Origin: a virus
Strand: one strand, 5' to 3'
IMG/VR virus record: IMGVR_UViG_3300024999_001289
Coordinates: 1-30,182 of that record
DNA length: 30,182 bases
Shown here: positions 1 through 30,182 of the stretch, one piece after another
How positions within the stretch are numbered: the first letter of the stretch is position 1
How the letters are laid out: each line of letters starts with the position of its first letter
Notes under the pieces: model-generated
The model's database searches: none
Seen by the model: the letters and a program-made list of their open reading frames with translations, nothing else
Told to the model about the DNA's origin: nothing
Program-made: the position numbers and the translations under genes

Positions 1-42
1 TCAATATTTGAATAAAACATTTCTTTCGTCATGATTTTAGTA

Positions 43-71
43 TTGACAAAATACAAAAATAAATATAAAAT
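43..71 (+). promoter_or_regulatory. Sigma-A-type promoter before the first gene
   Basis: TTGACA at 43-48 is followed after 17 bases by TAAAAT (66-71); TATAAT at 71-76 is an alternative -10 but with a 22-base spacer. The bases just upstream (ATGATTTTAG then TATTGACA) recur almost exactly before the rtcB promoter at 8944-8962, so the two promoters look like copies of one phage element. The ribosome binding site AAAGGAGG (88-95) follows. Confidence 0.6.
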
Positions 72-106
72 ATAATAAAACAAAATGAAAGGAGGATAGA
101 TAAAAT

Positions 107-364
107 ATGGGTAATTTAAACAAAGAAAAAATTAATAATTCACTTCAACGAATAAAAAATGAGTTATTCCAAAATGGAACAGATGAAGAATATAATAAAT
201 ATATGGGAAAGGTTAAAGAATTGCAAAAAGGATTAAATGTGTCAGATATTAAACAAAATCAACCAGACACATATATCCATGCTAGAAATGATGAAATAGA
301 TGGATATGGTTATAAAAAGAAAAATAATTATTGTAATTGTAGTGGTAATGGTGGAATTTATTAA
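107..364 (+). CDS. Small hypothetical protein, 85 aa
   Basis: I do not recognise a family. The protein is charged and mostly helical by composition in its first two thirds (KEK, RIKNELF, KVKELQKG). It ends in an Asn/Gly/Cys/Tyr-rich tail with two cysteines (NYCNCSGNG), which could bind a metal or simply be disordered. The start is well supported by AAAGGAGG (88-95) placed 11 bases upstream, and it is the first gene behind the promoter at 43-71. The SPFH-family gene follows about 55 bases later, so the two are probably co-transcribed. No signal peptide or membrane segment is visible. Confidence 0.75.
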   Translation: MGNLNKEKINNSLQRIKNELFQNGTDEEYNKYMGKVKELQKGLNVSDIKQNQPDTYIHARNDEIDGYGYKKKNNYCNCSGNGGIY

Positions 365-419
365 ATTAAAAATATTAAAATGAATATAAAATAATACATA
401 AAAAGGAGAAAAGATTATT

Positions 420-1253
420 ATGCTTAAAGAATTATTTGAAGGAACTAGTTTAAAAGGTAAAATGATTATTGGTGGAGTTGTAGTATGTGTTGGATTGGTA
501 GGATTTTCATTATTTAAACCTTGGATTACTGTGCCAGCAGGATATCGAGGAGTGGAAATGCATTTTGGAGCAGTACAAAACGAAGTATTAGATGAAGGTA
601 TTCATTGGAGATTACCAATTAGAGATTCATTTGAAATGATCGAAGTAAGAGAACAAAAAGTAGAAGCAAATTGTAGTGCAGCTTCAAGTGATTTACAAAT
701 TGTTAATAGTAAAATTGCATTAGTATATAAAATAGACCCTAAAACTGCAAATCAACTTTATAAAGAAGTAGGTACATCATATGATAGTAAAATTGTCGCT
801 CCTACTATTCAAGAATGTGTAAAAGCAATAACTGCAAAATATTCGGCAGAAGATTTAATTAAACAACGTGAAGCAGTTAGTCAAGAAATGAGAATAATAT
901 TACAAAATAAATTAAATTCTTATAAAATGACAATCACAATGTTTAATGTATCAGATTTTAATTTCAGTGAAAGTTTTAATAATGCTATTGAAGCAAAACA
1001 AACTGCACAACAAGAAGCATTGAAAGCAGAAAATGAATTACAAAAAGTACAAGCTGAAGCAAAGCAAAAAGTAGAACAAGCAAGAGCAGAAGCAGAATCA
1101 TTAAGAGTACAAAAAGAACAAATTACACCTGAAATGCTTAAATTAAGAGAAATAGAAGCAATGAATAGAGCAGTTGATAAATGGGATGGTAAATTACCTG
1201 AAACTATTATGGGCGGTAATGGAGCAGTACCGTTTATGCAAATGAATAAATAA
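420..1253 (+). CDS. SPFH/prohibitin-like membrane protein, 277 aa
   Basis: Residues 13-31 form one hydrophobic segment (MIIGGVVVCVGLVGFSLF), followed by the usual SPFH entry (VPAGYRGVEMHFGAV, about 38-52, and DEGIHWRLPI, about 58-67). A band-7 domain to about residue 190 and an Ala/Glu/Gln/Lys-rich coiled coil (about 190-235) complete the prohibitin plan. The length matches prohibitins. Family members assemble into large membrane-bound rings or scaffolds that organise membrane patches and regulate membrane proteases such as FtsH. In a phage such a scaffold could change the host envelope or shield a phage complex; that role is inference. The start has AAAAGGAG about 10 bases upstream. It sits between two small unknown genes and is closed by a hairpin at 1262-1309. 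Confidence 0.85.
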   Translation: MLKELFEGTSLKGKMIIGGVVVCVGLVGFSLFKPWITVPAGYRGVEMHFGAVQNEVLDEGIHWRLPIRDSFEMIEVREQKVEANCSAASSDLQIVNSKIALVYKIDPKTANQLYKEVGTSYDSKIVAPTIQECVKAITAKYSAEDLIKQREAVSQEMRIILQNKLNSYKMTITMFNVSDFNFSESFNNAIEAKQTAQQEALKAENELQKVQAEAKQKVEQARAEAESLRVQKEQITPEMLKLREIEAMNRAVDKWDGKLPETIMGGNGAVPFMQMNK

Positions 1254-1261
1254 ATACATAA

Positions 1262-1309
1262 TTTAATAAGAGATTATATTTAATCAAATTTATATAGTCT
1301 CTTATTAAA
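1262..1309 (+). terminator. Hairpin terminator-like inverted repeat after the SPFH gene
   Basis: A 12-base perfect inverted repeat (TTTAATAAGAGA at 1262-1273, TCTCTTATTAAA at 1298-1309) begins 9 bases after the SPFH stop codon. The loop is long (24 bases) but contains further A/T pairing near the stem. No strong U-tract follows, so it may attenuate or protect a 3' end rather than fully terminate. Confidence 0.5.
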
Positions 1310-1351
1310 AACAATAAAATAGATAATACATACAAAAGGAGAAAAAATATT

Positions 1352-1564
1352 ATGTCATTTAAATGTCAAATTTGTAAAACACCTCAACCAGCAAGAACTA
1401 AACCACATAAAGTAGTAACTGAAACAAGAGATATGCAATATGTTAATTTAGATGTAAATGGTAATGCTAAAATTTCTGTAGGATTTGAAACTGTACGTGA
1501 AGTTAATATGTGTGAAAAATGCTGGATAAAAAGATTTAATGGTTATGATTCTATACGTTCATAA
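1352..1564 (+). CDS. Small Cys-rich protein, probable zinc ribbon, 70 aa
   Basis: Two CxxC knuckles are visible: CQICKTPQPA at the N-terminus (residues 5-8) and CEKCWIKRF near residue 54-57, separated by a strand-rich middle (QYVNLDVNGNAKISVGFETV). This spacing fits a zinc ribbon. Basic residues around both knuckles would suit nucleic-acid or protein contact, but no family is recognised. AAAAGGAG lies about 11 bases before the ATG. It is the first of a dozen or so small Cys-rich proteins in the window. The next gene starts 29 bases later behind its own ribosome binding site. Confidence 0.75.
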   Translation: MSFKCQICKTPQPARTKPHKVVTETRDMQYVNLDVNGNAKISVGFETVREVNMCEKCWIKRFNGYDSIRS

Positions 1565-1592
1565 TTAATAATAGAAAAGGAGAAAATAAAAT

Positions 1593-2336
1593 ATGTGTGA
1601 TTATTATGATGAGCCATCTTATTATGAACATGGTATTGCTGATGAAATACTAATAGAATTTCAACAAAAAATGAAAGATGCTTTGTTAGAGAATGTGAAA
1701 TTAGAAATTGAAAATATTAAAGAAGAGAATACAAGATTAAAAGAAGAAAATAAAAATATAAAAGACATAATGCGTTCAATTGAAGATCGTGAAAGAACAC
1801 TAGAATATAAAGAAAAAGATATTGATAGTAGAATAACTAGAGAATTTTACAATAAGAGATTTTCAGAGATTTTTTCTCCATACGAAGATAAAATGATATT
1901 ATGGATTGCAGAAGATAAGTCATATCTTTATAAAAAATGTAATCTATGTGATGGAAAAAGAAAAATTACATATACTGCTCCAGATCAAAGTACAATTCAA
2001 AAAGATTGCAAGTGTAAAAAATATTATTCATTATATACTCCTACAAAAACAAATATTACAGTTATTAATTTATATAAAAGTAAACAATATGATAATAAAT
2101 TTGTAGTTACACCTAAATATGAATCTTCTGAACGATATGATAAAGAATATAGTAAATTGAAAATAAACTATGTTTTTGAAACATTTAATCCTAATGAAGT
2201 AGAAGATATTGAATTAGAATATGAATGTTATATTGGGTTTAAAAGTAAAGAAGAATGTAAAAAATATTGCGAATGGTTGAATAAGAATAAAGAAAAAGAT
2301 AGTGAATCTGAAGAATTAGGAAATTATGATGATTAA
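1593..2336 (+). CDS. Coiled-coil protein with a CxxCxG zinc-binding region, 247 aa
   Basis: Residues about 20-85 are a long charged helix (ENVKLEIENIKEENTRLKEE and following) with strong coiled-coil character. A metal-binding module follows: CNLCDGKRKITY at about residue 117 and a CKCKK pair about 20 residues later. That CxxCxG...CxC pattern resembles half of a DnaJ-type zinc finger and occurs in many phage proteins of unknown role. The C-terminal third is charged and ends in acidic residues. The architecture suggests an oligomeric scaffold or adaptor. Start supported by AAAAGGAG about 10 bases upstream. A perfect 13-bp inverted repeat (2349-2392) follows the stop. Confidence 0.75.
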   Translation: MCDYYDEPSYYEHGIADEILIEFQQKMKDALLENVKLEIENIKEENTRLKEENKNIKDIMRSIEDRERTLEYKEKDIDSRITREFYNKRFSEIFSPYEDKMILWIAEDKSYLYKKCNLCDGKRKITYTAPDQSTIQKDCKCKKYYSLYTPTKTNITVINLYKSKQYDNKFVVTPKYESSERYDKEYSKLKINYVFETFNPNEVEDIELEYECYIGFKSKEECKKYCEWLNKNKEKDSESEELGNYDD

Positions 2337-2348
2337 TTAATCATATAC

Positions 2349-2392
2349 ACTAGATATAGTGAGTATTAGTGAGGTAAACCACTATATCTAGT
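2349..2392. repeat. Inverted repeat, copy 1 of 3 (ATATAGTG family)
   Basis: ACTAGATATAGTG (2349-2361) is perfectly complementary to CACTATATCTAGT (2380-2392), a 13-bp stem with an 18-base loop. A close relative with TACTACATATAGTGG arms lies at 7765-7810, and a third with the same core sequence but swapped arm order lies at 15068-15109. All three sit between genes, right after a stop codon. No U-tract follows, so they are either weak terminators, 3'-end protectors or binding sites. Confidence 0.7.
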
Positions 2393-2447
2393 ATTAAAAT
2401 CATGACAAAAGCCTGATTTGGTCACAATATAAAAGTGAGGTGATAAT

Positions 2448-2714
2448 TTGAACAACATAATTAAACAAATATTAAATGTTATTGGTAATCATGAAGGAAG
2501 TAAATTTACTTTGACTATTTGGCCTCCAGATGAGATATACATATCAATCTATGAAACAGACGTATTAATTGAAATTAATAAGAAAGAAAAATATGCTTAT
2601 GTTAATACTGAAACAATGGAACATCATTTAACTGCAAGTATGTTGGATGAATTGAGTCAGATTGTTAAAATAATTGATGATAATATTGATGTTGTATTAG
2701 AGTGTTTAGTTTAA
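2448..2714 (+). CDS. Small hypothetical protein, 88 aa (TTG start)
   Basis: The start is TTG at 2448, chosen because GTGAGGTGA lies 5-8 bases upstream and no ATG gives a better fit. The sequence alternates short strands and helices (FTLTIWPPDEIYISIYETDV, then a C-terminal helix rich in Asp and Ile), consistent with a small compact alpha/beta protein. No cysteine pairs, membrane segments or known motifs are seen. It lies downstream of the inverted repeat at 2349-2392 and 31 bases before the next gene, which starts behind a similar GTGAGG site. Confidence 0.7.
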   Translation: MNNIIKQILNVIGNHEGSKFTLTIWPPDEIYISIYETDVLIEINKKEKYAYVNTETMEHHLTASMLDELSQIVKIIDDNIDVVLECLV

Positions 2715-2745
2715 TCTAAATATTTATGAATTTAGTGAGGTTTTT

Positions 2746-2937
2746 ATGAAAAGAAAATTAATATGGAAAGATTATAAACATGGTTTTCATATGTTATGGA
2801 TATGGAGATTAAGTTTAACTTGGACGAATGAATTTGAATATGAGAAAATAATAGATTTAATTATTGCTAAAAGAGGTTTTATGTTTACCTTTTATAAATA
2901 TGGGATAGGTTTAGGTCATAGTTTTGGTTTAAAATAA
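2746..2937 (+). CDS. Small basic, aromatic-rich protein, 63 aa
   Basis: I do not recognise this protein. It is rich in Trp, Phe, Tyr and Lys (KRKLIWKDYKHGFHMLWIWR, then a Gly-rich GIGLGHSFG end). Hydrophobic and basic residues are mixed, so a peripheral membrane or nucleic-acid role is possible, but no clear membrane helix is present. GTGAGG about 6-11 bases upstream supports the ATG. It lies in the run of small genes between the two promoters at 43 and 3855. Confidence 0.6.
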   Translation: MKRKLIWKDYKHGFHMLWIWRLSLTWTNEFEYEKIIDLIIAKRGFMFTFYKYGIGLGHSFGLK

Positions 2938-2969
2938 ATTTAAATATTAAAAAAGGAGAGAAATTAATT

Positions 2970-3353
2970 ATGTATTTTATGGAAAATCAAGAAGAATTAA
3001 TTGGTAAAACAATTGCTTATGTAAACATGAATCAGTTTGCAGAACGTATTTTAATTGCAACAACAGACGGTGGAATTTTAACTGTGTCACAAGATGCTGA
3101 TGAATTTAATACAGAAATCGAAGTTCATAGTAAAATAACTACCAAATATTATATATTAAATTGTAAAAAACATAATGAATATATTTATCAAGATTTAATT
3201 AAGTATGGTGTATTTACCGAAGAAGAATATAATGAGTTTGTTGATGAACATAAGAGGAAACAACAAGAACAAGAGAAACTAAGATTAGAAAGACAAAAAC
3301 AATTAGAATTAGAGCAATATTTAAAGTTGAAAGCCAAATATGAAAATAATTAA
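2970..3353 (+). CDS. Hypothetical protein with C-terminal coiled coil, 127 aa
   Basis: An N-terminal strand-rich domain (residues 1-60: ELIGKTIAYVNMNQFAERIL and onward) is followed by a short helix with FTEEEYNEFVDEH and then a strongly charged helix of Lys/Gln/Glu/Arg/Leu (about 90-125). The layout resembles small phage proteins that regulate or bridge partners through a coiled coil, but I cannot name a family. AAAAGGAG lies 10 bases before the ATG; a second ATG at residue 4 is an alternative. The dCMP deaminase gene begins 18 bases after the stop, so the two are co-transcribed. Confidence 0.7.
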   Translation: MYFMENQEELIGKTIAYVNMNQFAERILIATTDGGILTVSQDADEFNTEIEVHSKITTKYYILNCKKHNEYIYQDLIKYGVFTEEEYNEFVDEHKRKQQEQEKLRLERQKQLELEQYLKLKAKYENN

Positions 3354-3371
3354 AGGAGTAAACAAATATAA

Positions 3372-3845
3372 ATGAGTAATTTATCTTGGGACGAATATTT
3401 CATGGGAATAGCATACATAGCATCATTAAGAAGTAAAGACCCTAAAACTAAAGTAGGTTCATGTATAGTTAATCAAGATAATAGAATCATTAGCACAGGA
3501 TACAACGGTATGCCAAATGGATGTAATGATTCTATTATGCCTTGGGATAGAGCAGAAGGATTAAAAGATAAGAATTGGTATGTAGTGCATGCAGAAATGA
3601 ATGCAATATTGCATAGTAAAACTGATTTAAATAGTTGTAAAATTTATGTTACATTATTTCCATGTAACGAGTGTACTAAAGCATTAATACAATCTGGTAT
3701 TAAAGAAGTGGTGTATTTGAGTGATAAGTATAAAGATAGAGAACAAACTATAGCATCTAAATTCATGTTGGATAATGCAGGAATTAAATATAGAAAATTA
3801 GTGTCTGAGATTAGTTTTGAAGTTAATTTGAAGATTGTTGAGTAA
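3372..3845 (+). CDS. Deoxycytidylate (dCMP) deaminase, ComEB-like, 157 aa
   Basis: Converts dCMP to dUMP, feeding thymidylate synthesis for phage DNA replication. The zinc-binding catalytic signature of cytidine/deoxycytidylate deaminases is complete: HAE at residues 73-75 (zinc ligand and catalytic Glu) and PCNEC at 97-101 (two zinc Cys). The N-terminus (SWDEYFMGIAYIASLRSKDP, KVGSCIV, GYNGMP) is typical of dCMP deaminases of phages and of ComEB. Length is normal for the family. AAAGGAG lies about 12 bases upstream. No thymidylate synthase is seen in this window. A new promoter (3855-3883) begins right after the stop, so this gene ends a transcription unit. Confidence 0.92.
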   Translation: MSNLSWDEYFMGIAYIASLRSKDPKTKVGSCIVNQDNRIISTGYNGMPNGCNDSIMPWDRAEGLKDKNWYVVHAEMNAILHSKTDLNSCKIYVTLFPCNECTKALIQSGIKEVVYLSDKYKDREQTIASKFMLDNAGIKYRKLVSEISFEVNLKIVE

Positions 3846-3854
3846 AAATAATGA

Positions 3855-3883
3855 TTGACAAATAGTTAATAGAATGATAAAAT
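3855..3883 (+). promoter_or_regulatory. Sigma-A promoter with extended -10
   Basis: TTGACA (3855-3860), a 17-base spacer, and TGATAAAAT ending at 3883 (extended TG plus TAAAAT at 3878-3883). The stretch AATAGAATGATAAAATAAT is shared with the promoter at 11871-11899, so these two form a promoter family. It serves the small gene cluster starting at 3913. Confidence 0.7.
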
Positions 3884-3912
3884 AATAATAAAATAAAGGA
3901 GGGTAATAAACT

Positions 3913-4182
3913 ATGATAGACAAAAAGAATGGTTATATATCTAATAATTTTGAAGAATTAGAATGTTTAAAAGATGAAATAATTAAAGGCGTACTTCAAC
4001 ACGATAAGAAAATATACATAATTTTTAAAAGTGGATTTTCTTTTTGGTTTAATTCTAATGGTGCTTTTGCAATTGAATTGACCAATGTAACTCAAGATAT
4101 TTTAAATAATCATAAAGGCAAATTAATATCAACTAAAAAAGCAATTGAAAATGTATTAAGATTAGCAGGAGAAGAATTATGA
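3913..4182 (+). CDS. Small hypothetical protein, 89 aa
   Basis: No family recognised. The protein looks like a small alpha/beta domain: an N-terminal helix (FEELECLKDEIIKGV), a pair of strands (KIYIIFKSGFSFWFNSNGAF) and a C-terminal helix (TKKAIENVLRLAGEEL). The strand pair and helix resemble small phage regulators in general shape only. Very strong ribosome binding site AAAGGAGGG about 10 bases upstream, and it is the first gene behind the promoter at 3855. After its stop, the same frame continues as a decayed reading frame (see 4189-4346). Confidence 0.7.
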   Translation: MIDKKNGYISNNFEELECLKDEIIKGVLQHDKKIYIIFKSGFSFWFNSNGAFAIELTNVTQDILNNHKGKLISTKKAIENVLRLAGEEL

Positions 4183-4188
4183 AATTAA

Positions 4189-4346
4189 GATTTTATTTCT
4201 AATACTACATGGAAAGAGTATCAAAAATTTGTTGAGCATACCTATGGTTAAGAGAATAATTACATGAAATAGTAGAGTATATTAACATTGCTTGTAGTAT
4301 TTATGAGAGTTTATATAGAGAAGAAAAGGAGAATAAATCAATATGA
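4189..4346 (+). pseudogene. Possible decayed coding remnant
   Basis: This stretch has no intact gene, yet reads as protein-like in two successive frames. First comes DFISNTTWKEYQKFVEHTYG (4189-4248), ended by TAA. A second frame one base off then gives LHEIVEYINIACSIYESLYR and onward from 4260, which stops just inside the next gene. No ribosome binding site or good start precedes either piece. The simplest reading is a small gene broken by a stop codon and an indel, but chance open frames cannot be excluded. Confidence 0.3.
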
Positions 4347-4519
4347 AATTAATTGATAAGTTAATTCAACTTAATAATGGTAATCAATTAGAAGCAGAGT
4401 GTGACTGTCCATATAATTATTATAATGGTGAAATACCTACAGATTCATTTATACCTTATTGTGCTGAAGATGGTAGTGGATGTGAAATGTGTCATAATCA
4501 AGAGTTAAAAGGATTATAA
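4343..4519 (+). CDS. Small Cys-rich protein, 58 aa
   Basis: Begins ATG AAA TTA and contains five cysteines in two groups: CDCPYNYYNG (about residues 20-29) and CAEDGSGCEMCHNQ (about 40-53). The spacing could hold one or two zinc ions; no family recognised. The N-terminus (MKLIDKLIQLNNGN) is a short helix. AAAAGGAG lies about 11 bases upstream, and the stop is one base before the start of the next gene, indicating tight translational coupling. Confidence 0.65.
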   Translation: MKLIDKLIQLNNGNQLEAECDCPYNYYNGEIPTDSFIPYCAEDGSGCEMCHNQELKGL

Positions 4520-4520
4520 T

Positions 4521-4733
4521 ATGAAAAATATAATTATTAAATCTATAAGTAAAAAATTAATATGCTCTATATGTGACTATGATGAATGGTATAAAGAAGA
4601 TGTAGTTGTTTCATTGACAAAAGATTATAATTTTAGTTGTAGTAAACCTATAGTTATGTTAACTTGCATAAATTGTAAGAATATTTTATTTTTTGAGAAA
4701 GATAATATTTTAATGAATCATGATCAAAGATAA
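4521..4733 (+). CDS. Small Cys-rich protein, probable zinc ribbon, 70 aa
   Basis: Two CxxC-type pairs, CSICDYDEWY (about residues 15-18) and CINCKNILFF (about 49-52), separated by about 30 residues of strand-like sequence, make a plausible zinc ribbon. The second knuckle followed by hydrophobic strands is typical of small ribbon proteins found across Bacillota phages. No function can be assigned. It begins one base after the preceding stop, with AAAGGA inside the end of the previous gene as ribosome binding site. Confidence 0.65.
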   Translation: MKNIIIKSISKKLICSICDYDEWYKEDVVVSLTKDYNFSCSKPIVMLTCINCKNILFFEKDNILMNHDQR

Positions 4734-4766
4734 GTTTGATCTAAAATTAGGAGGAATAATAATTTT

Positions 4767-5147
4767 ATGAGTGATTATGTAGCAACAAAATGTATTAGGT
4801 TAGAAACTGAACATCAAGATTTAGAAAAAATTTTAAACTATTTAGGAAAAAATGAATTATATAAAAACATAAAGGAAGATGAAGGTTATTTAGATTTATA
4901 TGAAATTAATGAAATCTTAGAAGAAAAAGAAAATATCAGAATAATAAAATATAAAAGTAATTATTATATTGATATTATTTTGCAAAATGAATATGGTGAA
5001 ACAGAAATTGAATTATATTTATCAATAAAAGAAATAAACAATATTGTAGATGATTTTATTGATAAATATGGTTATATTAAAATAATAAATATAATTGTAT
5101 TAGCGTTTAATTGGTATAATGGTAGTGATGAACCATATAGTTATTAG
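4767..5147 (+). CDS. Hypothetical acidic protein, 126 aa
   Basis: Not recognised. It is strongly acidic and rich in Ile, Asn and Tyr, with an alternation of helices (EHQDLEKILNYLGKNELYKN) and strands (IRIIKYKSNYYIDIIL). The C-terminus repeats Ile/Val-rich strand sequence and ends in a Tyr-rich tail. No cysteine pairs or membrane helices are obvious. AGGAGG about 14-19 bases upstream supports this ATG; it is somewhat distant but no nearer start exists. It lies in a run of small genes of unknown role. Confidence 0.65.
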   Translation: MSDYVATKCIRLETEHQDLEKILNYLGKNELYKNIKEDEGYLDLYEINEILEEKENIRIIKYKSNYYIDIILQNEYGETEIELYLSIKEINNIVDDFIDKYGYIKIINIIVLAFNWYNGSDEPYSY

Positions 5148-5167
5148 AAAATAAAGGAGAATATATT

Positions 5168-5335
5168 ATGGCAGACATAATGTTTCAAATACATAATTAT
5201 TATGAAAAAAATGGTTTGTATTTTATAGAAACGGATTATGGTGAGTTATATACAGAAAACAAAAAAAATTATGATAAAACAGTTAAAAATGGGTTTATTA
5301 TTCTTAAATTAGATGAATACGATTATGATATATAA
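5168..5335 (+). CDS. Small hypothetical protein, 55 aa
   Basis: A short open frame with a good ribosome binding site (AAAGGAG about 9 bases before the ATG) and codon use like its neighbours. The sequence is Tyr/Asp/Lys-rich (IHNYYEKNGLYFIETDYGEL) and ends in FIILKLDEYDYDI, suggesting a small strand-rich protein. No motif identified. It sits 20 bases after one gene and 26 bases before the J-domain gene, so it is part of the same transcript. Confidence 0.6.
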   Translation: MADIMFQIHNYYEKNGLYFIETDYGELYTENKKNYDKTVKNGFIILKLDEYDYDI

Positions 5336-5361
5336 TTTTAAAAATTAAAGGAAATAATCTA

Positions 5362-5973
5362 ATGATATTACTATTAAAATTTTGGATAAGTCATTTGTAT
5401 ATGGATTATGATACTAGAGTTAAATTTGTTTATACTAATTATCTAAAACTTAATCTATATAGTTTATTTATATTTGTAAGTGTTATGATTATAGGATTAT
5501 TCGTTAATATTCATTATAGATTATCTTTAACTATTTCTATGTTTCATTTATTGTTTGTATTTATGATATCTATGGCTAACAATAATGATTATTCTAGAAT
5601 ACTTACAAAAGAAAGAAAAATAAAACTAGAAGAAGAAAGATTGAAATGTGAAGAGCAAGATAGAATAGTAAGAGAGAATGAAAGAATCAGAAAAGAAAAA
5701 ATTCATAAAGAATATGAAGATCAACAGAAAAGAATGTATGAAGAATTTATTAAATATTTTTTCAATAATTATTATATTTACAATACAAATGATAATTTAA
5801 ATGCATTGTTGACAATATTAGAATTGCCACTTGAAACTAGAGATTTTAATGTAATTAATAAACAACATAGAAAATTAGCAAAATTATATCATCCCGATAT
5901 TTATAAAGACAATGGAATAAAGTTAAAAGAAATTAATGTTGCATTTGATAGATTAAAGAAAATATTAAAGTGA
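5362..5973 (+). CDS. Membrane-anchored J-domain (DnaJ-like) protein, 203 aa
   Basis: Two hydrophobic segments near the N-terminus (about residues 31-50 and 54-72) form a membrane anchor or hairpin. They are followed by a long charged coiled coil (about 80-130) and a C-terminal J-like domain. The diagnostic HPD tripeptide is present at 177-179 in RKLAKLYHPDIYKDNG, flanked by the helix II basic patch and the helix III pattern EINVAFDRLKKIL. J-domains stimulate the ATPase of DnaK; this one lacks the Gly/Phe region and zinc domain of DnaJ, so it is a specialised tethered co-chaperone. It could recruit host DnaK to the membrane for assembly or for remodelling a host complex (inference). Ribosome binding site AAAGGAA about 8 bases upstream. 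Confidence 0.8.
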   Translation: MILLLKFWISHLYMDYDTRVKFVYTNYLKLNLYSLFIFVSVMIIGLFVNIHYRLSLTISMFHLLFVFMISMANNNDYSRILTKERKIKLEEERLKCEEQDRIVRENERIRKEKIHKEYEDQQKRMYEEFIKYFFNNYYIYNTNDNLNALLTILELPLETRDFNVINKQHRKLAKLYHPDIYKDNGIKLKEINVAFDRLKKILK

Positions 5974-5987
5974 GGTAAGATGAGTAT

Positions 5988-6251
5988 ATGGATAAAGAAT
6001 TTATAATTAAATGTATTGATGTTATAAACAAAATAGAATTACACTCAATAATAGCAATAACTAAAGATAATAAAGAACAAAAATATCAAGTTAATTGTAC
6101 ATGTGAGTATGATTATACTGAATGGGAATTAACATGTTTGGATGAAGAAAATGCTATATGGGATTGTAATGAAACATTAGATGATATTAAAGAAGATTTA
6201 TTATGTGGTGCGATTAGAGGTTCGTATCAAAAAATAAGATTAAAGGAGTAA
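5988..6251 (+). CDS. Small hypothetical protein, 87 aa
   Basis: Not recognised. An N-terminal helix (MDKEFIIKCIDVINKIELH) is followed by strands (SIIAITKDNKEQKYQVNC) with an aromatic, acidic middle (YDYTEWELTCLDEENAIWDC) and a C-terminal helix and strand. Five cysteines are present but not as close pairs. GTGAGGTAAGATG precedes the start. The next gene begins six bases after the stop and uses AAAGGAG located inside this gene's last codons. Confidence 0.65.
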   Translation: MDKEFIIKCIDVINKIELHSIIAITKDNKEQKYQVNCTCEYDYTEWELTCLDEENAIWDCNETLDDIKEDLLCGAIRGSYQKIRLKE

Positions 6252-6257
6252 ATAAAT

Positions 6258-6419
6258 ATGAAATATGTCAGCAAAACTTTTAACTATTTAATTTCACTAT
6301 ATTTTATTATCTTATTTATCTCCTTATTTTTTGGATATAAACCAACAAATGCAGAAATAGGGTGTGCTTCTTTATTTGCATCAATATTTTTCTTAGATTA
6401 TGCGAACAATAAAATTTAA
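6258..6419 (+). CDS. Small two-helix membrane protein, 53 aa
   Basis: A basic N-terminus (MKYVSKTFNYL) is followed by a strongly hydrophobic segment (ISLYFIILFISLFFG), a short loop (YKPTNAEIGC) and a second hydrophobic segment (ASLFASIFFLDYA). It is probably an inner-membrane hairpin. Small membrane proteins of phages include holin-like and superinfection-exclusion proteins, but nothing here allows that choice. Ribosome binding site AAAGGAG lies about 9 bases upstream, overlapping the previous gene's end. Codon use matches neighbours. Confidence 0.6.
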   Translation: MKYVSKTFNYLISLYFIILFISLFFGYKPTNAEIGCASLFASIFFLDYANNKI

Positions 6420-6438
6420 ATAAAAGGAGGATTAATAT

Positions 6439-6588
6439 TTGTATCTTTGTTGTATGAATACTGAATGTAAATATTATTGGGAAGATTGTTGTACTAAAGT
6501 ATTAGAAAATGAAATGATTTATTTAGATGTTAATGGTAAATGTAATAGTTTTGAGTTAGGAATAAGTGATTATTATAATAATAAATAA
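6439..6588 (+). CDS. Small Cys-rich protein, DUF1540-like, 49 aa (TTG start)
   Basis: Starts at TTG 6439 with AAAAGGAGG about 10 bases upstream. Six cysteines are arranged as CCMNTECKYYWEDCC in the N-terminal third and one near CNSFELG. The pattern C...C-K-Y...C...C-x-S/T-F resembles the short DUF1540 family of Bacillota, whose function is unknown but which probably binds metal. The second in-frame start (ATG at the sixth codon) is a less likely alternative since it would drop the first cysteines. Confidence 0.6.
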   Translation: MYLCCMNTECKYYWEDCCTKVLENEMIYLDVNGKCNSFELGISDYYNNK

Positions 6589-6614
6589 AATATTAAATAA
6601 AAGGAGAGATTATT

Positions 6615-7082
6615 ATGTTATTTTGGACAGTAGTATTTTTTACATTCTACTTAGTGATATTTGCAAAAGGAAATCCAATGTATAACAATATTATTAAAAC
6701 AGGAGAATTAACAATAAAACTTTATGAACAAGGTAAAACAGAAAAAGAAATAAACAAAGAGTTATTTGATAATAATTGGCCTTACTTATTTTATATTCCA
6801 TTGGTTTTAGGTACATTTATTTACTACATAAATGCTTTGACAGTAGATATTTATAAATATCCTACAATTGGAATTTTAGTATATTTAATTTTTACAATGG
6901 CATTTTCTAAATATAGTAATAATAAATCTAAAAATGATTTAACTACCGAAGGGGGTAGACAAAAGTATAGAGAACAACTATATAAAATTCGTAAAAGAAC
7001 ATTTAAAGGTATGATTAAACAATTAATATTTTTAAGTTATTATGGATATATGTTTTATCTTTTAGTGTTTGTGATAAGATAA
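6615..7082 (+). CDS. Membrane protein with about four transmembrane segments, 155 aa
   Basis: Hydrophobic segments are visible at about residues 2-17 (FWTVVFFTFYLVIFAK), 54-71 (WPYLFYIPLVLGTFIYYI), 81-97 (YPTIGILVYLIFTMAF) and 134-153 (IFLSYYGYMFYLLVFVIR). The first loop is charged (EQGKTEKEINKELFDN) and the loop before the last helix is basic (KIRKRTFKGMIK), so that loop is probably cytoplasmic. No family recognised. Ribosome binding site AAAAGGAGAG about 8 bases before the ATG. Its stop codon lies immediately before the structured RNA at 7088-7208. Confidence 0.7.
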   Translation: MLFWTVVFFTFYLVIFAKGNPMYNNIIKTGELTIKLYEQGKTEKEINKELFDNNWPYLFYIPLVLGTFIYYINALTVDIYKYPTIGILVYLIFTMAFSKYSNNKSKNDLTTEGGRQKYREQLYKIRKRTFKGMIKQLIFLSYYGYMFYLLVFVIR

Positions 7083-7087
7083 AAATT

Positions 7088-7208
7088 TATGATAAGAAGT
7101 GTATCGAAAAAAGGTTAACAGTAGGCATAATAAACCAGTAACCTTGAGAAACCCACAACCTAGAAATAGGTGGTCGAAGCTGTTAGATTATGCACACTTC
7201 TTATTATA
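7088..7208 (+). ncRNA. Candidate structured RNA with pseudoknot pairing
   Basis: The outer stem pairs 7092-7102 (ATAAGAAGTGT) with 7194-7204 (ACACTTCTTAT), 11 perfect bp, extendable to 15 with one G-U. Inside, AAGGTTA (7111-7117) pairs with TAACCTT (7139-7145). ACCTA-GAAA-TAGGT (7158-7171) is a GNRA-type tetraloop hairpin. GCATAAT in the loop of the first inner stem (7125-7131) pairs with ATTATGC (7187-7193) directly before the outer stem, giving a pseudoknot. AACAG (7117-7121) with CTGTT (7180-7184) is a further alternative helix. An open frame runs across it, but that reading lacks a ribosome binding site and the real gene starts at 7243. It may be a riboswitch, ribozyme or trans-acting RNA; I recognise no class. 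Confidence 0.65.
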
Positions 7209-7242
7209 TTTAAAAAAAAATAAAATAAAAGGAGAATTAATC

Positions 7243-7410
7243 ATGATTGAGAAATCTTGTTATACTTGTATAAGTGCTGGTGTATCAAAAGAAAAGTATC
7301 CTTGTAATAAATGTCATAATCAAAATAACTGGAGATATAGGTATAGTGTTCAGTCATTATGTTTGGTTGGAGTATGTTTAATTGTTGTTGGAATTATTAT
7401 TGTTTTATAA
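7243..7410 (+). CDS. Small Cys-rich membrane protein, 55 aa
   Basis: Starts at ATG 7243 with AAAAGGAG about 9 bases upstream. A longer in-frame reading from 7099 is rejected because it has no ribosome binding site and runs through the structured RNA. The N-terminal half holds two CxxC pairs (CYTCISAG and CNKCHNQNNW), and the C-terminal half is one transmembrane helix (SLCLVGVCLIVVGIIIVL). It is therefore a tail-anchored zinc-ribbon-like protein. Function unknown. Being directly downstream of the RNA fold, its translation could be controlled by it. Confidence 0.65.
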   Translation: MIEKSCYTCISAGVSKEKYPCNKCHNQNNWRYRYSVQSLCLVGVCLIVVGIIIVL

Positions 7411-7455
7411 ATATAAATAAAATATAAAATACATATTAAAGGAGAATAAATACAT

Positions 7456-7755
7456 ATGAACGAATACAATGATGTAGATTGTTGCTTTGATTGCGTAAAA
7501 CAATTTAATGATGAATTATGTAAAAATGATATGTATTGTAAAACAAAAGATAATTGCAGTACAAATCATTGTAGTCCTGGTGCTTGTAAAGATTTTAAGA
7601 AGAAAGAAGAAACAGTAACTATTACAAAAGCAGAATATGAAGAATTAGTTAAGGATAGTAATTTTCTTGAAGCACTCAGATGTACAGGAATCGATAACTG
7701 GAGAGGTTATAGCGAAGCAATTGATATTTTAAGAGAATGGGATGAAGAGGAGTAA
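7456..7755 (+). CDS. Cys-rich hypothetical protein, 99 aa
   Basis: The N-terminal half contains about ten cysteines (CCFDCVKQF, CKNDMYCKTKDNCSTNHC, CKDF), enough for two metal sites. The C-terminal half (TVTITKAEYEELVKDSNFLEAL, WRGYSEAIDILREWDEE) is helical and of a type often seen at the C-terminus of small clostridial phage proteins. The TKAEYEEL pattern recalls a short helical motif found after many phage domains. No function known. Ribosome binding site AAAGGAG about 11 bases upstream. Followed by the inverted repeat at 7765-7810. Confidence 0.7.
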   Translation: MNEYNDVDCCFDCVKQFNDELCKNDMYCKTKDNCSTNHCSPGACKDFKKKEETVTITKAEYEELVKDSNFLEALRCTGIDNWRGYSEAIDILREWDEEE

Positions 7756-7764
7756 ATACATATG

Positions 7765-7810
7765 TACTACATATAGTGGGTGTAATAGTAAAATACCACT
7801 ATATGTAGTA
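7765..7810. repeat. Inverted repeat, copy 2 of 3 (ATATAGTG family)
   Basis: TACTACATATAGTGG (7765-7779) is perfectly complementary to CCACTATATGTAGTA (7796-7810), a 15-bp stem with a 16-base loop. It starts 9 bases after the stop of the preceding gene. The arms share the ACTATATGTAGTA core with the copy at 15068-15109 and the ATATAGTG core with 2349-2392. Five A residues follow (on this strand), so it would have a U-tract only for transcription from the other side. Confidence 0.7.
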
Positions 7811-7863
7811 AAAAATTAAAATAAAAGACACATTTGATCGTAAATTAGAAAGGAATACATAAT

Positions 7864-8292
7864 ATGAAATTAAAAAGTAAAACGATATTAATTGACGAAA
7901 ATGAAAAAATAAAAATTAGACCATGTTATCATAATTATGCTAGAATGACAACGTTAGAATATCTTTATTGTGAAGTTTTTATATGGAAAACTGTTCAAAA
8001 TAATATTATATATTCTTTTAAAGAAGTGATAGAACCAATTAAAGAAATAGTTTGGTTTGTGCTTAATATTATATCATTGCCTATTTTGCCAATATTATTA
8101 TATATCAAAGCTAAAAAACAAATTAATAAAGCAAAAAATGAAGTTTGGAAAGATAAATGTTATGATTGCAAATATAGAAAAAATAGTCCAATGATAAAAG
8201 AAAGACTAAAAGATATGATAATTATTGGTGAATGTGCAAAGTGTAAATTAATTGATGGTATGCCTACTAAATTTATAGAGGGAGTAAATTAA
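7864..8292 (+). CDS. Hypothetical protein with hydrophobic segment and Cys-rich end, 142 aa
   Basis: Residues about 55-80 (IKEIVWFVLNIISLPILPIL) form one long hydrophobic segment, so the protein is probably membrane-attached. It is flanked by a soluble N-terminal part and a C-terminal region with two Cys pairs (CYDCKYRKNS and CAKCKLIDGMP), a likely zinc-binding tail. No family recognised. AGAAAGGAA about 8-10 bases upstream of ATG 7864. It lies 11 bases before the next gene. Confidence 0.65.
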   Translation: MKLKSKTILIDENEKIKIRPCYHNYARMTTLEYLYCEVFIWKTVQNNIIYSFKEVIEPIKEIVWFVLNIISLPILPILLYIKAKKQINKAKNEVWKDKCYDCKYRKNSPMIKERLKDMIIIGECAKCKLIDGMPTKFIEGVN

Positions 8293-8304
8293 AGGAGTAA
8301 GTTT

Positions 8305-8505
8305 ATGAAATATAATAAAACTGAAAGAAATAAACATGTAGATGAAATATTAAGGAAATATGGTATAATAGTAGAAAAAATATCTCAAAAAGAATTAAAT
8401 CAGAGAATTAAAGATAAAGTAGAAGGTTATTATATTACAAATGGTGTTAATATTACTGTGTCAAAATATAATCAGTTTGAACCATCGGATGATGAAGTAA
8501 TTTAA
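8305..8505 (+). CDS. Small hypothetical protein, 66 aa
   Basis: Lys/Glu-rich N-terminal helix (KTERNKHVDEILRKYGIIVE) followed by a short strand region (GYYITNGVNITVSKYNQFE). The beginning resembles a small winged or ribbon-helix fold in composition, but no motif is definite. Ribosome binding site AAAGGAG about 8 bases upstream of the ATG. Not recognised. Sixty-five bases without a gene follow. Confidence 0.6.
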   Translation: MKYNKTERNKHVDEILRKYGIIVEKISQKELNQRIKDKVEGYYITNGVNITVSKYNQFEPSDDEVI

Positions 8506-8570
8506 GATAGTAAAATATAAAAATAAGGGTAATACTATGAATATAAAATATTAAAAAGGAGAAAATTATT

Positions 8571-8918
8571 ATGAACAAATATAAATTAATAAAACCAACA
8601 AATAAAGGCAAAATATTTACTGTCACAATTGAAGCAGATTCAAATGATGGAGATTATATCACAGCAACTAGTGATTATACTGAATTAGAATTTGAAGAAA
8701 TAGTAGATGAATTAATTAGATTAAAAAAATATTATAGTGATTCACATCAATTTGAAGATTTTTATAATACTGAATATAATATTGATATTCCGTATAGTGA
8801 ATATGGTAGATGTCATACATTATCTTCTATTGAAATTTATTGTATTGATGAGAATGGGCAATATTTTGAAGTTGAATTGAATCTGGATGATATTGTTTTT
8901 TTAATAGTGAATTATTAA
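8571..8918 (+). CDS. Hypothetical acidic protein, 115 aa
   Basis: Strand-rich and acidic (KIFTVTIEADSNDGDYITAT, then a helix with ELEFEEIVDELIRLKKYY and a C-terminal strand pair). No cysteine pairs, membrane segments or known motifs. AAAAAGGAG about 9 bases before ATG 8571. It is the last gene before the strong promoter at 8957-8985 and so closes the left-hand cluster of small unknown genes. Confidence 0.65.
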   Translation: MNKYKLIKPTNKGKIFTVTIEADSNDGDYITATSDYTELEFEEIVDELIRLKKYYSDSHQFEDFYNTEYNIDIPYSEYGRCHTLSSIEIYCIDENGQYFEVELNLDDIVFLIVNY

Positions 8919-8956
8919 ATCATGACAAAAAATTAGATTTGTAATGATTTTAGGTA

Positions 8957-8985
8957 TTGACAGAATACTAATATAATTGTATAAT
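8957..8985 (+). promoter_or_regulatory. Consensus sigma-A promoter of rtcB
   Basis: A perfect TTGACA (8957-8962), 17-base spacer and TATAAT (8980-8985). Upstream ATGATTTTAGG repeats the sequence before the promoter at 43-71, and CATGACAAAA (about 8921-8930) repeats one seen at 2401-2410. It reads into rtcB at 9015 behind AAGGAGG. Confidence 0.8.
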
Positions 8986-9014
8986 ACATATAGAATCAGA
9001 AAGGAGGTTGAATT

Positions 9015-10256
9015 ATGTTAGAATTAAAAGGTAAATACAATACAGCTAAAGTTTTTACTGATAATATTGAGCAAACTGCTATATCTCAGATAATTGAATT
9101 ATGCAACCAACCATTTGTTGAAGATGGTAAAATTAGAATTATGCCTGATACTCATTATGGTGCAGGATGCGTAATAGGATTTACTGCTAACTTAGGAGAT
9201 AAAGTAATACCTAATCTTGTAGGTGTCGATATCGGATGTGGAATGTCAACATTTGAATTAGGAAAAGTAAATATTGATTTACAAAAATTAGATGATATTA
9301 TTCGTGAATTTGTTCCATCTGGTAGAAACATACACAGTAGTAGAATGTCTGACTTTGATGAAATGAGAAAATTGCACTGTTATAGATCGCTTAAAGATAC
9401 GAAAAGAATTGAACGAAGTATAGGTACTCTTGGTGGAGGAAACCATTTTATAGAAGTTAATAAAGATAGTAATGATAATTTATATCTTGTTATTCACTCA
9501 GGAAGTAGAAATTTAGGAAAACAAGTAGCAGAATATTATCAAAACATTGCTATTGATTTATGTAGTGGTAAAAGTGATTATTATAATCAAAAAGATAAAT
9601 TAATTGCTGATTATAAAAAACAAGGAAAAAGAAATGAAATTCATAATGCATTAAAAGAATTAGAGAAAAAGTATAACAACTTACATCCATCTTATCCAAA
9701 AGATTTATGTTTTCTTTCTGGTGAATGGAGAGAGAAATATTTACATGATATGAAAATATGTCAAGAGTATGCTACTTTAAATAGATATATCATAGCAGAT
9801 ATTGTATTATTAAAACTTGTAAAAATAGAGGAAATAACTAAAAAAGAATATCATAATATTAAAATATTTGAAACAATTCATAATTATATTAATTTTAAAG
9901 ATAATATTATTCGTAAAGGTGCTATCTCTGCTTATAAAAATGAAAAAGTTTTAATCCCTATTAATATGCGTGACGGATCAATTTTAGCTATAGGTAAAGG
10001 TAATCCAGATTGGAATTATTCTGCCCCTCACGGTGCTGGTAGATTAATGAGTAGAAGTAAAGCAAAAGAAAATATTATTATGGAAGAATATCAAAAATCT
10101 ATGGAAGGTATCTTTACTACTTCTGTTGGTATTCATACACTTGATGAAGCACCTATGGCATATAAATCTATGGATGAAATTATTAATAATATTGGAGATA
10201 CTGTTGAGATATTAGATATTATTAAACCTATTTATAATTATAAAGCAGGAGAATAA
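9015..10256 (+). CDS. rtcB: RtcB-family RNA-splicing/repair ligase, 413 aa
   Basis: Joins RNA 2',3'-cyclic phosphate or 3'-phosphate ends to 5'-OH ends using GTP and Mn2+. All key blocks are visible: VDIGCG (71-76, metal Cys 75), GTLGGGNHFIEV (137-148, metal His 144), HSGSRNLG (161-168, metal His 161), ETIHNY (His 279) and SAPHGAGRLMSR with the guanylylated His at 339. The length matches the E. coli enzyme. In a phage the likely job is mending tRNAs or other RNAs cut by host anticodon nucleases or toxins; this is inference. It has its own consensus promoter (8957-8985) and a strong AAAGGAGG. No archease gene is seen. The next gene begins 35 bases after the stop. Confidence 0.93.
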   Translation: MLELKGKYNTAKVFTDNIEQTAISQIIELCNQPFVEDGKIRIMPDTHYGAGCVIGFTANLGDKVIPNLVGVDIGCGMSTFELGKVNIDLQKLDDIIREFVPSGRNIHSSRMSDFDEMRKLHCYRSLKDTKRIERSIGTLGGGNHFIEVNKDSNDNLYLVIHSGSRNLGKQVAEYYQNIAIDLCSGKSDYYNQKDKLIADYKKQGKRNEIHNALKELEKKYNNLHPSYPKDLCFLSGEWREKYLHDMKICQEYATLNRYIIADIVLLKLVKIEEITKKEYHNIKIFETIHNYINFKDNIIRKGAISAYKNEKVLIPINMRDGSILAIGKGNPDWNYSAPHGAGRLMSRSKAKENIIMEEYQKSMEGIFTTSVGIHTLDEAPMAYKSMDEIINNIGDTVEILDIIKPIYNYKAGE

Positions 10257-10291
10257 ATTGAAAATATAAAATAACAAAGGAGGTTAATCTT

Positions 10292-11341
10292 ATAAAAACG
10301 AATATATTTATTCCTAAAACAATTAAAGTAGGTTTTCAAAATCGTAATGATACATATACAAAGAAATTAGCATACATTATCTATTATGATGAAAAAGGGA
10401 AATTAAGGAAAGAAGTTAGCTGGAACGGTTGGAGAGACAATAAAATCGAACCACAAGAATTTGCTAATGAACCAATTTCAGGATTTGTATTAAACAAAAA
10501 GACAGGTGATTATTCAACTCATTGGAATCATCGACATGCATATTGTAGAGTATATGACAGCAGAGACTTCGAATTTGAGATCACAATAGAAAATCTTTTA
10601 TATATTCTTGAAAATACTTCGTCAATTAAAGGGAAAGGGTTGGAAGGTGAATTTGTTTATGGATGGGACGGAAAGGATTTATTATTATTACCTGTAGATT
10701 CACCAGATTATAAACAATTAGTTGAACTTAATAATTTAAGATATGAAAAGAAAAAATTTGATAGTAAGAATATGATTGTAGGTGCAACGTATAAAACTAA
10801 TCAAAATAATGAATTAATATATTTAGGAAGATTTTATGAAAGAAATGGTGACAATAAAGAATCAAAATCATACTTCTTTTATGACAGAAATTCAAAATAT
10901 AATTATTATAAAGTTACTACTATTAAATCTTTGACAGGAAATATAATTGATATAGTAGATGAAAATTGTATTGAAGATTATTCTAATTTAATGGATGAAT
11001 TATTAAAAAGTAGTTATTATTCTACTAGAGAACAGAAATATGATGAATATATGAATTATACATTAATTGAATTTAAAGAAAGTTTAAATAAACATGCATA
11101 TTCATATCATAGATACTATGTTCAAGTTGAAGATAAATATGTAAAATATCATATAGAAAGATATAGAGGTTATAGTTATTATAATAGTGATTATAAATAT
11201 AATGTTTATGCATTAAGCAAGGGACACAAGGATGAAGTAATTATTAGAGATGCATCAATAGAACAAGTATTCAATAAAATAAAACCTAAATATTTAGTTA
11301 CATATGATAAAAATAAAAATATAATTAAGGAGTGGAAGTAG
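10292..11341 (+). CDS. Phage protein of unknown function, 349 aa, apparent ATA start
   Basis: The reading frame is open from the TGA at 10259 to 11341, yet no ATG, GTG or TTG occurs in frame before 10640. The first 116 codons are clearly coding (KVGFQNRNDTYTKKLAYIIY, SWNGWRDNKIEP, GFVLNKKTGDYSTHWNHRHA). AAAGGAGG at 10276-10283 stands 8 bases before an ATA codon at 10292, which I take as the start. The protein matches, from memory, a conserved phage family of unknown role (SWNGWRD, AYCRVYD, ENLLYILEN, KGKGLEGEFVYGWDGKDLLL). The C-terminal half is Tyr-rich. It is co-transcribed with rtcB and followed after 4 bases by the next gene. An annotation starting at 10640 would lose a third of the protein. 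Confidence 0.8.
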   Translation: MKTNIFIPKTIKVGFQNRNDTYTKKLAYIIYYDEKGKLRKEVSWNGWRDNKIEPQEFANEPISGFVLNKKTGDYSTHWNHRHAYCRVYDSRDFEFEITIENLLYILENTSSIKGKGLEGEFVYGWDGKDLLLLPVDSPDYKQLVELNNLRYEKKKFDSKNMIVGATYKTNQNNELIYLGRFYERNGDNKESKSYFFYDRNSKYNYYKVTTIKSLTGNIIDIVDENCIEDYSNLMDELLKSSYYSTREQKYDEYMNYTLIEFKESLNKHAYSYHRYYVQVEDKYVKYHIERYRGYSYYNSDYKYNVYALSKGHKDEVIIRDASIEQVFNKIKPKYLVTYDKNKNIIKEWK

Positions 11342-11345
11342 TAAT

Positions 11346-11762
11346 ATGACAAACAAACAAAATGTAAACGATGAAAAGATTATGGCATTGAAATCACAGA
11401 TTCAAGAAAAGAAGAAATGCTTAAAAACTAAAAAGAGATTTTCACCTATCACAAACTGCAATTTAGAATTGGATGGAGTAAGGTATAATATCCAAGTACC
11501 TAATAAAGAGATATTGTTTAATTTATTGATTAAATTAAATTCAAATTTATTATCTTATAGGGATTTGGAGTTAGAAGATGAATACATTATCTCTGGTTAT
11601 AGTATTGATCAATGGATTACTGATGTTAAATTAAAATTAGAGATTTTGAAATATGAGGAAGAAGATAGGAAATTGAAGTTGTTGGAAAATAAACTTCATG
11701 TTTTGCTCTCAAGTGAAAAACAGGTAGCTTTAGCTATTGATGAGATAGAATCTTTGATTTAA
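11346..11762 (+). CDS. Hypothetical coiled-coil protein, 138 aa
   Basis: Charged helices at both ends (NVNDEKIMALKSQIQEKKKC and LKLEILKYEEEDRKLKLLEN) bracket a short strand section (NLELDGVRYNIQVPNKEI). The pattern suggests a helical hairpin with a small strand cap; a role as a partner of the upstream protein is possible. Not recognised. It starts four bases after the previous stop, with AAGGAGTGG as ribosome binding site. The long inverted repeat at 11777-11829 follows and ends this transcript. Confidence 0.65.
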   Translation: MTNKQNVNDEKIMALKSQIQEKKKCLKTKKRFSPITNCNLELDGVRYNIQVPNKEILFNLLIKLNSNLLSYRDLELEDEYIISGYSIDQWITDVKLKLEILKYEEEDRKLKLLENKLHVLLSSEKQVALAIDEIESLI

Positions 11763-11776
11763 TAAGAATAAATAGA

Positions 11777-11829
11777 AATTTTGGTTTTCACAAAGTGTTG
11801 ATTTTACTGTGTTTGTGAAAACCAAAATT
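11777..11829. terminator. Long perfect inverted repeat, probable bidirectional terminator
   Basis: AATTTTGGTTTTCACAAA (11777-11794) pairs perfectly with TTTGTGAAAACCAAAATT (11812-11829), 18 bp with a 17-base loop. It lies between the rtcB transcript and the promoter at 11871, so it most likely ends the rtcB unit and insulates the next operon. The stem is A/T-rich at its foot, giving U-runs for both strands. Confidence 0.65.
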
Positions 11830-11870
11830 AACACAAAATTTATGTTTCATTTCAATATGAGAAATAATAG

Positions 11871-11899
11871 TTGACAAGTTTGGAATAGAATGATAAAAT
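11871..11899 (+). promoter_or_regulatory. Sigma-A promoter of the NAD operon
   Basis: TTGACA (11871-11876), 17-base spacer, extended -10 TGATAAAAT with TAAAAT at 11894-11899. It shares AATAGAATGATAAAATAAT with the promoter at 3855-3883, and the bases AATAATAG before TTGACA recur at the ligase promoter (20910). It reads into 11930 behind AAGGAGG. Confidence 0.75.
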
Positions 11900-11929
11900 A
11901 ATTGTAATAGAAAACAAGGAGGACAAAAC

Positions 11930-12718
11930 ATGGTAAGTATAAATGGTTATTCAATTGGTAATGAATGCTACCCAAATAATGAACGAATATTTAAAACTAA
12001 AGAATTCGATACAGATGATTTCACAATTGAAATTAAATATGAAACAGATATTGATATTTCAATTCTTATTATGTGTAAAAAATATTTAGATGATAAATTC
12101 AATAATCCAAAAGTAACTTTAATAATGAAATACGTTCCCTATTCTCGTATGGATAGAAATATTAAAGGTTATATGTTTAGTTTAAAATATTTCTGTCAAT
12201 TGATTAATGATTTAAAATTTCATAGAGTTATAGTATTAGATATACATTCAAATGTTGCAACTGCATTGTTAGATAGATGTGAAGAAATTGATGTTAATCA
12301 ATACATATATAAAATATTTAATGAAGTTTATGTAGATTATGTATTTTATCCAGATGCAGGAAGTATGACTAGATATTCTAAAACATTTAAAACAAGTCAA
12401 CCATATTTTTATGGAAATAAGAAAAGAGATTTATCTAATGGCAAAATTACTTCATATGAAATTGTAGATTGTCCTGATATACAAAATAAAAATATATTAA
12501 TCATTGATGATTTATGTGCTTTTGGTGGAACATTTAAATTAGCAGCAGAAAAATTAAAAGAGAAAGGTGCAAATAATATATTTTTATATATTTCTCATTG
12601 TGAAAATTCTATATATAAAGGTGATTTAATTAAATCTGGTTTAATTTCAAAAATATACACAACTGATAGTATTTTAAGTGATTGGTCAAGTAAATTGATT
12701 TATAATATAGAATATTAA
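11930..12718 (+). CDS. PRPP-synthetase-like enzyme, candidate ADP-ribose pyrophosphate synthetase (Adps), 262 aa
   Basis: The fold of ribose-phosphate pyrophosphokinase (Prs) is evident: VPYSRMDR (69-76, the ATP-side loop), VLDIHS (102-107, metal His), PDAG (141-144) and the phosphate loop IIDDLCAFGGTF (191-202). It is about 50 residues shorter than cellular Prs, as in other phage members. The usual DDMIDTGGT loop, which holds the 5'-phosphate of ribose, here reads DDLCAFGGT, so the substrate side differs. With a NAMPT-like gene in the same operon, the best reading is the first enzyme of the phage NARP1 pathway, which pyrophosphorylates ADP-ribose. Plain PRPP synthesis (a NARP2-like or salvage role) is the alternative. 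First gene behind the promoter at 11871; strong ribosome binding site. Confidence 0.85.
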   Translation: MVSINGYSIGNECYPNNERIFKTKEFDTDDFTIEIKYETDIDISILIMCKKYLDDKFNNPKVTLIMKYVPYSRMDRNIKGYMFSLKYFCQLINDLKFHRVIVLDIHSNVATALLDRCEEIDVNQYIYKIFNEVYVDYVFYPDAGSMTRYSKTFKTSQPYFYGNKKRDLSNGKITSYEIVDCPDIQNKNILIIDDLCAFGGTFKLAAEKLKEKGANNIFLYISHCENSIYKGDLIKSGLISKIYTTDSILSDWSSKLIYNIEY

Positions 12719-12736
12719 AATAAAAGGAGATTAAAT

Positions 12737-13162
12737 ATGAAAAAGAAAAAAGCATTTCTTGGAGGTACATGTGCGGATAGTAAATGGAGAAATGAATTAA
12801 TACCAAAATTAAAAATTAATTATTTTAATCCTGTGGTAAAAAATTGGACACCAGAATGTCAAGAAGAAGAAATTAGACAAAGAGAAACTTCTGATTTTGT
12901 ATTATACACTTTAACTAGACCATATAGTACGTATTCTATTGCAGAAGCAGTAGATGATAGTAATAAAAGACCTGAAAAAACAATTGTTTGTATTTTTAAT
13001 GAATTAATAGATTATAAATGGTATACAAAATTGGCTATGAGTAAACAAGAATTAAAACATTTAGATGCAGTAGGTAGATTAGTAGAAAGAAATGGTGGAA
13101 AATATTTTAAATCGTTAGATGAAGTTGCAGATTATTTGAATAGTAAAGTTAAAGAAGGTTAA
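12737..13162 (+). CDS. Nucleoside 2-deoxyribosyltransferase-like protein, 141 aa
   Basis: The N-terminus KAFLGGTCADSKWRNEL (5-21), then YFNPVVKNW (29-37), RQRETSDFVLYTLT (47-60) and STYSIAEAVDDS (64-75) match the Nuc_deoxyrib_tr-like family. The conserved Glu is at 70. The family breaks N-glycosidic bonds of (deoxy)nucleosides or nucleotides and transfers the sugar; many small members are uncharacterised. Within this operon it could act on a nicotinamide- or ADP-ribose-derived compound, or be a nucleotide sensor; both are inference. Ribosome binding site AAAAGGAG lies about 9 bases upstream. Three bases separate its stop from the next start. Confidence 0.8.
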   Translation: MKKKKAFLGGTCADSKWRNELIPKLKINYFNPVVKNWTPECQEEEIRQRETSDFVLYTLTRPYSTYSIAEAVDDSNKRPEKTIVCIFNELIDYKWYTKLAMSKQELKHLDAVGRLVERNGGKYFKSLDEVADYLNSKVKEG

Positions 13163-13165
13163 ATT

Positions 13166-13588
13166 ATGGATTATTATTTAGATGATAATAATGCAGTTAA
13201 TAGGTTGGTAGAAGAATGGAGAAAATACGGCAAAATAATTATCGGATATGACTTTGATGATACTGTGTTTGACTTCCACCAGAAAGGCAGAACATATAAA
13301 AATGTAATGAATCTTTTAAGGGAATGTAAAAAATTAGGTGCATATTTTATTGTTTTTACTTGTTGTGGAGAAGATGAATATGACAAAATTAAAAACTATC
13401 TAAATGAAAATAAGTTACCATATGATAAGATTAATGAAAATATTGACTTTGTAAAATTTACAGGTAGAAAAGTTTATTACAATATTATGCTTGATGATAG
13501 AGCAGGGTTGTCATCTGCATATAAAGTATTATTAAAAACTATTAAAATAATTAAAAAAGAAAAGGAGAATGATACATATGAAAATTAA
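13166..13588 (+). CDS. HAD-superfamily phosphatase-like protein, 140 aa
   Basis: Motif I of HAD hydrolases is clear: IIIGYDFDDTVFDF (24-37), with the nucleophile Asp and the second Asp two residues on. FIVFTCCGED (about 57-66) is motif II with Thr, and NIMLDDRAG (about 110-118) is motif IV with paired Asp. A Lys of motif III is likely within KFTGRKVYY. The cap is minimal, as in small phage-encoded nucleotidase-like HADs. A nucleotide or sugar phosphate is the likely substrate. Located three bases after the deoxyribosyltransferase-like gene; its last 11 bases overlap the start of the NAMPT-like gene, so translation is coupled. Confidence 0.8.
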   Translation: MDYYLDDNNAVNRLVEEWRKYGKIIIGYDFDDTVFDFHQKGRTYKNVMNLLRECKKLGAYFIVFTCCGEDEYDKIKNYLNENKLPYDKINENIDFVKFTGRKVYYNIMLDDRAGLSSAYKVLLKTIKIIKKEKENDTYEN

Positions 13589-15050
13589 TCCAATGTTATT
13601 GACAGACTTTTATAAAATTTCTCACCGTATTATGGCAGAAAAAGGTATTCAAAAAACATATTCTACATTTACACCGAGATCATCAAGAATTAAAGGTATT
13701 AATGATGTAGTATTTTTTGGACTACAAGGTTTTATTAAAGAATATTTAATTGAATATTTTAATGACAATTTCTTTAATAAAAACAAACAAGAAGTTATTG
13801 CTGAATATAAAAGAATTATTAAATTTACTTTAGGTGATAACTGTGCAGATACAGAACATATTGAAAAATTACATGATTTAGGATATTTACCAATTAAAAT
13901 ATGTGCTTTAAAAGAGGGAACAGTAGCACCTATTAAAATACCTTTATTTACAATAGAAAATACACATAATGAATTTCACTGGTTAACAAATTACATAGAA
14001 ACATTAACGAGTGCTTGTATGTGGAAACCTATAACTACAACAACTATAGTTAAAAAATACAGAGAAATATGTGAAAAGTGGGCAGAAAAAACTTCTAATA
14101 TAAAAGACCATCTTCAATGGCAATGTCATAATTTTAGTTATAGAGGTATGAGTGGGAATGAAGATGCTATAACTACTGGAGCAGGACAATTATTATATTT
14201 TACAGGGACAGATACTATTCCAAGTATTTGTTATTTAGAAAAATATTATAATGCAAATGTGGAAAATGAATTGGTTGGAGCAAGTGTATTGGCTACAGAG
14301 CATAGTATCCAATGTCAATATCAAGATGATTTAAAATATTATAAAAGAATGATTAATGAAGTAGCACCTGAAGGAATTATTTCAATTGTATCTGACGGTT
14401 ATGATTATTGGAATGTTATTGGAAATATCATACCACAATTAAAAAATGATATTATAAATAGAAATGGTAAGTTAGTTGTCAGACCAGATACGGGAAATCC
14501 AGTAGATATTATTTGTGGTGATAAAAATTCTACTGATGAAGTGATTAGAAAAGGTTCTATTGAATCATTATGGGATACATTTGGTGGTACAATTAATTCA
14601 AAAGGTTATAAAGTATTAGATTCACATATTTCTTTGATATATGGAGATGCGATCACTCTTGAAAGAGCAGAAGAAATATTTAAACGATTAGAATTAAAAG
14701 GATTCTCTAGTGAAAATGTTGTGTTTGGTATTGGTTCTTATTCATTAGGATATTACACTAGAGATTCATTTGGTATAGCTATTAAAGCAACACAAGTAAT
14801 GATAGATGGTAAAGAAATAAATATTTTTAAAGATCCAAAAACAGATAGTGATAAAATTAAAAAATCACAAAAAGGCAGAATTGTTGTTTATAAAGATGAT
14901 TTTCATGAAATTAGATATAAAGATGAATTAACACAAAAAGATTGTAAAAAGTTTAATAAAATTAATTTATTAGAAGATGTATTTATTGATGGAAAACTAG
15001 TTAGAGATGAAAGTTTAGCAGAAATTAGAAAAAGAGTGTTGAATAATTAA
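13578..15050 (+). CDS. Nicotinamide phosphoribosyltransferase-like enzyme, candidate Namat of NARP1, 490 aa
   Basis: NAMPT family throughout. TDFYKISHR (9-17), GLQGFIKEYLI (48-58), SYRGMSGNEDA (177-187), FTGTDTI (208-214, substrate Asp 212), ATEHSI (239-244, catalytic His 242) and VVRPDTGNP (300-308, Arg 302 and Asp 304) correspond to the human residues Asp219, His247, Arg311 and Asp313. Length is normal. I start at 13578 because AAAGGAG at 13561-13567 is 10 bases away, while the upstream in-frame ATG at 13569 is only 1 base away. It condenses nicotinamide with an activated ribose. Paired with the Prs-like gene and with no NMN adenylyltransferase nearby, direct NAD+ formation from ADP-ribose pyrophosphate is the favoured reading. 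Last gene of the operon. Confidence 0.9.
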   Translation: MKINPMLLTDFYKISHRIMAEKGIQKTYSTFTPRSSRIKGINDVVFFGLQGFIKEYLIEYFNDNFFNKNKQEVIAEYKRIIKFTLGDNCADTEHIEKLHDLGYLPIKICALKEGTVAPIKIPLFTIENTHNEFHWLTNYIETLTSACMWKPITTTTIVKKYREICEKWAEKTSNIKDHLQWQCHNFSYRGMSGNEDAITTGAGQLLYFTGTDTIPSICYLEKYYNANVENELVGASVLATEHSIQCQYQDDLKYYKRMINEVAPEGIISIVSDGYDYWNVIGNIIPQLKNDIINRNGKLVVRPDTGNPVDIICGDKNSTDEVIRKGSIESLWDTFGGTINSKGYKVLDSHISLIYGDAITLERAEEIFKRLELKGFSSENVVFGIGSYSLGYYTRDSFGIAIKATQVMIDGKEINIFKDPKTDSDKIKKSQKGRIVVYKDDFHEIRYKDELTQKDCKKFNKINLLEDVFIDGKLVRDESLAEIRKRVLNN

Positions 15051-15067
15051 AATTATAAAACTAAACA

Positions 15068-15109
15068 CTATATGTAGTAGTACAATTCTATATTAACTAC
15101 TACATATAG
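15068..15109. repeat. Inverted repeat, copy 3 of 3 (ATATAGTG family, arms swapped)
   Basis: CTATATGTAGTAG (15068-15080) pairs perfectly with CTACTACATATAG (15097-15109), 13 bp with a 16-base loop. Compared with the copy at 7765-7810 the two arms are exchanged in order, though the core ACTATATGTAGTA is the same. It begins 17 bases after the stop of the NAMPT-like gene and probably marks the end of the NAD operon. A weak A-run follows. Confidence 0.7.
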
Positions 15110-15171
15110 AAAAATATTGACACCAAAGCTGAATTTTATCACGAAATAATAACAAAATTGGAGGTAGAAAT

Positions 15172-16680
15172 TTGGAGTTAATTTATAAAACAAACAATGG
15201 TAAACTTATTCATGGTGATAATATTGAGATAATGAAGAAAGTTAAAGATAATACATATGATAGTTGTATATCTGATTTCCCCTATGATTTAAAATTTATG
15301 GGTAAGAAATGGGACAATACAGGAGATTTTTATCAATGGTGCTATAAAAGAGCAATTGAATTATATAGAATAATTAAATCTGGTGGTTATGTTTGTGTAT
15401 TTGGTCATCCTAAGACAAATCATAGAATGAAATGTGCTTTTGAAGATGCAGGTTTTCAAATAGTAGAAGAAATTGACTGGATTTATGGAACTGGATTTCC
15501 AAAAAATCAAGATATAGGGAAGTTATTTGATAAACGTAAAGGTGGTTCATTAATTGCAGACGAGATTATGAAATATCTTAAAAAACATAGAGAATTAAAA
15601 GGAGTTTCTATATCTCAATTAGATAAAGATATTTTTAATGGAACAACTAAATATAGTAGATGGTATGAAGAAAGAAATGATGGTAGATTACCAAATGAAG
15701 AAGATTGGTTTAAATTAAAAGAATATTTAAAGTTTGATAATACATATGATGAATTAATTAAACAGGCAGAAAGAGAAAAGATAAGTGAATATAAACAATA
15801 TAGAAGTGAAGATGGAAATTGGGCAACAAATAAACAAGGCAGTATGTTTAAATCAGGTGAAAAAATAATTGATATTACTTTACCATCTAGTAGTTTAGCA
15901 CAAAAATGGGACGGATGGAAAACTTCAGGTTTAAAACCAGCACATGAACCTATTACTGTATTTCAAAAACCATTAGAAAAAAATTATTGTTACAATATAG
16001 AAAAGTATAATTGTGGTGCAATGAATATAGATGCTTGTAGGATTCCTACTTCACAAGATGATAAAGATATTATCAATGCAAAAGCATCTAAAAATCCAAC
16101 AACTAACTATTCAGATAGTGAAAATAAAATATATGGTGCATATGCAGAAGATAAATCAGTACCAGCAAATGAGATAGGAAGATTCCCAGCTAATATTATT
16201 CTTGATTCTTCTATGGGAGAAATATTAGATAATCAAAGTGGTATTAGTAAATCTAAAAAATCAATGCGTGGTATTGGATTAACTGATAGTTTAATTTATG
16301 GAAAAGGTGATAAAAATTTCGATACTATGAGAGGACATAATGATTCAGGTGGTGCAAGTAGATATTTTTTAAAAATTGAAGATGAAGATTTTGTACCATT
16401 CCTTTATTGCTCTAAAGCAACTAAAAAAGAAAAAGGCGAAGGTAATACTCATGTTACAGTTAAACCAAAAGCATTAATTAAATGGTTGATAAAATTAGTT
16501 ACTCCTATTGACGGTAAAACAATTGATTGCTGTGCAGGAAGTGGAACACATGGATTAAGTTGTGAAGAATTAAATAAAGAAGAAGGATATAATCTTAAAT
16601 GGATTAATATTGAATTATTAAATACCGAGAAAGAACCTTATTGTGAAATTGCAAAGAATAGGATTAAAAGTGTAATATAA
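15172..16680 (+). CDS. DNA amino-methyltransferase (N4-C/N6-A) with inserted helical domain, 502 aa (TTG start)
   Basis: The catalytic motif IV appears first as SDFPYDLKF (DFPY at 35-38, a variant of DPPY). The S-adenosylmethionine motif I comes near the C-terminus as IDCCAGSGTHG (about 451-461), preceded by HVTVKPKALIKWLI. That order is typical of beta-type amino-methyltransferases. Between them, residues about 120-195 form an insertion (KHRELKGVSISQLDKDI, WYEERNDGRLPNEEDWFKL) that looks like a helix-turn-helix-type domain seen in other phage DNA methylases. No restriction enzyme is adjacent, so it is probably an orphan methylase that protects phage DNA. The TTG start at 15172 has GGAGGT 6 bases upstream. 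Confidence 0.88.
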   Translation: MELIYKTNNGKLIHGDNIEIMKKVKDNTYDSCISDFPYDLKFMGKKWDNTGDFYQWCYKRAIELYRIIKSGGYVCVFGHPKTNHRMKCAFEDAGFQIVEEIDWIYGTGFPKNQDIGKLFDKRKGGSLIADEIMKYLKKHRELKGVSISQLDKDIFNGTTKYSRWYEERNDGRLPNEEDWFKLKEYLKFDNTYDELIKQAEREKISEYKQYRSEDGNWATNKQGSMFKSGEKIIDITLPSSSLAQKWDGWKTSGLKPAHEPITVFQKPLEKNYCYNIEKYNCGAMNIDACRIPTSQDDKDIINAKASKNPTTNYSDSENKIYGAYAEDKSVPANEIGRFPANIILDSSMGEILDNQSGISKSKKSMRGIGLTDSLIYGKGDKNFDTMRGHNDSGGASRYFLKIEDEDFVPFLYCSKATKKEKGEGNTHVTVKPKALIKWLIKLVTPIDGKTIDCCAGSGTHGLSCEELNKEEGYNLKWINIELLNTEKEPYCEIAKNRIKSVI

Positions 16681-16699
16681 ATACATATAATAAATCAAC

Positions 16700-16717
16700 A
16701 CGAAACTACTGTTTCGT
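16700..16717. terminator. Hairpin between convergent genes
   Basis: ACGAAAC (16700-16706), loop TACT, GTTTCGT (16711-16717). It sits between the end of the methyltransferase gene (+) and the end of the minus-strand gene, 20 bases from each stop, with A/T-rich flanks on both sides (AATAAAT, ATTTATT). This placement fits a bidirectional terminator. Confidence 0.6.
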
Positions 16718-16734
16718 TATAAATTTATTATTTA

Positions 16735-16938
16735 TTACTTGTTAATTCTTTTAATATTTTTATTATTAATACGATTTTTACAAGAAGGACAGTTGTAATA
16801 TAAAACAATATAATCTTTAACTTTTTCAATGGGATAAAATCCTGTTTCTTCTCCCCATAAACAATTAGAAGTATTATTATTCCATTTAGAAGCAGGATTT
16901 GCTTTTTTACAGATAGAACACAAATATAATTTATTCAT
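16735..16938 (-). CDS. Small zinc-ribbon protein on the opposite strand, 67 aa
   Basis: The only minus-strand gene in the window. It has CSICKKANPASKW near the N-terminus and CPSCKNRINN near the C-terminus, with one more Cys in between (NCLWGEETGFYPI), giving a zinc-ribbon-like layout. The start at 16938 (ATG) has GAGGG 11 bases upstream; an in-frame ATG at 16974 would add 12 basic residues but lacks a ribosome binding site. An extended -10 (TGTTATAAT on the minus strand, 16980-16988) lies upstream. Convergent with the methyltransferase gene and divergent from the next gene. Function unknown; a small regulator or inhibitor would fit the isolated placement. Confidence 0.6.
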   Translation of the reverse strand: MNKLYLCSICKKANPASKWNNNTSNCLWGEETGFYPIEKVKDYIVLYYNCPSCKNRINNKNIKRINK

Positions 16939-16979
16939 ATTTTGCAATACCCTCTTTCGTCTTATTTTTATCATATTAT

Positions 16980-16988
16980 ATTATAACA
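16980..16988 (-). promoter_or_regulatory. Extended -10 promoter for the minus-strand gene
   Basis: Read on the minus strand, positions 16988-16980 spell TGTTATAAT, an extended -10. The -35 position (17003-17008) gives only TTTTTC, so this promoter depends on the TG extension. The distance to the ATG at 16938 is about 40 bases, a normal leader. Confidence 0.5.
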
Positions 16989-17012
16989 TATTTTAGAGAG
17001 GAGAAAAAGATT

Positions 17013-17744
17013 ATAGAAAATTATTGTTATAAATGCAATATATCATCAAATAAAACAAAATTATATTCTACATTTGGGAAATACATATGTAAGGAATGTT
17101 TAGATAAAAGAAAAACTGGTCGTAAGGGTCATAGTGGTATGATATATGATAAGAATATTAAAGAAGAAGATTACTATGATAATGATATAAAAGAAGAAAA
17201 ATTATATTTAAAACCAATTAAAAAAAGCAACAAATTATTTGTTAAATGGTTTATAGAACATTATCCAGAAAGTAAAGGTATAGTAGGAAGACAAATTAAT
17301 TTTTTAATATATTCATATGGGAAACCTATAGGTATTATAGGTTTTGCTTCGCCTCCATTAAATTATAAAAAGTTTAATCAATTTTTTGAATTAGATAGTA
17401 AAAATAAATCTAGTGAAAATGCCAAATTATTTTTAAACAATAATGTTTTTAGAATAGTATATACTGAGAAAAATTTAGGAACACAAATATTAAAATTAGC
17501 TAGAAAACAATTATTTAAAATATATAAGGAAAAATATAATCAAGAATTATTAGGATTGATTACATTTGTTGAACCACCAAGAACAGGTTCGTTATATAAA
17601 GCAGATAATTGGTCATACATAGGAGAAACACAAGGTATTGAAGTTAAACGTAGAGGAAACGAATGGATTGAAAAACAATACATAATCGGTGATAAAAAGT
17701 ACATATATGGTTATAAATATAAAATTAATAAAACAAAAATATAA
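17013..17744 (+). CDS. Zn-ribbon plus DUF4338/Mom-like protein, 243 aa, apparent ATA start
   Basis: The first ATG in frame is at 17139, but the 42 codons before it encode a clear zinc ribbon (YCYKCNISSN, then YICKECLDKRKTGRKG), much like the one at 25698. The frame has AGGAG (16999-17003) 9 bases before an ATA at 17013; ATT at 17010 is an alternative. The main domain has GRQINFLIYSYGKPIGIIGF, FRIVYTEKNLGTQILKLARK, LLGLITFVEPPRTGSLYKAD and NWSYIGETQGI, which recall DUF4338 and the related Mom acyltransferase-like GNAT fold. Mom proteins modify adenine in phage DNA; DUF4338 also occurs in the Druantia defence system. Next to a DNA methyltransferase, a role in DNA modification is plausible but unproven. 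Confidence 0.7.
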   Translation: MENYCYKCNISSNKTKLYSTFGKYICKECLDKRKTGRKGHSGMIYDKNIKEEDYYDNDIKEEKLYLKPIKKSNKLFVKWFIEHYPESKGIVGRQINFLIYSYGKPIGIIGFASPPLNYKKFNQFFELDSKNKSSENAKLFLNNNVFRIVYTEKNLGTQILKLARKQLFKIYKEKYNQELLGLITFVEPPRTGSLYKADNWSYIGETQGIEVKRRGNEWIEKQYIIGDKKYIYGYKYKINKTKI

Positions 17745-17763
17745 TAAATATAAAAAATACATA

Positions 17764-17792
17764 TTGCAATTTACTATTAATAATGTTATAAT
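17764..17792 (+). promoter_or_regulatory. Sigma-A promoter with extended -10
   Basis: TTGCAA (17764-17769), 17-base spacer, and TGTTATAAT with TATAAT at 17787-17792. It precedes the zinc-finger gene at 17823, whose AAGGAGG follows after about 16 bases. The -35 differs from TTGACA in one position but the TG extension compensates. Confidence 0.65.
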
Positions 17793-17822
17793 TACAAAAA
17801 CATTGTTAAGGAGGTTTTAATT

Positions 17823-17978
17823 ATGCAAAAATGTGAAATATGTAAAGTATGCGGAAAAGAAACAGAAAATTATTGTATTTGTGATAGTTGTAACTCTGCT
17901 TATTGTGTTGAACATATAGGTCAATTTAATGAATGTCCTTTATGTGGAAAGGAACATACATTTAAAGAGAATTTTTAA
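17823..17978 (+). CDS. Small treble-clef/RING-like zinc-finger protein, 51 aa
   Basis: Nine cysteines and one or two histidines are arranged as CEICKVCGKE, YCICDSCNSAYCVEHIGQF and CPLCGKEH. The cross-brace spacing (CxxC, CxxC, CxxEH, CPLC) recalls RING/B-box-type fingers and would bind two zinc ions. Such proteins in phages are usually adaptors or inhibitors binding a host protein. AAGGAGG about 8 bases before the ATG, with its own promoter at 17764-17792. The next gene starts 24 bases downstream. Confidence 0.7.
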   Translation: MQKCEICKVCGKETENYCICDSCNSAYCVEHIGQFNECPLCGKEHTFKENF

Positions 17979-18002
17979 AGTATAATAAAAGGAGTGTTAA
18001 AT

Positions 18003-18416
18003 ATGAGTTATAAAATTTACATTGGAGATTCTAAATGCACAAAATGTGGTAAGTCTCATAAGAAAATCTTTGAGATTGATGGTAAACCATACGGATCAAG
18101 TTGTGCAAAAGATATTATTGGTAAAGAACTAACTGCTCCTGTATGGTTGTATGAATTAGCAGAACAACATGTGCAAAGTAGAATAAAAAGCAACGATATT
18201 GAAAATGTCGAAGATTTTGAAGTTAATTTTTGGAATGAATTGCCTGATGACAAAAATACAATATTGGGTAGAAGTTTTAATAATTTATTTGAGAGTTATA
18301 TTTATCATAAAACAATCAAAATTAAAGGAAAATCAGTAAAAGTTGATTGGCAACATGAAATAGTTGGTTATTTGCATAATAGACATGCAGAAATTACATT
18401 TAATACAATAAAATAG
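18003..18416 (+). CDS. Hypothetical protein with N-terminal zinc finger, 137 aa
   Basis: CTKCGKSHKKIFEIDGKPYG-SSCAKD (residues 12-35) forms a zinc-finger-like module of the type C-x2-C...G-x2-C found at the start of many phage proteins. The rest is helical with Trp and His residues (APVWLYELAEQHVQSRI, VDWQHEIVGYLHNRHAEI). I choose ATG 18003, with AGGAG 8 bases before it, over the GTG at 17994, which lies inside the ribosome binding site. Not recognised further. A non-coding stretch of 292 bases follows. Confidence 0.7.
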   Translation: MSYKIYIGDSKCTKCGKSHKKIFEIDGKPYGSSCAKDIIGKELTAPVWLYELAEQHVQSRIKSNDIENVEDFEVNFWNELPDDKNTILGRSFNNLFESYIYHKTIKIKGKSVKVDWQHEIVGYLHNRHAEITFNTIK

Positions 18417-18536
18417 TTTAAAATATGTTAAATTTGGTTTATCACGTTTTTTATCGATCAAATATTCAATTTAACTTACTTATACTTCCATTTGCTATAT
18501 AGTTTAAATGTCATAATAAAATAACGGTTTTATCAC

Positions 18537-18587
18537 AATATGGGTAAAATAACACAAAATCGTAACATACCTGATTTTACCCATATT
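18537..18587. terminator. 14-bp inverted repeat, terminator or operator
   Basis: AATATGGGTAAAAT (18537-18550) pairs perfectly with ATTTTACCCATATT (18574-18587), with a 23-base loop. It is 120 bases after the previous stop, which is far for a simple terminator, so a regulatory binding site is also possible. Confidence 0.5.
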
Positions 18588-18597
18588 AATGTCAACA

Positions 18598-18618
18598 AAT
18601 CCTTATAATACAAGGATT
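18598..18618. repeat. Small hairpin with TATAAT at its loop
   Basis: AATCCTT (18598-18604) and AAGGATT (18612-18618) enclose ATAATAC. A TATAAT word spans 18604-18609, at the edge of the loop. Seven base pairs could be chance in AT-rich DNA; a role as operator is possible. Confidence 0.35.
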
Positions 18619-18708
18619 AGAGAGCATTTATATACATAAAATAAAAGTATAATATAACTATCAACAAAAAAAAGATTTTATAATGAAATAAGTAGAATGG
18701 AGGAAATT

Positions 18709-18966
18709 ATGAGAGCATATCCAATGTTAGAAGTGAGAAAAATATTTCCAGAAGAACCTTCTCAAATTGAAAAATATATAGAAAGAATTAATAAATGTAT
18801 AAAAAATGCTCTTGAATCAAAAGAAAGAAAAATTATTTATTTATTTGATAGAGTATTAGATTCGGAAGAAATTGATGAAATATTTAAAATATATAGAAGT
18901 GAAGGTTATAATATTACTATAGAACATGATTATTTTATACGCCCAAGAATAAATATATATTGGTAA
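18709..18966 (+). CDS. Small hypothetical protein, 85 aa
   Basis: Start placed at ATG 18709 because the upstream in-frame ATG at 18697 overlaps the ribosome binding site GGAGG (18699-18703). The protein has a helical first half (PSQIEKYIERINKCIKNALE) followed by a hydrophobic strand (KIIYLFDRVL), an acidic helix (SEEIDEIFKIYRSEG) and a final strand (YNITIEHDYF), an alpha/beta layout. It ends in an Arg/Ile/Tyr-rich tail. No family recognised. It opens a run of small genes leading to the DHH gene. Confidence 0.65.
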   Translation: MRAYPMLEVRKIFPEEPSQIEKYIERINKCIKNALESKERKIIYLFDRVLDSEEIDEIFKIYRSEGYNITIEHDYFIRPRINIYW

Positions 18967-19001
18967 TATAAAATAAATATAATAAAAAGGAGATAATCAC
19001 T

Positions 19002-19293
19002 ATAAAAAACGATAATACACTAAAAAGAATAAATGAAACATATCAAAATAATATAGAACAAATTGGAAAAGAATTATTATATATTGGAATTAGTGTAAGA
19101 AAAAATAAAAAGTGAGTATAAATTATTACCAATAGTTCTTGAAGAAATTTCTGCACAATGGGATGAATTATCTTTAGAAGAAAATAAAGTTGTTAAAATA
19201 TGGATTTGTCAAACTATAGCAGGTATAAGAGATAGAAACTATTTAATAGCTTTAATTGATAATTTACATAAAGGGAGGAATTTAATATGGTAA
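19002..19293 (+). pseudogene. Frameshifted small gene resembling a tape-measure protein block, apparent ATA start
   Basis: An open frame with AAGGAG (18987-18992) 9 bases before ATA 19002 encodes 37 residues and stops at TGA 19113-19115. Shifting by +1 at the preceding A-run continues without a break to TAA 19291-19293. Joined, the product reads ELLYIGISVRKNKK-EYKLLPIVLEEISAQWDELSL and IAGIRDRNYLIALIDN. From memory this strongly resembles the conserved GIxVR...LxeLaxxWdxLs...AGtRqrNxflaLmdN block of Bacillota tape measure proteins. Because the resemblance runs across the frame break, the two parts belong to one product. Causes could be an extra A (error or decay), +1 recoding at the UGA, or a second start at ATA 19105. 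It overlaps the next gene by 7 bases. Confidence 0.6.
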
Positions 19294-19454
19294 TGAAACC
19301 TGAAGAATTTGATAGTTTATATTTATTATTTTTAAATGGCAATGAATTAACTAGAGAAGAAGTTAAAAATTTGTTTGATACTTTTGGAGAATTAATAAAT
19401 GAATATAAACGATTATTAGAAGGATGTAAGATGTTATCAACAAGTAATTTATAA
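19287..19454 (+). CDS. Small hypothetical helical protein, 55 aa
   Basis: Short but with a good ribosome binding site (GGGAGG about 9 bases upstream) and normal codon use. It is helical (ELTREEVKNLFDTFGELINE, then a Lys/Arg end) and resembles a small helical bundle protein. An EF-hand-like acidic loop is not present. It overlaps the end of the frameshifted gene by 7 bases. Function unknown. Confidence 0.6.
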   Translation: MVMKPEEFDSLYLLFLNGNELTREEVKNLFDTFGELINEYKRLLEGCKMLSTSNL

Positions 19455-19498
19455 TAATATATTAAAAATATAAAATAATAAATAGGAGGAAATTTATT

Positions 19499-20368
19499 TT
19501 GAAATGTTTTTATCACAATGATCTAGATGGTAGATGTGCAGGTTCAATAGTAGCACAATATGAAAATAATTATAATAAAGATGATTTCTTTGAAGTAGAT
19601 TATATTATGCAATTACCACTAGATAAAATTCAAAATAACGAAAGAATTTATTTTGTTGATTATTCATTTAAGAAGGATACTGTTTGGCAATTAGAAGAAA
19701 TATTGAAGAAAACTAAAGATATAATTTGGATAGACCATCATACATCTAGTTTAAATCTTGAAAAGGAATTGCCTTGGACAAAAGATATTAAAGGTATCAG
19801 ACAAGAAGCAATAAGTGGTGCAGGGTTAACATATATATATTTATATAATTGTGAATTTGATGATTTGCCATATTATATACAACTTGTATCAGATTATGAT
19901 TGTTGGTTATATAGATATGAACCAGATACTACATATTTTAAAATTGGTATTGAAATGAAAAATTATGATGCTTTAGATGATGTTTGGAAAGCATTGTATG
20001 AAAGTTTTAAAGATAATGTATGTTTATCTATTTCGGAAGGTTCTATAATTGAAAATGGGAAATTAGTTAAACGATATATTGACAATGATAATACATATTA
20101 TAGAGAACATTTTTCTTATGAAACTGAAATTGAAGGATTAAAATGTCTTGTAGTTAATAAGAAAAGTAATTCATGGGTATTTGGTGACAAATATAATGAC
20201 TATCTTGTAGTTATGGTTTGGGTATTTAATGGACTTAAATATTCATACTCTATATTTAGCAGTAATCCTAATGTAGATTGTAGTAAAATTGCTGAAAAGT
20301 ATGGTGGAGGCGGTCATAAGGGTGCTGCTGGATTTAGTAGTGATGAATTATTGTTTAAGAGGGTATAA
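19499..20368 (+). CDS. DHH-family phosphoesterase, 289 aa (TTG start)
   Basis: Metal-binding motifs of the DHH family are in order: FYHNDLDGRCAG (4-15, DxD), YFVDYSF (51-57, Asp 54), IWIDHHTSS (76-84, DHH at 79-81) and SDYDCWL (131-137). The C-terminal DHHA1 motif YGGGGHKGAAGF (268-279) binds the substrate end. This is the NrnA/oligoribonuclease-like plan, which degrades short oligonucleotides or cyclic dinucleotides. In phages similar proteins may remove host signalling nucleotides (for example c-di-AMP or pApA) or recycle nucleotides; not decided here. The TTG start at 19499 has AGGAGG about 9 bases upstream. A 12-bp hairpin follows the stop. Confidence 0.85.
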   Translation: MKCFYHNDLDGRCAGSIVAQYENNYNKDDFFEVDYIMQLPLDKIQNNERIYFVDYSFKKDTVWQLEEILKKTKDIIWIDHHTSSLNLEKELPWTKDIKGIRQEAISGAGLTYIYLYNCEFDDLPYYIQLVSDYDCWLYRYEPDTTYFKIGIEMKNYDALDDVWKALYESFKDNVCLSISEGSIIENGKLVKRYIDNDNTYYREHFSYETEIEGLKCLVVNKKSNSWVFGDKYNDYLVVMVWVFNGLKYSYSIFSSNPNVDCSKIAEKYGGGGHKGAAGFSSDELLFKRV

Positions 20369-20370
20369 AA

Positions 20371-20400
20371 ATTAACAGAAAATTGCTCTTTTCTGTTAAT
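20371..20400. terminator. 12-bp hairpin after the DHH gene
   Basis: ATTAACAGAAAA (20371-20382) and TTTTCTGTTAAT (20389-20400) enclose six bases (TTGCTC). It begins two bases after the stop codon and ends just before the ribosome binding site of the next gene. It may be a weak terminator or attenuator, and it separates the DHH gene from the next cistron. Confidence 0.6.
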
Positions 20401-20415
20401 TCGAAAGGAGAAAAA

Positions 20416-20655
20416 ATGGAAAAACAAAATATATGTAGTTATCATTATAAAATATTTGATAAAGCAAATGAAATACTTAAGATAAAGAATAATGACTATG
20501 ATAACATAGATGATCTTTTATCGGAAGTACAAAATATTGCAAATGATATTTTAAATCTTTCAGAAGATGCTAGAAAAGCAGGACAGAGTATGGAAGATAG
20601 ATTGAAAGATTATAGAGATGCTATTGAAGGATTAGGTTTTATTAGAAAGAAATAA
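20416..20655 (+). CDS. Small hypothetical helical protein, 79 aa
   Basis: Start at ATG 20416 with AAAGGAG 6-7 bases upstream; a longer reading from TTG 20383 lies inside the hairpin and lacks a ribosome binding site. The protein is helical and amphipathic (HYKIFDKANEILKIKN, DDLLSEVQNIANDIL, ARKAGQSMEDRLKDYRDAIE), ending in a basic tail (GFIRKK). No family recognised. Followed 30 bases later by a frameshifted small gene. Confidence 0.65.
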   Translation: MEKQNICSYHYKIFDKANEILKIKNNDYDNIDDLLSEVQNIANDILNLSEDARKAGQSMEDRLKDYRDAIEGLGFIRKK

Positions 20656-20685
20656 AAAAATAATTATTATTAAAAGGAGTAAAAT

Positions 20686-20890
20686 ATGTCTTATGAAATT
20701 TGTGAAAAGTTAAAATCTATCAATAAAGAATATCCAGATGATTTAACAATGGAATATATAAAACATATTAATAATACTATAGATGAAGAAAAGATTAAGC
20801 AGGGGGTACATTAATTATTTAATTGAATGTGGATTTACGCCTGAAGAGTATGAGAGGGAATATAATAAAAAACTTCAAAATAAAGTTTGA
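20686..20890 (+). pseudogene. Small gene broken by a +1 shift at a G-run
   Basis: ATG 20686 with AAAAGGAG about 8 bases upstream opens a 42-codon frame that stops at TAA 20812-20814. The +1 frame from 20807 continues with clear protein character (YINYLIECGFTPEEYEREYN) to TGA 20888-20890. Removing one G from the GGGGG run at 20802-20806 would join them into a 67-residue protein: a helical N-terminus (SYEICEKLKSINKEYPDDL) followed by the IECGFTPEEYE block. An extra G from sequencing or mutation is the simplest cause; a +1 recoding event is an alternative. The last bases overlap a spare TTGACA. Confidence 0.55.
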
Positions 20891-20909
20891 CAAAATGCTA
20901 AAATAATAG

Positions 20910-20938
20910 TTGACAGATTGCAAATATAAATGTATAAT
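20910..20938 (+). promoter_or_regulatory. Consensus sigma-A promoter of the ligase
   Basis: TTGACA (20910-20915), 17-base spacer, TATAAT (20933-20938). The upstream AATAATAG is shared with the promoter at 11871. A second TTGACA lies at 20887-20892 without a suitable -10. Confidence 0.8.
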
Positions 20939-20964
20939 ATGAATAAGTTAAAAAAGGAGGTTAG

Positions 20965-22944
20965 ATGTTGAATAAAATTCAAAAGATACGAAGAATACAT
21001 GATTTAGTTTTATTGTTAAACAATGCTTGTCACGCATACTATAATTTAAATTCACCTATAATGGAGAATCGTGAGTATAATATTTTATTTGATGAATTAA
21101 AATTATTAGAATCTGAATTAAATGTAACATTATCAAATTCACCAACACAAAGAGCAGGTTATAAAGTAGTATCTAATTTGCCAAAAGTCAAACATGACAT
21201 ACCTTTACTTTCACTTGACAAAGTAAAAGAAATTTCTAAATTAATTAAATGGTTGGGTGATAAGCAAGGTGTATTAATGTTAAAAATTGATGGTGGAACA
21301 GGTAAAGTAACTTATCAAAAAACATTTAAACAATTAGTAACTAGAGGGGATTCAGAAACCAATATTGGTGAAGATATTTCTCATAATGTTAATAGTATAA
21401 AAAATATTCCATTAGCAATTGATGATGAGGAAGAAATTCAAGTTGTCGGTGAGAATTTTATGAGATATTCTTCATTTAATGAATTGAATTCTAAAATTAA
21501 AAATCCAGATGAAAGATATGCTAATCCTAGGAATTTAGCAAACGGTTCTGTAGGGTTATTAGATTCTAAGGTATGTAAAGAAAGAAATATTGAATTTTGT
21601 GCTTTTAATATTATCAAAGGAAATAAGTTTGAAACAAAACTTGGACAGTTAGAATGGTTAAAATCACAAGGTTTTGATGTTGTTAAATATTGGATAGTAG
21701 ATAAAAATAATCTTGAAGAAATTATAAACAAGATAATTGAAGATATTCCTAGTTTTGATTATCCGATAGATGGTTTAGTGTTAACTTTTAATGATATTAG
21801 TTATGCAGAATCATTAGGAAAGACCAATCATCATTATAATGGAAGTATTTCGTTCAAGTTTGAGGATAGTTGGCATAAATCAAAATATCTATATACTGAA
21901 TGGAATACAAGTAGGTTTGGGAAAATTGTAGGAACAGGAATCTTTCAACCAGTAAATATTGAAGGTACAGAAGTAACTAGAGCGACAACACATAATTTAG
22001 ATAGGTTTTGGCAATTAAAATTAGGTAAATCTGATGTGGTTGAAATCTCGAAAAGAAATAAAATTATTCCTGCTATTGAAAATAATATTACCAGAAGTGG
22101 TACAGAAGAAATTCCTACAGAATGTCCTACATGTAAAGGTAAAGTAGAAATTAGAAAAGTAGTAAATACTCATGATTTATTCTGTCTTAATCCTGATTGT
22201 GATGCAAAACTATTAAAGAAATTAAAACACTTTGTTAGTAAGCAATGTTTTAATATTAGTGATATTGGCGAAGCATCTTTAGAAGTATTTATTGATAAAG
22301 GTTTTATTAATTGTTATATGGATATTTTTAAATTAGAAAAATTTAAGAAAGAAATTATATCAATTTCTGGATTTGGGATTCGATCTTTTAACAAGATGAT
22401 AACTGCAATAGAAAATTCTAAAAATATTAAAATGTGTTCACTTATAGCATCTTTGGGAATTAAAAATGTTGGATTTGGTAGTGCTAAAAGATTAGAAAAA
22501 CATTTTAATAGTGATATTAATGATTTTTTAAATGCAGTTGGTTCTTATCGTAATTTTATTGGAATTGAAGATTTTGGTGAGACTACAGCAATGAGTATTT
22601 ATTCATATTTTCAAGATAAAGATAATATGGAACAGTTTAAGGAATTGTTAAGTGTTATTAATGTTGTTAAGGAAGAAGAAAAAAAGGATAATGTGAATAC
22701 AAATAATTTCTTTAGTGGTAAAAAAGTGTATTGTACAGGAACATTTGCTAATTATAAAAAAGACGAACTTAAAAAGTTATTAGAAAGTTTAGGAGCAGAA
22801 TTTACTTTAGGGTATGCTAAGTCATTAGATTATCTTGTGGTTGGTGGTATTAAAGGTAGCACAAAAACCGATAAGGCTATTAAAGATGGAATACAAGTTA
22901 TAGGAGAAGATGAGTTTATTAGGATAGTTAATCAAGGGTATTAA
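20965..22944 (+). CDS. ligA: NAD+-dependent DNA ligase, 659 aa
   Basis: Seals DNA nicks using NAD+. The adenylated lysine lies in LKIDGGTGKV (Lys 107), an N-terminal NMN-binding Ia-like domain is present (residues 1-60, CHAYYNLNSPIMENREYN), and nucleotidyltransferase motifs continue with YANPRNLANGSVG (185-197) and YPIDGLVL (266-273). An OB-fold and a four-Cys zinc finger (Cys 387, 390, 407, 412) are followed by helix-hairpin-helix repeats and a complete BRCT domain (about 580-659, FFSGKKVYCTGTF). The size is that of a full cellular LigA. ATG 20965 is only 4 bases after AAGGAGG, so TTG 20968 is a possible start. It uses NAD+, which ties it to the NAD operon at 11930-15050. Confidence 0.95.
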   Translation: MLNKIQKIRRIHDLVLLLNNACHAYYNLNSPIMENREYNILFDELKLLESELNVTLSNSPTQRAGYKVVSNLPKVKHDIPLLSLDKVKEISKLIKWLGDKQGVLMLKIDGGTGKVTYQKTFKQLVTRGDSETNIGEDISHNVNSIKNIPLAIDDEEEIQVVGENFMRYSSFNELNSKIKNPDERYANPRNLANGSVGLLDSKVCKERNIEFCAFNIIKGNKFETKLGQLEWLKSQGFDVVKYWIVDKNNLEEIINKIIEDIPSFDYPIDGLVLTFNDISYAESLGKTNHHYNGSISFKFEDSWHKSKYLYTEWNTSRFGKIVGTGIFQPVNIEGTEVTRATTHNLDRFWQLKLGKSDVVEISKRNKIIPAIENNITRSGTEEIPTECPTCKGKVEIRKVVNTHDLFCLNPDCDAKLLKKLKHFVSKQCFNISDIGEASLEVFIDKGFINCYMDIFKLEKFKKEIISISGFGIRSFNKMITAIENSKNIKMCSLIASLGIKNVGFGSAKRLEKHFNSDINDFLNAVGSYRNFIGIEDFGETTAMSIYSYFQDKDNMEQFKELLSVINVVKEEEKKDNVNTNNFFSGKKVYCTGTFANYKKDELKKLLESLGAEFTLGYAKSLDYLVVGGIKGSTKTDKAIKDGIQVIGEDEFIRIVNQGY

Positions 22945-23012
22945 TATACAATATGATTGGTCGAACCGTTGAGTAGGTATAATCAAGGGTGAAAATAAAA
23001 TAGAATTTACCC

Positions 23013-23041
23013 TTGACAAATATATAAAATACTAATATAAT
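23013..23041 (+). promoter_or_regulatory. Consensus sigma-A promoter of the replication operon, with possible operator
   Basis: TTGACA (23013-23018), 17-base spacer, TATAAT (23036-23041). TCAAGGGT at 22983-22990 is inverted as ACCCTTGA at 23009-23016, overlapping the -35, and AATCAAGGGT also occurs at 22930-22939. Three related half-sites around the -35 suggest a repressor binding site. A purine-rich leader of about 115 bases follows. Confidence 0.75.
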
Positions 23042-23162
23042 AATGGAGGGTTGATGGAGGAAAGAAAAAAGAAGAAAGAAAGGGATTAAAAAGAAAGGAA
23101 AAGTTGAGTAAGTAGTAAAACAAAAAAAATAAATTAAAAAGAAAAGGAGAAATGATTTATTT

Positions 23163-23459
23163 ATGGTAGAAATTAAAGTCAATCCGTACAAATCAGTTGT
23201 GGTTTTAGACAATGATGGTGAAGAACTCACTATTTCAGAAGGGAATCAAGTACAATTCTGCCTTGATTCTGGATTAGTAAAGAAAGGAAGAATTACAAAA
23301 CTACAAGGGAAGGGTGATAAGTTAAAAATACAATTGTTGCCTAATGAAAAAGAATGTGAGGAAATTTGGCCTATAGTTGTTATTAGTGATGGAAGTTTAA
23401 GATTAATTGATGATAGTGATGATAGTGAGGAAGAGGGTGATAATGAAGAAGATGAATAA
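23163..23459 (+). CDS. Small protein with acidic tail, 98 aa
   Basis: Residues 1-75 are strand-rich (VEIKVNPYKSVVVLDNDGEE, GNQVQFCLDSGLVKKGRITK), like a small beta-barrel or SH3-like fold; the last 20 residues are almost all Asp, Glu and Ser (DDSDDSEEEGDNEEDE). Acidic tails of this type are common on DNA-mimic or single-strand-binding partner proteins. It is the first gene of the replication operon. GGAG is 13 bases before the ATG, rather far, so translation may be modest. No family recognised. Confidence 0.7.
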   Translation: MVEIKVNPYKSVVVLDNDGEELTISEGNQVQFCLDSGLVKKGRITKLQGKGDKLKIQLLPNEKECEEIWPIVVISDGSLRLIDDSDDSEEEGDNEEDE

Positions 23460-23557
23460 GTGTTAATGTTTGGTTTGGTAAGTTAGTAAGTTAGTAATTT
23501 AAATAGTAATAGAATAATAAAATAAAAAATACATATATAAAGGAGATAATATTACAT

Positions 23558-24502
23558 ATGGCAGATAATGAATTGAGACAAGGTATTAATAATGTTACAT
23601 TAATAGGCGAAGTTAAAGAACACAAATTAAAATTTAATAAAAGCAAAGATGGTAATTATATAAATGGTTCATTAATCATTAAAACTGGTGAATTTTCAGA
23701 AATTGAATTAAGAATATTTGCCAAAGAAAAAAACAAAGATGGAAAAATTAAAAAAGTATTTGAAACTTTACAAAAATTTATTGATGGTGATCATTTAACT
23801 TTAGCTTCTTGCAAAAATGATGAAGAAAGAGAAAATGTTGCTAAAGTACGAGTATTTGGTAACAGAGAATTTGTTCCTAATTTTAATGAGAATATTTTTA
23901 AAGTAAAAGGAACCGAAGAAGTAAAAACACGAAATAATATTGATTTAGGATTTGGCACTCTTTCAGTTGATAATACCATTAAACCAGAAGATTATGCAGC
24001 CAAATTCGATGTAGAGATGTTTGTCACTTCAGTAAAAGAAGAAGTAAAAAACGATGAATCAACTGGTAGAACTATTGTTTCAGGATGGACTCCTGTATAC
24101 GGAGGTAAAATTATTCCTATGGAAATTATTGCTGGAATTATAATTGATGATGAAGGGGAAGAATTTGATTTTGGCGATGATATTTTAACTCAAGTTGAAG
24201 AAGGTATGACCATTAATATATGGGGCGAAATTAATTACAAAACAATCATTACAAAAACTAAAAAAGGTGGAGGACTAGGAAAAGCAAAAGTTGAAGAACA
24301 TAGAGAATATATTAATGAATTAATAGCGACTGGTGCAGAAATTCAAGAAGATGAAGAAAAAGAATTTGATATGGAATTAATTAAAAAGGCAAAAATTGAA
24401 CGAGACAATGAAATTGAAAATATAAAAAATGAAGGATCTTCCGAAGATAAAAAAAGTAAAGGATCAGGAACAAATGCAAGAAGGGAAAGACCGAAATTTT
24501 GA
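23558..24502 (+). CDS. Single-stranded DNA-binding-like phage protein, 314 aa
   Basis: The N-terminus (RQGINNVTLIGEVKEHKLKF, then SLIIKTGEFSEIELRIFAKE) looks like an OB-fold ssDNA-binding domain, and a second strand-rich domain follows (AAKFDVEMFVTSVKEE, MTINIWGEINYKT). The C-terminal 60 residues are charged and probably disordered (KSKGSGTNARRERPKF). Phage SSBs with two domains are known at this position before the RecA-like and helicase genes. Assignment rests on fold-like pattern and neighbours. Ribosome binding site AAAGGAG about 11 bases upstream. Hairpin terminator at 24523-24565 follows. Confidence 0.65.
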   Translation: MADNELRQGINNVTLIGEVKEHKLKFNKSKDGNYINGSLIIKTGEFSEIELRIFAKEKNKDGKIKKVFETLQKFIDGDHLTLASCKNDEERENVAKVRVFGNREFVPNFNENIFKVKGTEEVKTRNNIDLGFGTLSVDNTIKPEDYAAKFDVEMFVTSVKEEVKNDESTGRTIVSGWTPVYGGKIIPMEIIAGIIIDDEGEEFDFGDDILTQVEEGMTINIWGEINYKTIITKTKKGGGLGKAKVEEHREYINELIATGAEIQEDEEKEFDMELIKKAKIERDNEIENIKNEGSSEDKKSKGSGTNARRERPKF

Positions 24503-24522
24503 TTTTGTTTTATAATAAAAAA

Positions 24523-24565
24523 AATTTATTAACTGGTGTATATAAATTACACCAGTTAATAAATT
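24523..24565 (+). terminator. 18-bp hairpin terminator
   Basis: AATTTATTAACTGGTGTA (24523-24540) pairs with TACACCAGTTAATAAATT (24548-24565) around a 7-base loop. It begins 20 bases after the SSB-like gene and is followed by A-rich sequence. It can reduce read-through into the ATPase gene, giving different expression levels within the operon. Confidence 0.7.
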
Positions 24566-24604
24566 AAAAACTAAATAATAAATTATAAATGGAGGAATTA
24601 TATT

Positions 24605-25636
24605 ATGGCATTATCAAAAGAATTATTAAGTTTAGTTGAAGAAACATTTAGAGATAGGGCTAAAGTAAGTAAAATTACTACAGATTTAAGAGGTAAAATA
24701 ATTACAATTTATGGCTATAATGATTTAGGAAAAACATATCAAGCATCAAAATTTAAAAATCCAGTATTTATTCCTTTTGAAGAGGGTTTAAATGGTATTA
24801 GTGGTGCTATTGTCCTAAAAGCAAATAAATGGAGTGATTTTACAGGTCATTTAAAAACTTTAAGTAGTAGAAAGTGGCAAAAAGTTGTTCAACAAGAACA
24901 AGTAACACTTATTTGCGATGGAATGGAAACTATGGGTAGATGGTGTAGAGATTATATTATTGAGAAATTTGGCTCATCAAGTATTAAAACAGGAAACAGT
25001 GGATATGGTCTGTGGCAAGAATATCAAGATGAAATGTTTAATCAAGTTAATAAATTATTAAAATTAGGATTTACTGTAGTTTTTCTTGGACATGAAAAAT
25101 TTGACAAAGATAAAGATAAATTTGTTATTGAAGGTGACGAAAGAAATATTGCTCCAATGCGTAATAATTCTGATTATGTTGTATATTTAAAATCAAATGG
25201 AATTGATGAGGAAGGAAATCCTATTCATTCTAGTGGTTATTTAGCAGAAACAGATGATTTTTTTGCTCGATGCAGAAATATTTACACAGAAAGGTATATC
25301 GAAGATTTCACAGCAGAAAATTTAGAGAAAGTTATTGTTGCAGGTTTAATTAAAGAAAAAGAAATGTCAGGTCAAGAAGATGATATTGATTATAAAGCAC
25401 AAAGAGAAATTTATGAAGGTGAAGAACCTACACATGAAGAATTAAAAGAGTCTATCGGAGAATTATTTGCACGATTTGAAGAATTTGATAAACTTGAAGA
25501 ATATGCAGATATTGTTGCCGAACATCTTGGAGAAGATATTACTGTTAGTGAATCAACTAAAAAACAAATTCAACCTCTGATGAGAATTAAACAAGATTTA
25601 GAAGAATTATTGGAAGAATTAGAAGATCAGGAATAA
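24605..25636 (+). CDS. RecA-fold ATPase, Sak4-like (AAA_24), 343 aa
   Basis: Walker A GYNDLGKT (37-44) and Walker B TLICDGMET (101-109, Asp 105) are clear. The core (GLWQEYQDEMFNQVNKLLKL, TVVFLGHEKFDKD) matches the phage family of single-strand annealing/recombination ATPases related to Sak4 and RadA-like RecA folds. The C-terminal 90 residues are acidic and helical (LEELLEELEDQE), possibly a partner-binding tail. Such proteins promote annealing with the cognate SSB, here the upstream gene. Ribosome binding site GGAGG about 10 bases upstream. Terminator 25647-25676 follows. Confidence 0.82.
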   Translation: MALSKELLSLVEETFRDRAKVSKITTDLRGKIITIYGYNDLGKTYQASKFKNPVFIPFEEGLNGISGAIVLKANKWSDFTGHLKTLSSRKWQKVVQQEQVTLICDGMETMGRWCRDYIIEKFGSSSIKTGNSGYGLWQEYQDEMFNQVNKLLKLGFTVVFLGHEKFDKDKDKFVIEGDERNIAPMRNNSDYVVYLKSNGIDEEGNPIHSSGYLAETDDFFARCRNIYTERYIEDFTAENLEKVIVAGLIKEKEMSGQEDDIDYKAQREIYEGEEPTHEELKESIGELFARFEEFDKLEEYADIVAEHLGEDITVSESTKKQIQPLMRIKQDLEELLEELEDQE

Positions 25637-25646
25637 TATCATAAAA

Positions 25647-25676
25647 AATAAAGAGGTAGTTTTCTACCTCTTTATT
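25647..25676 (+). terminator. Rho-independent terminator
   Basis: AATAAAGAGGTAG (25647-25659), loop TTTT, CTACCTCTTTATT (25664-25676). The stem is 13 bp with GC-rich upper part and a compact loop, just after the ATPase stop. The next gene's AAAGGTAGG comes soon after, so some read-through is expected. Confidence 0.75.
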
Positions 25677-25697
25677 TACTAAAAGGTAGGTTATTTT

Positions 25698-26216
25698 ATG
25701 GAGAAAAAACAAAAACAGTTAAAATGTTATATATGTAAAAAATCTTTTGATAAAGAAGAATTAACCATTAAAAATAATAAAAAATATTGTAAGGAATGTT
25801 TGAAGATTAAACAAGAGGAATCAGATAAATATAAAAATGATTGGGATTTATTGTTTCAATACATATGTAAACTATACAATATAAAAATTCCAACAGGAAT
25901 GATGTTTCAGCAGTTAAAAACTTATCGAAGTGAATATGACTATACCAATATAGGTATGTATTATACTTTATTATACTACTATGATATATTAGAAAATAAA
26001 GTAATAGATGAAACTGGTTTAGGTATTATTCCATATTATTATGATAAAGCTAAAAATCATTATAATAAAGTATTTAATTTAGAAGATAAAGCAGATGAAT
26101 TTGCTAATAATGAACAAATTATAAAAATAAAAACAAAAATAATGAATAAACAAATTAACACCAAAAAACCTCTACCATTGCAAATAAATTGGGAGGAAAA
26201 TAATGAGAATAACTAA
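25698..26216 (+). CDS. Zinc-ribbon protein, 172 aa, between ATPase and helicase
   Basis: N-terminal CYICKKSFDKEELTIKNN then YCKECLKIK (about 10-35) is a zinc ribbon very similar to that of the protein at 17013. The rest is helical and Tyr-rich (WDLLFQYICKLYNIKIPTGM, YTLLYYYDIL, KAKNHYNKVF). The position, directly before and overlapping dnaB by 14 bases, and the shape suggest a helicase loader or primosome accessory, but no loader motif (such as a Walker site) is present. Ribosome binding site AAAGGTAGG about 7-15 bases upstream. Confidence 0.7.
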   Translation: MEKKQKQLKCYICKKSFDKEELTIKNNKKYCKECLKIKQEESDKYKNDWDLLFQYICKLYNIKIPTGMMFQQLKTYRSEYDYTNIGMYYTLLYYYDILENKVIDETGLGIIPYYYDKAKNHYNKVFNLEDKADEFANNEQIIKIKTKIMNKQINTKKPLPLQINWEENNENN

Positions 26217-27810
26217 AAAACAAATGGAAAAATATTTTGATAAACGAGCATCTTGTCAAGTATTAGGATGTTTAATGAAAGATCCTTATTTATTAAAAGA
26301 CAAAAAATTTATATTAAATGTAAATGAAGATTTTCCAAATGGCATACATAAATTAACTTTTACCTGTATTTATAATTTGTCTCTTCAAGAATTAAAGGAA
26401 ATTAGAATCTCAGACATTGAAACATATTTAAATACAAACGATCCAAAGGGATACGTTCTATTATTTGAAAACGAAAAAAATATTGAGTGGTTATCTCAAG
26501 TATATGAAGATGCGAATGTTGTTAATTATGAATATTATTATAATAAAATTAGAAAATTATCTTTATTAAGAAGTTATATGAGTGAAGGTATAGATATATC
26601 AGAAATTTTGGATATGGAAGAAATAGATCATGTGATTATTAAACAACAGCAAGAAAAATTTGAATCAATGACAATAAATGAAATACAGCAGTTTTTTGAT
26701 AGAAAAAATTTTAATGTTAAAGAAAAATTTTTAGTAAAGGATTCATCAAAACGAAGAAAATCTGGAGATAATGCAGAAGAATTGAGAATAAAAATGAAAG
26801 AATCTCCTTGTTATGGATATGGACTAGAAAGTAAATATTTAAACACACTTACAAGAGGTGCGTTAAAAGGAGGATTCTTTCTTGAAACAAGAGATAGTGG
26901 GAAAGGAAAAACAAGAATAGCAATTGAAAGATTATTATTAATTTGTTGTCCTTATTTATGGGATTTTGATAAAGAAGATTTTTTACCTAATCCTAATGGT
27001 CAAAACAATATAGGTTTATATATAGGAACAGAAATGAAAATATATGAAGAATTAGAACCTATGATGTGGGCATTTGTCAGTGGAGTAGAAGAATATAAAA
27101 TTAAAAAAAATACTTTAACTAAAGAAGAAGAAAAAAGAATTGATAAAGCAATAGAGTATGTAAAACAAGCAAAAATCTTTTTAGAAGACGAATCTAATTA
27201 TGATTTAACATATCTAAGAAATACAGTAGATAGATATAAACTTAAAGAGGGATTAGATGTTCTTGCAATTGACTATCTTGAATTAACTCAAGCATTAATT
27301 GCAGAATACGTTCAATTGACTAAAGGTATGTCGGCAAGAGAAGATCAAGTATTGTTAAATCTTTCTGCAAATACTAAAAAATTAGCCACAGATTACGATA
27401 TTGTAATTTTTGGTTTTACACAAACAACAGATGAAGCACGTAGAGACAATGTTAGAGATCAGAGGGCTGTAAAAGGAGCTAGATCACTACCAAATAAAGC
27501 TGATGTAGGGATTATTGTTTTTGCTCCTACAAAAAAAGAACTTGATTACATACAACCATTAATTCAAAAAAGCAAAGGTTTAAATAAAACTATAAATCCT
27601 AATATATGCTATACAATATATAAAAATAGATTTGGTGAAATTACAGAAGAAGTTAAAATATGGTGTCACCAAAATTTAGGAAATATGAAAACAATAGATA
27701 TGTTTTGTACAAATAGAGATTATGAACCAATATCTATAGATAAGACGATTATAGAATTGGAAGATAAAATCACCGAAAAGAGTGATTTGCCATGGATAGA
27801 AACGAATTAA
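26203..27810 (+). CDS. Replicative DnaB-like helicase, 535 aa
   Basis: A 5'-3' hexameric helicase of the RecA fold. An N-terminal helical domain (about 1-130) precedes the C-terminal motor: ALKGGFFLETRDSGKGKTRI (220-239, Walker A with Lys 236), IGLYIGTEMK (270-279, catalytic Glu region), LDVLAIDYLEL (351-361, Walker B Asp 357), IVIFGFTQTT (motif H3) and RAVKGARSLPNKADVGIIVF (motif H4, Arg finger region). DnaB usually has RPSMGKT; here the loop is TRDSGKGKT. Length is typical. It overlaps the zinc-ribbon gene before it and the primase gene after it (by 19 bases), so the three are translationally coupled. Confidence 0.9.
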   Translation: MRITKKQMEKYFDKRASCQVLGCLMKDPYLLKDKKFILNVNEDFPNGIHKLTFTCIYNLSLQELKEIRISDIETYLNTNDPKGYVLLFENEKNIEWLSQVYEDANVVNYEYYYNKIRKLSLLRSYMSEGIDISEILDMEEIDHVIIKQQQEKFESMTINEIQQFFDRKNFNVKEKFLVKDSSKRRKSGDNAEELRIKMKESPCYGYGLESKYLNTLTRGALKGGFFLETRDSGKGKTRIAIERLLLICCPYLWDFDKEDFLPNPNGQNNIGLYIGTEMKIYEELEPMMWAFVSGVEEYKIKKNTLTKEEEKRIDKAIEYVKQAKIFLEDESNYDLTYLRNTVDRYKLKEGLDVLAIDYLELTQALIAEYVQLTKGMSAREDQVLLNLSANTKKLATDYDIVIFGFTQTTDEARRDNVRDQRAVKGARSLPNKADVGIIVFAPTKKELDYIQPLIQKSKGLNKTINPNICYTIYKNRFGEITEEVKIWCHQNLGNMKTIDMFCTNRDYEPISIDKTIIELEDKITEKSDLPWIETN

Positions 27811-28928
27811 TTAATTTAATTACTATTGAAGATGTTATTAAAATATTAAAAGATTTAGGATCAGATAATCATAGATTAGATGATAAAGGAAATATATATT
27901 TCAATACTGTTTGTCATGGAGGAAATAGTAATAAATTATATTATTTTACAGATAGTAAATTCTTTCAGTGTTTTACTTGTTGTGGATCATTAAGTCTGTT
28001 TGATGTTATTATGTCTGCTAAAGGAATTGATTTTACTGAATCTTATAATTATATTTGTAAATTTAAAGGAATTTCAAGATTCAAGAAACTAAAAAAAGGA
28101 TTACAAAAGCGAGAAGTACAAAATAAGGATTTAGATTTTTTAAAACTTCATCTTTATAAAAAAGAAAATCGAATAATACAACTTCCTACATATGATAAAT
28201 ACATATTAAATATGTTTGATGATTATATTCCTTTATCATGGCACAATGAAGGTATAAAGGATGAAATTGCAGATATTTTTCAAATTAAATTTTATATAAA
28301 TCAAAATAAAGCAATTATTCCTCACTATGACATTAATGGAAATTTAGTAGGTATAAGAGGAAGGACATTTTATAAACATGAAATAGAAAATGGTAAAAAG
28401 TATATACCAGTTACTATTCAAAATCTTACTTATAAATATCCAATGTCTTTTAATCTTTATGGGATATTTCAAAATCAGGATAATATAAAACAATTTAAAA
28501 AAGTAATTATTTTTGAATCAGAAAAAGCAGTGATGTTATATAGTAGTTATTACGGTCAAGAAAATAATATTAGTATTGCATTATGCGGAATGAGTTTGAG
28601 TCTTTATCAAAGAGATTTATTATTATCATTAGGAATTGAAGAAATTATTATTGCATTTGATAAACAATATCAAATCGAATTTATAGATGATGAGAATATA
28701 GATAAAAATACAAAAACATGGAAAGAGTATGAAAATTACATAAAAAGATTAATAAAAATATCAGAAATGCTTATGCCATATTGTAATGTATCAATAGTAG
28801 TATGTTGGGATGGTAGGATTGGGTACAAAGATGCACCAATAGATTATGGAAAAGAAATATTTGAAGAGTTATATAGAGAACGGTATTACATAGATGATTT
28901 AGAGGAATTAAGAGAAATGATAAAATAA
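27792..28928 (+). CDS. DnaG-type primase with CHC2-like zinc domain and Toprim, 378 aa
   Basis: Zinc-binding residues occur in VCHGGNSNKLYYF (Cys 41, His 42) and FFQCFTCCGS (Cys 60, Cys 63), the DnaG N-terminal pattern. A linker (PHYDINGNLVGIRGRTF, 177-193) is shared with phage primases. The Toprim fold follows: KKVIIFESEKAVML (236-249, acidic residue at 242 or 244) and EEIIIAFDKQY (283-293), where the second acid of the usual DxD is replaced by Gln. It makes RNA primers with the DnaB helicase whose gene it overlaps. No helicase-binding domain of normal size is seen, as in other short phage primases. Confidence 0.88.
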   Translation: MDRNELINLITIEDVIKILKDLGSDNHRLDDKGNIYFNTVCHGGNSNKLYYFTDSKFFQCFTCCGSLSLFDVIMSAKGIDFTESYNYICKFKGISRFKKLKKGLQKREVQNKDLDFLKLHLYKKENRIIQLPTYDKYILNMFDDYIPLSWHNEGIKDEIADIFQIKFYINQNKAIIPHYDINGNLVGIRGRTFYKHEIENGKKYIPVTIQNLTYKYPMSFNLYGIFQNQDNIKQFKKVIIFESEKAVMLYSSYYGQENNISIALCGMSLSLYQRDLLLSLGIEEIIIAFDKQYQIEFIDDENIDKNTKTWKEYENYIKRLIKISEMLMPYCNVSIVVCWDGRIGYKDAPIDYGKEIFEELYRERYYIDDLEELREMIK

Positions 28929-28942
28929 AAGGAGATGTGTAT

Positions 28943-29701
28943 TTGAGAAGTGACAGAAAAGTTAGTAGAATTGGAGAAGTTGCTTATAATAGCTTGGGAA
29001 ACAAAATGACAATTATAGATTATATAAATACCGAAAATATATCAATAATATTCGAAAATGGTTATATAACCAAAAATAAAACATATCATTGTTTCAAAAT
29101 AGGAGCAATAAGTAACCCATATAATAAAACCTTTTTAAATATTGGATATTTAGGTGAAGGAGACTATAATACAAAGAAAAATAGGAAAATTTATAAAGAT
29201 TGGTACGGAATGCTCAGTCGTTGCTACGATGTTTCATATAAAGATAAATATACTACTTACAAAAATTGTGAGGTTTGTGAGGAATGGCATAACTTTCAAA
29301 ACTTTGCTAAATGGTATGATGAAAATTTTTATGAAATTGAAGACCATAGAATGGAATTAGACAAGGATATTTTATTTAAAGGAAATAAAGTATATTCTCC
29401 TGAAACATGTGTATTTGTTCCTAATAGAATTAATTCTTTGTTTATAAAGAGCAATGCTTCTAGAGGCGAATTCCCTATTGGAGTTTCTTTTGTTAAAAAA
29501 CGATCTACATATGTTGCCTCATGTTGTGATAATGGAAAAGGTAAAAAACTTGGAGAATATGATTCACCAGAATTAGCATTTGAGATATATAAAGATTATA
29601 AAGAGAAACTTATTAAAAGAATAGCCGAAGAATATAAAAATATTATTCCTTATAAATTATATGACGCATTATATAAATATGAAGTTGAAATTACAGATTA
29701 A
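28943..29701 (+). CDS. HNH/AP2-like DNA-binding protein, possible mobile endonuclease, 252 aa
   Basis: TTG at 28943 is chosen because AAAGGAG (28928-28934) lies 8 bases upstream, whereas GTG 28937 is only 2 bases away. The core WYGMLSRCYDVSYKDKYTTY, CEVCEEWHNFQNFAKWYDEN, MELDKDILFKGNKVYSPETC and FVPNRINSLF is a widespread phage family usually annotated as HNH-like. The C-terminus (PIGVSFVKKRSTYVASC, LGEYDSPELAFEIYKDYKEK) matches an AP2-type DNA-binding domain. Such proteins often behave as selfish homing-type genes inserted between replication genes. The usual HNH catalytic histidine pair is not obvious, so activity is uncertain. Confidence 0.75.
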   Translation: MRSDRKVSRIGEVAYNSLGNKMTIIDYINTENISIIFENGYITKNKTYHCFKIGAISNPYNKTFLNIGYLGEGDYNTKKNRKIYKDWYGMLSRCYDVSYKDKYTTYKNCEVCEEWHNFQNFAKWYDENFYEIEDHRMELDKDILFKGNKVYSPETCVFVPNRINSLFIKSNASRGEFPIGVSFVKKRSTYVASCCDNGKGKKLGEYDSPELAFEIYKDYKEKLIKRIAEEYKNIIPYKLYDALYKYEVEITD

Positions 29702-29722
29702 AATGAAAAGAGGAAATATTTA

Positions 29723-30182
29723 ATGAAGTATCGAGTCTTAAACAAAGGTTACGATTTAATTACAGAAGATGAATTATTAGATATATTATTAAAAAACAGA
29801 GGTGTTGAAAACCCAAAAGAGTTGTTAAATATTGATGAATCAGTTTTACATGATGGAATGTTATTTAAAAATATGACACGAGGATTAAATATGCTTAATT
29901 GGCATATTGAAAACAATAGTAAAATACATATTATAGATGATGTCGATCAAGATGGACTTACTTCAGCAACAATAATTCATAATTACATTAAAAATATAAA
30001 TAATAATATTAATATTACACATTCAATGAATGATAACAAAATTCATGGTATTATTGTTAAAAATTTAAAACAATATGAATTTGATTTATTAATTGTTCCA
30101 GATGCTGGAACATCTGATGTAAAACAATGTAAAGAATTAATAGAAACAAAAGATGTAGATATATTAATTTTAGATCATCATA
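29723..30182 (+). CDS. RecJ-like DHH single-strand exonuclease, N-terminal part (cut by window end)
   Basis: Start ATG 29723 with AGAGGAAA 6-8 bases upstream; the gene runs off the window. The first 153 residues show a helical start (DLITEDELLDILLKNRGVEN), then the DHH motifs IHIIDDVDQDGLTSATI (about 88-104), LLIVPDAGTSD (about 128-138) and LILDHH at the edge (about 149-153). This order matches RecJ 5'-3' ssDNA exonucleases. Located after the primase and HNH/AP2-like gene, it would serve in DNA repair or recombination of phage DNA. The second DHH gene of the window (19499) is of the shorter NrnA-like type. Confidence 0.85.
   Translation, partial: MKYRVLNKGYDLITEDELLDILLKNRGVENPKELLNIDESVLHDGMLFKNMTRGLNMLNWHIENNSKIHIIDDVDQDGLTSATIIHNYIKNINNNINITHSMNDNKIHGIIVKNLKQYEFDLLIVPDAGTSDVKQCKELIETKDVDILILDHH

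Follow-up and report, generated by a model that had tools for sequence, protein, structure and literature searches.

GOLLD and ROOL are structured RNAs of phages and prophages, often encoded near tRNA islands (PMC12286853), and their function is not established (PMC12286853). These RNAs run to hundreds of nucleotides (many GOLLD RNAs exceed 800), form RNA cages and are listed in Rfam. Phage T4 encodes two small stable RNAs, RNA C and RNA D (species 1 and 2), within its tRNA cluster, of which RNA C contains a T-arm-like sequence. Among self-cleaving ribozymes, a compact and strongly conserved core can occur in different circular permutations, and twister is known in permuted forms. The hammerhead is likewise known in permuted forms (PMC10085705).

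The RNA analysed here lies at positions 7088–7208 of a 30,182-nt stretch of viral DNA (IMG/VR record IMGVR_UViG_3300024999_001289), which as a whole is called the window. An earlier note, made from the letters alone, had described it as a compact pseudoknot-type RNA that matched no known class. Like GOLLD and ROOL, it is a structured phage RNA, often near tRNAs; however, the RNA and its relatives are only ~80–130 nt long, with a conserved core of about 80–100 nt, and the Rfam models of GOLLD and ROOL do not match. It shares with RNA C and RNA D a small size and, in many relatives, a place within a phage tRNA cluster, but it lacks the T-arm-like sequence of RNA C, and the two models of the family, R1 and R2, match nowhere in the T4 genome, so the T4 RNAs were rejected as members. 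With the hammerhead and twister it shares the compact, permuted core, although cleavage by this RNA is conjectural and no Rfam ribozyme family matches it. A search of Rfam 15 with the window and 15 related loci, as the earlier note had proposed, reached no family but tRNAs at the gathering scores and gave only chance matches at E ≤ 10. No prior description was found in the open-access literature; an earlier account elsewhere is possible. The RNA family is absent from Rfam 15 and previously unlisted, and together with the strong covariation described below, this bears out the view of a genuine compact pseudoknotted RNA of no known class.

The element in the window

The element lies between two genes. 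Its parts and neighbours are as follows.

6615–7082, + strand: upstream gene, 155 aa, no PHROG match; its stop lies 5 nt before P0
7088–7102, + strand: P0 5′ strand, outer closing stem, 15 continuous pairs with 7194–7208; local to the window phage
7103–7105, + strand: P1 5′ strand AUC, partner GGC starting at 7124; covariation family-wide
7106–7111, + strand: conserved single strand GAANAA (GAAAAA in the window), in 109 of 113 members, N being A, C or U
7112–7117, + strand: P2 5′ strand AGGUUA, pseudoknotted with P1 and P3, pairs with 7139–7144
7118–7123, + strand: conserved single strand NNAGUA (ACAGUA in the window); AGUA invariant in 24 diverse sequences, and fixed in most search patterns
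7125–7131, + strand: P3 distal 5′ strand GCAUAAU, exact complement of 7187–7193
7136–7138, + strand: P3 proximal 5′ strand CAG, pairs with CUG at 7180–7182
7139–7144, + strand: P2 3′ strand UAACCU, pairs with 7112–7117 (family alignment)
7145–7157, + strand: conserved joint NGAAANACCC (UGAGAAACCCACA in the window), from a tally over members
7158–7171, + strand: P5 hairpin ACCUA-GAAA-UAGGU; in permuted relatives it is open and serves as the closing stem
7180–7182, + strand: P3 proximal 3′ strand CUG, partner 7136–7138 and not 7119–7121
7187–7193, + strand: P3 distal 3′ strand AUUAUGC, exact complement of 7125–7131
7194–7208, + strand: P0 3′ strand, outer closing stem, pairs with 7088–7102
7243–7410, + strand: downstream small Cys-containing protein, 55 aa, with its own ribosome-binding site AGGAGAA; no PHROG match
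9015–10256: rtcB, RtcB-type RNA ligase (phrog_1075, E = 1.9e-136)

All the complementarities named in the earlier note were found where it had placed them. Its closing stem of 11–15 bp is P0, which is a local feature of the window copy, not kept in relatives and outside the family core. Its internal 7-bp stem (AAGGUUA/UAACCUU) is present, and six of the pairs, those of P2, are kept in relatives; its GAAA-tetraloop hairpin is P5, and its 7-bp loop-to-tail pairing is the distal part of P3 and is exact. As it had also observed, the element is less AT-rich than its surroundings (G+C 36–39% vs. 22–26% in the flanks) and lies 34 nt upstream of the start codon of the small protein. The predicted fold of a 161-nt stretch is more stable than 200 of 200 dinucleotide-preserving shuffles (z = −4.2). 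The conserved core at 7101–7193 is matched by model R1 with E = 3.5e-16, a rough value for a sequence that is itself one of the 24 used to train R1. The window copy has a weak P1 (C-G, U-G). Neither a promoter nor a terminator was recognised at this copy, and a longer open frame from GTG 7099 runs through the RNA but is not needed.

The earlier note further proposed a crossing helix (7117–7121 with 7180–7184, AACAG/CUGUU) that would allow switching. These strands are indeed complementary in the window; however, their switching role found no support, since they are paired in 76.7% of cases vs. 75.7% in shuffled controls and their covariation (0.117 vs. 0.108 shuffled) is no better than chance. 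The CUG at 7180–7182 pairs with the CAG at 7136–7138 within the same fold, so that no switch is needed.

Elsewhere in the window, a long AT-rich hairpin (UACUACAUAUAGUGG ... CCACUAUAUGUAGUA) followed by AAAAAA occupies a gap between genes at 7764–7812, and the region 11930–15050 carries a ribose-phosphate pyrophosphokinase gene and a nicotinamide phosphoribosyltransferase gene, an NAD-salvage pair.

Relatives of the RNA

A blastn search with a 136-nt query against 50,697 phage records found Cellulophaga phages of three families and, weakly, a Klebsiella phage, and the conserved core used for pattern scans was derived by reading these matches. With successive changes or loosening of the pattern, scans of IMG/VR gave 37, 39, 49 and at least 119 contigs, false matches included. 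Matches to loose patterns at L050, L052–L057, L060–L068, L070, L071, L073 and L074 were discarded by eye as one repeated, apparently coding sequence; L048 and L069 were likewise discarded by eye. Further blastn searches added T5-like, T4-like, jumbo, Vequintavirinae, Rhizobium, Pseudomonas, Vibrio and Bacillus phages, and 113 distinct members were parsed after removal of duplicates. The carriers are phages of Proteobacteria, Bacteroidota and Bacillota (T4-like, T5-like, crAss-like and jumbo), with named taxonomy taken solely from opened records; in every phage record opened, the RNA is without annotation.

A strict pattern run on 84,980 bacterial and archaeal genomes gave a single match (L090), a chance one: by eye the rest of the fold is missing, and its genome has no match to the models. 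In 398 genomes from a single phylum, searched by model with strict filters and no positive control, there was no match. Because of the types of phage involved and the near absence of the RNA from bacterial genomes, the carriers are presumably lytic. The E-values of the models are rough throughout owing to a short calibration.

Architecture and covariation of the family

The conserved fold consists of the helices P1, P2 and P3 and a variable hairpin P5, with P2 pseudoknotted to both P1 and P3. In the order found in the window, the 5′ part runs P1 5′, GAANAA, P2 5′ (RGGUUN), NNAGUA, P1 3′, P3 distal 5′, ~4 nt (often AAAC) and P3 proximal 5′ (SAG); the 3′ part continues with P2 3′ (NAACCY), the joint NGAAANACCC, the P5 hairpin, a variable joint usually ending in GC, P3 proximal 3′ (CUS), UUAG and P3 distal 3′.

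The covariance check in homologous phages suggested in the earlier note gave a clear answer. In 24 diverse sequences, 94.7% of the helix cells are paired vs. 70.2% in shuffled alignments, and pairing falls to 50% or less when the partners are slid by 1–3 columns. Double changes occur in 99 cells vs. 30.5 shuffled, and the covariation score is 0.553 vs. 0.132. P3 proximal, which occurs as CAG/CUG, GAG/CUC, CUG/CAG and AAG/CUU, is 100% paired in this set, with one pair split between 12 C-G and 12 G-C, and the outer and inner pairs of P2 are G-C or A-U and A-U or U-A, respectively. In P3 distal, 6 of the 6 pairs scored have double changes. Family-wide, the mean P1 run is 3.73 bp vs. 1.28 shuffled, and the complementarity of the P5 strands in relatives has a mean score of 16.46 vs. 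10.89. A second alignment, of permuted members, gave the same picture and added covariation in P5. The search patterns fix part of the core, and its conservation is therefore partly imposed, but most covarying positions fall outside the patterns.

A held-out test pointed the same way, since 20 of 20 loci unused in model building match both models over the full length. Held-out members with GAG have the partner CUC in all but one case (L196), the CUC of L194 being read directly from its sequence, and two further P2 pair types appear among them, G-C (L176) and C-G (L206).

When all members were compared, the strands flanking P5 (the P2-P5 joint and the P5-P3 joint) were seen to change together in sets: GACCCGAAG occurs with GUGAAGC, CACCCAAAG with GAGUACGC, GACCAAGG with AUGCUCGC, and UACCCAUUUAGA with GAUCGUC. 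This co-change suggests a swappable non-canonical motif.

Circular permutation and tRNA context

Members of the family come in two gene orders that are circular permutations of each other. In the permuted order, assigned to 68 of 112 members (a few, e.g., L111, may still sit in the wrong class), P5 is the open closing stem, often of 8–11 bp, and the junction that bears P0 in the window becomes a linker. The two orders differ in their surroundings: a same-strand tRNA lies within 15 nt of 40 of the 68 permuted members vs. 4 of the 44 in the standard order, that of the window (Fisher p = 5e-8, a value that overstates the independence of the cases because the members are related). Seventeen permuted members are flanked by tRNAs on both sides. 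Between permuted members and their neighbouring tRNAs, the spacers are mostly of 3–5 nt downstream and 0–1 nt upstream. In the standard order, a U-run directly follows P3 in 6 of 44 members vs. a background of 1.7%, and several copies come immediately after a stop codon or just ahead of a terminator. One tRNA array that carries the RNA (L075) also contains, at 3825–3915, a possible suppressor tRNA, with the anticodon CUA, which ARAGORN labels Pyl.

A copy inside a phage tmRNA

In the crAss-like Cellulophaga phage phi14:2 (KC821624; L005, 2792–3263), the RNA lies within an unannotated tmRNA, which is also called by ARAGORN and which matches RF00023 with E = 4.2e-17 and 46.0 bits, just under the gathering score of 47. 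The family RNA follows the tag reading frame and precedes the tRNA-like 3′ part, taking the place of the pseudoknot domain (PK2/PK3). Related phage tmRNAs (Calle_1, FpV4), however, lack the family RNA, and elsewhere the family is found outside tmRNA; phi14:2 is the sole carrier in which a tmRNA surrounds the RNA, and in the window no tmRNA was found. The tag reading frame of the phi14:2 tmRNA is possibly long. The Flavobacterium phage FpV4 (KT876724; L189, about 560–970) has an unannotated tmRNA-like gene that resembles the annotated one of Cellulophaga phage Calle_1, and ARAGORN made no call on it.

Copy number and mobility

Forty whole records were searched with both models, and nearly all of the 38 positive phage records contain one copy, including jumbo phages of 345–366 kb; the exceptions among the 40 are one record with a second, weak match, L059, with none over the threshold, and T4, with none. 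The RNA also appears as a discrete insertion. In Mosigvirus, a clean insertion of 97 nt separates two tRNAs: Escherichia phage LF82-41 agrees with mogra on either side of the site, yet between its tRNA-Met and tRNA-Arg precisely the 97 nt of the RNA are missing. The Cellulophaga phages phi19:1 and phi19:3, which belong to different families (Assiduviridae and Pachyviridae) and infect the same host strain, share an almost identical RNA plus terminator, whereas their flanks diverge at both edges. No constant neighbouring gene was found among the opened records. Computation shows the fold, the family, its two permutations, its presence in almost always one copy per genome and its transfer as a self-contained unit.

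Possible functions

The earlier note likened the RNA to riboswitches or small ribozymes. The former likeness is weakened by the range of places in which the RNA is also found: it stands amid tRNA genes, within a tmRNA and, at the ends of operons, directly ahead of terminators, and no one gene regularly follows it. A constant placement upstream of functionally related genes was not seen, nor was a conserved alternative pairing. A cis-acting mRNA element, i.e., a riboswitch or leader in the window and a 3′-end protecting or processing structure elsewhere, would fit the window copy ahead of its start codon and the standard-order copies directly after stop codons or before terminators. However, many copies between tRNAs have no coding gene to control, and the suggested alternative helix lacks covariation. 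Few of the settings are accounted for by a riboswitch or by an element that protects mRNA; a riboswitch is unlikely, and a cis-acting element in general improbable as the account of the family. A ribozyme that cuts phage transcripts, including tRNA-array precursors, self-cleaving or otherwise catalytic and with the conserved strands as its putative active site, is a serious rival on anatomy alone, given the compact double pseudoknot with many invariant loop bases, the natural circular permutation that parallels hammerhead and twister, and the position between tRNAs. Yet the RNA is almost always present in one copy per genome, where several might be expected of a general processing element, it moves together with a terminator, cleavage would split the tmRNA that contains it, and no known ribozyme family matches. 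The rtcB gene of the window had prompted the idea of a cleaved-and-ligated circle; RtcB is present in only 1 of the 40 records, so this link was rejected, and the missing association also tells against cleavage. A ribozyme is hence considered rather unlikely, and it is just as doubtful that the RNA is a new catalytic class of lytic phages, self-cleaving or trans-acting, permuted by its origin in tRNA arrays or operons.

A selfish mobile RNA cassette, spread by recombination at RNA-gene loci and of no benefit to the phage, would also fit the patchy distribution and clean insertion of the RNA, its transfer between phages that share a host but are unrelated, and its occurrence inside a tmRNA. However, no protein or known mobility mechanism travels along, and loop and helix bases are deeply conserved across phages of several bacterial phyla and show strong compensatory change, which speaks for selection on function; the selfish cassette is the least probable account. 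The explanation that seems probable, on present grounds, is a stand-alone gene of lytic phages for a trans-acting small RNA, which would be made from a longer transcript, have a stable core and act through its conserved strands. That transcript would be an operon in the window and a tRNA-array precursor in many relatives. Array copies may be released with the tRNAs by tRNA-maturation nucleases, and standard-order copies may be left at operon ends. The core of ~80–100 nt, with conserved A-rich strands between its helices, would then persist as a stable RNA and, judging from its contexts, could use its invariant loops to act in trans on a partner from the host or the phage. The field of action would most likely be translation or tRNA biology, or counter-defence: the tRNA and tmRNA settings weakly suggest translation, and the patchy, mobile distribution weakly suggests counter-defence. 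At the window copy, its place just upstream of a gene would allow a cis role as well.

Significance

Kept by unrelated phage families in several bacterial phyla, almost always in single copy and with strongly conserved bases, the RNA is presumably useful to the phage. It also gives an uncommon example from nature of an RNA whose circular permutation follows the way in which its gene is expressed. The RNA is easy to test, since some carriers (mogra) infect E. coli K-12, the gene is ~100 nt long and LF82-41 is a natural relative without it. The family also gives a way into the question of why other RNA genes are kept by phages among their tRNAs.

Follow-up and report, generated by a model that had tools for sequence, protein, structure and literature searches.

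A four-gene viral operon with a predicted NARP1 core and putative accessory enzymes

The operon and its surroundings

The DNA analysed here, referred to throughout as the window, is IMG/VR record IMGVR_UViG_3300024999_001289 from position 1 to 30,182, a viral fragment of 30 kb. A preliminary description of this DNA placed a Prs-like and a NAMPT-like gene in one promoter-driven operon, and both were found as ORFs (11930-12718 and 13569-15050). A single promoter-like site and tight gene spacing agree with that proposal, but the description overlooked the genes for a nucleoside 2-deoxyribosyltransferase-like protein (NDT) and a HAD-superfamily phosphatase (HAD). Since these are two further ORFs on the same strand between adps and namat, the operon consists of four genes (Table 1). 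The gaps are 18 nt between adps and the NDT gene and 3 nt between the NDT and HAD genes, while the HAD gene and namat overlap by 20 nt; all four genes lie on one strand. The NDT and HAD genes are the new part of the locus.

The promoter-like site, which has an extended -10 element, is near-consensus, and a GGAGG site lies 3' of it, ahead of the adps ATG. Perfect inverted repeats are present upstream of the operon and just past it; the latter does not fit a canonical terminator.

Table 1. Features of the operon and related elements in the window
Feature	Position	Strand	Evidence
Perfect inverted repeat upstream of operon, 18-nt arms, 17-nt loop	11777..11829	.	fold z-score -3.8
Promoter-like site TTGACA-17-TAAAAT, extended -10 TG	11871..11899	+	11/12 matches, best in region
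Adps, Prs-like, predicted ADP-ribose pyrophosphokinase, 262 aa	11930..12718	+	40% identity to SPβL1 Adps; phrog_619 E 3e-65
NDT, PF15891 nucleoside 2-deoxyribosyltransferase-like, 141 aa	12737..13162	+	above Pfam cutoff; Glu70 invariant; NDT/DNPH1/TIR-type fold
HAD-superfamily phosphatase, 140 aa, NARP1-associated family	13166..13588	+	motifs, fold, gene neighbourhood
Namat, predicted nicotinamide ADP-ribose transferase, 493 aa	13569..15050	+	homology; selectivity clamp R40 + GSYSLGYYTRD
Perfect inverted repeat just past operon, 14-nt arms, 14-nt loop	15068..15109	.	fold z-score -5.5
NAD+-dependent DNA ligase LigA, outside operon	20965..22944	+	TIGR00575 above cutoff

Adps and Namat

An HMM search, which the preliminary description had suggested as a check, matched Adps to phrog_619 (ribose-phosphate pyrophosphokinase), with a score above the cutoff for Pribosyltran and below that for TIGR01251. 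Namat matched phrog_448 (nicotinamide phosphoribosyl transferase; E 3e-192) and exceeded the cutoff of NF006629. Among 50,697 phage records, the closest relative of Adps by identity is the Adps of phage SPβL1 (97% coverage). The ribose-5-phosphate loop is altered, as noted at the outset: it reads DDLCAFGGT in the window and DDLSSFGGT in SPβL1 Adps, compared with the Prs form DTGGT, which occurs in none of the Adps relatives with a parsable loop. This bears out the earlier argument that such a loop might be expected of an enzyme for ADP-ribose in place of ribose 5-phosphate. PADLOC matches to ShosT/PsyrT were rejected because they are confined to a short segment of the phosphoribosyltransferase fold.

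The nearest relative of the window Namat is found in phage L011 (82/71% identity, in two pieces), and SPβL1 Namat ranks second among the phage matches (55% identity). The best solved structures are 9w5x and 9w5w, whose length, residue numbering and motif lead us to regard them as those of SPβL1 Namat reported in PMC12774641. The NAMPT catalytic residues, previously described as kept, are all identical (F189, R192, D215, H245, R306 and D308), and so are all of the residues of SPβL1 Namat listed as NAD+ contacts in PMC12774641 except F392, which is Tyr in the window protein. The same work (PMC12774641) defined the adenine selectivity clamp, by which Namat differs from Nampt. The clamp is present in the window Namat, which has R40, aligned with R40 of SPβL1, as the clamp-loop stacking residue (Arg, Lys or Tyr is allowed), the motif GSYSLGYYTRD with Tyr at positions 3 and 7, a residue equivalent to Y392, and Y396. 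Departures from the clamp consensus occur at three variable positions (L, G and Y versus aromatic, Q/N and N/V). Four phage NadVs, taken as controls, lack the clamp; no Adps was seen beside any of the four, and two of them adjoin an NMNAT or cytidyltransferase gene. In the tree, the window protein falls inside the Namat clade (100/100), apart from NadV. The similarity to SPβL1, the clamp and this position in the tree bear out the initial reading of the gene pair as Adps plus Namat, and the core of the operon is very probably a phage NARP1 system, its activities being predicted from homology and active-site identity.

Namat relatives in which D215 is replaced by Ala or Ser form a single clade and are encoded beside NAD synthetase (NadE), usually with a nicotinamidase gene as well. 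This clade appears to represent a NARP1 variant that works with nicotinate. The idea that the nicotinate-type Namat arose several times independently was rejected, as the tree gives one clade (100/99); L050, which is labelled 'nam' in that tree, is a copy of L021.

The NDT-like protein and the HAD phosphatase

The NDT-like protein scores 35 bits against PF15891 (Nuc_deoxyri_tr2; gathering score 30), and its Glu70 is invariant in 67 relatives. Its predicted fold is of the NDT/DNPH1/TIR-like type and resembles DNPH1 and deoxyribosyltransferases. The gene is embedded in six NARP1 lineages, a weaker link than that of HAD. Among the NDT clusters, 65 of 69 are not near NARP1; with only 4/69 near it, NDT was rejected as a NARP1-specific gene, yet this number exceeds an approximate background (p about 8e-4).

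The HAD protein has a confidently predicted HAD fold (pLDDT 94.5). In the motif pattern used (motif I, DxDx[T/V]; motif II, T/S; a Lys; motif IV, DD), residues D29, D31, K102, D110 and D111 are invariant in 55 relatives, T33 is nearly so and T65 is conserved. These motifs and the fold overrule the PHROG annotation as a phosphoheptose isomerase. An attempt to name the substrate from structure was given up: among solved relatives the best is 2obb, itself annotated as hypothetical, and the match to phage AfhF, which is a D-arabinose 1,5-diphosphate phosphatase, is only weak.

Relatives of HAD lie within 5 kb of adps or namat in 32 of 45 non-redundant viral clusters, in 27 of which they are directly adjacent, and with adps or namat at 51 of 55 bacterial loci (46 directly adjacent). 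The association spans phages, Bacillota and Bacteroidota and takes several gene orders; several NARP1 loci of Paenibacillus and Cohnella have HAD directly upstream of adps. Conversely, viral Namat clusters rarely have HAD in the vicinity (7 of 71). Chance does not account for the presence of the HAD gene in the operon, and its association suggests that the HAD phosphatase is an overlooked third component of NARP1. No report of the association was found in the literature searched, although the founding NARP paper may mention such neighbours. HAD and macro-domain genes do not qualify as mutually exclusive partners of NARP1; an initially promising trend does not reach significance in the de-replicated set (p 0.10 to 0.42), and L095 carries both.

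Proposed pathway and alternatives

Host NADase defences cleave NAD+ to nicotinamide and ADP-ribose (ADPR). Adps is predicted to pyrophosphorylate the terminal ribose of ADPR at the expense of ATP, forming ADPR-PP, which Namat would combine with nicotinamide to give NAD+ and PPi. Both steps, from ADPR through ADPR-PP to NAD+, have been shown for the SPβL1 enzymes in published work, and the literature searched presents NARP1 as a two-enzyme system. The phage has a direct use for NAD+ because it encodes LigA, a likely user of the NAD+ made by the operon.

HAD and NDT are putative accessory enzymes, which probably convert other ADPR compounds back into free ADPR. The core can do without either of them, since the SPβL1 system works in their absence. 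The consistency of the tie between HAD and NARP1 in viruses and bacteria makes it probable that HAD acts on an intermediate or a side product of the conversion of ADPR to NAD+. HAD would most likely dephosphorylate an ADPR derivative such as ADPR-1''-phosphate from decayed ADPR-PP; another candidate is 2'-phospho-ADPR from NADP+. That HAD acts on phosphorylated ADPR compounds of any kind is a tentative assignment, somewhat short of an even chance. For the NDT-like enzyme, the most likely reaction would be cleavage of a ribosyl bond within an immune product linked to ADPR, similar to that by the unrelated RyDEP, which yields ADPR from within a NARP1 operon and provides a precedent for accessory enzymes (PMC13232231); an accessory role of NDT in ADPR recycling is nevertheless doubtful. 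NARP1 might then comprise more than two genes: a recurrent HAD recycling ADPR phosphates across phages, Bacillota and Bacteroidota, and exchangeable helpers (NDT-like, DarG-like macro domain, RyDEP) turning defence products into ADPR, with the NadE/nicotinamidase clade running the scheme via nicotinic acid. We put this forward cautiously, as a view a little less likely to be right than wrong.

Alternatively, the core may be NARP1 while HAD, as a nucleotidase, and NDT, as a deoxynucleotide-cleaving enzyme, serve unrelated nucleotide salvage and have a place in the operon for expression alone. Nucleotide chemistry suits both families, the fold of NDT points the same way, an NT5C-like nucleotidase is encoded near NARP1 in L017, and NDT relatives mostly occur away from NARP1. 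Chance co-transcription, however, poorly explains the recurrence of HAD with adps or namat across phages, Bacillota and Bacteroidota and in several orders, and we regard this explanation as possible though on the whole improbable.

Nucleotides are common substrates of HAD enzymes. HAD could be an independent anti-defence phosphatase that stops the NADase by removing the nucleotide that signals to it, such as the dITP of Kongming or a precursor of it, leaving Adps and Namat to repair the damage. The phage-kinase-derived dITP signal of Kongming triggers NAD+ loss, and NARP1 counters Kongming (PMC12774641). Bacterial chromosomes also keep HAD with NARP1, however, and there a part in anti-defence is harder to see; this explanation is unlikely.

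Very unlikely is ordinary NMN salvage, in which the Prs-like enzyme would make PRPP, the NAMPT-like enzyme NMN and a host or phage NMNAT NAD+ (a NARP2-like or Nampt route): in vitro, Namat remains active with PRPP (PMC12774641), in L011 an NMNAT-like gene follows about 3 kb downstream, and Prs and NAPRT functions appear in the names of the NF006629 and TIGR01251 models, but the clamp residues (R40, the Y392-equivalent and Y396) are present here and lacking in phage NadVs without Adps, the ribose-5-phosphate loop is changed as in SPβL1 Adps, and the TIGR01251 score is under its cutoff. The preliminary description took the lack of an NMNAT or Nudix gene to favour NARP1. Indeed, neither had a Pfam match among the window ORFs scanned, nor did the L011 NMNAT have a tblastn match in the window, but little follows from this absence, as the record is a fragment of 30 kb and such a gene exists in L011. 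The use of PRPP by Namat and the NMNAT-like gene of this close relative imply that an NMN route may run as well as NARP1.

The tie between HAD and NARP1 reduces the candidate substrates to a short, testable list. The HAD substrate would reveal how phages and bacteria handle side products of ADPR-PP or phosphorylated ADPR; also at stake is whether NARP1 operons serve to gather enzymes that convert immune signals back into NAD+.

Comparison with known systems

The NARP1 of Bacillus phage SPβL1 (PMC12774641; WIT26982.1 and WIT26983.1) has the same two core enzymes in the same order and on the same strand, and shares the active-site and clamp positions (identities of 40% and 55%), but its genes are side by side, whereas NDT and HAD lie between them in the window. 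Mycobacteriophage DyoEdafos likewise has an extra gene inserted in its NARP1 operon (PMC13232231); this gene encodes RyDEP, a RyR-domain glycosidase, while NDT and HAD belong to other families and their roles are putative. The chromosomal NARP1 of Paenibacillus foliorum likewise pairs Adps and Namat homologues, in a member of the Bacillota, but is described as two genes (PMC12774641), unlike the several Paenibacillus and Cohnella loci with HAD noted above. NARP2-type or NadV Nampts of phages such as GAP32 and Caulobacter phage C1 share the NAMPT fold and catalytic residues with the window Namat, but they have no adjacent Adps seen, a GG-type motif in place of the Namat clamp, and an NMNAT or cytidyltransferase gene nearby.

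Organization of the operon

The record is a single stretch of 30,182 bases with no other contig and is a fragment of a phage genome. The low G+C content (25%) and the relatives in Bacillus and Alicyclobacillus phages indicate that the host is probably a member of the Bacillota. Four plus-strand ORFs form one cluster (table), with spacings of 18 nt and 3 nt and then a 20-nt overlap between the HAD phosphatase and Namat ORFs, and the start of each is preceded by a purine-rich sequence resembling a ribosome-binding site. Both inverted repeats flanking the cluster fold far better than shuffled sequences; a terminator scan found no canonical terminator. The window also encodes an SPFH/Band 7 protein (found directly upstream of the NDT gene in the related phage L011), a protein with a domain match to the phage T7 gp5.9 RecBCD inhibitor (PF25708, E 1.1e-17), and a protein similar to Druantia DruA (PF14236) that has a weak match to Mom DNA-modification families as well. 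An RtcB RNA ligase gene lies upstream of the operon, and RtcB relatives adjoin NARP1 in five other loci.

Features of the window and of compared viral or bacterial loci (L numbers)
Feature	Locus	Position	Strand	Remarks
Adps ORF	window	11930-12718	+	262 aa, first in cluster
NDT ORF	window	12737-13162	+	141 aa, second
HAD ORF	window	13166-13588	+	140 aa, third
Namat ORF	window	13569-15050	+	493 aa, last
Promoter-like site, extended -10	window	11871-11899		11-of-12 match, upstream of adps
Perfect inverted repeat	window	11777-11829		upstream flank
Perfect inverted repeat	window	15068-15109		downstream flank
LigA	window	20965-22944		TIGR00575 above cutoff
SPFH/Band 7	window	420-1253
SPFH/Band 7	L011	1215-2051
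gp5.9-like	window	7456-7755
DruA-like	window	17139-17744
RtcB	window	9015-10256
RtcB relative	L020	8782-9972
Namat insertion	L011	6946-7212
NMNAT-like	L011	10855-11427
A/S-type operon (Adps, Namat-like, NadE)	L005	8001-13251
A/S-type operon	L014	2218-5834
A/S-type operon	L021	3160-7171
Macro domain	L005	11273-11899
Macro domain	L214	6481-6951
Macro domain	L186, L187, L190, L192, L193, L194, L205, L208, L225, L248, L095
Radical-SAM-like ORF	L019	3200-5128		642 aa
WGR-like N-terminus	L177	8570-9790

Adps and Namat

In the published NARP1 pathway of Bacillus phage SPβL1, Adps converts ADP-ribose (ADPR) and ATP to ADPR pyrophosphate (ADPR-PP), and Namat forms NAD+ from ADPR-PP and nicotinamide. 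The window operon is very probably NARP1, as the preliminary description had proposed, a reading supported by SPβL1 homology, the selectivity clamp (the residues that tell Namat from Nampt) and the tree. For the Adps ORF, the matches are phrog_619 (ribose-phosphate pyrophosphokinase, E 3e-65) and Pribosyltran, with a TIGR01251 score below the cutoff; its top identity match among 50,697 phage records is SPβL1 Adps (40%, 97% coverage). The Namat ORF matches phrog_448 and NF006629. The best matches among solved structures are 9w5x and 9w5w (E about 2e-176); in length, in the numbering of residues and in the clamp motif they agree with SPβL1 Namat as described in PMC12774641. The window and SPβL1 Namats are 55% identical, and in the SPβL1 genome the Namat gene directly follows the Adps gene. 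By homology, the window enzymes would run the same two steps. The phage-encoded, NAD+-dependent DNA ligase LigA is a direct phage consumer of NAD+.

The window Namat possesses Arg40 and the motif GSYSLGYYTRD, and of the listed NAD+ contacts only F392 differs, being Tyr in the window. Four phage NadVs, from PVA23, GAP32, 44RR2.8t and Caulobacter phage C1 (controls with no Adps seen beside them), contain GG-type motifs without the aromatic pair; in GAP32 and C1, a gene annotated as cytidyltransferase or NMNAT lies close to NadV. ICP1, Wigglewiggle and PAK_P1, which have a Prs homologue nearby, show the Namat form of the motif (PAK_P1 with Cys at position 7). The tree places the window within the Namat clade with support of 100/100.

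The Prs loop that holds the 5-phosphate (DTGGT) is DLCAFGGT in the window and DLSSFGGT in SPβL1. The preliminary description took the altered loop to fit ADPR use; the change is real and resembles that of SPβL1, but it is a weak marker alone since other loop positions vary widely. The loop was parsed in 121 of 161 Adps relatives, and DTGGT is in none of the listed forms (DTAGT is in two).

The window Adps is closest to that of locus L100 (63%, versus 38% to L011) while the window Namat is closest to that of L011 (82% and 71% in two pieces), indicating that the NARP1 module is mosaic. Despite this identity, the window Namat lacks an insertion of roughly 80-90 aa present in L011 near window residues 318-327; an insertion at the same loop also occurs in L003, L004, L016, L017 and L020. 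A route through NMN may run in parallel with NARP1 in the window phage, as L011 has, about 3 kb downstream of its Namat gene, a gene resembling NMNAT (NF003786, E 1e-12, below the curated cutoff) and the window is only part of a genome.

A proposed nicotinate branch

The residue that reads the amide of nicotinamide (SPβL1 D215, human NAMPT D219) is Asp in 141, Glu in six and Ala or Ser in five of 152 viral Namat sequences, counted without de-replication. All five Ala/Ser Namats (L005, L014, L021 and L065, one in two copies) adjoin both nicotinamidase-like and NadE genes. Among bacterial loci, the residue is Ala in L282, L306 and L311 and Asp in the remaining 46 rows, SPβL1 reference included. 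Each of these three loci has NadE, and L282 and L311 also have a nicotinamidase-like gene (the L306 contig is short). NadE is assigned firmly (TIGR00552 above cutoff), nicotinamidase less so (in L005 an isochorismatase domain scores above cutoff; NF008623 is below cutoff). The A/S-type Namats form one clade (support 100/99), and human nicotinate phosphoribosyltransferase has Ser at the D215-equivalent position (PMC4442680). From these sequences we infer that the operons of this clade encode a nicotinic-acid version of NARP1. Nicotinamide would be converted to nicotinic acid and ADPR to ADPR-PP, the two products would be joined to form NaAD, and NaAD would be converted to NAD+. No description of such a pathway was found in the literature searched, the founding NARP paper lying outside that search.

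Additional genes of NARP1 operons

In 13 of the 96 clusters a macro-domain gene is located within or next to NARP1, frequently between the two core genes or directly after namat, and the closest match of the one protein tested (L005) is the DNA ADP-ribosyl glycohydrolase DarG. RyDEP is another ADPR-linked neighbor (PMC13232231). Nine loci, L177 among them, have a member of a family with a WGR-like N-terminus less than 2.5 kb from NARP1, and in L019 a radical-SAM-like ORF is apparently split by an intein-like insert (start CLPEETKI, end VHNC).

The window NDT scores above the PF15891 cutoff and has a predicted fold of the deoxyribosyltransferase/DNPH1/YtoQ/TIR type (pLDDT 94.3, best E only 6.5e-3). 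Glu70, invariant in 67 relatives, likely occupies the place of the nucleophile. NDT is found inside NARP1 operons of six lineages, and 65 of 69 clusters of its relatives are located away from NARP1; it may be a general enzyme recruited by some of these operons.

The window HAD contains the complete set of HAD motifs, which show little or no variation among 55 relatives. Its AlphaFold2 model (pLDDT 94.5) has the HAD fold and best matches 2obb (E 1.3e-3), which the profile also matches by sequence (E 2.6e-7); neither comparison turned up a close relative whose substrate is known. Less certainly than for the core enzymes, HAD and NDT would return other ADPR compounds to ADPR, a role suggested by gene position, the recurrent ADPR-linked neighbors and the chemistry possible for their folds.

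A first search with the window HAD returned four viral loci, all with adps and namat adjoining. In viral contigs, a profile seeded with the window HAD subfamily detected 63 HAD loci (45 clusters at 90% identity, not fully independent of one another), with adps or namat within 5 kb in 32 clusters and directly adjacent in 27. The same profile, applied to bacteria and archaea with one genome per species, gave 55 loci, with adps or namat nearby in 51 and directly adjacent in 46; the genera Paenibacillus, Cohnella and Clostridium and numerous Bacteroidota are represented among these. For comparison, the phage collection gives an approximate background of 0.6% per 10 kb. The gene orders adps-HAD-namat, HAD-adps-namat, namat-HAD-adps and adps-namat-HAD are all seen, so the link is not a single inherited arrangement. 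In the reverse direction, HAD is near only 7 of 71 viral Namat clusters and is present in 3/8 Paenibacillaceae NARP1 loci and 1/8 Flavobacteriales loci with Namat in reach; in the wider neighborhood survey, which took in loci chosen for their HAD gene, the HAD count is biased upward. The association is thus one-sided, and HAD is a frequent but not obligatory helper of NARP1. The novelty lies in the extra genes of the NARP1 operon, above all a HAD family found alongside NARP1 in different phyla, and a helper that is not required fits the published finding that Adps and Namat suffice for NARP1.
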